A DNA stretch of 64,000 nucleotides from Camillea tinctor. Taxonomy: Eukaryota; Ascomycota; Sordariomycetes; Xylariales; Xylariaceae. Shown here one piece after another: positions 1-64,000 of the stretch (positions within the stretch are counted from its first letter, which is position 1; the number at the start of each line of letters is the position of its first letter). A program made the translations under genes and the position numbers. The DNA lies in contig MU394119.1 in NCBI GenBank assembly GCA_022578605.1, positions 1 through 64,000 of the forward strand, given 5' to 3'. The notes below the pieces were generated by a model. The model did no database searches. It was not told where the DNA came from and saw only the letters and a program-made list of their open reading frames with translations.

Positions 1-2474
1 TGTATTTAAAGAAAGTAGAAAAATAAGGATATGGGGTATGCCTAGTTATAGAAAATGAGTTTTTTCCAACAATGCGCTATGGTCAACCGTAACCAGCTAT
101 CTATTATCAGCTGTAAGACCAATTGCTTGCCGCTCTCCACTCAGTCAATCCGAAGTCTAGGAGGTTCAAACCTCAATGACCTAATCGAATTCCTTACCTA
201 ATGCATTTATCGGAAGCAGGTTAATCCACGTTTTTATAAAAGGTTCAAACTTGAAGTAAAGTTCTACCAATTCAATATTCTTAGGTAATACACGTGCTCT
301 CGCCTGTCGTCGGAGACATTACCTACATAAGTAGACCTTCGGTAACCGTTATCTGCCTCCTCCACCAATTACGTAGTGATGCTTAAGTTGAATCTTGATG
401 CAAAATGGATAATCCCCGAGCTCTCACCTACCAACACACAACTTGTAATTTGTCACGTACCTACAGATGTACGGTGAGCTCCGAGTCCCATGCTTCTATT
501 TACCAACCCGATTTAAATACAGTCAGTATACGGACCTACCTAAAGAGAAACCAGCCAAGGAACTTCCAGGTTATCCCCTAGCCCAGACGTGGTGGTATTT
601 TCCCCATGTTCCCAAATTTCCATAGGTTGGATAACATGCAAGTGAAGCAAGCTGCATGCATCTCTAAGCCCCAACAGGATGCAAAAAGAAAGATTCTTCA
701 ATTTATGGGAATTCTGACGAGGCATTCATTTTTCTTTTCATGATGACTATATAACCCAACCTAGTTTATTTTAAATCTCGAACTAGATTAATATGGTCTA
801 GAGCAAGTGCTACTATAAGGTATTTTCTGCTATCATCGTCGATCTTCTAGCTTCTCACATATACCGCCCGGTCTATCCGTTTTAGGTGGGTATCCCGAAA
901 TATAGTGTCCCGCCGTACCGCCTCAAACGAACTTACTGTTGAGAGGTCAAGGGACAAACAGTTAGCATCCTACGCCGCGCCTTATGGTGGAACGTTATAT
1001 TGTCTTGGTATAACCTTAACACGGGAGGTTAGGCAACTTTGAACTTCGGGATTGGACTGGCTGCTACTCCAACCTAGATTGCCCTATAAGCAAATCCTTG
1101 AATGTCATGTGTGATAGATGGGGATCAATAGGGATTTAGAATTGGGTGGCATGCCTTGTCTTACATGCAGAGCCAAATGTCAGGTGTGTTCGTCTTTGCT
1201 ATCTTCAGAAATATCTCTCAGCCGTGGGGTTGGGTAGACTCTGAGTGGGAGAGTGAAAAAAAAAAAAAAGCACGCACGAATCAGAACCGGAGGTCTGCAA
1301 GACGAACTTGCATGATCACTTCGTTCACTTACTAAACGCCCTCTGCACAGTGGTGACGGTGTGTAGTATAGAAACATACTACTATACACATGTTACCCAT
1401 ATAGTGTAAATATATTATACCTATCAATTTATAACATGAATGTACATAACTTACATAGGTTACATACATACTTACCTAGAATATCAATATTTCTCAACAA
1501 ATGGTTTCTAGTAACTAATAATATGTAAGTCGGGTTTTACATATTAGTCTACCTTATGTAGTACTACCTAACCTAGTACAACCTTTGATAGTTACGGATA
1601 TAAGTCAGGTACCTCACGGAAATCATGGGCTTTCTAGTCAGGGGCTGATGACGTTGTAAAATATCGACATCGTAGGATGACGTTTATATCGATGAATCCC
1701 ATGTAGAACTAGAAATGGCTCGGGAGCCTAGAGACGAGAATTGTTCGTGTCTAGTCCATGTCGTCGGATTTTTACCCAAGTTATCGTGTACTGAGTGGGG
1801 GGACTACCGCGTCCGCATCGTTAACTTGTACGATTTCGATTCGAGTGGGTCAGTGTACAACCAGTTGCAACCAGTCATCCTGCCCCAACGTGTCTGGACT
1901 TGTTAAGTTCACCTGCGAGGTGACCGCATCGCTATGTCCCACAGCGGGGTCTTAGCTCTCTGCCCCTCCAGCCCTCACACTTTCCATATGATAGCTCGAC
2001 TTGCCGTGCAGGCCGGGCTTTCCCAGGAACATGCCAATTGCTACCTAGGTAGCTACCTGTCCAGGACTAGCTAACTTCTTTCAGCTTCTCTTACTCTGTC
2101 CCTCCTCCCTTCCCCAAGTAGTCCCCAAGTAGGCCCCAAGCAAAGAGCCCCCAAGCAAGTCCCCCAGCATCAGTGCTACCATAAGAAGGGGAAGCTCCTC
2201 CAGACAAATTCATTCTCCTTCCAACTTCTCCTCCTCCTACCTTACACTTACACCACTTACATTATACCCCAACGCATTCTTCATCCGGTCTTTCTCTAAT
2301 TGAAAATATCTTCACCTTTTATCTACCCAATCTATCTTTATACTTCAGGTATGCCTACTTAGTCTCCGTCCCCTTACATACATATATATTCCCCTCCAAT
2401 AGCTCCTACCCCTCATCATTGTCATCATCATCATACGACATTGCTGACCTTGGCTATAGACCAACCTACCAAAA
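1..2474. other. Gene-poor left flank and promoter of the arabinitol dehydrogenase gene
   Basis: No convincing coding region is seen. The open frames at 1180-1389 and 1715-1955 are short, overlap one another in different frames and have no family signature. The stretch is AT-rich, with many short TAC/CTA-type words (for example the CTACCTAGGTAG palindrome near 2041). From about 2095 to 2460 it becomes strongly CT-rich, as expected for the promoter and leader of the gene that starts at 2475. Confidence 0.6.
2112..2169 (+). repeat. Five-fold CCCCAAGYA-type repeat in a promoter
   Basis: Five near-identical units, CCCCAAGTAG, CCCCAAGTAG, CCCCAAGCA, CCCCAAGCA and CCCCAGCA, follow one another about 300-360 bases before the ATG at 2475. 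The last unit (reverse strand CTGGGG) fits the SYGGRG consensus of the fungal carbon-repression factor CreA/Cre1; the others do not fit it exactly. A regulatory role is inference from the position and repetition. Confidence 0.5.
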
Positions 2475-4077
2475 ATGGCGAACCTCCCCAAGACCATGAA
2501 GGCTCTCAGGTATGTTGCAATCCTCAGATGAACCTTGATTACTCTCAAGGAGTAAAACAGTAGTCATTTTAGCCCAATTGGTGTTGTGTTTGTCTAACAC
2601 CTATATGTCTTTCTCAGATATGAGAAGCCCGAGGACTGGAGCATTGTTCAGGTTCCTCTCCCCACCCTACGACCTGGTGACGTCCTCATCAAAGTAAAGG
2701 TAAGCCTCTCTCAAACGATACACCCAGTACTTATGCTTCGATTATCATAATAACACAAGACAAACAAAATTGCTAGGCTTGCGGTGTTTGCGGTACCGAC
2801 TTGCATATCCACGAGGGAGAATTCATTGCCAAGTTTCCCCTCATTCCCGGCCACGAGACCATTGGCGAAGTTGTTGGTAAGACTTCGAAAAAAACACCCG
2901 ATCTGACATGTACCCGACTTAATCCTAGAAATTGAGCTAACGAATATTCCCCGTTAGCCTTCGCCGATGACGTCAAGGGCTTCGCAATTGGTGACCGTGT
3001 CGCTGCGGACAACTCGGAGCTTTGCGGCCATTGGTGAGCAATATTGATGTTTTTTGGCTGCAAAACGTCACCGTAGCTAACCTATGCTTTACACAGCTTC
3101 TACTGCAGAAGAGGTCAAGAACTCCTCTGCGAGGACTTCCAGGCTCACGGTGTCCTAGGTCTAGATGGTGGTTTTGCTGAATACGTAGGTGTCTTTTTTG
3201 TTATATCCACTCGAGCTTTAGTGGCCCAGCTAACCATTTGGCTCTAGTGCTCTTACAAGCAAGGTCGGCTTTTCAAGATCCACAACATCAGCGATGTTGA
3301 TGCTACACTCATCGAGCCTGCCTCCTGTGCCATGCACGGCCTGGAGAAGATTGCTCCCAAGGCCGGCTCCCACGCGCTGTTGATCGGCGCTGGTCCCACG
3401 GGTCTCATGATGGCTCAGTTCCTGTAAGTCCAATTGAACCCACTTGAGAATTAGTAGCAGTAAACTAATACCACTACAGAAAGCACAGCGGTGTCTCGCA
3501 ATTGACAATTGCCGCGCCCGAGGGTTCCAAGATGGAGCTAGCCAAGAGCCTCGATGCTGCTGACACCTACATCCCTCTGTCGCGATCAAACTCTGCCCCT
3601 CAGTGGGAACAGATCAAGAAGGACAACCCATACGGGTTCGATATCGGTATGTGGTGGAGTCTACCATGGAAACTGAATCGGTGCTAATACACAGTACAGT
3701 TGTCGAGGCTAGTGGTAGTGCCAAAGTGCTTGAGGACGCTATTAACTACGTTCGACGTGGTGGCAAGCTGGTCTGCTACGGCGTCTACCCAAGTGCTGCT
3801 CGTGTTTCCTGGCCACCGTCCAAGATCTTCGGTGATGGTAAGTCTAAACGAATACCTTGTTAGCCCAAATTGCTTTAACTGACCGCGACCAGAAATCACT
3901 ATCATCGGCTCTTTCTCCGAGACCTACATGTTCCCCTCGACCGTCGACTACCTAGACAGTGGCAAGGTGAAGACCAAGGGCATCGTCAACAAGGTGTTCA
4001 AGCTCGAGCAATGGGGTGAGGCTCTCGAGAGCATCCGAAATAAGTCAGCCATTAAGGCTGCTATTGTGTTCGACTAG
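2475..4077 (+). CDS. Zinc-dependent medium-chain alcohol dehydrogenase, D-arabinitol dehydrogenase type
   Basis: Predicted NAD(P)-dependent polyol oxidation in the cytosol, closest in pattern to fungal D-arabinitol dehydrogenase (ARD1 family). Nine exons: 2475-2509, 2618-2699, 2777-2876, 2958-3033, 3097-3184, 3248-3423, 3480-3646, 3700-3837 and 3893-4077. All have canonical GT-AG borders and join into one frame of 348 residues, a normal length for the family. The catalytic zinc ligands Cys44 and His65-Glu66 (PGHE motif) are present, as are the four structural zinc cysteines 95, 98, 101 and 109. A Rossmann motif GAGPTG lies near residue 180. The start gives [11 protein letters not shown], as in homologues. 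A repeated CCCCAAG element upstream could tie expression to carbon source. Convergent with the DUF3712 gene. The family is certain; arabinitol rather than another polyol as substrate is inference. Confidence 0.9.
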
Positions 4078-5390
4078 ACGAAGATATACATGAAACATAT
4101 ACCAAAAAGGGATCAGATATAAGCACCATATAGTTGAGACTATATTGGATGGTTCTACTAGAGTATACATATGGCAGATAGAATCTTCACCCTAAATGAA
4201 AAAATGATTAAAATAGATGAGGCTCAACTGTCTTTCCCCGGTAGTTTGGAAACGTAACGGTGGATGCAGTGGGCATTAGCCAATGAACGCCTCTGCATCT
4301 TCCGGATTAGGGATGCGGAACCTCTTGAGCGTAATGGTACCACGTTCTAGTGTACGGCGGGATGATCCATTTGTCTCGGCTGTAGTTGAGATAAGGTCGT
4401 GTTTGACCCCACGACCTTGATGGCCACCCCATACTACCGGAGCCAATGGCAGGTCTTGACTTATTTAGCTGTTCAAAGTCATTTCCCTCTTCCTACCCCT
4501 CCCTTTACTCCCATTCAATGTAGATCATGCATGCTGGCAAAAGAAGATGAGAATTCGTTTCGAGTCGGTGTGGGTAATCTGTCTGCGCTGGCATGTGGGA
4601 CATAGTGGCAACACGGACGATTCATCGTGGCCCGGGCGGGATAAATCTTTACCCTTCAATCTACCTGGCCTATACTTACTGGAGGGGAGCGGGAAATAGG
4701 CGTGGGGGAAAATCGAGCTATAGTTTGAGATGTCTACTGATCGATAACTTCTACTAACTGATATTATATATCTTAGATTCCTACCTATTGCTGTCATGGC
4801 CGAACACCGTTATAATCGAGACGAAATACCGATCATTACCTTATGAATACTTATATGTTTGACTCCCTGCGTTGACAGTGTGCGGGCGACGATATTGTAC
4901 TGGAATGCTACGAATACGATACGACGCGATATAGCTTGTCTGCGTCAACTGTCTTCTGTTCGATATTTACTATGCGATTCTAACAACGACTAGTGGATAT
5001 CGATACCATTTTTAAAAATAAAATAAAATAAAATAATAATAGGAATTCTAGTGGACTAAGATGAATACAGCGGGTAGGGATTTTATTTAGAAGCATACTG
5101 AACAAGAGAAAACATCGACAGTTTATTGGTATGACACTTGCGATGGGAAGGATAGGGAAAGAGAGGGAAAGAGTACATGGCTTGCTCTCCCCTCTTGCGT
5201 CCTGCTCTCGAGTATACCCCGAGGAAATAGGCATTATAGGTACGTGGCTCGGTATAAGGTCCACACTGACGAATAGGGAGAGGGTCTTATATTGTGCCGT
5301 AGAAATTCTTTAAAGATAGGAAGCGTGTGAGGAGCCGTAGAAAGAAATTATGTGGATATTGTATGCGGAAGAGTAGTATATAGGGGGACT

Positions 5391-5427
<37 letters not shown>

Positions 5428-5691
5428 GATATTATTACATTTGTATTGAGGCGAAATACATAACAGCGTAAAAAGGTGTTCGCCTAGCTGTATCATCTAG
5501 TCTATAAAGCAATGTGGGAGCAGCCTGGTTTCTGAAAAATACAGGTCAAGGAAACGCAATCCCCTAACACACTTCAGATAGTTACCTCTCTCATCTAACT
5601 TAGTACGTTCCGAGCGAAAGCAGCCTGCGTCAAATACAGACCTCGCAAATACATCCACGAGGATCCCGATACAGAACCAGAAATCCATATC
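4078..5691. other. Intergenic region between two convergent genes
   Basis: Holds the 3' ends of the dehydrogenase gene and of the minus-strand DUF3712 gene. Short open frames here (4399-4605, 4525-4797, 4980-5264) overlap on opposite strands and show no family signature. An AAAAT-type run lies at 5013-5040 and a GT dinucleotide tract at 5393-5426. No gene seen. Confidence 0.6.
5393..5426 (+). repeat. (GT)17 microsatellite
   Basis: Seventeen uninterrupted GT units lie in the 3' flank of the DUF3712 gene. Likely length-polymorphic between strains. Confidence 0.95.
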
Positions 5692-6868
5692 CTACCACTT
5701 CCATAGCTTGCTCTTCCATCCGCCGCCGCCGCCGCTGCCGCCGCTGCTGCCACCATCTGTGGCTGCAGCCATCTCCTCGATCTCATCCCCCTTACTCTTC
5801 TCCTCCAGCTCGCTCGCCTGGGGCATCTCAGGCTCGCCGTACTCCACCCCCAGCGCCCTAAACACCTTCCCCATGCCCTTCAGCGGCACGTCGATGCCCT
5901 TGACCGTCTCGTCGCACCACGCCGCGCCCGCACAGCGCTTGCCCACCAGCCGCGCCACCGTATCCTCCTCCCGCGCGCCGTCCCGGCACGCCTCGCCCGC
6001 CGCCACCAGCGCCGGCCGACAGACCAGCGTCCCCTGAACGCTGGCCTTGAACGCGCCGCGCCGCAGGTCCAGCCGCCCCTTCAGCTCGAGGTACACGAGC
6101 TCCGCGTCGTCGCCGCCGCCGTCCAGCACATCGAAGCTGCACGTGCCGAAGCTGATCTCCATAGGACTCGGGTTGCACACGCGCAGCACGAGGACGACGC
6201 TGTTGCTGTTGTCGCTTCTGCTGCTGTTGGCTAGGGGGCTGAAGACACACGACTGCACGGCCACCGACGGCCCGCCCATGCCCCGCAGCGCGACGTCCTT
6301 CGCGTACACGAGGGGCTGCGGCCGCGCGCCGAGCGCCCGCACGCTGGTGTGCCCGCCGCGCAGCGAGAGCGTGGCCTGCGGCGCGCGCACGATCGGCGAG
6401 ATGAAGGAGAGCAGCGCCGGGATCGAGGTGATGCGCACGTGCTGGTTGGTGACCAGGAGGGGGGCCCCCGAGGGGCAGGTCTTGATTTGTGGCAGGGTGA
6501 GGTGCCCGAAGCTCCCGCTGGGCCCGCACAGCGAGATGCTCATGGGGGAGAGGGTCGCGCTCGCGGGCCCGGTTTTGGTCACGAGGGCTTCGATCGAGAC
6601 GAAGAGGGAGCTGGGTGGGAGGGTTGAGTTAGGGGTTTTTTGGTACAGGGGGTTTGATGGGGTGGGAGGGACTGGAGGATAGAGGATAGGAAAGGGGAAA
6701 GGGAAAGGGGAAAGGGGGGGGAGAAACTTACTCATCGGTCACATTGCTGATGCGGATCAGGGTCAACTCTAACTCGCTGTTCTTCAGGATGGCGTCGATG
6801 ACGCTTCGTAGGGCAAAGTCCATCTGGCTCTTGTGTAGCTCAACGAGCCCTTGGAAACTACAATCCAT
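5692..6868 (-). CDS. DUF3712 family protein
   Basis: Two exons, 6868-6732 and 6610-5692, join through a phase-2 intron (GTAAGT donor, CCCAG acceptor) into 351 residues. Without the intron the frame would start with a proline-rich run, which is intron sequence read through. The joined N-terminus reads ..ISNVTDDSLFVSIEALV.., and the pattern 'TGP.SATLSPM...L.G..GSFG.LTLPQIKT' matches the fungal DUF3712 domain, followed by a second LEA-like beta domain (VLVLRVCNPSPMEISFGTC, about residues 185-205). DUF3712 proteins are usually membrane-anchored and of unknown function. No transmembrane segment is visible here, so an upstream exon carrying one may be missing from this model. The C-terminus is a Gly/Ser run ending in basic Trp/Lys residues. 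Exon 2 is very GC-rich. Convergent with the dehydrogenase gene. Confidence 0.75.
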
Positions 6869-9800
6869 GAGAGTTGAGGTGGACGGTGTTAGTGGTGGGT
6901 GTTCCTGTTACTATGTATCTCTTTGTGGGATAGAGGGTCCCTGGTGAAGGCTGAAGGTGATGAATCCAACAATGGTGAATTTTTCTTTTGTGTATGTTTG
7001 GGTTACATTATTTATGGTGAACACCTAGGCAGAGGGGTAGGTATGTTTGTCTATTTGTGTATTTACTTCTGGTCTCCTTGACGCTGAAGAGTTGTCGAGA
7101 TCAAGGAAGTGAAGCAGAGGTAGTAGTCGACAGATATAGGAGGTGGGTAGTTAAGTAGAGGAGATATTAGAAAAGGTACGGCACATTTACTAACTCGACA
7201 AATTACACACACCTGGGATTGTCTTCTTATTTAATACAGGATTATTTAGGGTGAATAATATTTCGATATCTCGTATGTTAAGGACATATCATATCTATAG
7301 ATATGTAAGTAGGATAGGTAAGTATAGTGGTGTTAATAGTGTTCTTCCAGAGAATAAGTTGTTTAATGTTTAGTTAAAGTGACTTGGTGCTGGCACATTT
7401 TCATCTCTAAGTTTGAATCGCCAATGTAAAGGGGCAAACTTTTTTTTCCCCTTTGAAACCCCCTCGCAAAAAAATGATTTATCTTTTATCACTTTTACCT
7501 TTATGTACCTAATTGCCGATTTGGAGAAGACGCCAGCCTGGAAGCTGCTACCCAGCAATCACATGGGATTAGTTTAAGTACGTAGGCAGTTCGCATGGGA
7601 AGGTCCATCTGACTGTTCAGCTCCTATCGTCTGGGGAAGATCGTCCGCGGGTCCTGCCGAAATCGTATTAACATGATGATTTAAGCTGCTAGCTAATACC
7701 GATGAGTATATTCCTAGTGTTAGGTGCATGTAGTTAGGTAGAATATATCTGCTCCATTGCCTTGCCGAGGTAACTCCTATAGCTTATAAAAGTACTTACA
7801 TCGATACTGACCTCCTAAACATCCTTAACTATAGGAAATGTTATAATTATAACTGGCATACGCAAGTTATGTAACGTATAGAATAAATAGTAGGTATAAG
7901 TACTGACCTAGATTATAGCATTGAGTTGTATGCGCACCATGTCTCTAAGAAAGACACACCTTGGAATCTAGGTAAGATATATATATACTTACGGTTGGGA
8001 GAGAAGGAAAATGGGAAGTAGTAGCCTATGTAGATTTATAAAACATCAATACCATATGTAGGTACCTAACCTAGTATGTAGGCAAGATGGTCTGTCTGCT
8101 ACAAGTCGTACTGAGTTTTTTTTCTCAATAACCGAACTCTAAATCCCCTCGAGTTTCTTAGCAACAACTACGCAGCAGCTCGTCTGTCCGGGCATAATAA
8201 GCCGCGTCATAATTAGAGAGGCCCTCAACATGGTGACATGATATTGGTTTACTTTCCAACGTTTTCTGGGTGCCTGCAGCGACAGTTGTAAGTTCTAGAT
8301 GTAAATAACCTATCCCATTTGAGATAATTGGTACCAGCAGGAGGTGTGGTCCAAGTCAAACGGAGCGGCCCCGGATTCCTTGGCTAATATGGGCCTACCC
8401 CATACCTCAAGAGATGATCGACTCTTTGACCCGCTAGGTCTATGATCGGGATTCTGCATTTTTTGCTTGGCAGAACCTAATTAGGTTGAGTAGTCGTAGT
8501 GGTGGTAGAATCCTATTTCATATAAGTACTTGCTCAGAGGTGAGTGTTGTTTTTTTGAGACTTAATGGCCTAGGTCAAGTTAGATGACTTGTACATACTT
8601 AGGAAGCCATAACACCACACTACTTGTTTCACTAACTAGGTGGTAAGTTATACGATGGATGTTATTCGTGCCTTGTTCTTAAGCCATGATTGATACTTTT
8701 TAGGTCTACTCTTTTGGTAGAAGGCTGTCGATTAGGTGTTAGCTACTGGGTTTGCGATCTTGTCGTAACCTTCTAGAACGTTTCATCGCTAGGGGGTGTT
8801 GTAAGGCATGATCTTTGATCGGGATTTGCCTAACTACCCATGTGGTAGAACCCCATGTATCCAGATCCGAGAAAGGTACATACATAGTAGTATATAACCT
8901 AAATGATTATTCTCTGTTTAAAGAGGCTGACACTGGAGGCTGGCTGACAGCTGGGTATGGCACGGACGATAATAAACTGACTTCGGATCCGTTTTAGTCC
9001 CCTTTTAACACAGCATAGCGAAAATATGCTCATACATGTACTTACTATGTAGTAACCTAGGTTTAACCCTTCAAGGGGATTAAAGAAAAGCTTCTGGCCA
9101 TGTTGTGTTACATCTCGTGTCCCATACACTACCTAGGTATAATACAGTATCTACTATGTGGTTAACTATATGTAAGAATATCGTGTCAGCTGCCTACTAG
9201 CCTACTAATTCAGAGTAATACAAGTGGTGGGGGTTGAATGATACGGAATATCCGTCTGCTGGGGACCGAAAGATATGATATCACACGGGTAATACCTTGC
9301 TAACCTAACCTAGGTATGTACCTGGTAAGTTGGGTCATCCTTGCATCCTGGACATCCATTACATGCAGTCCATGATGTACATACTTCAGCTGCTTAAGGA
9401 CCTTATAACAACTTGAGTGAATATTGATTAATCTTAGGTACAGAAGTTCCTCTTCTTGTGTTATACTCAAGAGAGCTAGTACTCATAATTGTAGTATTTG
9501 CCGATGATTTGCAAGCTAAGCGGGTTTGATTTTAAAGCATTGTCAATGCTCTGAATCTACGTACCTATCCTACTACTACCTACGTACTTGGCCGTACTTA
9601 GTAGTATGTAGTACTGGTACTTAGTACTTGCTTAGTGCTAGGCGGTTTCTCCGGCATGTCACTTTATCTTTGATGTAACCATGCAGCGTGCCCTTAGTTC
9701 CGTATGTAGGCGACTAGGTTAGGTAATAACGGCATTGAGAGCTTTGGATGAGTAGGGAAATGGCTGATTACAGATTATGTAGAATCCCGCTCACTCCCCT

Positions 9801-10598
9801 CCTCGCCGTGGGTCATAAGTATAAGTTAACTATTAATGGGATAGATGGTAGAACAACTTTCCTAGCCGGTCAGGCTACTTACCTACCTAAAGCAAGGAGC
9901 CTTGCAGCTGAATCTGCTTGACTTGATAAAAGAAGGAAAGTGAGGCGTAGCCAAGGCGTCTTTGCCCTTTTCTAGTAATGGAGGGCGGGTGCCGTGCAGG
10001 CTGATCTGGACTCACCAACGCCCATAATCCATGTGGTGTGACCAGATGGGTTATTATATATATATTTCTTTTCTTTTTCCTTGTCACTTTTTGGTTAGTT
10101 TATCATATATGTCGTATTGAATAAAGATCAGTCAAGAATTAGATAATATCGAGAAGTGATCGACTAGGTTAACGTTTACTGGTCATAGGTCTAGTAGAAC
10201 GGCTGGACGGACAGCCCTTTAATCCTTCACGGTGCCAGCTATGGGCCCCTGCATAGGAGCTGGCGTTTCCAAATACGGGGTTTGAGTAGCTGCCGGGGCC
10301 AGGTGGGACAGGGTGGGGCGTGACGGTATTGTACATACTTTTTTCAGGAGGTTACAGGGCAGTTCGGACAGCGGCAAGTGCAATGATTCGTTGAATCACA
10401 CGCTAATGCCTTTTTTTCATTAGGTAGTCCTGCCAGTTGAATCACCAAAGCAAAACCCACCCTTACTTACACCACTACAACCACACGACACACTGCGAAA
10501 GAGAGAAGAACCTAACTTCAAGGGTTGGTTGAACAATAACACCAACACAACCCATATGTAGTTGTAGGTTAGGAGGGAGAAGGAGGTAGGATTTCTTA

Positions 10599-10619
10599 TT
10601 TTGTTTTGTTTTGTTTTGT
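10599..10619 (+). repeat. (TTTTG)n microsatellite
   Basis: Four consecutive TTTTG units lie about 520 bases upstream of the HECT ligase start. Confidence 0.9.
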
Positions 10620-10686
10620 ATTGTGTTATGTTATGTGTCGTTGTCGATATCTTTGATTCTTCCAAAACTGGCTGACCCAGTTCCCT

Positions 10687-10731
10687 CCGTCTCCGTCTCC
10701 ATCTCCATCTTCATCTCCATCTCTGTCCCCA
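10687..10731 (+). repeat. TCTCCA/TCTCCG hexamer repeat
   Basis: About seven imperfect hexamers (TCTCCG, TCTCCA, TCTTCA, TCTCTG) form a pyrimidine-rich tract in the upstream region of the HECT ligase gene. It may belong to a CT-rich core promoter or leader. Confidence 0.8.
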
Positions 10732-11137
10732 TCCCCCAGTCCTTCGTTTTTCTAATTACGGGTACGAACGAAGAAGACGACGACGACCGCAACGCCGAGC
10801 ACGCATTTGCGCAATCAAATCTCCACCCTGTTAATCTCGATCATGCCTCTCCCTATTGACCCTCTTCGTCATTCCACCACTACGTGACCAACTCTATTGT
10901 CAGGAACTTTCATTGTCTGTCAACCATAGCTATTGCCGTAACCTAACTAGTTCTTGTAAGTAAAAGAAGGTTATCTGCGTCTACACAACTTCACCTCCTA
11001 ATCGTTTGCTCTTGCTGAGCCTAAGCCATACAAAGAATCGAATCCTATGCAGATGCGGACGCAATTGCGTCTTAGGCCTTGCGACTTGTCTTCTCCAGCT
11101 TCCCTAAGTTTTGTCTTGTCGAGTCGATGCAAGCACC

Positions 11138-14100
11138 ATGTCCTCCAGAATCAACCGGCCCTCCCTGGGCCAGTATGATCTAACTACCCGCGACCTTCTT
11201 CCTACCGAATTACCCCGTCGCCCCAGGAATAACTCCAGGCTCCCCGACTACGAACCTGTGAGGATACCCCAAGTCCAGATCGACTCGAGTTCAGACGACG
11301 ACGATATACCTGCCCCCAAGTCGAAGCGGCCAGCGCGGCACAATCGTTCAATGAGCCACCCATTCCCCTCTCTCTTCTCTAGTAAGAAGAAAAAGCACAA
11401 CGCCGGGGCTGAGAACCCTCCCGACGATGAAAACGCTCCAGACGATCGAGCTTACAACTCCAAGACGCATACGAACCAGGCCCAGGCGACGAACCCTAGA
11501 AGGCCCCCCTTGGGACCCACCGACTTTGCAACGGGGAATTGTATGACATGTGCCAGCCTTGTGCGATGGCCAAAGGAGCTCCAGGTGTTCAGGTGCACCA
11601 TCTGCTTGACCATCAATGATATCAAACCGTACAATCCCTCAGCTACCCGTCCTACTATCCGGCCAGTACCACGGACACCTACCCAGGCACAAGCAAATGG
11701 AGCTGGAGCTGGTCCTTCAGGAGGACCGCCTGCTTCAACTCGTGCGTATCATGAATAACCTGAATAATAGATCTTTGGCTAATTCACACAGCTCATTTGA
11801 TATCTCTTGAATATACGAAGACCCTTGTCAGGACATGCCTGCGTACCTCGCTACAATACTGGATCGCGGCATCGGTGAATCAGCCAGAGGGATCGTCTGT
11901 CACGGACCCATTACCATCATCATGCGCTCCAGGTGGACAAGTAGCATCGAGAGACTCGCCGAAACCAAAGGGAACTTCTCCACCTCCGGGTGCTGTGCCA
12001 CCGCCCTTCACTTACAATGCCGTGTTCGACGACTTTGCGGACCTTAATTTGGACCCAAATCCACTGAATAGTTCGGCACACATGTCTAGATCATATTCGA
12101 CCTCCTATCCAGATGGTAGAAGCTCCACATTTCCTTCAAAAACACCACAGAGCGAGGATGCGCTGCCCGCAAAACCGCCGACGACCCAGTTAGATTCCAA
12201 GAAGATGTTCAGAAAACTAGAAGACTATATTGTTTCTTGCTTTGCGACCTATTCTTGCCTCAATAATTCGTTCGTTACCCGGCGCGCAAGTGTCAGCTCG
12301 CGAGTGCCTCCTGAAGGCCCAAGGCGGCGAACTATAGAGACCAAGAGAGAACCAGTGCGAGAAGAACCCCCAATATCCGAACTCGACCCCAAACTGCTCC
12401 TATTGGGTAATTTTGCTGAGAACGGATCCTGGTGGACCGGCGGCCAAGAGGATATTCCGCCAACTAGAGCCTCCTCATCTCGCCGTCTAGATGATAAACC
12501 CTCGATTGTCACTTCGCGGTCCCCGCGGATCGATTGGGGAGTGGCGATGGAGTGGTACCATACCGTAATCAATGCAGCAGAACCTTGGCAAGAAGTCTAT
12601 GATGAACTGCGTCAGCTTGATTCCACAAAGACGATGGCAGATACAGCCATGCGAGAGTTTGAAAGATCGGCTCTCGAGGCACAAGACCACATACAAAGAG
12701 CTTTACTAAAGTGTTCTGAGGTTCTTCTAAAGAGGCCTGGGAGATTGCTAACAGACCCCCAAGATCTGCGCTTCTTGCTTTTACTGTTGAGCAACCCGCT
12801 CCTCTATCCAGGCTGCCAAAGCTACAGTGGTAGTTCTAAGCCTGCCGAAAAGGGCAAGAGCCCATTGCCAGAGCCTAACATGGAGGCAAACCTGTCCTCG
12901 GGACGGCATTCTGGTATCATAAAGCGAATTTTAGGTCTCCTGGCTAACTCTTCAGAGTCTTGTCACCACCATATGGTCCTTTGGCTCTCGAGATTACCCG
13001 ACCATTTATTTGTTCAGATCAAAGACTTAGTCGGTGGATTTGTAACCTACCGTTTGTCTAGACAGAGCGAAAAGACGGTCGAACCGAAGATCGACGTAAC
13101 CGGAGGCTTGATTCCGCAAATGCCCAATGGACGCCTAGGAAACACACCCGCTAACCTACATGCCGCTCTAGAGGCATCTAATAAATCCTCGAAAAATGCA
13201 AAGCCACCAATGGAGCCAAAACGTGCTGCATACACGGATGACTGGCAGATCAAGGCTGGGGCAAGAGTGATGGCGTTAATATTTGCTGCAAATAATTTAA
13301 CCAGCGTCCGTCGGAATGATTCGCCCGGTGGGCGTTTCTATGGCCCCTTATTATCCACGAGTGATTTCTACAACAGTTTAGTTGATTGCTTAGACTTCAA
13401 GGCGGATTTCGAACTTTGGGAGTCTAAAAGGGGCAGGTTTACCTTCTGCCAGTATCCGTTCTTCCTTAGTATCTGGGCCAAGATTCAGATCCTCGAATTT
13501 GACGCCAAACGTCAGATGGCTGGAAAAGCGCGGGAAGCTTTCTTCGACAGCATCTTAACCCATAAGAACTACACGCAGTATCTGGTTCTCAGTGTCCGTC
13601 GCGAATGTCTGGTAGATGATAGCCTGAAGAAAGTAAGTGAGGTTGTCGGCAGCGGTAGTGAAGATATCAAGAAGGGTCTGCGGATCGAGTTTCAGGGAGA
13701 GGAAGGGGTTGATGGAGGTGGCCTTCGAAAAGAATGGTTTCTTCTCTTGATCAGGGAGGTCTTCAACCCTGACCATGGTCAGTCCACTTGAGCCTTTTGT
13801 TTTTGTCCGCCTCGCCAGCTAATTTATCCTCAGGTCTTTTCATTTACGATGAAGATTCGCAGTTCTGCTACTTCAATCCGAATACTTTCGAGACGTCTGA
13901 CCAGTACTTCCTTGTCGGTGTGCTCTTGGGGTTAGCTATATATAACTCTACTATCCTGGATGTTGCGTTACCACCGTTCGCCTTTCGAAAGTTGCTCGCA
14001 GCAGCACCACCACCAGCTGCCGGCACACCGGCGCACTCGCGTCCAACAATGACATACACGCTAGATGATTTAGCAGAGTTCCGACCAGCCCTTGCCAGGG

Positions 14101-14756
14101 GGCTTCGTCAGTTGTTGGAATACGATGGTGATGTTCAATCTATCTTTTGCTTAGACTTCGTAATAGAAGTTGAGAGATACGGAACTCGGGTTCGAGTCCC
14201 TCTTTGTCCTGGAGGAGAGACTAAGATGGTGACAAGCGCGAATCGAAGAGAATACGTCGACCTTTATGTCAGATATCTTCTTGATACCTCGGTTAGCCGG
14301 CAGTTCGAGCCGTTCAAACGCGGATTCTTCACTGTCTGTGCTGGCAATGCATTGACTCTCTTTAGGCCAGAAGAAATTGAGCTCCTCATTCGTGGTTCAG
14401 ACGAACCTCTTGATATAACATCGCTCAAGGCGGTTGCCACGTACACCAACTGGCCGAAGCACATCAATCCTGAGGCTGACCCTCCAGTGCGGTGGTTCTG
14501 GGACACATTCGAAAGGAGCTCTCCTAAGGATCAACGCAAACTTCTCTCATTCATTACCGGTAGCGATCGCATTCCAGCTATGGGTGCGACATCCCTTGTC
14601 ATTAAGATTAATTGCCTCGGTGATGACGAAGGGCGGTATCCATCGGCGAGAACGTGCTTCAATACCTTGTCTCTTTACCGGTACCGGTCCCGAGCGAGGC
14701 TGGAGCAATGTTTATGGCGTGCGGTCAATGAGAGCGAAGGGTTTGGTCTGAAATGA
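11138..14756 (+). CDS. hul4: HECT-type E3 ubiquitin ligase, Hul4-like
   Basis: Transfers ubiquitin from an E2 to substrate through a thioester on the HECT cysteine; yeast Hul4 is nuclear and linked to proteasomal turnover. Three exons, 11138-11741, 11792-13777 and 13834-14756, give 1,170 residues. The N-terminus has an acidic patch (SSSDDDD) and a zinc-ribbon-like pair of CxxC motifs (NCMTCASL..RCTICLTIND, about residues 136-165) typical of fungal Hul4 proteins. The HECT domain spans about 800-1170, with the catalytic cysteine at about 1138 in ARTCFNTLSL. The final residues (EGFGLK) match the usual aromatic-containing HECT tail. The ATG at 11138 was chosen because the frame upstream has only a TTG before it. 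The intron at 13778-13833 is supported because the text continues as DHG-LFIYDED across it. Confidence 0.93.
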
Positions 14757-16113
14757 GAGAGAAGATAATATGAGGAAGAGAAAAGGGATAAGGAGTGGGG
14801 CAAGAGAGAGGACGCATTACAGCATTTTTTTATTGGCGTTTTCATGTCTTTATTTTTTGAAGCTACTTAGAATCCAGTTTGGCCTGACCGGCCTGACCTT
14901 TTTTTTTTTTTTTTCATACTTTTACATACCCATGGAAGGAAATGCAGGTTCACTTGGAATATTTATTTTCTCTTATTCAACATTGCTTTTTTTGTTTTTG
15001 TTTCCTGTTTTCTTTTGTCTTCATTTTGGTCAATTCCTACTATTCCCTACCCTCCCCCTTCCTGTGGTGGATGATAAGCATTTAGATGGCGCACCGGGTC
15101 ATACTATCTACATAAGTCAAAAGCAAAATGGCAAGGAGACCCTCCAGATGATAAAAGTGTATTCTTCGCTTTTATTATAAGAGCTTGGCATAGGATAAGA
15201 AAAAAAAGGGGGGGAAGAAAGGCGCCCCCGCACGCGCGAATGTCATAAAATAATGCAAAAAGGGGTAGACATCCCCTTGCTCTGAATAATTAAAAATGAA
15301 AGAAGCTTGAGGAAGAGTGAGATAAAAAATAAAATAAATAAAGCATTTCAGTAGAATCCAGTTGTATGAATTGTTGTGGTGTCGGATGCGAGTGTATCGT
15401 TGCGTGTTAGTGCGTTCAGGGGCTGAGGGGTCTGGGGGATTAAGCTAGGAGGGAAGAAGGGGGGCTGGGAGGAAGGGTGTGATTTGGACAAGTAATATCA
15501 CGTGAGTCTCTCCCCCTCTTCCTAACAACATCTTCAACGTCGATATTTGTTCCTACTAACACAGCTGACATGTCAAAACTGGTCTGCAGGGCCAATAGTT
15601 GTACAAAGAACAACTAAACGACAGTGATAAGGGTGATGAAACTCGAGCTAGGCCAAACACCACTCAACGGAAACACATATCCTATCCGCCACCTGCGCAG
15701 CTTGCATAAATGATCTGAGAGTCCAGGGATCTGACTATGAGTTAACCAATGGCGCCTATGTGGCGTTTTTCTGGTTTCGTATCTCATAAATACACAACCA
15801 CTTGCAGTGCTGGCTCTATAGCAAGGCGTTTACGACGCCTAAGCCATCCAGCCACCGATCTCTGCAATTATATCAGTACTACGTAGTGTCTATAGTAGGG
15901 ATGCAATGCAGATTGATGACTAGGCAGACAAGTATATCTGACAGGTTCCTCTTGCCATGAAAACGAGGCAGGCAATTCGAGGAGTTCAGGTTTATCTTCC
16001 CTCCTCTCTCCAGTTTTCAGGTCTCAAACTGATACCCTCATCCTCTGGTGAGGTCTTCTATCCTGCCTCTTCTAGCTGAGTACCCAAGGAATGGTAATAT
16101 CCTATATGACGAA
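14757..16113. other. Intergenic region before the NOD-like receptor gene
   Basis: Holds the 3' flank of the HECT gene, with poly-T near 14900 and AT-rich runs near 15180-15360. An open frame at 14770-15180 is driven by homopolymers and hydrophobic low complexity and was not accepted. No gene recognised. Confidence 0.55.
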
Positions 16114-19100
16114 ATGCAACCTTCCAGCCTAGTAAGTCCAATACCTATTTTCTATCAAAATCAAGCGCTAAGACTTCTCGTGCTCATCAAATAACCACAG
16201 CCGCGCTCCGGTTATGGGACAGGAAATGGCCATCCATTCGAGAATGCCCGCGACGAATTCTTATCGTCCCTCCCACCTAAATATCGCGTGTTATACTCTC
16301 CCTGTGCATCTATAACAGACCTGCAAGAGACTATCGAAAAGATCGAGCGGGTTGTAGATTATAGAACCCCTAAGGGTAGAGCCTTTGAAGTGATAAAAAC
16401 GCTTCATGATCTCCTAGAGCCTTACTTCAAGGTGGTGGATATATTCATCTCAAGCAATCCACAATATGCCGCTTTAGTTTGGGGGGCCTTGCGCCTGATA
16501 TTGCAGGTATATCTTCTAAGATTATCGTTTCATTCAATTAGTGCTTCGGGAATTGACTGTCTATCCAAAATCGTTTAGTTGGCATCGAACTTTACCAATT
16601 TCTTCAACGAACTCGTTTCACTTCTCGATGCTCTCTCCAATGCTTTCCATCAGTATGAACTGATATTCGATCTCTGTTCGGCAGATCCGGGTCTCCGAAA
16701 GTCATCGGGAATCCCTAATCTACTAGAGGCTATCTATAAAGACGTCCTTCAAATCTTCCACAACATCATTAAAGTCTTTACCAAGCCAGATGGCAGTATG
16801 TTTCCCAATTAATATTTTCTTGATAATTTAATCTAACTTATCTCTGCTTTTTCTTTCTTTATAGAAGAAAAAGCTCGGCTCAGGCATAATGCCATAGTCA
16901 TTACCAAACTACTATGGAAGCCATTTCAAAGCCGTTTTGGAGACGTGCTAGCAAGCCTGAAATCTCACAGGAAGAAACTATTTGATGAGATTCATGTCCT
17001 TCACTTTCACCAGGAGGCAAAAGAACGAGCTCGGCAACTTGCGATAGCTAATGATATAGTTTTTCCAGATGCAGAACAGGCGAAGAAGGAGCGTGAGTTA
17101 AGCCAGAGAGAGAGAGACTTGATGGCAACTGAGCGACAAGCATCAAGCAAATCTAGGGATGAGACGCAAGCTTCGTTGAATAGTATCCGTCAGATTCTGA
17201 TCAGCATAGAAAAACAGAGGTTTGGTAAGGCCATACATACTTCCAATAACGATGGACAAGGGACTAAGTCTTGACTTAGATACAAACTTTGACAGAATAG
17301 GAAAATGGCTATCGCCCCCTATCTTCACTGACTCGCTGGATCGAGCAAGGAGATTGCGTCAACCCGAGACTACGACATGGATCTTTGAAGAACCTAGATA
17401 CCAGGATTGGTTGAAAAATCAGTTACATCGCGTTGAGGGACCTCATAAGTTTGGTTCAAATGTGCTATGGGTCTGCGGTAAGATCCAACATACCACACTA
17501 TTGATTCATTTCTCCCCTTCTAATATCCCCGTAGGAAACCCAGGAGCGGGAAAAACAGTTCTCGCATCATCGATTGTCGACAACCTTGATCGTGCATTCT
17601 CTACCGAAGGCAATAGAGTACGGGATGTCTTTTACTACTTCTTTGAGCACAAATCGACCTCCAACAACTCGGCGCGGTCTGCTTACCAGTCAATACTTGC
17701 TCAAGTCCTATCCAAGCATAGGGAAGATGAAGAAATTATGGATAAGTTCTCCTTCATGGCTTATGGCAGTGAACTAAATCAAGGCCAAAACGAAGCCAGC
17801 GAATCTATCTTACTTGACCTACTTCGTCTGGTTTTATCCGACAGCTCTATCCTTATCCTTGATGGTATCGACGAGTGCCAAGATTCTGAACATTTTGTTG
17901 CCTCTCTGGTGAAAATATGGAATACCCACTCTCCATCCATAATTCTCTTCAGCCGCGTATATGTCCCTGCTCTCAATCAAACTATTCCACAGCTAAATCG
18001 GTTGGAAATCACCGAGTCTAAGCTTTCGTGCGATATTCGAACTTACAGTAACCATGAGCTTCAACGTTTATTTGATGAGGGCCTTCTTCCGTCTGGAGCC
18101 CAGCTTCAGAAGGACGATCTAGTTGAGCAAATGGTCACCGGGGCTAATGGCATGTTCCTCTGGGCACGACTTATGATCAGTTTTATCCAGTCCCCATATA
18201 TAACATCACGCCAGCGGATGCTTGTATTGAGTAAAGTCAGTACTCCTGAGGGCCTAGAAGCGATGTACGATCGGATAGTCAATCTCATACTCCAGGCTGG
18301 TGATACCTGCGAAACTCTAGCATCTAAGGTGCTTACACTACTCACATACGCTACTGCTCCCATAACGTCCCGCCAGATATATCAAGCTTTTGTAGCCGAC
18401 AATAATCCCCTCTTCCCGAAAGGTCCATCTCCTGATCCCGAATCCATAAAGGAATTCGAGGACTCTGTGATCATGGCTTGTACGGGGCTGATAGAGCGCA
18501 CGGTTCTCCAGCAATGCCCAAGTTTTCTTCACGGAGAGTCTTCATTACGACTCATCCATCTGTCCGTCTACGAGGTCATGACAGAGCGATACGTGAAGTC
18601 GTCGTCTAAAGCTACGATATCTTCTTTTGAACTTGTTCCTGACCTCATGATCGCAAGTCTGGATGGTACAACAAATTGCCTGCAGCAAATATTATTTCAC
18701 ACACCAGCACAACCGCTCTCAGGACATTGGCCCCAGAGAACGTATGCTGAAAGTATATACGAGACCTTCTGTTTCAGTGATTATGCTTCTGTCTGCTGGC
18801 TATTGCACCTCCAGAATTTTGTTGATGCCGTCTCAACACGGAAGTTGATAGATGGCCCCTGGTCTCGAGATTTTCTTCGGTCAATTGACCAGTTTTTGTC
18901 GTCGCTTGAGAAATTTCTCGCATGTCCCCGCACTCTATCCGTCTGGCTCGAAATATTCTACACAACAGAATATCACGAAATGGATCCACAGAAGTATGGG
19001 CATCCTTCAGCTCACCCTCTTCGGGCTCTGGCACTTTGGGCAAAGCAAACACATGCCAGGGAGATAAAGTCACTTCTCTCTGAAGTGTTCGTTGAAAATA

Positions 19101-20846
19101 TCGAGGCATTTAGCACCGAGCTATCCAATGCAGTTGTCACTTGGGGTGGTTCTTTACATGAAAAACCACAAATAGTATGGGATGAGTTAACCGCATTTCT
19201 TCATCATGGTCGTTTTTTTTGGTCATCTGGAAGCACGAATGTGTCTTACCAAGGACACACAACACCCACGCAAACCCCCACAGCATTGCTATCAAGAACA
19301 TCGGTGCCGGGTGATATGAAGGCTGTTCTAAGCATTTGGTCAAATCCGTAGGTGATATCTCTATCACATATGAATCAATATTCGCTAACAACGGCAGGGA
19401 ATTCCAAAATCCAACATATAAGCAGGGTGCTTGGATAGAGGAAAACCAAATCACTGATATAACTGGACTCTGTACTGGATGGACAGCCACGTATGAGATC
19501 TGGAAGCTTCGACCTGAGAATGTCTTACTCGCTAAGATTCACTTGCAACTGCGGGCTGAGGAGCTTCTTATACCGATGCGAGGTGACCTGTGGTACAAAA
19601 CCTCAACGCAAATAGAGCTGCCTATTGCTATCAGTCCGGATCTTACCTCATTTACGATTCTTGAGACCCTTTTTTCAGCCACTCGGACTATTGGGCAGTT
19701 AGAGTATCGCTGTGTTTCTTGTCCATTGCCAGTTAGGAGACCAGGTGCCGCCAACTTTTTATGGATGCGCCCCTTGAACTTTAGGGCCCTGCCTGAAAAG
19801 TATTTGACAATTTTCTCGGAGAGTATGAACCATCTAGCACTCCTGGAGCGGCAGAAGTCTGGTAAACAACGCCTGACAGTATGCGAGTATATTCGAACTG
19901 ATCACCTGAAAATCAATATACTGAACTCAATGGAATTCTCCGAGGAAGTCTATACCATCAGGAAAGCTTTGTTCCACCCAAAGCTTCCCCTCCTCTCATT
20001 CTGTGCTTATGGAATGTGGAAAGGTCACTTCGAGAATGGTGCATACATTTGGTCTTATCAGAGAGGTAAGTTAGGGATACCATCACGTTGCATATCTGCT
20101 AATCTATCTCACTAGAAGCAGCCGAGTTCATCGGTCTACCGGACTCGGAGGTACTTGATCCTGTGGCCTATTCAGGCTGCGATAGATACTTTATAGCGAA
20201 GGAGCATGAGGCCAATGAGACTGGCCCACCGGTTATCTTTCCCATTCCAGAAAGGTATCTCCAACCCCCTACAGCTCCTCTAATACACGATGCCAGCCAT
20301 GATGTAAGAACAAGCCATGAAGTATCAGTTTCTTCACCAGTGTCCAATTCCGACAAGTTAGGGTTAATTCCCTCAAGGATACACGGCTTGAATCAAGCAT
20401 GGAACATCAACTCCAATGGAAACGTATCAAATCTTCAAGTTCAGGCATCGGCAGGGGAGATATCCCTCTCTAGTACTACTCAATCGGGAACGCAACGAAT
20501 AAATCTAGTGGATCTGCCTTCGTGTTTGGGGGCAAGTGGAACTACGCAACGAGTTTTCCTGCCGCAATTCGATGGCGATAGTCTGAAAATCAGTATCGAC
20601 GTGGATATTCAGAGCCATTTCCTTCATTCGTCCAACCGGCCGTCGGGAGCGAGAGGCAATAGACAGCCCTCTGTTATCCAACGAGATCCTGGGTTTATTG
20701 CGGTATCCCATTCCACAATAGATAGCTCGGACACCCATCAGTCATCTCAACAATTACCATACCGAGGCCGAGATGGGAAAAGACGCTATCCTGATGCCCA
20801 AGATGAAGAAGCGTCAAGTTCTACAAAGCGTGGGAGATGCATGTAG
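16114..20846 (+). CDS. NOD-like receptor: DUF7708 - NACHT - degenerate WD40-like protein
   Basis: A STAND-type NTPase of the fungal NLR class, proposed to act in non-self recognition or programmed cell death. Exons: 16114-16131 (MQPSSL), 16201-16506, 16579-16795, 16865-17224, 17280-17477, then 17535 to about 19310, then about 19322 or 19352 to 20065, and 20116-20846. All joins but one keep phase. The N-terminus (about residues 60-150, ..SSNPQYAALVWGALRLIL..) matches DUF7708. Next come a coiled-coil (about 240-290), the Walker A motif GNPGAGKT (about 367-374) and Walker B SILILDGIDEC (about 470). The C-terminal half shows WD40-like beta strands (HPKLPLLSFCAYG..AYIWSY). The last 230 residues are Ser/Gln-rich and disordered, ending in a basic KRGRC. 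Near 19150-19352 the frame shifts: an in-frame TAG ends the long exon at 19351 while the next exon runs in another frame. An unusual intron or a disabling lesion are both possible. About 1,430 residues if intact. Confidence 0.82.
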
Positions 20847-21996
20847 ATGTCGTTAAGCAACCTTCCTGGTACATTATCTAGTCTGGATAGCAAGAGCTAA
20901 GGATAGGATGTTTTTTTTGGGGGGGGAAAGGTGTATTCTGTGTTTCTTGTGTACAAGGGAGAGAGTCAAATATTAAGCATGATCATGATAACTTCTTTTT
21001 CTTTCGAAGCGAGGCTTCTAGCTAACGAGTATAGGAATAAAAAGGGCAGAGGGAAAGGTGAAATTATTTTGCTATGCTTCGTCTATGGTTCTATCTGGAC
21101 TATACTATGCGCATGATATCACGCGTTTTATATTAAAGATGTGTTTATCTGGTATACACTGCCGTATCATGTGTTATTGGCAACTTTTGAGTGTGTAGCA
21201 ATACTTTTTGTTCCTTCGTAAATCCATATCAGTCTAACCCCCGCCCCCCCTCCTATAAACGGTCCTTCTGCCCTCGTATAACTCGATGTATGTGATAGCA
21301 CAGTATATGTAGTGCAAGTAACACCTCAACAATTGACACATCGTCTTGTGCTTGTACATATCGGTTGTCGGCAGGACTACTGCACGAACTTACCAATGAG
21401 AACTCAGAGTAGTTTCTAATGATGTCGTTGTACGGATTACCTATCAAAGGATAAGAAACAACGATTCGTATAAACAACACGTTCCAACCATAGGTGTCTT
21501 CGCGGAAGACAACTTGAGTCCGAGCAAACAACATATCCTAACCCCTCCCCAGCCTCAAGTATGTTGAGTAGCATGGGGCCACAAGCCATCTATAATGGAG
21601 ATCAATTCGTGGAATTTGGGTCCTTAAATGTGCTCGAACTTGCTCTTTCAGTACATTGAAGGGATAATCCAGGGTCCTAATTGGTTATACCAAGACCTGG
21701 TGAATCCTTCACAGGATCCTACTGCCTGGGTAGATGCTCTTGGGACCCAGAAATCGACTTCAGTTGTCTCATTCTCCCTGAACCCCATTACACAGACCAT
21801 GATCGCCCTGTAGAATCTCAAAAGAGCCCACGGGCGTGTACTTGGCTGAGAGGGTCTGCTTACTTGACTTCTACCTTGTTTTGTTTGTCTCCTTATGTTG
21901 AATAATGTGAGGAACACTATAAAAGGGCAGGGTCCCTCGAAAAAAAAAGCTCGATTTCTTATCTAGGGCTGAAAAGAGAAAAACAAGAAAGCCAAA
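20847..21996. other. Intergenic region and promoter of the DJ-1-like gene
   Basis: Short overlapping frames on both strands (for example 21253-21534 on minus, 21628-21813 on plus) lack any family pattern. A TATA element at 21918 precedes the next start codon. No other feature seen. Confidence 0.55.
21918..21924 (+). promoter_or_regulatory. TATA box of the secreted DJ-1/PfpI gene
   Basis: TATAAAA lies 79 bases before the ATG at 21997 and is followed by an A-rich, purine-rich leader. Spacing and sequence fit a TATA-driven, probably inducible, fungal promoter. Confidence 0.6.
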
Positions 21997-22845
21997 ATGT
22001 TTCCTAAAATCTCGTCATCGCTGCCGCTATGTCTGCTCAGTCTCGCGTCCCTCGCTCACTCTTACGCAACTCCTCCTCACACACTAGTCAAACACGATGG
22101 TGCGTACTCAGAATCCACCAAGACACGACCACCCGCAGTATATTAACGAACAGTCCTAGCAAACCCCTCCAACAGCACCCTCCCCCCTCCGCGAAACTTC
22201 GCCGTCGTCCTCTTCCGCGGCTTCCTCCTGCAGGACATGATCGGGATCACGGACCCGCTGCAAGTGCTCTCGCACAACTTCCCCATGAGCCTGTCCCTGC
22301 TGGCCTCGACCCTCGACCCGGTAAGCACGGAGCCCAGCTCCCGGGCCATGAACCCCCTCAACTCATCCTTCTGGCCCTCGCTGCAGCCCACGCACACGTT
22401 CGCCACGGCGCCGGCCGACATCGAAGTGCTGATCGTGCCCGGCGGGCCGGGGGTGCGGGCGGCGGACCTCTCGGCCGAGACGGCGTACATCCGCGCGGCG
22501 TACCCGGGGCTGCGGTACCTGATCACGGTGTGCACGGGGTCGGGGCTGGCGGCGCGGGCGGGGGTGCTGGACGGGCGGCGCGCGACGACGAACAAGGCGG
22601 GGTGGGCGGCGGTGACGGCGATGGGGCCGCGGACGCGGTGGGTGAGCCCGGCGCGGTGGGTGGTGGACGGGAACATCTGGAGCTCGTCGGGGGTGACGGC
22701 GGGGCTGGACCTGGTGTTCGCGTGGATAGGGGAGGTGTGGGGGCCGGAGTGGGCGGATAGGGTGGCGGGCGTCGAGGAATATGTGCCGCGCGCGCAGGAC
22801 TTTGATCCGTTTGCTGCTAGGTACAACGTGACGCCGAGTAATTGA
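21997..22845 (+). CDS. Secreted DJ-1/PfpI (ThiJ) family protein, isonitrile hydratase-like
   Basis: Two exons, 21997-22099 and 22154-22845 (GTGCGT donor, AACAG acceptor), give 264 residues. The first 22-25 residues (MFPKISSSLPLCLLSLASLA..) form a clear signal peptide, so export is predicted. The mature part has the class-I glutamine-amidotransferase-like fold: NFAVVLFRGFLLQDMIGITD near the start, a VLIVPGGPG strand-turn, and the nucleophile elbow TVCTGSGLAARAGVL with the candidate catalytic Cys161, followed by GRRATTNK and the SSSGVTAGLDL helix. This arrangement resembles isonitrile hydratase and other DJ-1 superfamily hydrolases. Substrate is unknown. Exon 2 is far more GC-rich than the flanks. 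The gene is tail-to-tail with a secreted FAD oxidase. Could instead be a glyoxalase III-type or non-catalytic relative. Confidence 0.88.
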
Positions 22846-23304
22846 TGGCGATGGCGATGATGATGATGGTGGATGTAAGAAGGTGGGATATGGGGAACTG
22901 GGGTTATTTAGCCATTGGGATGATACCAATTGACTTGAGATATTCGTTTCGGTCGTGTGATTGGCAGTTGTCTTGTCCCCTTAAGTGAAGCCTCACTATT
23001 GATGAGGCTAAAATATAGGGGTTGATGAATTAAGGGGGTAGTGAAACATGGTATATGGAACCGAAAACTATAGCTGTTTGATTCATAGATCAAGACATAC
23101 TTTAGATACGTAACGGGTTTCTTCACTATCCAGTCATACGCGCGTATAGTTACTACATCCCACACCATTGGAGTCCTTAATGATACAGACCTTCTTATAT
23201 GCCTATAATTATGTACACTATGGATACCAGGTAAGCATCCTATTGGCATCTAGTGTATCAAAGGGATGCTGATGCTTCTTATCCCCTGCTACCCCCAACC
23301 TAGG
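22846..23304. other. AT-rich spacer between convergent secreted-enzyme genes
   Basis: About 460 bases that must hold both 3' untranslated regions. An opposite-strand open frame at 22908-23249 has no family signature. The sharp drop in GC against both neighbours is visible by eye. Confidence 0.6.
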
Positions 23305-25467
23305 TTAAGCAAAAGCCCTCTGGACATCCTCCTGCAACTTCCCCTGACACCTGAACCTATCACTCGCCACATCCTCATCCTCGAACCCGATGCACTTCCA
23401 GCACTTCAGCAAGCCCTTCGGATCATACCTCTTCTTGATCTCCAACAACCTCTCGTAGTTCTCCCCTCCCCAGTACGACTCCCTCCACCCGTCGGCGAAC
23501 GGATTCGCCTCATTGAAGTGCGTCCCAGCATACGGACCGGCCAGCCCCTCCGCCGCCCGTGTCGCCGCCGTAAGATTAGTTAGAAACCCCAGGCGCTGAG
23601 CGTACGAGCTGTTCCAGGCCATAGACCCGATGGTCTGGAGGTGCCACAGCGAGCGATACCACGCGGGGTGCACCGAGGTGCCTCTACCGACGTCCGAGTC
23701 GTTGGCGGGAGTGACGTCCTTGATGCGCCCGTACGTGAAGGGCGTCGACACGGGCGTGTAGAAGTTGACCGGATCGAAACCCAGCGTCTGCGCCGTGCGA
23801 ATGTACTCCAAGATCTGCGCGTGCCCCTCAGGCGTGGCGAACAGATCCGGCGGCAGCAGGCGGCTCGAGCCCATCCCCGCGTTACCCCCTTGCTCCCCGT
23901 CGAGCGGCAGTAGGAACCGTTCCCAGATCTCGAGCCAGCCCGTATACACGGCTACGTTCGCGGTGCCGCCGTGGGCGAGCGCGAAGTCCACCGGGCGCCG
24001 GAAGGCGGCGCGGGCGGCGGTACTGTTGTCGCGCGTGAGCGTGGGCAGGGGGTTGAAGTGCGTGACAAAAGTGCCGCCGACGTGGCCACCCCAACCAGCC
24101 TGGCCCCAGTCGAGAGACTCCTCGACCAGGATCTGGATCCACGCGAGGGCCGTGTCGGCGGTGATGTTCGGCGGGAGGTGGATGTCGGCGAAGGCGAGGG
24201 GCACCTTGGGCTCGACGCGATGGGTGGCGCTGAGTACGACGCCGAAGGTCCCGCCGCCGCCGCCCCGCAGGGCCCAGAACAGGTCTGGGTCCTGGCATGC
24301 GTTTACCATGCGCTCCACGCCATCGGGGGTTACGATGCGGAACTCCACTACGCGGTCCACACCCAGGCCGTACACCGGAGCGAGCACACCATCTGCAACG
24401 ATTGTAATCAGCAGTTATTTTGACACACCAGAACTTTTCAGGAATGACAAGGATACATGTAACTTGTTTTTCGGGCAGGTCTTTGTAAAGGGTGTTTTTT
24501 TTTTTTTGCAAGGGAATACTCACGGCCGCCTCCCATAACCCAACCGGCCGAGACAGTGACTGTCGGTGAATATGGGCCGATGATCATGCTATCGTGTTCA
24601 TCGGCGAAGTAATGTGCAGTATTGCCGTCTACACCGACCCCTACTGTCATAACAGCACCGACATCTTCACGGCAACCCTGAGGTATGAATGACTTGCTGT
24701 AGGATAAGTCTTGTAAATGGTGGGTCCATAAACTCAGAGAGTGTTTTCCGGAATTTCGTGTCATAAAGTCATGTCTAATAGGATGTCAGTAGCTGTCTAC
24801 AAATAGGGGCTCTTCTAGCAGGATGAGCTTTATCGTATAGTATACGTATAATTATCAATTAGGGGAAGGGCGTAGAAAGGTATAGTAGAGGTGTATTGAG
24901 CTTTTCAAGGGTAATATCAAGAGCAGATTCTCGTCTCATCATATTTACCCCTTATTACAACCCCTTCCATGCAATGCAGACGTCGCCAATATTGGGCTGG
25001 CTTTCCTCTTACCCGCTATTCTTAATCGTAAGCCGGATATCATATTCTTCGGCGAACTTGAAGGCGGCCGCTACATCCTCAGCACAAGCGACCTGGATAT
25101 AATATGAAGGGATGCTCCCTTGGTTGCACGTGCTATTCCCGGAAGGTATGCTGGCAGGAGACACCGTGTTGTCGATGAGACATTGATCCTCCGGATCGGA
25201 CAGGCACATTTCGCTCTGGAGGTTCATAAAGGAACCGGCAGTCGATACGCGTAAGTCATTCGTTTTCCATTCTTCCCGTATTGTTGTACAGAAGGACTCA
25301 TCAACACCATTTGGTTTGTCGCCATATTTGGTGAAGCAAGGAAGAGCTAACGGAGTAGCAACTCTTAAACGCCCGCCTAGCGTCTCGTTCAAGGACGACC
25401 ATGGCGAAGCATGCACCCCTACTCCTATACTGATGAGCAATGAGAAAAACGGCTCTGAAGACTTCAT
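23305..25467 (-). CDS. Secreted FAD-linked oxidoreductase, berberine-bridge-enzyme (BBE) family
   Basis: Oxidises small organic substrates with a covalently bound FAD; probably extracellular. Three exons, 25467-25013, 24774-24524 and 24392-23305, give 597 residues, normal for secreted fungal BBE-like oxidases. A signal peptide occupies about residues 1-21. The FAD-binding PCMH domain holds TIKNSGHDF, with His153 as the usual histidyl-FAD site; the glycine three residues after GHD in the common GHDYLGRS pattern is replaced here (GHDFMTRNSG). The second attachment cysteine of bicovalent members is absent (VSAGWVMGGGHG), so single covalent attachment is expected. The substrate domain ends in the BBE motif ENYERLLEIKKRYDPKGLL. 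Exon 3 is much more GC-rich than exons 1 and 2. Convergent with the DJ-1-like gene. Substrate cannot be told from the sequence. Confidence 0.92.
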
Positions 25468-30423
<4,956 letters not shown>

Positions 30424-31399
30424 TTCTCTAGACTATGATTAATGGAAGGATTCACTGGGGAAAGCTTCCACGAGCCTCAGGTAGTCTCGACGATTGTATT
30501 TCATAAAGGAAGAAAAAAAAAGCTAAAAAGTGCCTCTCAATTGTAGCTACATCCTTGGGGAACTCGGAAAAGCATCGAGGCAAAGGAGTTGAGGACGAAA
30601 TGAAATAATACGAATACATAAATGAACAAATGAACAAATGAACAAAAAAAACACGAGAGTTTTATATGCTTGTTGTGATTTGTCTAGAGGGGTCTTACCG
30701 AAGATTCCATCTCAGTGTAAGGCTTAGATACATTAAGTGAGGTGGTTGCTGGATATATGTTATACGACTAGTAGAGATAGCGATTGCCAACCTGAGGCCC
30801 ATGACGGATCACCATTGATATGTTATAATCCAAATAAACTAAACAAGAACCAGCACGTCTAGCTTATATCGCTTGCCTAGAGGTTCTCAGAGAGAAATTA
30901 ATCATTATCGCTATTATAACCAACCCTACTATCCTACCTTCCACACCCTTCTGCTAGATCTAACCATTTCCTAGCTCAACCACCCATCTCAGATGCCGAG
31001 TCAGTCCATCTACCTCCTTTCCTTTGTTCAATCCCACAGAGCGCGATTCTTCCTCTCTCATAAGTTCTAAGTCAAAAATAGAGATCATAGAGTAAAAAAA
31101 CAGGAGAGAAGGGAAAGAAAACAGAGGAATACGTTGTTTATAAAAAAATCTTGTCATTTTTTTTCTCTTTTCAGATCCATTAAACGCCATAAAGTAGACA
31201 AAGAAAAAAACAAAACGCCGTAATGTCATCACCACCAACACATACTTTCTGGACTTCTCATTTCCCTCTCGTCTTTCCCTTCCTATCGTCACCGTTACAT
31301 GTTTTATCGTATATCTATGACCATAAAACATATACTAGGCAATTAGTTTGATCACACATTACACAGACCATATCTCATTCCCCCCTTTTCTTCCCCTGT
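30424..31399. other. Intergenic region between convergent GAPDH and Rvb2 genes
   Basis: About 980 AT-rich bases carrying both 3' flanks, with repeated AACAAATG words near 30625-30645. Short frames at 30452-30637 and 30960-31331 are homopolymer-rich and not accepted. Confidence 0.6.
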
Positions 31400-33041
<1,642 letters not shown>

Positions 33042-33147
33042 CTTGACCCGACTAGTAGAGAAAAGAAGAGGGAAGAAAAGGGTACGGGATATTGTGGTTT
33101 ATGTTCAATGGCAAGAAGCGTGATGTTGTTTTGTTTCTCTTCAATTC

Positions 33148-33198
33148 CTTTTTTTTTCTTTTTTCTTTTTTTTTCTTTTTTCTTTTTTTTTCTTTTTT
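33148..33198 (+). repeat. T-rich tract with regularly spaced C residues
   Basis: Runs of 5-9 T separated by single C repeat with a period of about 16-17 bases over some 50 bases. They lie about 110 bases upstream of the Rvb2 start, so on the gene strand this is a purine (A/G) tract in the promoter. Confidence 0.85.
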
Positions 33199-35619
33199 AG
33201 TAATAAATTATTTTGGGAAGCTTACCTATGTAGATAGAACTTGAGAAATCAAAGACCCCTGGGCATTGGACGACAGCTGGAGACAAATCAAAAGCTAGAA
33301 AAAATGGGTTTGTACCTACGACTAAAGTTTTGGCGAGCAATCACGCTAAAGTCGCGAGCGCGCTCCAATAAGCGCGACAAGCGAGATAGCTTAGGTAATA
33401 TGCGTTCATGTTCATTACACTACACTAGGTTAGGTTACTTTTATCCCTAGGCTGCTAGGTTAGTTTTCCCACATGTTTCCAACGTTGTAGTTTCATGTCA
33501 TAGTGGCAGGACGTATGTACATACATCCATACCTACCCAGGAAATACTACCCAGATAATGTAAGTCCAACTGAACGATGTCACATTGTGGCGTAGGCGCC
33601 TAGCGTAGGTACCCTACCTGCCTGGCATGTACCCTACGTACTTACATAGCATGCAGGCATCTTAAATTTTCACTGGAGGGAGGTCATGTGGCTTGCCTCT
33701 AGTTACATTCATGACAGACCTCATGGTGATATTTTAAACCTGGTTTCGCACTATAGCATATTCCTTCTCTCCTAGTCTGAAATATGATAGGAGTTAGTTT
33801 TGTATAGTGGTGAATGTGGTGGTAACTGAATGGCTCTCTGCAACTTTCTTGATGTTGAGGATGCCCCACTTGTCAACGTGTGTCCCAAGGTTTGGTTCAA
33901 TTTTTTTTTCGGCATAGCGCACAGAACTTGCATCGTCCTCTCCTCCCCTCCTTCCCCCCCCCTCCTTCTCCATCTTTCAATTATCTTCCTCCTAGGGGAA
34001 ACGAGAAGGAAGAACCTTCCCAAGATCTTAGGGTGGATTAGGTATACCTAGCCAAAACCTTAAGGCATGTAACCCATGTCCAAACTTAAAGTTAAACTGC
34101 CAAAGTGCAGGGGGGAAAGTGAGGAAGCGTTTGATTGTAGGTTGGGCAGGTAAATATAAACATAATACGTACTACTACCTACACCACATAGCCTACATAG
34201 ATACCCAAAGGATGTATGGGTTATGCTTATGTTTGCTCAAGCATACCTTAACTCTACATGGGGTCGCGGGTGGGTATGTAAGCAGGTATGTAGTGTTCCC
34301 AATAGTTACACATGTAGGTACCTAGATTAGTTATTATCTATTGCACGATACACATTTGTTGTCTATATCATTTATAATCGCCCGGGGAGTAACATGCCAC
34401 CACATGTAGAGTTATACAAACCAGACATACCGATACTGACATCGATATTAGTATAGGTTGGTCAGTTAGTTTAGGTTTTAGGTGGATTAGATACATTGAT
34501 CAATATTTTTATATACTTATTGTAACACCATGCCCCCCTTGCCTGTGCAACTTGTAAATATCTATCTACCCCCAGCGCTTTCCACATTGTAGTTTATTAT
34601 GTAGTTGTTCGGAAACTAGCAACATCAAATACATCATCAGACGGAAGTCGCTGCGCGACAAGACCATAACAAAACGGCAACCGGCAACAGGCAACATCGA
34701 TAATACATCATTGAGTAAGGTTAGGTAGTAGTTAGTACCTAGTAAGGGCAGCGCAACAGAACGCAACGCAACGCAGCCAACACAACCAAACGCGTCAGGC
34801 TGGCACTTCCAATTGCTAGGTATCTTGTCTATTTTCTTCCCCGGTCTTCGTTTTTTCCCCTTTCCTCTCCTCTCCTCTCCTCTTTTTTTTTTTTTTTTTT
34901 TTCCCTTTTCCTACCTAATCCTTATTTATTTTTTTCTCCTTCTCCTTCTTCTTCTGCTTCTTACATTAACATTCATTGTTTTCCAATGATCTCACTCGCA
35001 TCTAAAAGTTCTTCACATCCCTGTTGCGCATTACCTTAGTTTCACTTCTTCGACGATCCATTGGGGTTTGGAGTTGCGACTGGTCACAACACCCAATTTT
35101 AATGGACTTTCTCTCGTGCTCGTTCACATAATCAAGTTGAAAGTAGCATATAAATGTGTGAATCGCAACTTTGTTTTATCTTGTCTACCTGCCTATTTAT
35201 ACTCTCTTCCTCTTTTCTTCTTCTTTCTCTCTTTCTCTCTAATTTGATGTTCTATTCCCATCCCAGATAACTACCTAGGTAGTCTTCTGACTCTCATTGA
35301 CATTACTACATACCTCGATCAGACCCCATTACTTATTTTCTCTTCTCTTCTCTCCAGGAGGTATGTATATGTGACGGAACCCAACGTAACCTGGTTCTTG
35401 TTACCCATTATCTTCCTCTTCTTATTTTATTTTTTTATCTTTTAAATCTCTCTTCCAATCGTCTTGATACCCGAGAATCCACTTACAAGAGGAGTCGGTG
35501 GGGACGATCGTTGTGTAAACACTTCACACCTTCTCCGATTCTTCTTAAACCCCATCCCATCCTATTCTGGTTCTACTAGTGGTGGTGTTGTCGGTGTTGG
35601 TGTTTTATTGGTACTGGGG

Positions 35620-35673
35620 CTGGTATTAGTACATACTGGTATTAGTACTGGTATTGGTACTGGTATTGGTACA
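35620..35673 (+). repeat. GGTATTRGTACT 12-mer minisatellite
   Basis: Three exact-phase 12-base units (GGTATTAGTACT, GGTATTGGTACT, GGTATTGGTACA) run from 35638 to 35673, preceded by a diverged copy. Located about 500 bases upstream of the coiled-coil gene start, probably in its promoter or leader. Confidence 0.85.
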
Positions 35674-36175
35674 GTTTACCACCGAGCTCCCTCTTCAAAA
35701 GTTTGATCGATTGATGTCCCCCTGTCGACTCGTATGCCCCAGGTTCAAACCGCCGATACCCTGTTTGAAAATAGTTCGACTAATTTCTCGCCCACCAGGG
35801 CTTTGCGCCACACAACTAATACCCATTGAAGAACCATTTCTCTCCTTTAAAACCCATCAAAGCCAGCCTTACAACTCGCTGTCATCTCGTTAGGATTTAA
35901 AAGTTTAGTAAGCCGTCACTGCCACCGTTAGGCGACGCGCACCCATCAACCATCCTTATCCTCAAATTGTTAAACAGCATCCGTCGATCTATGTGCCGAT
36001 TTCCTGTTTTCCCCCCTTGGACAAGCCAACGTAACGTCCGTCCATTGTCTAGGCCATGCAGCTAGACACCAAAGGTCTTGTGGATAGTCATCTTATAGAT
36101 TCTATGGTTTAAGAGGGGGGAACTTATCTCCAGCAGTTTTTGCCCTCCCAGTACTTGGGAAGAGCGAGTAGAATC

Positions 36176-38603
36176 ATGAAGCCACCACATACTAACTGGA
36201 GAGGAACGGGTTACAACGACGAACGACGCGACTCGTACAATTCTCGCGCTAATACGTGGAGATCTGACGAACGGGATAGGGGTCGTGATCGAGAGTATGT
36301 TAGAGACTCCGAGAGGGATCGGGATCGACATCCTATTCGGCGAGAGTCTAGGGATGGAAGAGACGGGAGAGATGCGGGGGATGAGAGAGGCCGTAGAGAG
36401 CCTCGTGAGCCACAAGGCGCTCCGGACTCGCGCAGTCCAAAACGACATAACGAACCACCCCGCGCCCCTCGTATTCAGACAGCTATTCCGACCGGTCCAC
36501 GGAAATCGCCCTCTGTGAACTCTCCCGCGAGTTCTCGTGGCGGGAAACAGAGTGCCCGGCCGACTCCCACTGAACTTTGTGAGCTTCCAAACTCGCCCTA
36601 ACAATATAATAGCGTATTGATATGAAGCTTCTTATTACTAACGCGCACTTATAGTCCCTGACAAGACTTTTCCGTCCCCTATCACACCCGCTCCGACCAC
36701 ACCGTTTACTCCTAAAGCCAAAGATCCCAAACTACAGGGGTACTTCGAACGCATGCATAAATGTAGCAAGACATGGCAGGAACTGCAATCGCTCCAGCAG
36801 CGAAAGGACCAGCTTCTACACGATGCGCCTCAAAGGCAAAACGAGGCAGCCTTCCTACGTACTAACTCGGCTGATTTCCCAGCGTATTTGGAGTTTGAGG
36901 CCAAATTTAGGGAAAGGGAATCGGCAGAGTGTGCCGACCTCGACAAACGAATCAGGTCCGCCGAGCAAAGATTATGGCAAAAGTTTGAAGAAGCTGCAAC
37001 TAGTTATCCCACGTCGCACGCCCTCAAACCTCCGGAACCAGTTGTCGTGAAAGATCCCGCCATTTCATCCCTCGAGGCTCGATTCGACGAGTTTACTACG
37101 CGAGCCGAACAGCAGCAAAAGCAGCTGGCTGAGGCTACAAATGAGATTCGCTCCCTTTTAGCCGCAAAAGAAAAATCCGATCAAGATTTGGTTGTTCTCC
37201 AGACCGATGTCCAAGTCCTCAAATCGGACTACAGCAAACTGGAAGCCGAGAATGCACGTCTGAGAGATCAGATCAGCGGCTTGAATGCTGATGTTGACAT
37301 GAGAATTGTTGCTGCCGAGTCAAGAATCACCGAGTCGGTACCAAATACGGCCATGGTCGAGGAAGTTGGTCGTATTAAGTCGTCATTCGAGATCTTAACT
37401 GATAGGGAAAACGAGCAATCGAAATGGAAGAACAAGATCGAAGAGAGACTAAAGGCATCAGAGGGAGCACAGCACGTGGTGAACAGCAAGGTTGAAAAAC
37501 TCGGAAACCAAATGGAGAATCTTGATTTTGACACTATAGACGAAATCAATGACTTCTGGGTGAATCATGATCTCCGACGGAAAGTACTTGCTGATGAAAA
37601 AAACGTAAATAGTTTACGCACCAGAGTCGAGTCGTTAGATAAGACTATCCAGGAGGTGCAGCAAGAGATACTATCTCTCAAGTCACAACACACACGTCCT
37701 CAACCGGTGGCGTCTGAGTCTAGCTCAGCAACAGCCTTACCATCTCGGCAGGCATTCGAAACATTATTCCGAGAGAAACTAGGACCTGTGGAGAAATCGT
37801 TAAGATCAATGATGATGAAGCATGCCAAAGCTCAGGATGAGCTCATTGGCGGGATGATAGATGACTCGAACAACAAAATCCAAAATCTTGAGGAAAAGGT
37901 CACGCGACAGATGGATGGCAAAGAAGCGCGTATCAACTCTCTCGAGGCTCGCGTCCAGTCAACTGCCATAGAGCCAGAGGCCCTGAATGATTTCGCAGTT
38001 CGTATCGCTGAACTCCAGGAAAAGAGATTAAGCCCCCGAGTCGATAAGATCGCCATGGGGCTATCTAAGGTTGAGAAAGAGGTATCTGAACTCAGCACCA
38101 ACATCGGGCAACTCGAAAACCACTATCAAGAACTAAACGGCGTAAGTTCTCCTGCGGCTGCCTATGACGCTTTCATAAAAAGTGAAATAAAGGGAGAACT
38201 AGATGATACAAAGAGAAAGGTTGAGGCGCTGGGATTGTCGGTTAGGTCCTTGGATAGCCAATGGTCTAATGTCAACTCGAAACAGATGGCCGAGCGGATT
38301 CTCCAACAATTGAATCCATTGGCGCAGTCGATTGAGGCAAGAATTACGAAGGCTGAAAACAGATTTCAGCAAGAACAAGCAATTCTTCGACGGGATCAAA
38401 CAGATCTAGTCGAAAATTTCAGGTCTATGCACGGGATGCTGGCAGCGGTGTCAGCAACGTCAATTGGGGACAAACGACCAGCGCCTTCATCCCCACAATC
38501 AGAAGCAAAGAAGAGGAAGTTAGAGACGAATGGTCGTGATTCATTACCACCATTACGGAATGGAAGTGTTAGCAGCAGCGAGTTTCAGCGCTCTGCTTCC
38601 TAA
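36176..38603 (+). CDS. Arg/Asp-rich, long coiled-coil nuclear protein of unknown function
   Basis: Two exons, 36176-36578 and 36655-38603 (GTGAGC donor, TTATAG acceptor), give 783 residues. Residues about 20-85 are packed with Arg-Asp and Arg-Glu dipeptides (ERDRGRDREYVRDSERDRDR..), like RD/RS-rich RNA-processing proteins. A proline/serine-rich linker follows, then about 560 residues of almost continuous heptad-like helix (about 170-730), suggesting a rod-like dimer. The C-terminus has a bipartite-type nuclear localisation signal (DKRPAPSSPQSEAKKRKLE, about 735-755) and a serine-rich end. No catalytic motif is seen. The start at 36176 follows an in-frame region with no earlier ATG. I do not recognise a named orthologue; a role in nuclear structure or RNA processing is only a guess from composition. 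Confidence 0.85.
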
Positions 38604-39394
38604 TGCAGCATTTAAGCCTGAGACATTTGTCCATGATCAAGAGGTTTTATCAATGTATAGACTGGAGATCATGAAGGCCTAAGTGTGTCTCTTGCAACAA
38701 TCACACTGGCGATTGTCGTCCCGTGTGCTTGAAGTTGCTAATTCAGTGTACATGGTGGATGGAGCACCTGGAACAGGTGTGCTTTGTTGTTTGTATGCAA
38801 ATAAAATGCTGATGTTATATGACAGCTTCGTTATTCTCATCTCTAGTCAACGGCACATGGTTAATAGAACATCAGAGGGGTTGAAATATATTAGTAGTGG
38901 ATGAGAGAGGAAATCACCAGGGGCCTATGTATAGTCAGATCAGAGGAGACTCGATCAAGCTACACCAGCCACCCCTCACATATGCGTTGTGATGACAGGG
39001 GGAGATAAAAAGAAATAAAAGTATTGAGCAACCATTTGGTATCATTCATGTATGCATTGATTGGTCGTAGTCGGGTGCCTGCCTCCTCTGCCCATTTGTA
39101 GCCTGTTCCTTTTTAGTCTTTCATGACATGACCAAACGCCATCGTATATGAATGCTAGTCAGACCTAAACCCCCCTCTGAGATATCATGTATAGTACAAC
39201 CGACCTGGTTAATTCTCTTTTTGTCTAGTTTCCTTCTAGAGCAAATTTAACTCCCTGATACCTAGTCCCGAATAACCTGTTATGTCTCGTTATAAGCCCA
39301 AGCCCCGCGTTCTTTTCTCCTCCTTCCTCGCCATGCCTCCTCCTCTTTTTCTTCCTCTCTATATCTCATAAAAAAGCCCTTCCTCGCTTGTCTT
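38604..39394. other. Intergenic region between convergent genes
   Basis: About 790 bases holding the 3' flanks of the coiled-coil gene and the peptidyl-tRNA hydrolase gene. A 73-codon frame at 38683-38904 has no recognisable pattern. Nothing else seen. Confidence 0.6.
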
Positions 39395-40207
39395 CTACAA
39401 CAGCTTCAAGCCGCCGGTGACCTGGTCGACGAGACTCTTGGGCGCGGGGCCCACGCCGAGCACGGTCAGGCTGCCCGGGTCGATCTGCGTGCGCCCGGCG
39501 TCCTGGATCACCTCGGCGGTGACGCCTAGACCCCGCGCCCGCGACATGAGGGCCAGCAGCTCGGCCTCCGACTTCACCTGCACGGCGATCTTGGCCTGCC
39601 CTAGCCGCTCCCAGCGCCGCAGTATGGAGGACGAAGTGGCGTCGTTGGACCGCTTGCTGAGGGACTTGTAGCAGGCGAGGGTGGCGTGGGAGCACTGCGC
39701 TGCGATTTTTCCTGGAGGAGAGAGGTTAGTTAGGTTGGGTCGGGTTGAGTTTAAAGGGGGAAAGGGGGAAATACCTTTGGTCATCCCGAGGTCGGTCCGC
39801 ACCACGAGCACGAGCTTGCACTCCTCCCCGGAATTCGTGTCGGCGAGGGCCTCCTGCGGGGGACTCGCGGCCTCGGCCTCCTTCTTCTTGCTCTTACTAC
39901 TATTACTCTTGTTGCCGCCGTCCTGGTTCTTGCGCACGCGCAGACCTTGCCGTCGGTCGGCGTCCTCGCCGTTGGCCCAGTTGGGCGCGTGGTCGAGCAC
40001 CGTGTCGTCCTCGTCGACGTCCGACTCGTCGCTCTCGACCGGGTCCCGCAGCATGCGCTCACGCTCCGTGGTCCACGACTGCGGGATGAAGTACCCCCGG
40101 ATCGAGTACACGCCCAAGGCGAAGCCGGACAGGAAGGCGGCGATGCTGGTGGTGAGGACGAGGGTCGCTTCCGGAGAGGTGTAGAAGGATTTCGTGGGGT
40201 CGGCCAT
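39395..40207 (-). CDS. pth2: Peptidyl-tRNA hydrolase 2 (Pth2/Bit1 type), membrane-anchored
   Basis: Releases tRNA from prematurely dropped peptidyl-tRNA; in yeast Pth2 sits on the mitochondrial outer membrane and also interacts with ubiquitin-pathway factors. Two exons, 40207-39775 and 39711-39395, give 249 residues. Reading through the intron would insert about 20 Pro/Asn-rich residues in the middle of the conserved GMTKGKIAAQCSHA motif, which proves the splice. An N-terminal hydrophobic helix (about 14-37, ATLVLTTSIAAFLSGFALGV) is the membrane anchor. An acidic then Lys/Ser-rich linker follows, and the PTH2 domain occupies about 130-249 (KLVLVVRTDLGM, KIAAQCSHA, AEVIQDAGRTQIDPGSLTVLGVGPAP). 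The length exceeds yeast Pth2 because of the linker. Confidence 0.95.
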   Translation of the reverse strand: MADPTKSFYTSPEATLVLTTSIAAFLSGFALGVYSIRGYFIPQSWTTERERMLRDPVESDESDVDEDDTVLDHAPNWANGEDADRRQGLRVRKNQDGGNKSNSSKSKKKEAEAASPPQEALADTNSGEECKLVLVVRTDLGMTKGISPFPPLNSTRPNLTNLSPPGKIAAQCSHATLACYKSLSKRSNDATSSSILRRWERLGQAKIAVQVKSEAELLALMSRARGLGVTAEVIQDAGRTQIDPGSLTVLGVGPAPKSLVDQVTGGLKLL

Positions 40208-43200
40208 GGTTGGAAGGATGGGATGGGAGAGGAGAGGAGGTGAGATATGTTTCTTAGGTTGTTGGTATATGTCGCGAGGTAGATCAGGATTGGATTTGCA
40301 TAGATCGAAGGTTGTATGTGGATAGCCCAGTATTAGAGCAATGTCGTTGAAGTTTTCACAATGACGTTGAAAAGTGTACAGTAGTATAAAGATTGAGAAT
40401 CGTTTACTAGAGAAAGAAGCTGCCCAAAAATAGATTATATAAGGCTCCTATAGGAGAAAATTGTTGACTCAGGCCGATGCAACACTGAGCAAGCTACCGT
40501 AGCTAAAACATTAGACGAAGATTTAGTATGTAGGTTTAGGTAGGTTAGGTAGGTCACCTAACAAGCTACCTGGTCTTAGATAAACCCTGTTCGATACAGC
40601 TGAGGCTGAAAAAAAAAATTAAGGTACAGCAGCACAAGTGAACCCCCTGTGAGCGTTAAAACGGGTCCCCTCCAGGGCTAGTACCTAGGCATGGTTTCAA
40701 CTAGGTACGTGGCTTATGCTGAGTACATCTCCCCTATTGTGGCGCGTGCTTCGGTGTTTGAGTTACGTTGAACAGGTAGCTCCCCTGTCACAGAGACTTG
40801 CTCAGACCTGACTTTTCATACTACACTGTACTATAAGGTTACCTAAGATTCCAGTGTAGCCAAATTGACTAAGATCATCTTAAGCATCTGGTATATAAAT
40901 AGATATTTACTTAGGTCTAGGAGTTGTATAAGTAGTACAGCCTTTCGAGGCACGAGCACAAACACTAGCACACAACATAACCTATAGATATTTCACGACC
41001 TTAAGCTCCCTCTTACTCGTAACTTGTCTCATGTAATATACATAATGGCAAATATTCCAAAGTAACTACCTGCTTAGCCACGTATATTCTTCGAGTTAGT
41101 TGAATTGACATCTCATCATAACTCCAAACCTACACAGACCCGGGTTGTTACAAGTGGGAGATTATGCGCTATCCCCTAACTAGCAGCATGGGGTCTGCCA
41201 GGGAGTTGCAAGTTTCCCATCGTTTCAGAAAGAAAGAAAGAAAAGAAAATCGAAGATAGGGGAATAACTAGGATGATTCGAATTGCCCTGCGAGATGGAA
41301 TTGGAAGACGGTTGCCTCACAATGAAAGGGGAGGTCATTGCATAGATAGTGTGTTACCTTGTAGCTTATGGAGAAACATGAATTTTATACTCCCTATCAG
41401 CTTGGCCACTAGTAGTTGGATCTCAATAATATTGCCAATGCTCAGTCTTACCTATACTCATTATACACTCAACACCGAGCTACCATACTACAGTGTGCTT
41501 TATGTCTATTCAAATATATGCATATAGACTCGCGATCAACTGAATATTTCCGCTGAAACCAGATTAAAGCTTTACAAATAAAATATTTTAGATTAGTCTC
41601 ATACTAAACGGACCTTAAACTATATCATGAAGTTAAACTGAGATCTAACAAGAAATAAAAGGCACAAGCACCTATTTCTCATCTATAAGTTAGTCAAGTT
41701 AACTTCTAGAATTAAAGCATGCTGATGAAACCAAGCACAAGGAAATAATCGAGATATAAAAGCTGTCCCCCCCATCCTGAACACATGTGTCGCCATTGAC
41801 GTATTGGCTCAAATTTGATTCGTGCTCACTTTAAGTGCTGAGGTCTAAGATGCTGGAGTTGGCCTTGTTCTAGATGTGTATGAAACACTTCATGGATATT
41901 GTCCTAAATGTGTTGTCTTACTTTCTTTAGACAGTGACACTTGCTCAAATTTAACCAGAGTGTTCCTAACGGTAAAGATAATATCTATAGTAGCGAGTTT
42001 TTGTGCCCCCGAAAGTTGAAATGAATAACGTGAAACTAGATTGTCGTCTACTAGTTCGCCTAAACAGTATGAAATCAAGAACTATAAATATATAGATATA
42101 TTTACAGGTACGGTGAGAGTTTTGCATTTATCACTGGCTGAATACCGAATCGTTGAGATGTCTCATAAGCTCTATCCGGGATATACATAGCGATATTAAG
42201 AAGGTTGATCGATCTTGGACCATGGCTGTAAAAGCGATGGAATTACTATTGATCTTAGCACCGAAAAAAAGGATACAAAGAATAGGACAAGGAGCTATAT
42301 CAATTGATATTTTTGTTTTTCGAAGAAACTGTGTAGTTCATGCTGTGTAATCTTTAATATGCATAGGTATATGATATATGATACTTTCGGTTTGGAATTA
42401 TTGGTGAATTCAAAACCTTAGGTACGTAGGACTACTATGTATACAATGCATGTGATATTAGTTCCGAATTGTGATATTGAAAATACCTATTGATATATGG
42501 CTTTCTTGATACACTGCAGTGGGCATGAAAATATTATAATGCAAGGTCACGATGGGACGTTGCCACGTTTGTTGAGGTAATATCTGGGTGTCAGAACAAG
42601 AATGGTGGTGCTTGAATAGACGAGGCACTGGGGCGGTTTCTAATGACTTACATGTATCTACGTACACGTATTGATACGGCAAAGCCCGCCTCAAGGATTC
42701 CCGGGATTTGGTAAATTCTTTTTTGTATGATTCGAAACAAGGGACCCAAGTCAGCCTTGCATGCCAAACCTTTCCGTTCATGGGGGTTTACGAGGTCTTA
42801 TAGCTTATAGGACTAGCTTATAGGACCACGCCGTCCAGCGAGTTAGGAGTTTACGGAGCTGGGGGCAAGCTAACCTCCGATACGGCTTAGTAAGTGCTAT
42901 CTCCCTACGGATTACCTGGCCAGCCCGACTTACGCTACCTGGTCGCTGGAAGTGTGATCGATAACACAGACTGGGAATCGAAGCCGGTCATTCTCAATCA
43001 GGCCCAAGGGAAACCGGGGAAATTGCATGTTTTTACCATCTGGCAGGAAAACCGGGCATCAATGATGAGCTATTTGTATGCAGCATTGGATGATAAATAA
43101 TCACGCAATCCAGGCGATCGTGATAGTGACAGGCTGCATGCCAGTTATTTTTCTTGATCCTATAATCAATGGATATGTATGGATGCTGGTATTGATGTAT

Positions 43201-44610
43201 GTATCCATGTATATAAGTATGTAGGTAATTATCACTTATAGGTAGATTAGGTGGTTGTGAGTGCTGTATGGCAGTTGGGATGGAGGGGGAGAAGGGGCGG
43301 GATACTAGATAGGTAACTCCCATGATGCATGCAGGACTCGGCACCATAACCTTTAAAAACCCCTGTAAGCAGATAAATGGCGGACGGAATGGTCTGAGTG
43401 GTCCGTGATTGGAGAAAGGCAGCCTATCAGATGAAGGGGATCTCATGTGGCTTGAGTCCTATCAGTCTATGGATTAAGCCACATTGTCTGGGCTTGGCCA
43501 GGACGGGAGAAATTGCAGCTTTGGGCGCGTAGGTAGGTATGGGAAGGAGGACTTCACCACGGGAGCAAGTGGACGGGAAGGGTAAGTTTGGAAGGAACAC
43601 CACACCAGCCACCAAATGAAGGGGATGTTCGTTTGGGGTAGACTAACCTAGTACCTGAGGTAGTGTAGGTAAGCTAAGAAATAGTGTATGTATCAACCAT
43701 AAGACAAAAAAGGTCCCCATTCCCCAACTTCCCAAATTCTTCCCCCAAAACCTGCCAAAAACAAGTAACGGAAATCCGTCAGATCAGTGTTCTCTTCTCC
43801 ATCGCACATCTTTCAGCCTTGTTGCCCCATTTCTCATACATCCGAGATGAGACAGAAACCTGACATACAGATACGTACATACTGCACATAGGTAGGGTAT
43901 AGGCTGGGAACCTATCCAACTTGTCCAGATCAGATTAAGAGAAATTGTCGATTCATCGCAAAGAAAAAAAGAAAAAAGAAAAAAAAACCCCTTGAGACCA
44001 TACAAGACCCCTGCAATATCCTGTCATTTTTTTTGATTCTTTTTGGGCTCCAGCTGTTTGGCTTTTGGCTGTCTTGCTCTGGCTCCGGCGCTGGCTCTGG
44101 ACCGCATTACAGGTTGTCGCTAACTCGCTAATCTGCTGGCTACTTGCTACTTACTGCACTCACTATTCACTATCTACTCCTCACCAGTGGCTGCCGATCA
44201 CTAACTCGGTACACGGTACACGGTACACGAATCAAACCTATTCATCCATCCACCCATCCACACCCATCACCCGCTGCACCTGGGGACTGACCCCCTCCTT
44301 CCACCCCCTTGCCAATTCAACTGCCATTGCAACGGCAACTGTAACCAAAAGGGCAAACAGGGCGTACAAAGCCAATTATCTAAGCATACACTACCAACAA
44401 CACAACACAACAGCACAGAACAGGGGGGGGGGGTCCAACAAAGGTGGGCTTCCCAGTGTTACCTAACTCTCTTTTACCTACACAGTACCCTCACTACATT
44501 TAGCCCAGGCCCAACTCACAGTGGCTGTCTACTGCCTGCTTGTTACCTGTCCCAGCCCAGTCCAGCCCGCTACCTCTTACCTTTTACCTTTCACCTTTAC
44601 CTTATTACCT

Positions 44611-44640
44611 GCACTTGCACCTGCACCTGCACCTGCACCT
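44611..44640 (+). repeat. (GCACCT)n hexamer repeat
   Basis: Five units, the first being GCACTT, in a non-coding pyrimidine-rich region. Confidence 0.9.
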
Positions 44641-45388
44641 GTAATCACCGTTTCGGGTATTACTCCTCCCATTATAAAAAATAAAATAAAATAAAAAACT
44701 CCGCCTTTGTTATTCACCATATTATTATTATATGGTGATTATTTTTTATTATTGTTCCCATCTCGAACTACACTTACATTACCTCACACCCCCCATACCA
44801 TACCCTCCTTACCTAGTCTATATGCCCATATTTTACCAGGTTAGATAAACTACAGGACGCATATGCCCATGCACGCGAATGGAAAGGATTAAAAATAAAA
44901 GATAATCCAATCCAACAAGTCCACCAGATCGACGCCCACCCGCGCCGCTCGATGAGAAATGCGCCGGGCCGACCGTCACCAGGGTTTATTGGAGGCCGGA
45001 TAAGACAAGAAAGCGGGTTTCTTCGCGCGACGATACAATAGCTTTGCTCTCATTGCTTTTTTTTTTTCTCTATTCTGCTTGTTCCTATTGTTTCGTGCAA
45101 TTGATGTCAGTATACCAAATCAATTTTCTTTCTTTCTCTCATTTGTTGTCCTCCCATCTTTTTTTGTTTTTCCTCTCTTCCTCAACCATTCATTCGTTCG
45201 TTCATTTGATCGTCCACTGTACAGTACACATGACCCTTACCATGCCCAGATTTCTTTTTTGTTTTGTTTCCCAGAGTCTCCTAACCTCAAACCGCATCGA
45301 CTAAACTTTTCTTGGATGAACCTCTCCAGTAATTCCTGTTCTATCTGTCATCGTACCCACGATCACGATCCCGACCACGATCACGACT

Positions 45389-45413
45389 ACATCCACATCC
45401 ACATCCACATCCA
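45389..45413 (+). repeat. (CATCCA)n hexamer repeat
   Basis: Four consecutive CATCCA units about 260 bases upstream of the ATG at 45665. Flanked by further CA- and CC-rich simple sequence that continues to 45576. Confidence 0.85.
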
Positions 45414-45555
45414 TAAACCACCACCGCGGCCACGGTTAAGGTTACGGCTTCGGCCACCACCACGACCACCACTACCAGTACACACATACACGCGCGCATA
45501 ATACACGACATATACATATACACACACACGTACACGCTCACACACGCATATATAC

Positions 45556-45576
45556 CTACATACATACATACATACA
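45556..45576 (+). repeat. (ATAC)n microsatellite
   Basis: Five consecutive tetranucleotide units, about 90 bases before the ATG at 45665. Confidence 0.85.
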
Positions 45577-45664
45577 ATATACCATCATCAAACACCGCTT
45601 TCTTTCATGACCCACCCGCAAGCCAGGCGCGCAACCGTTCCAAGTTGCAGGGACAAAGAAGACC

Positions 45665-47989
45665 ATGGAGGAGGCAACCAAATCGATTAAAAGTTTAGCC
45701 AAAGACATCTTGCCTATCAAAGCACATTACCTGTCCCTGTCTGCGACGCGCCGGTATCAGCCGCACCCGGACGACAAGCGATTGGATGAACAGGACATAC
45801 GACCTCTGCAATACACTACATTTCTCAGCGATGCCGATCGTGGAGTCCTCCTGACCAGAGCCTACTTCGACGTGCGAGAAGACCCCATACCCCCAAATCA
45901 TGCGCCCACTCCTACTCCCTTGCGCATCGACCCAAACAAGCCCAAGAAGAAAGTCTCCTTGAAGGACTACAAGAACAGGAAGGTAGAGGGCGAATCGCCC
46001 AAGCCGGATCCCCAGCCACAGAAGCTGAGCGTGATAAAGGAGAAGGAGAAGGAAAAAGAAAAGGAAAAAGACAAGGACAAGGACAAGGATAAGGAAAGGG
46101 AGAAGGAAAGGGAGAAGGAGAAGGATAAGGACAGAGAACCGACCAAGAAGCCCCCTGACCCCATCGCGAAAGAGATGGACGGTAATCGCGATGTGAGGAA
46201 GGGCGTACCGGATATAAGACGTGAGGCGCATCGTCAGCGTAGTCCCTCCCCAGATCGGAGGAAACGAATCGCAGATACTGAAGAGATTGCTAGACCAGTG
46301 AAGCGTAACAAGATTGATAACGCAACGCCTCAAGCCACGAGCGTACGGTCATCCAAGGACGCGATCCCCCCAAAGAAGACACTCGGAGGGAAAGAGTCTA
46401 GCAAGTCTCTTCCAGTTACCAATGGAAAGCATGCGACGGGTAACTCGAATGCCCGTGGCGCCTCCCCGAAGCCCTCTTCTCAGGTTAACGGCTCCCATAG
46501 AAATACGCCGAGCAGTCAAACTATACAGAAGAAGACGGGTAGCAGCACTCCCAACTCCAGAGCTCTACCACCACTACTCTCCCCCACCCTGGCAGCGAAC
46601 GTGTCAGATCTCGTGAAGGAAGATGTGAAAACAACTCGTGTTGGCCTGAAGAAGAAGCCCGCTGAGACGAATAACTTGAAACCCCCAGCCAGGAAGCCTC
46701 GGAATGATCCTGAGCCGTCCCCGAGTCCAACCAAGAGGAGGAAGATACCACCTCTGCTCTCACCGACGTTGCCGCCAATTGTCATGGAGGAGTTGGCCAA
46801 GATGGACACCAGACCATTATCGAAAGAATCTGGACTAAGAAGTAGCCAGATTTCTGATTCTCCGGGCAGTATCAAGAAAGCCTCGACTCAATCGAAACGC
46901 GAGGAGACTATACATGTCGAGAACAAAAAGGACGAACCTGACAAGTATTTGGTTGTTATAAAGTATAAGAAGAGATTGTCGAAGACTATCGAGCGACTTC
47001 TGGCTTTGCCGCCTGGGGGGAAGAAGAGGTCAGAAGCTCTCAAGAGAGAGGATCGACCCGCTCGCGAAATTCCCGACGGCGTGGAACCTGGCACAGCGCG
47101 CAAGCGTCCCCGGACGGGAACGGATGGGAGCGAATCAATCAAGCGACCAAGAATGTCGGACAACCTTCGACCTTCCACCCCACCGAGACAATCGACCGCG
47201 ATGAGCCGGATTGCTTCGAACAGTTCCCAAGCCGGCACTCCTGGCATGGTGAACAATACTACGCCTGCCGCTCAACCTGCTCCTGAACAACGGCGGCCAT
47301 CGCTGAATCTAGAACAGGTGCAGAAGCTACGAGGCCTCCAAGGCGGACACAGATTATTTATGGAGCTTGGCACAAAGCTCAAACACGAGAGAGATAATAT
47401 CATGAAAAACCATGATACGAATAGGGACCGTGATCGAGACCGTGACCGGCAAATTGCCATAGCTGCTGGAATACAGTCTGTTCTTTCCTATATGCATGCT
47501 GTTAAACTCCAAAGCGACGGCTTCGACATCGAACGCACACCCCGTCGCCTCTCGTCGTGGAAGGAAGTATTGGCTTTGTTTAGGGTGGTCAGAATCGACT
47601 GCAGTGTTGATCCCCGGCTTACCGCTTTGCTCTTCCGCATCCAGGGTATTTGTCTCGTGTATCTTGGGCGCGCAATGTGGAACCATTCACATGACATGGA
47701 CATAGCGAAGGAAGCCATCGCTAATTCCAAGGAACAGGTAGAGATATGGCGGGCAGCTGCCAATGCTCGGAAGCGCCTAGGTACCTATGATGGCAGCTCG
47801 GATGCAAGTGATGGCGGTCCAGTTGGCAAACTTATCGATCGTCTAGGTCCTTGGAGTAGTCCAGACGAAGCCATACCAATCGCTCTTGAAGTCCTACGAA
47901 AGGTGATTCGCATTGGTAGCCCTTGGAAACCAGCAGAAGAACTTGTGAAAATTGGCAGCAGTTCTTCAACAAATGGGGTTCGGAGCTAA
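45665..47989 (+). CDS. Lysine-rich nuclear protein with a C-terminal domain resembling Ell-binding Ebp1
   Basis: One uninterrupted frame of 774 residues. Residues about 120-160 are a charged Lys/Glu/Asp run (repeats of KE and KD), followed by a long disordered Ser/Pro/Lys region. That region contains two copies of a short motif, PPLLSPTLAANV (about 300) and PPLLSPTLPPIV (about 363). The C-terminal quarter (about 540-760) is ordered and helical, from LEQVQKLRGLQGGHRLFMEL to SPDEAIPIALEVLRKVI. This end is reminiscent of the C-terminal domain of the fungal Ell-binding protein Ebp1, a partner of the elongation factor Ell, but I rate that assignment only as probable. Several basic stretches could be nuclear localisation signals (KRNK, RKRPRTG). 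The ATG is preceded by a good AG (GTTGCAG at 45650), so a 5' leader intron is likely. The frame just past the stop may contain an alternative end (see findings). Confidence 0.7.
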   Translation: MEEATKSIKSLAKDILPIKAHYLSLSATRRYQPHPDDKRLDEQDIRPLQYTTFLSDADRGVLLTRAYFDVREDPIPPNHAPTPTPLRIDPNKPKKKVSLKDYKNRKVEGESPKPDPQPQKLSVIKEKEKEKEKEKDKDKDKDKEREKEREKEKDKDREPTKKPPDPIAKEMDGNRDVRKGVPDIRREAHRQRSPSPDRRKRIADTEEIARPVKRNKIDNATPQATSVRSSKDAIPPKKTLGGKESSKSLPVTNGKHATGNSNARGASPKPSSQVNGSHRNTPSSQTIQKKTGSSTPNSRALPPLLSPTLAANVSDLVKEDVKTTRVGLKKKPAETNNLKPPARKPRNDPEPSPSPTKRRKIPPLLSPTLPPIVMEELAKMDTRPLSKESGLRSSQISDSPGSIKKASTQSKREETIHVENKKDEPDKYLVVIKYKKRLSKTIERLLALPPGGKKRSEALKREDRPAREIPDGVEPGTARKRPRTGTDGSESIKRPRMSDNLRPSTPPRQSTAMSRIASNSSQAGTPGMVNNTTPAAQPAPEQRRPSLNLEQVQKLRGLQGGHRLFMELGTKLKHERDNIMKNHDTNRDRDRDRDRQIAIAAGIQSVLSYMHAVKLQSDGFDIERTPRRLSSWKEVLALFRVVRIDCSVDPRLTALLFRIQGICLVYLGRAMWNHSHDMDIAKEAIANSKEQVEIWRAAANARKRLGTYDGSSDASDGGPVGKLIDRLGPWSSPDEAIPIALEVLRKVIRIGSPWKPAEELVKIGSSSSTNGVRS

Positions 47990-49472
47990 GTGCGATATAG
48001 TGACACTGGCCGAGACGAACCAGAGTTGAAGTTCATCTGGACAAGGTCAGGTCTTCTGATGTATATTATGAACGATGATTTCTACGACATGATACCAAGG
48101 CGCATTTTGGTCATTGCCCTCGCGAAACTGGACAGGTCAATCGTACGAAAATCTCTTTACACAATATGGCTGGTCCTTGGAGGAGTTATCAAAAGAAATA
48201 TGGGATTTCGGTGTTAGGCGCTGGATACGGAGGGTCCGGGGCTACCCGCAGCTGACGGCTGATGACAGGGCGGTTTCTTTGCATTTTTCACCCTTATTTC
48301 GGAGTTTTTTTTTCTTCTCTCCTCATCCTTCTTTCTAATTCTGGAATTGTGCATCTAAGGGTCTAGAGTTGGAAGAAAGGGAAATCCTTCGATAAAAAAA
48401 AGTGTTTAGGGATCATCGAACTGAGCTGGTAGGGGATGAATGCGACGGGATGTGTATGTTGGGTGTCGTTGTTTGTGGGTACCATCTTGGCCTGTTGAAA
48501 AAAAAAATAGGGGACTGAAGGCGAGGGAAATAAGAGGTTTAAAGGGTATTTTATAAAAAATTTCATGAGGAATAGGATTAGGCGAAGGAGAACCTTGAAC
48601 TAACCTGATTTCAACCCTTCCTCCCCCCTTTTTTTCCTTCTTGGTTGTGTATTCTTGTTATCAGTGTCGGTATCCTCTTTGCTTGCGATTTGTTCCTTCT
48701 ATTTAGCTAGCGGCGTCGTCTCCTTTTTATCTTTTTCTTCTCGAGGGAGACTTTTGTGTTAGCTTGCCTTACACTTGATTCGATGATATCCCGCCGGCTC
48801 AGCCGAGCACACAGATCAAATGGTACTTACTACTACGATTGCGAACAAAGACTACCGCTGATGGTGCTATAACTATCATGTTTTGAATATATAAGAAATA
48901 GGACGGGTTTATTTGGGAATATATATGTGAATCTATCATCTGAGACTTGTTCCTCTGCTGTGGGGGGGTAATGGATATAAATTACGCGAGTTGGGCAGCT
49001 GTCTTGCTTTTGTTATCTTCCTTTTTTTTTTTCGAAGCAGGAGAGGGGATTAGTTTTCCAAGCAAGGAAAACATAGGGACGAATGGGATTAGGAATCGAG
49101 TTAGCCGAGGGACAAAAGCAAACGTGGATGTGGGAAGTGGACACGGTTTATTTGCTCGGCTGCCCATCCAACCACCTACCCTGAGCGAGTGTGATAACAT
49201 ACTGGACTCGCGCCGTATTTACATATTTCTACAATCAAATGATAGGCATAGAGGACTTCGCTTCGCAGCGCATGTGAATGGTATTAAGTAATGGCTAGAT
49301 ATGGTTGGGCTATGTAGTTTTGATGTGGTTTGATGATCTCCGATGAGTATGAGAACTCGGTTGTGGTATCTCCTGTATCCCCCCCCCCTTTTTTTTTGTT
49401 TGAAGAAAACCTCAGCGCTTTAAAAAAAAAGAAAGAAAATCAATCGAACTTTGATAACTACCCTATGCACAC
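47990..49472. other. Intergenic region between convergent genes
   Basis: About 1.5 kb with the 3' flanks of the Ebp1-like gene and of Lin1. The frame at about 48114-48300 (plus) looks more protein-like than its surroundings, with NWTGQSYENLFTQYGWSLEE, but no start or splice support is clear. Poly-T and poly-A runs near 48300-48560, 49021 and 49390. Otherwise empty. Confidence 0.5.
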
Positions 49473-50798
49473 TCATACAAAGCTAGCAGCGCGACTCCAG
49501 TCCTCCTCGCCCACCCCCCTGAACTCGACGCCCTCGCCAAAGTAGCCCGCGTCCTGCCAGGCCTTCATTGTGGGACCGTCAAACGGCCCCTGCTTGTCGG
49601 CGCCGTCCCGACCGTCCGTCCAGCGATACTCCCACATCTTGGTGGGGGCATCGTCCTCCGGCCCGGGCTTCTGCTCGGGCTCGACCCAGGGCTCGTCCGA
49701 TTCGCGCGTGTACTCGCGTATGAGGAGTTCCCGCTCCCGGTCGTACACATCGGGCCGGTCCCGCCCGAGCAGCTTGTCGGCTGCGTCGGTAATGGCGTCG
49801 ATGGCTTCCTTGATGCGCACTTGCTCGGGGTCTTCGGGCGCTTTTTCCGCGTCGACCTCCATCGTCTCCTGCTTCTGCTGCTGCTTCTTCTGCTTCCACT
49901 TGGGCACTTTCTTGGCTTTCGTTTGGCCGCGCCCTAGGCGGGCGAGGGCCTCGAGCGCGGTCTCGCCACGGTCTAAGCGCAGGATTAGGGCTTTGAGTAG
50001 GTCTGAGGTCAGCACGCTGTCTTCTTCTTTGCGCTTCTGTCGCTGCTCGGCCTCGCGCTTCTCGTGCGCCTCGGCGGCTTTCTTCATGTCCTTCTTACTG
50101 ACGCCTTCGAGCCACCGGTCGTGTATAGCATCCGGGTCTACGGCCTTGCGCACGAAGTTTCCGGCCTCGTCGAAGCGGCCTTCCTCGTGCTCAGCCTTGA
50201 GATTGAACGCTTCGACCTTGGGGGCGTGTTTCTTGAGCCCGCCAGCGCCGACTTCCTCGTCGACGTCTTCTTCTTGTATGGCCAACTGGATGGTTTCTTC
50301 GTCCTCGTCTCCTGACGACTCGTCACCTAAATGGATATGCCCTCCGGATTTTGACCTCGAGTCCTGGCCTTCGATGTTGGCGGAATCGAGAAACCTGACT
50401 TCCTTGCTCTTCTTTCCGGTCGTATCGTCAACCGTGTCGTCTTTCGCGTCTCCGTCATCGTCATCGGCAGCGAACATGTCGTCCATGTCCTCGTCTTCTT
50501 TCTTCCCCTTCGACTTGGATGCGTGTAGGGTGCCTAGTTCCTCGCGATCGGAGTCTGAGTCGTAGCCGTCGATGTTCACGGCGCCGCGTTTCGTGGCAGC
50601 GCTGCCGCGTATGACCTCGGCATCGGCCTGGAGGTAGGCATCCTCTCCCTCGTCGTCGTCATCAACGTCGGGTGCTAGTGCAGAGGGATTCCGTACATCA
50701 AACTTGACTTTCTTGCTATCGGGTTCGGAGTTGTGATGTTGTCGCGCATAGTTCTCGCCGGCGCGCTTCGGCCGTGCTGCACTGAATCTGGAGGACAT
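49473..50798 (-). CDS. lin1: U5 snRNP-associated GYF-domain protein (Lin1/CD2BP2 orthologue)
   Basis: Component of the U5 small nuclear ribonucleoprotein; it binds proline-rich partners through its GYF domain. A single exon of 441 residues. The N-terminus carries the conserved basic-then-acidic layout (SSRFSAARPKRAGEN, DSKKVKFD, then DVDDDDEGED). The middle matches Lin1/CD2BP2 (AFNLKAEHEEGRFDEAGNFVRK and DAIHDRWLEGVSKKD, about 225-265). The GYF domain is at the end (about 386-435), with the MWEYRW start and the GPFDGPTMKAWQDAGYF core in place of the classical GPF...GYF. Glutamine-rich coiled segment near 320-340. Divergent from Ufd1, with about 790 bases between the start codons. Confidence 0.95.
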   Translation of the reverse strand: MSSRFSAARPKRAGENYARQHHNSEPDSKKVKFDVRNPSALAPDVDDDDEGEDAYLQADAEVIRGSAATKRGAVNIDGYDSDSDREELGTLHASKSKGKKEDEDMDDMFAADDDDGDAKDDTVDDTTGKKSKEVRFLDSANIEGQDSRSKSGGHIHLGDESSGDEDEETIQLAIQEEDVDEEVGAGGLKKHAPKVEAFNLKAEHEEGRFDEAGNFVRKAVDPDAIHDRWLEGVSKKDMKKAAEAHEKREAEQRQKRKEEDSVLTSDLLKALILRLDRGETALEALARLGRGQTKAKKVPKWKQKKQQQKQETMEVDAEKAPEDPEQVRIKEAIDAITDAADKLLGRDRPDVYDRERELLIREYTRESDEPWVEPEQKPGPEDDAPTKMWEYRWTDGRDGADKQGPFDGPTMKAWQDAGYFGEGVEFRGVGEEDWSRAASFV

Positions 50799-51587
50799 GT
50801 CGGGCTTCTATAGCTTGGCTGTGATCATAAAAAATACTAGCAAATAAGGAAAGAAATAAAGATGGGACACGAGTGAGTAAAAGAGATGATGAAGAGAAGG
50901 AAGAAGAAAGAAGTAGGAAGTTGTCAGTGACAGTTTTAGATTTTAGATTTACGCTAGACACCAATTGGAAAGGAAGGAATGTGATATGACGTTGAATTCT
51001 GCCCTGGTCGGTACCTTAGATAGCTGCAGCTTCATAGTGGGGCAGGCTGTAGTACTTCCTTGTAGCGTATGTAGTACCTGCCTGTAGTGTATTGTAGGAG
51101 CTAGGTAGGAACCCGGGGTGGTCCATGCCAAATTTAGTACCTAGGTAAGCTGATCGCGAACTTAGATCCCCTAAAACGGTGTGACTTGAGTAGATATGGG
51201 CGGAACATTGTGTGGCCGACTGGCGTGTCGTCATCCCACACCACACTGGCAGTTGCCTTGAGGGACCATCAAAGAAGGTTCCCCAGAGCTTTGGAAGCTC
51301 TAGGTTTAGAAACTCTAAGATTACCTAAGTCTAACCAACCTTAATCCCCTCCATTCCCTCATTTCCTCCATTCTTCTATTCTCCTACTTACTATTTACTT
51401 ATTACTTACTATTGACCTAACTCATTATACCTCAACGTCGAAAAGACCTAACAACTTTGTGGGTTCATTCCATATTCTCTCCGAAACCGTAATAGGTCTT
51501 ATTCTATTTTTGGGAATTTAGGCTTTTATTCGAATCAGAGACATCTCTCTCTACCTAGCTTAAAGGTTTGAGACAAATCCAAAGAAG
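50799..51587. other. Divergent promoter region of Lin1 and Ufd1
   Basis: About 790 bases. Next to Lin1 it is purine-rich (50820-50940); near Ufd1 it is CT-rich with TTACTATTTACTTATTACTTACTATTG words (51390-51415). CCTAGGTA-type palindrome at 51138. No coding gene seen. Confidence 0.6.
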
Positions 51588-52971
51588 ATGGTTCGTGCAT
51601 AAAAAACCACAGACCCTCCCAACCCGCAGCCTGTAGCCCGCAGCCCACAGCCCACAGCCCACAGACCCAGTCCCTAGTTCTTAATAACACTTATTTCATT
51701 TTTAGTATCAACCCGCCTTCGACGCTTTCGAACCCGACGATCCGGCCGCAATGTATAACATGGCTCGCTCCGGCATGATGCGTGGTGGCGCTCAGCGTCG
51801 TTTCGATGAGTACTTCCGCTGCTACCCCATGATCATGGCTCCCGGACCCGAGAGACCGGAGCTCAACTACGGTTCCAAGATATTCCTGCCCCCCTCCGCC
51901 CTTCAGAAGATCTCGCAGCTACGCGTGCAGTGGCCTCTTACTATGGAGCTGGTGAACGGGGAGAGGGAGAGACAGACACATGCTGGTGTGCTCGAGTTCG
52001 TCGCTGAGGAGGGCCGCGCATACATACCACACTGGGTGAGTCCTCTTGTGGAAAGCATGGATAGAAAAAAAGAAAAAGAGAAAAAAAAAGAAAACACTCG
52101 GGTGGTTGGTTCCACTAACATATCATAGATGATGCAAACGCTGCAGCTAGACGTCGGTGACATGATCCAGATCAAGTCGACGTCTCTTGAGCTTGCCAAG
52201 ATGGTCAAGCTGCAACCCCAGTCCACCAACTTTCTCGATATTAGCGACCCCAAAGCCGTTCTTGAGAAGGCATTTAGAAACTTCGCCACGCTGACGAAAG
52301 GTGATGTGTTCAACTTTGAATACAACGACGAGGTCTACGAGATTGCTGTGCTGGAGGTCAAGCCTGAGACAGAGAAGATGGGTGTTTGTATGATCGAGAC
52401 CGATGTGTCCGTAGACTTTGCACCCCCCGTAGGCTACGTTGAGCCGTCCAGGGGTAGCGGCACGAGCACGCCAAGAAGTACTCGTGGAGGAGGTCTACCA
52501 GCAGGTGGACTTCTCCACAGCCACGGCACTATGGCCCAGGCCATCAACTACGATGCCATCGCACCTAACGCTACAACTGCCGCAGCAGGTTCCCGGGCTG
52601 CGGCATCACATTTCCTTAGTGAAGGTCACAAGCTCAACTCCAAGAAAGGCTCTAAGGCACCTACACCCAAGCCTTCAACTCCTGTTGCCAGTACTTCTAC
52701 CAACACCCCCCCCATTCCACGAAGAAGAGTAAATGGTCCCATGCCACTCCGTCTACCGCCCAACAAGCTATTCTTTGGGTATGAAGTCAAGCCGGTGAAG
52801 ACTGATGCCGATAAGGAGGCAGAGAAAGAGAATGCCAACAAGCCGCACTTTGCCGGACAAGGCCAGACCTTGCGGGGCGTAGTCAAGCGGAAGGGGGAGG
52901 GAGATGACAAGGGAAAATCCCCAGAGAAGAAGCCGAACGAAGGACGTAGACTTGATGGGCGGAAAGCATGA
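51588..52971 (+). CDS. ufd1: Ubiquitin fusion degradation protein 1 (Ufd1)
   Basis: Partner of Npl4 and of the Cdc48/p97 segregase; extracts ubiquitinated proteins for the proteasome, including ER-associated degradation. Model: ATG at 51588-51590 as the only coding part of exon 1, then 51706-52035 and 52129-52971, giving 391 residues. The part starting at 51706 reads YQPAFDAFEPDDPAAMYN, matching the conserved N-terminus of filamentous fungal Ufd1, so translation must begin upstream of the ATG at 51751. The donor of that first intron (GTTCGT) is weak, which lowers confidence in the start. The double-psi barrel domain runs from about 30 to 210 (RCYPM, KIFLPPSAL, THAGVLEFVAEEGRAYIPHW, LQPQSTNFLDI, LTKGDVFNF, FAPPVGYVEP). 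The C-terminal tail is Ser/Thr/Pro- then Lys-rich, with a VNGPMPLRLPPNKLFFGY segment conserved in the family. Confidence 0.93.
51623..51670 (+). repeat. CCCRCAG-type tandem repeat in the first Ufd1 intron
   Basis: Units AACCCGCAG, AGCCCGCAG and then three AGCCCACAG-like copies, ending in ACCCAG. Each unit contains a potential AG acceptor, so several cryptic splice acceptors sit just upstream of the proposed true acceptor at 51705. Confidence 0.8.
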
Positions 52972-54764
52972 TGATCGGGACTCCTCTGGACGAGGGCATA
53001 TGACGGCGTTAAGGAGTTGCTGGATATCTTCATACCAACATGGTGACCACGATCCACGGAGTGAGATATGATGGCCAGCATCAGCAGTTTTTAAGAACTT
53101 CTGATTTCCATAATCGGCTTAAGAATGTGACGGTTTGTAATAAGCACTCAATGCAAGTGTATTCATCAGCGTTCATATTGAAGTAGCAAATGTGTCATGA
53201 TAGGAGTAGAAACAGTACCCTAAACTATTCCACGAATTAAATTAATAATTTTGCGATGACAACTCATCCATATCCTATGTAGCTACGTAGCATAACCATC
53301 AAAACCCCCCTTATAAATAGGGGCGGCTTCGGGAAAATTCATGAGTCACTGCGTATGCAATTACTCTATACGCTATATTATCACATTGTATTATACTAAG
53401 CTGGTTTTCCATACTCATTACTGGCCTAGTATTCTAGGGGTTTTATATTTGCACCAAGCAGCCAGCCTCATGAAATAACGATTATAATAGCATATGTTTT
53501 AGCCGTCGAAACTTCTGTCCCCATAATGATGCTAATAATAACGCGGAAAATTACAATATACGTGATTCTGCCTTTTTCTTTTGGTTGTGACCTAAGGTGA
53601 GATCGCAATGGATAACGCTATACTTGCGGCTAAGGGGCTTTAATGACCTCAAGGCTCGAAAATATAGAAGAGTACTGATTGTGAAGGGGTGAAAGATTAA
53701 AGAACCCCGACTTAGTTCTCTAAAGGTTCTCATGATTTATCTCTGAAAGTTATCAACCTATAATTCGACAATGGAGTTGCTGAAAAATATGAGCGTAGCA
53801 AGATATAATACCGCCACAGGCTTCAACGTAGTGAATTGGCCAAAGGAGCCTGTGCTCAGAGCAAAGACCTAGCAACGGAATCAGGGGTGGTGAAACATCA
53901 AATCTGAATAATGGCCCAAGAATAGCAATGTCAGTGCTCTATTTTATATACACCGTGTTATCTAGATTATAGAGAAACCTTTGATGGAGGCCGATGCTCG
54001 AGCATGGCTAGAATTGGCCTCAAAAGGGGTCTACTTGACTAGAAGAAGATAGAAGTATTATTGTTGAAGCTAGAAAGAAGGTCTATATACCTCAGCGTTA
54101 TGCATAATACTGGAATGTACTAAGACTACAGTACAGGTACGAGTACTTGGGACGTCTTAGACACCCAATGCTGATGAATGATAGGCCTAGCTAGAGGTAA
54201 AATAGACGAAGGTATCAAAGAGTCACATAGCAAAAGGAAGAGAGACACCATAATGTGTGGAAAATAACTTTTTTGTCCAGTGTTTGGTTAACTGACTGAC
54301 TGATGAAAATCACCGAATAGCTATGAGCAGTAAGGCAACGCAACCGAACCACAATACCATTGAGAGACTAGAGAGTGCAACGTGAAAACAACGATTCTCC
54401 TGTCCGTGAAAATAACGTGTGTGACCATCCATGCAAGCAGCAATAATGAACCGATAGTGACGATGATGGTGGGAATAGAATCCGAATCCATCTGACCTAA
54501 GCGCCTCCGACTGAAGAACCATACTGCAACTTATATGAACCCCTCCCGCATTTCCTCATGAACTAGCTTTCTGGAACGCATCAACAGGTGCTAGTAAATC
54601 CCTTCTAAGTCCAAGTACCGGATATAGGAGAGTGATTTCCCAAGCAGAGAAACGAGCGCCCAAGTGATAAGTCTGAGAAAGAAGACGATATGATGATGAT
54701 AGAGAGAAGATGCATGGGGGATCAGCCGTAGAAGGTGTTGTCATGAGGCGCTCTTGGGGCCAGC
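52972..54764. other. Intergenic region between convergent transcription units
   Basis: About 1.8 kb, AT-rich, with no supported coding region; frames at 53551-53733, 54310-54522 and 54556-54744 (minus) are short and unconserved in appearance. Holds the 3' flanks of Ufd1 and of the Myb-like locus. Confidence 0.6.
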
Positions 54765-55605
54765 TTAGACTTCATCGTCATGACCGCCGAAGCTTGAACT
54801 GGGTCCCTTGGTGTCACCGTTCTCCTGATCATCATCGGAGAATCTGCCATAAGCATTGTTAGTTAGTACCGCGACCGTTTACGAAACAAGAAGGAGACGG
54901 TGATGAAGGATGACAAGAGGGGAAGGAAGGAATGGTAGATAAGAAAGGTATTTCCTGCGAGATGTGTATACGTAGTAGAGAAAGGGTAGCTTAGGGTAGG
55001 TAGGACTCACTTCTCCTTCTTGATCTTCTTGGTAGGACTGCTATCATCCTCGACTTCGTCCTCGGAAACCACGGGCTGCTTGGCCTTGCGCTTGTTACCG
55101 GGGGTTTTCTTGGTGCCCTTGCCAGCGGTTTTCTTGGGGGTAGGGGTGGATGGGGCAGTGCCGTTGCCGGCGTCGGAGGAACCGTTGCTAACACTCTCCT
55201 TGGCACGGAGCTTGCCCAAGTGCTGTCTGTAGAAAAGGGGGGAAAGGTTAGCCTTGAGTGGAACAAAATAGTAGATAGAGTATAGTAAGAAAGAAAAAAA
55301 AAGAAAAAGAACATATGGCAATGCGGTCAAAAAAGCTAATAGTTAGTGAGCTGCTGCGATAGACAAGCAGTGACCATGGTTCCGTGGGCATGGTTGAGTA
55401 AAGGCATGGAGGTATGCTGGATTGCTGGGAGATGGAAGTATTACGTAGCGGCACCAATGCTAAAGTTATATCCCTGGCCTCGCAATTGTTTGATGATATT
55501 GTCCCACTCAGCTTGGGTGGGTGCAGCATGTTCCATGATTGCAAGCAGCAGATCAAGGTGGGTTTCGCTTGTCCAATTGGTACGGCCGGACTTGGAGGGA
55601 GCCAT
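54765..55605 (-). CDS. Small Myb/SANT-like protein, form D (first exon nearest the shared tail)
   Basis: Exons 55605-55445, 55226-55011 and 54843-54765 join in frame (phase 2 at both junctions) to 151 residues. The N-terminal module resembles a Myb/SANT fold: W at residue 11 (TNWTSETHLDLLLAIMEH), a second W in AEWDNIIKQL, then GYNFSIGAA, completed across the splice by TQHLGKLR. The remainder is a Ser/Thr/Pro- and Lys-rich tail (KKTAGKGTKKTPGNKRKAK, SPTKKIKKEK), an acidic patch, and an end of GGHDDEV. A sequence-specific DNA-binding role is inferred from the fold pattern and basic tail. The donor (ACGTAATA) is weaker than those of the two upstream first exons. The last two exons are shared with forms B and C. 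No named orthologue is recognised; such small proteins are common in Pezizomycotina and uncharacterised. Confidence 0.8.
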
Positions 55606-56168
55606 AATTCCAGTAGATTAAGGAAATAGGTAATATGAAAGGAAATGAAGAAAGTGTAAAGTGATCTTGCTGCACGTAGGAATGTTTGTAGTTGAGAGGA
55701 GGTGGATCACTCGATGATTAAATAGAGGTGTTTGGTAGTGTTGTCCGAGCAGGAAGGAAAGAAGATGGGGGAGGTGGTGAAGGTTGGGTAAGGAAGGAAG
55801 AGAGAAAGGTATTTGGAATATGGATGCGTGCACTTCTGTGAAGAGGATACAAGTAAATAAGGAATGGCAAGGTAGTTGTCGTCGTGGGAGATGGTTACCC
55901 AGGTACCATCGACGAGATATGTTGTATATTGGGACATAGAATTCGCCACGCCACCGTAGGTTGCCCGAGTAATAAAGGTATCACCCAGGGGAATTTCAAG
56001 GTAAACGGGACATGAAGGGTAGGTACATATACTTTAGAGCAGGGGCAGAGATTGAGGGATATACAATGCGAAAGTCGTCGCGAAATAATAGAAGAGATGC
56101 ATGATCGAGAGGCAACATTGGGTGTAGGGGGATGCAGGAACGATTCATAGAATATGCCCATGACCTAC

Positions 56169-56317
56169 CTGATGGCGTTCCAGTTCACATTGTAGCCCTT
56201 GGCGTTCATTCTGGAGACAATAGACTCTCGATGCTCCTTAGTGATCTGGGGATCTAGAACGAAGAAGATGGATTGATAGAGTTGGCTGTCCATCGCGTCG
56301 TCCCACTTGGTCGTCAT
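56169..56317 (-). CDS. Alternative first coding exon, form C of the Myb/SANT-like locus
   Basis: ATG at 56317, 149 bases, ending ATCAG before GTAGGT. It encodes about 50 residues: TKWDDAMDSQLYQSIFFVL, then SIVSRMNAKGYNVNWNAIR. The phase (2) and final residues match the shared exon at 55226, giving AIR-QHLGKLR and a 147-residue product (49 codons plus 216 and 79 bases). Its own CA/CT-rich leader precedes the ATG. It cannot be an internal exon after form B, because an acceptor just before it (ACCAACCAG) would put it out of frame. Unspliced, the donor reads AGG TAG, an immediate stop. Confidence 0.75.
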
Positions 56318-56592
56318 CGTGTCTGGTTGGTTGATGGTGATGATAGGTGTGGATAGGTGAAAGGAAGTAGTAATGGGTAGAGAAGTTGTGATGTGGATTG
56401 TACGTGAAGCCTTAGAAGCTCAGTGTAGAAGAAGAGTAGAATTTACTTAGACGTATCCGTCTGTACTTTTGCGCTGGCAGAGAGAAAAAGGGATTTATGA
56501 AGTCACGGTCTATGTCACCTCGACAACACAACATAGCATGGACAAAGCTCGTACACTGATAAATAATCATTGTCAAGGAAACCACAACTTAC

Positions 56593-56750
56593 CTGATGGC
56601 TTCCCAAGACATGCCATAACCACGTTGGTTCATGGCTGTCACTACAGCAGCTTGCTTTTCTTGGGGGAGTGGCTTCGTGATGTCGAAGAGAGATAGAAGC
56701 AAAGCTTCGTGGGACTCGGTAGTCCAGGTGCCTTTGTTGGATCCCGACAT
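56593..56750 (-). CDS. Alternative first coding exon, form B of the Myb/SANT-like locus
   Basis: ATG at 56750, 158 bases, ending ATCAG before the consensus donor GTAAGT. It encodes GTWTTESHEALLLSLFDI, then VVTAMNQRGYGMSWEAIR. Joined to the shared exons 55226-55011 and 54843-54765 it makes 150 residues in frame; the intron would be 1,366 bases, very long for this genome. A CT-rich leader and no upstream AG in phase support it as a first exon. The second tryptophan of the SANT pattern is missing here and in form C. Unspliced, the donor gives AGG TAA, an immediate stop. Confidence 0.75.
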
Positions 56751-57426
56751 GGTGGAAGTGACGATACTAGTAGATGCTAAACACGGTTGGTATCCTTGGG
56801 AGGAGACTAGTAAGAACTCGATGATTTAAGAAAATGCGGAGGTAGATATGTATTGGAAAGGATGTGAGCTGTATGTCAATAATACGGAATGATGTGATAT
56901 GGCATGCCAGGGTATGATGGTATTGGACAATTTACTTAGTGGCGTTCGTGAGAGAAAACCGTGGGGGGATCTGATAACTTCACTGTGAAGAGTGAACGCA
57001 AGCTGCTTTGGCTTAGTCTCGCCGCCTATCCCTGTGAATTTTTTTCTGGCCGTAACGTAACTAGAACCTCGACCACAACTCCTGAAATCACCCAATTAAC
57101 GCGATGCCGAAACTGTTGTACATATGCTTTCCTAGCGAACTCCATTGACTTCTCCCATGAAACCGCTCGTAATAAACCTCTGCGTCTCGAGCTATAGCTT
57201 AAAGAAAGATGACACCGACGACACGGCACAGCCGGATACCAGCTCTAAATATATATTGCAGGTCAAGCACGTCGCTACTGCAAATGTGGACCGGTGGTTG
57301 AATCTAAAAAGAGCACTATTATTTTGAATACCCATCCAACCTGCCCCTCCCTGCCTTCGCGAAATATCATAGCGATCTGAACTGCTTCGTTGTAAAATTT
57401 GAGATACTCGATAAACTCGATATTCT
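56751..57426. other. Spacer between the Myb-like paralogue A and the first-exon array
   Basis: About 680 bases. On the minus strand, codes nothing recognisable; I searched for a fourth W..GY..AIR module here and saw none. Presumably the 3' flank of gene A and the promoter of form B. Confidence 0.55.
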
Positions 57427-58629
57427 CTATGCTTCACCGTAATAACTACAAAATGGTGAGCATTCAGTGACTAAGGCACGCGGGGAGCAAGCTTACTCTG
57501 AATTCCCGTAATGATCGTCAGGACCTGGCAGGCCGTGGGCTGCCAGGGCCAAAACAGCTTCGTCATCATTCTGGTCTTGATCAACCCCGTCAAGGCGCTG
57601 GCGTTTCGAAGGCTGCTCGTCTAATCCTGTATCGTCTTGTACTAAGCTCAGTGAATCCGTCTCCTGTATAGGAACAGAGACCTGCATAGACACGTTCACA
57701 GGCACACCTGCCGCATTCGCCTGGCCCGAGGGGTCCGTGATGGACACATCGGTAGACTGAGATGCTGTCTGCTCGGAGGAAACAGGAGCGGGCGGCAGCT
57801 TTCTGGGCCGGCCACGTCCTGGGCCAGGCCGGCGGGTGATGGGATTATCTGTCGGGTCAGACTTGTTGCGTTGGCTATCTAAAATAGACCCGTTCGAAGT
57901 TTCAGCCTTGTGCTGAGCGCGACGAAGGCCTTGGAAGTGTTGGCTATTTCACGTTAGTTTTGTTTACTTCGAGGTTCCATCGAGAGCACGCGACTCAATG
58001 GCTACGTTTGATGAAATTGAATAAAACAAAACACGGCCAGCTACCGAGACTCCACTCAGCAATAGAGTACATTAAAGTGGTTGTCGTTGGTCCATGCTCA
58101 TCGCCATCAGAAATCTCACAGAGTTGAGGTAGGATCCGAAGACTTATCATTGGCAGATGAGGCAGATGATCTCACTACATCCGGTGGAGAGGATTGGGTG
58201 GGATGGGATAGGGCGGGATGGGATAGGATAGGATAGGATAGGATAGGGCACGATAGTAGTAGGGTCTCACACATATATACAGCAACAAGACAAGACTAGG
58301 TAGGGAAGATAGGTAGATAGGCTGGTACTTATGATGTGCTCATCTCACCCGTCATGGAAGGGTGGGATGGAGGTTAAAAGCTTCACGCATAACGAGAATA
58401 TCAACAACCACAAGAAAAAGGCTCATTAAAAGAACAATATGTATTTCCCCGGCGAGGCAAGAAGATGAACAACTCACCGACATCCTTCATTAGTGAAGCC
58501 GTACCCGAGGGACCGCATATGGTTTCCAATAGTAGTCCATTCCGAACCGCTTATTACACCGATATTCTTGACTGAGAGGATGGTGAAGAACAGGTCTTTG
58601 TCAGCCCGGTCATTCCAGTTCTTGTTCAT
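57427..58629 (-). CDS. Small Myb/SANT-like AT-hook protein, complete paralogue A
   Basis: Exon 1, 58629-58478, encodes NKNWNDRADKDLFFTILSV, a second tryptophan in SEWTTIGNHM, and LGYGFTNEGCR. Exon 2 starts at 57943 and continues the module as QHFQGLRRAQHK, in the same phase 2 as forms B-D. The frame then carries an AT-hook (RRPGPGRGRPRKLP), a Ser/Thr/Val-rich region and an NLS-like QPSKRQRLD. It stops at 57493 (200 residues) or, if the GTAAGC at 57496 is used with an acceptor TTTGTAG at 57446, ends in a short exon 57445-57427 with ..DYYGEA (205 residues). Both endings are in frame and I cannot choose. Intron 1 is 534 bases, unusually long, and holds a GGATA repeat. Likely a DNA-binding regulator. 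Confidence 0.8.
58196..58249 (+). repeat. GGGATGGGATA / GGATA tandem repeat inside intron 1 of paralogue A
   Basis: Imperfect GGGTGGGATGGGATAGGGCGGGATG-like units grade into five clean GGATA copies. On the transcribed (minus) strand this is a TATCC repeat in the intron. Confidence 0.9.
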
Positions 58630-60610
58630 CTTTAAGTTGAAGGGGGTTAATTATTCGGTCTCGGGGGGGTGTAAAGGAGATGAGACTAGGGTTCAGGAAG
58701 AACAGTAAGTATAGTGACTAGAGGGGTGGAACTAAGTTGGATAAGCTACACTATTCACGTGCGAATCAAAGAAATTGGTAGAGATGGGAGCTTTTGAGAG
58801 GTTGAGAAAAAAAGAATGGGACACGAGCTTGGATTGGAATTGGAGCAAAGTGGGTCATTTCTTTTTTTTTGGGGGGGGGGAATAGAGGGGAGGGGGGGGA
58901 AGAGGAGAGAGAGAAAGAGAGAGGATTCGAGTCTACTACCTACTTACTATGTAGTTGTAGTTAGGTACCTAGGTAGTAGTGTCCTGTAGGTAGTACTATA
59001 CCATAGTACGCCACCTAAGCTAGCTATTACTCTGCCTTATTAGCAAGCAGTACCTTAATAAGGTAGCATAGCTGACCTTTTTTTTACCGATGGAGGGTTA
59101 CTACTCACGGTCGGTTATAAGTGGTCCAAGCTCCTCTTTTTCTTCTTCTTCTGACCTAATAGGTACAGATTAGTTATCAGTTACCGGTATCACGTGATAC
59201 CTGCAGAAGCATTGGCTGATCTATGTATGTACATATAGATTAACTGGACTTGGACTTGCCTCCCGCATGCATCTCGAGATGCACTCGAGATGCACTCGGT
59301 AGGACAAGTACCTAAGGTTAGGCTAGACTCGAGTTATGTAGAGGAGAATGGAAAAGAAAAGTTGATGCGGAAAAAATATTTTTATAATAAAAGAAAAAAC
59401 TGGCACTAGTAATAAATACTATACACAACATAGATACCTAGTTAATTGCACAACGTAATACTAGAAACTATTAGATACGTTACCGCTCCTGAGGACTGCC
59501 AATGACAATTACTCTGCCTCACTAACTTCAAGTACCTATATCCAGAGATAACGTAAGTTGATTACCTGCCTACCGACCGGTGGATTGGTACCTGCTCTCC
59601 CTTGAGTTCCAAGTACCTAGTGTGACCGGAGAGTTGCCGTACATTCCGCCGACATGGATCCATCCTAGCTCCTGTCCGAGCATGAGCCAATGACATAATG
59701 ATCCGTCTGTCTAGCCTGCAACCACTTCCACCCTAATTGGGAGAGGCGCACAGGCCTCTGAAACCTCACGTGAGTTGGCGACTGGGACGTGATTGACTTG
59801 TCTGCACAGTGCTGCTTTTGTCCCGACGCCAACGCGTCCATCAATTTCCTTTCCCCTTCCCCTCCTCTTCCCTCCCCTCCCTCTCCCTCTCTCCTCTATC
59901 TCTCAAACCCGTTCCTTTTCCACCCCTCCCCCCAACCACTTTTTAAAAAAATTCTTTTTATTTTTTTTTTTATTATTTTTCTATTATTTATTTATATATT
60001 ATCAGTATTATTATTTATTATTTTTCTCTGTCTCTTTTCAATTCCTTTCCACTTACGGATGACGCTAGTGCCTGAGCGCCCCCTGGTCTAGATTTTCATT
60101 CCATCCATACTGAGATCATCCGAGTTCCCAATATGATATTAGACGATGAACACTAACTATATCGAAACATCCTTCTCAAGGCCACTGAACCGAATAAGTC
60201 TCGGCAATTTCTGTAAAAAGGTCTCGCTGCTAAACCAGTCTGGTTCAATTGGGTGTAGTTACCCTTATCATGCCTCCGAGTGGAGATGAAGCAATAGAAT
60301 GACTCGAGCGTGATATGTAAGGTATCAATACGACCTCGTTATATGCAACAAACGCTACCTGTCGTTGCGATGCGTTCACTTTGAGGTAACCTCCCTGAGA
60401 TTACGCATGAGGAGTTATAACCTGCAGCTGAATGTGACAATGGCTTGCAGGGCTTGTAAGTGCAGGACTGGACTTGCATTGATCTGCCACCCAAGCAGCC
60501 CCAAGTTGCGCAACCAATTCTTGCGACAGTTTACCATCGTCTTGCCAAGAAACCCTTGAGATCATCCCGAACATGGCAAACTTAATCCCTTCCCAACCTC
60601 CTCAATTATT

Positions 60611-60656
60611 TGGTCTGGGTCTGGGTCTGGATCTGGGTATGAGCATGAGCATGGAG
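60611..60656 (+). repeat. (TGGGTC)n / GAGCAT imperfect hexamer repeat
   Basis: Four TGGGTCTGGGTC-type hexamers, followed by diverged ATCTGGGTATGAGCATGAGC units, in non-coding sequence. Confidence 0.8.
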
Positions 60657-60902
60657 AAGAGAATGACTCATATGTTTCGCACCCGCATACACATGACTTA
60701 GACGGTAGGCTGTGATCCCTTTCCTTCTCTATCGGCATTTCTTTCTTTCTACATGGTGTGGTGTATACCATGTGGCGAGCGACAGACTATTACGCATACC
60801 TACTTGCTTCCCGACCTACACTAACTGATATAGGTAGGTAGGAAGGGAATCGGTTCCTGGATTGAGAATCTATCGCATGGATCGAAACTTTTCATTAAGT
60901 TG

Positions 60903-60934
60903 AGTGTGTGTGTGTGTGGGTGGGTGAGTGGGTG
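60903..60934 (+). repeat. GT-rich simple repeat
   Basis: Seven GT units pass into GGGTGGGTGAGTGGGTG, in non-coding sequence. Confidence 0.85.
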
Positions 60935-62152
60935 TAAGAGTATCTATTACCTTACACCATACCAATACACTATACCTCCCGTACACACTTATAACTAACA
61001 AGGTATAGCTCCCGTTCTCCTTTGAGTTAAGATCAAGCAGAAATCAAAAAATTCTTTGGATAAAATAATGTTACCTATCATTTTTTCTTTTTAGGTCATG
61101 CAGGTAATCTTTGCTTGTATTTCTTTGGTCATTATTTTTCTTTTTTGTCCCTTTTCTTTTTCTTTTTTTTAACCGTTACCTCCTCTCCTCAATCTAGGCG
61201 CTTCTGTTGGCCGGTCAAACGATACCAATGGCAACACCACCAGAAACCAAAACCAAAACCAACACGGATACGACAGGGGATAGGTAGGGATCAACAACCA
61301 CTTTACGCGGTGTGTCGCGTCTCATCCCACTTTCGTGTTCCCACCCCAATATAATTTTATATAGCGTACCTATTTTCTGGAAAATCCCCGTCGGCCATGC
61401 CAACCCTGTCAACCCTTCACACGATGATCGTGGTCTGTCTGGTCGCCTTGGTCGCCTTGTCCCGCCATAGTTGGAGTTGCTAGGCAACCCAGGCAACCCT
61501 TGTCTTTCATTACTTTCCGTCATTCATACATCGCCTTTTCCCTTGATGATCAATACCACCGGCTACTATAGCCTCTGGCTCTGGCATGCTTTTCATGCAA
61601 GCACTTAAAGGAGTTGCCTCCACGTATCTTGTCATGGCGTTTGATCCTTGTCCCTCCCCATCCCGAAAAAACCCAGCAAGCAAACGACATTATATTCATT
61701 TCCTTTCTTCGGATCACTACTTAGTCCCTTCTCTTAGACTCTCGCTAGTCCTTATTCAGTTCCATTATCTCATGGTCAAACGGCTTCGTCCGCCTACCTG
61801 CATGCCCATTATTATTTTTCTCCTCCCCACACTGTAGTTCTATGTTGCTTCACCATACTCGGTCGCCAGCCTGATGTGATACGCCCAACCAGTTCCCAAG
61901 CTTCCAAGGAGCTTTATCTGACATCTTTGCATATATCCCCCTTCTCTCTCCTCACCGACTTTCACGACTGGTCAGTCCGTGACTCACTTGTTGATTTCCA
62001 ACTCCACCTGTTCTGGTTATCCTGATATTCCAGAGGTGGCCTCCCAAACTCCTGACACTTAGCTGTGCACTTCTTATTTGGCAATATCGCTCGTTCTGAA
62101 ACCCCCTTCAATCCTCGTTCATCGAATCCATCCTCCTACAAACACCTCTACC

Positions 62153-62977
62153 ATGTCTGCCAACAACGACAATGCTATGACTAGGTTTCTGTTTGCCATA
62201 CTCCGGCAGAAGAACCTCAAGGATGTAAGTTGAAGAATCTAAAATATATTGCTATAGTCTATAGAGCCAGGCCCGACTAACTCGCAAATCTAGATCGACT
62301 GGAATAAAGTCGCTCACGACCCGATCCTAGCTCAGGAGATCACCAATGGACATGCTGCCCGAATGAGATATTCGAGATTCCGGTCTGCTATGCTCGGCCT
62401 CGAGCCCACCCGACGCAATCGCACCGGTCCTCCCAAATCGAGAGTCACTAAATCTAAGAAAGATCCCAAAGGGAAGAAGGATGAACACATGAAGTCCGAG
62501 CCGGCCGCCAGGTCTCCGACCCCACTACAGCCGGTGGACCCGCCTGCCCCGAAGATCAAGCAGGAAAGCTCCCAGTATGCTTTCAACAGTCGACTTACAC
62601 CAGGACTGACGCCGGGCCCACTTTCGAAATCTCCAACTTTACCTAATACACCCCTTTTCCAACCACGTCTCCTTACTCCGTGCAGCGATACGGATGTTTT
62701 CGCACCAACTCCGGCCGTGGCTTCTAGCCCGTCCGATTTGTTCCAATCTGCGAATCCATTTGAGTTCCACACAGCATGTGCGGATCATACCAACCCTACG
62801 TGGCAACATGACACTACCTACTCAGCGTTTGATGCCGCATTTCCCTTTGATAATTATGGGCCTTCTTCATGCGATCACTCGCACCTACATGGGCTAGTTA
62901 TGCCTAACCACTCTATCGAGGATGAAGGGGCTCACTACGTTGAGGTGAAACATGAGGAATGGGATGGGTATCACTGA
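62153..62977 (+). CDS. Myb-like DNA-binding protein
   Basis: Two exons, 62153-62224 and 62294-62977 (GTAAGT donor, CTAG acceptor), give 251 residues. The N-terminal 55 residues are a compact helical module (RFLFAILRQKNLKD across the splice into IDWNKVAHDPILAQ, then GHAARMRYSRFRSAMLGL), a pattern widely conserved in ascomycete Myb-like regulators. A basic block follows (RRNRTGPPKSRVTKSKKDPKGKK, nuclear localisation and DNA contact). Then comes a Pro/Ser/Thr-rich stretch containing a SUMO-type IKQE site, and a His/Asp/Glu-rich C-terminus that could activate transcription. The intron position inside the module and the leader support this start. Function of the family is not established; likely a transcription factor. 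It is a different Myb-like type from the tandem locus at 54.7-58.6 kb. Confidence 0.88.
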
Positions 62978-64000
62978 ATAGGGAGGCGATGGCACGGATG
63001 GGCAGATTATTCAAACTTGATTTTTTTTTTTTTTTTTGGATTTTTTTGATGAAATAAGATATAATTGACAACTGGGATGATGAAATGGGTTGGAGGGAAA
63101 TACAGGTATCTACTTCTAAAAAGGGGATGAGGGTTGGGGTCTTGGATGAGAGATGGGTTCTTATTTGGGTTATGTGTCATGATAGCCCATTCTGAGGGCA
63201 ACTCATATGATAACGGCGTTCTGGAAGGTACGGCATTGATATTCCATACCACCACAAGTGAATATCTGGAGGATGAGTTTTGAGGCCAGCACATGGGACT
63301 GGCCCTGTACCAATTATTGTAATGAATGACTTTATTTCCATTATTATGGTCTATTCTATTTCCTCTAGCGAGCACAACATCTAGGATGCAACCTCAACAC
63401 CACCCGCATACTACAATTTTCCATTCCCAATGGTGTTCGGTGTATGTAACCGAAGTCGTGTTTGCTACATAGTATCAAAATCTTAATGGGCTAGGTTGAG
63501 ATGCTATGAACATGGATGAAGCACGCTAACTAAACCTCTGCCATCTTAGCAATATACGTTCCCGTCTTTCGACAACCAATAATCGTTTCTCCGGCAGGTC
63601 CTTAAGACCGTGAGCTTGCAGTGGCAAACGGTCTACCCGGGTCCCGGCAGCGTGGCACTTTGGGGGCACCTCGACCTAACTACGAACATTGTTAAGCGAT
63701 GTCCAATCGCGCGGAGAATATAAGCTGACAGGCAACCAGGGGTCTTGCAGCTGTGGTTCACTTCCAGCTTAGGTATGGACGTCAAAGCGGTGTGTGGGAC
63801 AAATGACAAACGGACTAGAATAGGAGACAGAACAACGAAAGGAAAAACGTTAGCGAGTCTGGCCACCTACCTAGTATCATTGGTTAGAAACCCCTCACTA
63901 TGCTGTCGTATTCGGGCGCTTTGATGGCAGACAGATGGTACTCTACCTCTAGGGCCTATGAAGAGGCGAGGAATTGGGGGGTCATAAGGGGGAGGGGGGG
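62978..64000. other. Right flank without recognisable gene
   Basis: Poly-T at 63021-63036 lies in the 3' flank of the Myb-like gene. Frames at 63007-63375 and 63633-63866 (minus) are short and have no family pattern. The window ends in a G-rich run. Confidence 0.55.

Follow-up and report, generated by a model that had tools for sequence, protein, structure and literature searches.

Three exons on the minus strand of Camillea tinctor contig MU394119.1, here called B, C and D, encode diverged copies of one small, putatively helical module, and on balance B and C are probably alternative first exons of the gene that begins with D, one tail being shared by all three. They lie within a window of 64,000 nucleotides, the whole stretch of DNA analysed, which belongs to a 44.7-Mb assembly. 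This reading, advanced in the original prediction, is favoured by the conservation of B and C, by their phase-2 donors, by a strong in-frame acceptor at 55226 and by the lack of an RQH exon of their own among the acceptors listed, but gene models from Biscogniauxia, which join B to C, speak against it. The exons concerned are as follows.

56593..56750, minus strand: candidate first exon B; 158 nt, 52 codons plus 2 nt, donor CAG/GTAAGT
56169..56317, minus strand: candidate first exon C; 149 nt, 49 codons plus 2 nt, donor CAG/GTAGGT
55445..55605, minus strand: first exon D; 161 nt, 53 codons plus 2 nt, weak donor TAC/GTAATA
55011..55226, minus strand: exon 2, putatively shared; remainder of helix 3 (QHLGKLR) and Lys-rich tail
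54765..54843, minus strand: exon 3, putatively shared; acidic C-terminus and stop

In the proposed arrangement a single locus has three alternative first exons in tandem, each of which would start from its own leader, perhaps under a separate promoter, and would encode a divergent copy of a module of about 50 residues that breaks off inside its third helix. The phase-2 donors of all three would join the single acceptor at 55226, B and C transcripts being expected to use it as D does, and the exon behind it would supply the remainder of helix 3 together with a Lys-rich, acidic-ended tail. Transcripts starting upstream would skip C and D because these, as first exons, have no good acceptor before their ATG. 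Such a locus may have evolved by duplication of a unit of module exon and tail exon, with one tail kept for B, C and D, and the modules may bind DNA or chromatin.

Exon layout, reading frames and leaders

A frame check bore out the predicted coordinates of B, C and D exactly, each exon starting with ATG and ending in phase 2. Each is in frame with 55226, and once the intron between exons 2 and 3 (55010-54844) is removed, the frame carrying on through 54843-54765 to the stop, the products come to the predicted 150, 147 and 151 aa, respectively. Several diverged first exons, B, C and D, are found to have a start codon each, and the phase and frame of all three donors are compatible with one common acceptor. 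The three ATGs are likely to be the translation starts; C's Met, with the KWDDA motif, is also present in frame in the Biscogniauxia marginata model. The Camillea tinctor protein F4810DRAFT_689550 (P0001) is identical to the D-plus-tail product over all 151 aa, so the join of D to 55226 is the annotated one. D is the sole member of the trio found in a public Camillea protein or gene model, and searches of the protein collection, restricted in length range and to shared words, brought up neither B nor C with the tail from Camillea.

The introns leading to 55226 measure 1366 nt from B, 942 nt from C and 218 nt from D. Introns of 1366 and 942 nt are long for a fungus, and these lengths agree with those first given, but long introns are not confined to B and C, that of the neighbouring gene A being 534 nt. 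The in-frame stop just past the donors, which follows AIR, arises because a phase-2 GTAAGT or GTAGGT reads as such.

Each ATG is preceded by a pyrimidine-rich leader, originally described as CA/CT-rich; pyrimidines make up 65-66% of the 120 nt before the ATG, close to the 95th percentile for segments of that length in this DNA. The leaders of B and D have one 11-base word in common, which might, as a weak hint in the sequence, be a remnant of a duplicated promoter.

56816..56826, minus strand: AATCATCGAGT, starting 76 nt before the B ATG
55709..55719, minus strand: the same word, beginning 114 nt upstream of the D ATG

Upstream of the three exons lies a paralogous gene, A, which has a tail of its own.

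58478..58629, minus strand: module A, exon 1 of the neighbouring paralogous gene; phase-2 donor TCG/GTGAGT
57493..57943, minus strand: second exon of gene A, with an RQHFQGLRR... tail; 3' end provisional, a further small intron being possible

Its 534-nt intron is of the same phase 2 and in the same place, before RQH, as in the B/C/D family, and has an ACTAAC branch-point match. Since gene A combines its own tail with the same phase-2 intron, the ancestral unit probably had module and tail on separate exons, the tail exon opening with QH and a phase-2 intron between the two interrupting the last helix; of this plan B and C match the first part only, the module exon.

Splice-site strength and predicted fold

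Acceptors were scored on branch point, pyrimidine tract and the -3 base, with weights set by hand from the fungal consensus; donors were scored in like manner, also with hand-set weights, and ranked as percentiles among GTs. By this hand-set score 55226 is the highest of the 4247 AGs on the strand, with a GCTAAC branch-point match 21 nt upstream. The B donor (CAGGTAAGT) scores highest among GTs and the C donor (CAGGTAGGT) stands at the 99.9th percentile, the annotated D donor at 55445 (TACGTAATA) being much weaker than either, at the 62nd. The pairing of a weak D donor with a very strong acceptor could give donors farther upstream a chance to be used.

The possible acceptors listed for B and C are downstream YAGs that lie 40 nt or more from the exon and keep the frame open for 5 or more residues after the join. 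Among these, 55226 alone gives the family joint RQH, and a CTRAY branch point accompanies only 55226, its neighbour 55222 and the exon 3 acceptors 54843 and 54824. No second exon of B's or C's own with the RQH joint was found among the acceptors listed, and a genome search at E <= 0.01, which was not exhaustive, turned up a single copy of the tail. Another acceptor for B, at 56473, reaches the 99.5th percentile and would close a 119-nt intron, giving the joint AIS-AKVQTDTSK-stop, without RQH, and a protein of about 62 aa. The acceptors of gene A (95.4th percentile) and exon 3 (98.8th) both fall below it, so the score alone leaves 56473 a candidate. Lying close to B (56593-56473, minus strand) and ending the protein about 10 residues on, this site could be a decoy or an off-switch for B.

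The Myb/SANT label originally attached to the modules is a weak one: no Pfam cut-off is reached, and the modules are Myb/SANT-like at most. The best Myb-type scores are 16.2 bits for PF00249 (cut-off 24.4) in P0003, the B. marginata model, and 14.1 for PF13837 (cut-off 27) in P0005, from B. mediterranea, with a near miss for HTH_12 in P0009 (18.3 against 21.4). Fold searches gave no clear match. The predicted structure of D with its tail (P0001, mean pLDDT 55.5) has helices at residues 13-26, 31-44 and 47-67; the exon junction, at residue 54, lies inside the third of these, in agreement with the prediction that the join splits a helix, at the low confidence of this model. In the P0003 model (mean pLDDT 75.1), helices fall at 11-25, 30-42 and 49-55 in module B and at 74-91, 94-106 and 113-116 in module C, whose last helix is thus 4 residues, or one turn. 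With helix 3 cut to 113-116, C without the shared exon would miss most of that helix.

Near the cluster, at 62154-62977 on the plus strand, stands a two-exon gene, its exon join placed by eye, with a Myb_DNA-bind_8 domain (PF22980, E 1.2e-11), for which profile comparison with modules A-D found no relation. Other neighbours are a UFD1 gene (UFD1_N1, UFD1_N2) at 51706-52971 on the plus strand and a gene for a GYF-domain protein at 49473-50807 on the minus strand.

Conservation in relatives and rival gene structures

A B module with a C module behind it is found in each of three gene models from Biscogniauxia, namely P0003 of B. marginata, with 117 aa, and P0004 of Biscogniauxia sp. FL1348 and P0005 of B. 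mediterranea, with 93 aa apiece. Identity to Camillea B is 64% in B. marginata and 74% in both FL1348 and B. mediterranea; for C the figures are 61%, 72% and 77%, respectively, the latter two models lacking C's first residues. Camillea D is 68% identical to D of FL1348. Within Camillea the six module pairs are 20-31% identical, and unlike modules of different species reach at most 40%. Judged by these alignments, B, C and D are old paralogues, with B and C conserved about as well as the annotated D, and the gap between 61-77% across genera and 20-31% between modules argues that B and C are real coding exons. A tree of 17 module rows, in which long branches were flagged, gave ultrafast bootstrap values of 92 for C, 87 for D and 94 for B with C, none of the three starred, and did not resolve a B group.

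The comparison with relatives that the original prediction had called for cuts both ways, B and C being conserved at 61-77% with their donor kept, but joined to each other in all three Biscogniauxia models. In those models C ends exactly at the Camillea donor residue (NWNAIR or NWNGIR, then the protein end). By eye, the residue after the module is Tyr in all ten D-like rows (P0006-P0008, P0010, P0011, P0013-P0016 and P0018), and likewise in P0009 and P0012. Stop or Tyr is a possible reading of a phase-2 GTA or GTG donor, so the donor position seems to be kept throughout. P0012 is C-like (44% to C), has its own Met and continues for 120 residues without likeness to the family; P0009, which resembles both B and C (42% and 41%), runs on for 6. 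The two extensions do not resemble each other, which fits an unspliced reading into the intron and tells against a conserved short protein.

The Biscogniauxia models could be taken at face value, in which case there would be two genes, one joining B to C as two truncated modules that end at C's AIR-stop and the other consisting of D with its tail, an explanation that is unlikely here but has real points in its favour. Models of this kind exist in B. marginata, FL1348 and B. mediterranea, and in FL1348 the B-C model P0004 (588424) and the D-plus-tail model P0002 (588425) are separate, have consecutive numbers, come from a contig of equal length and are apparently adjacent, the order B, C, D-tail probably being conserved. 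The relatives' models disagree, however, on how B is joined to C: P0003 passes through C's leader, whereas in P0004 and P0005 the join falls within C, so that its beginning, with KWDDA, is lost. Among the acceptors listed, no YAG within the Camillea C leader is in C's frame, and the in-frame site inside C, 56285, is at the 77th percentile and has no CTRAY branch point. C would, moreover, end within its third helix. The fused models are taken as compromises of gene prediction, though they could be right.

That B, and perhaps C, should be separate tiny genes is quite improbable. B would then be spliced through 56473 to give its protein of about 62 aa, or B and C would be read unspliced as proteins of 53 and 50 aa ending at the AIR-stop. 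In favour of the spliced form are the strength of 56473, which outranks the gene A and exon 3 acceptors, and its short 119-nt intron, but the site does not restore RQH and is unused in the models of the three relatives. The AIR-stop is a by-product of the donor, and P0009 and P0012, with Tyr in its place, read on by their 6 and 120 residues. It is very improbable that B and C are disused relics of duplicated genes with lost tails: no tails of their own were found and neither exon was seen in the Camillea protein set, but their open frames and donor positions are kept, at 61-77% identity across genera against 68% for D.

Alternative first exons on one tail may also have a counterpart outside the Xylariales. 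In Diaporthe ilicicola P0017 (diail_9762, 194 aa), a tail-less D-like module precedes another module, which has QHLQKLKRKE and is followed by a Lys-rich tail. The likeness of P0017 to D is 39% over 49 residues (E 1e-12 by direct comparison, 0.39 in the collection search), and its second part aligns weakly with D plus tail (23.5 bits). This gene model looks like, and possibly is, another tail-sharing locus of the same kind, in which a different module adjoins the tail. On its layout is based a broader and rather doubtful proposal, that of an old fungal combinatorial locus in which a DNA-binding-like helical domain is split in its last helix, its beginning being supplied by one of several diverged first exons in an array, while its end and a histone-H1-like Lys-rich tail stay constant. 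Such a locus would predate the split between Xylariales and Diaporthales and would have been missed by gene prediction, its orphan first exons turning up in odd fused models.

Significance and comparison with known systems

If the alternative-first-exon reading is true, an ascomycete swaps half of a putative recognition helix by a protocadherin-like choice of first exon while the tail stays constant, diversifying a regulator at very little cost in DNA, and some public gene models of the family are wrong in a recognisable way, as fused modules ending at AIR. The clustered protocadherins and UGT1A are animal gene clusters in which variable first exons are combined with shared constant exons. As read here, the Camillea locus resembles them in that diverged first exons, each with a start codon, stand in tandem, in its phase-compatible donors and in a single constant set of downstream exons. 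It differs in having three small exons, in being fungal, in a junction that falls within a helix predicted for the variable domain, and in that the joins of B and C are predicted.

A literature search brought up no fungus in which modular first exons in tandem share one tail. In Sclerotinia sclerotiorum, 1.1% of splicing events are alternative first exons (PMC7749757), and in Verticillium dahliae these belong to the three types termed 'sporadic' (PMC4035056). These surveys concern the same class of event in ascomycetes and, in their accessible portions, count events, with no mention of tandem duplicated modules on one tail. Xlr2 of Trichoderma virens has one part of its DNA-binding domain on exon 1 and the other on a microexon further downstream (PMC11121469). 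According to the accessible part of that account, the Xlr2 microexon is either included or not, whereas in Camillea it is the first half of the domain that would be swapped.
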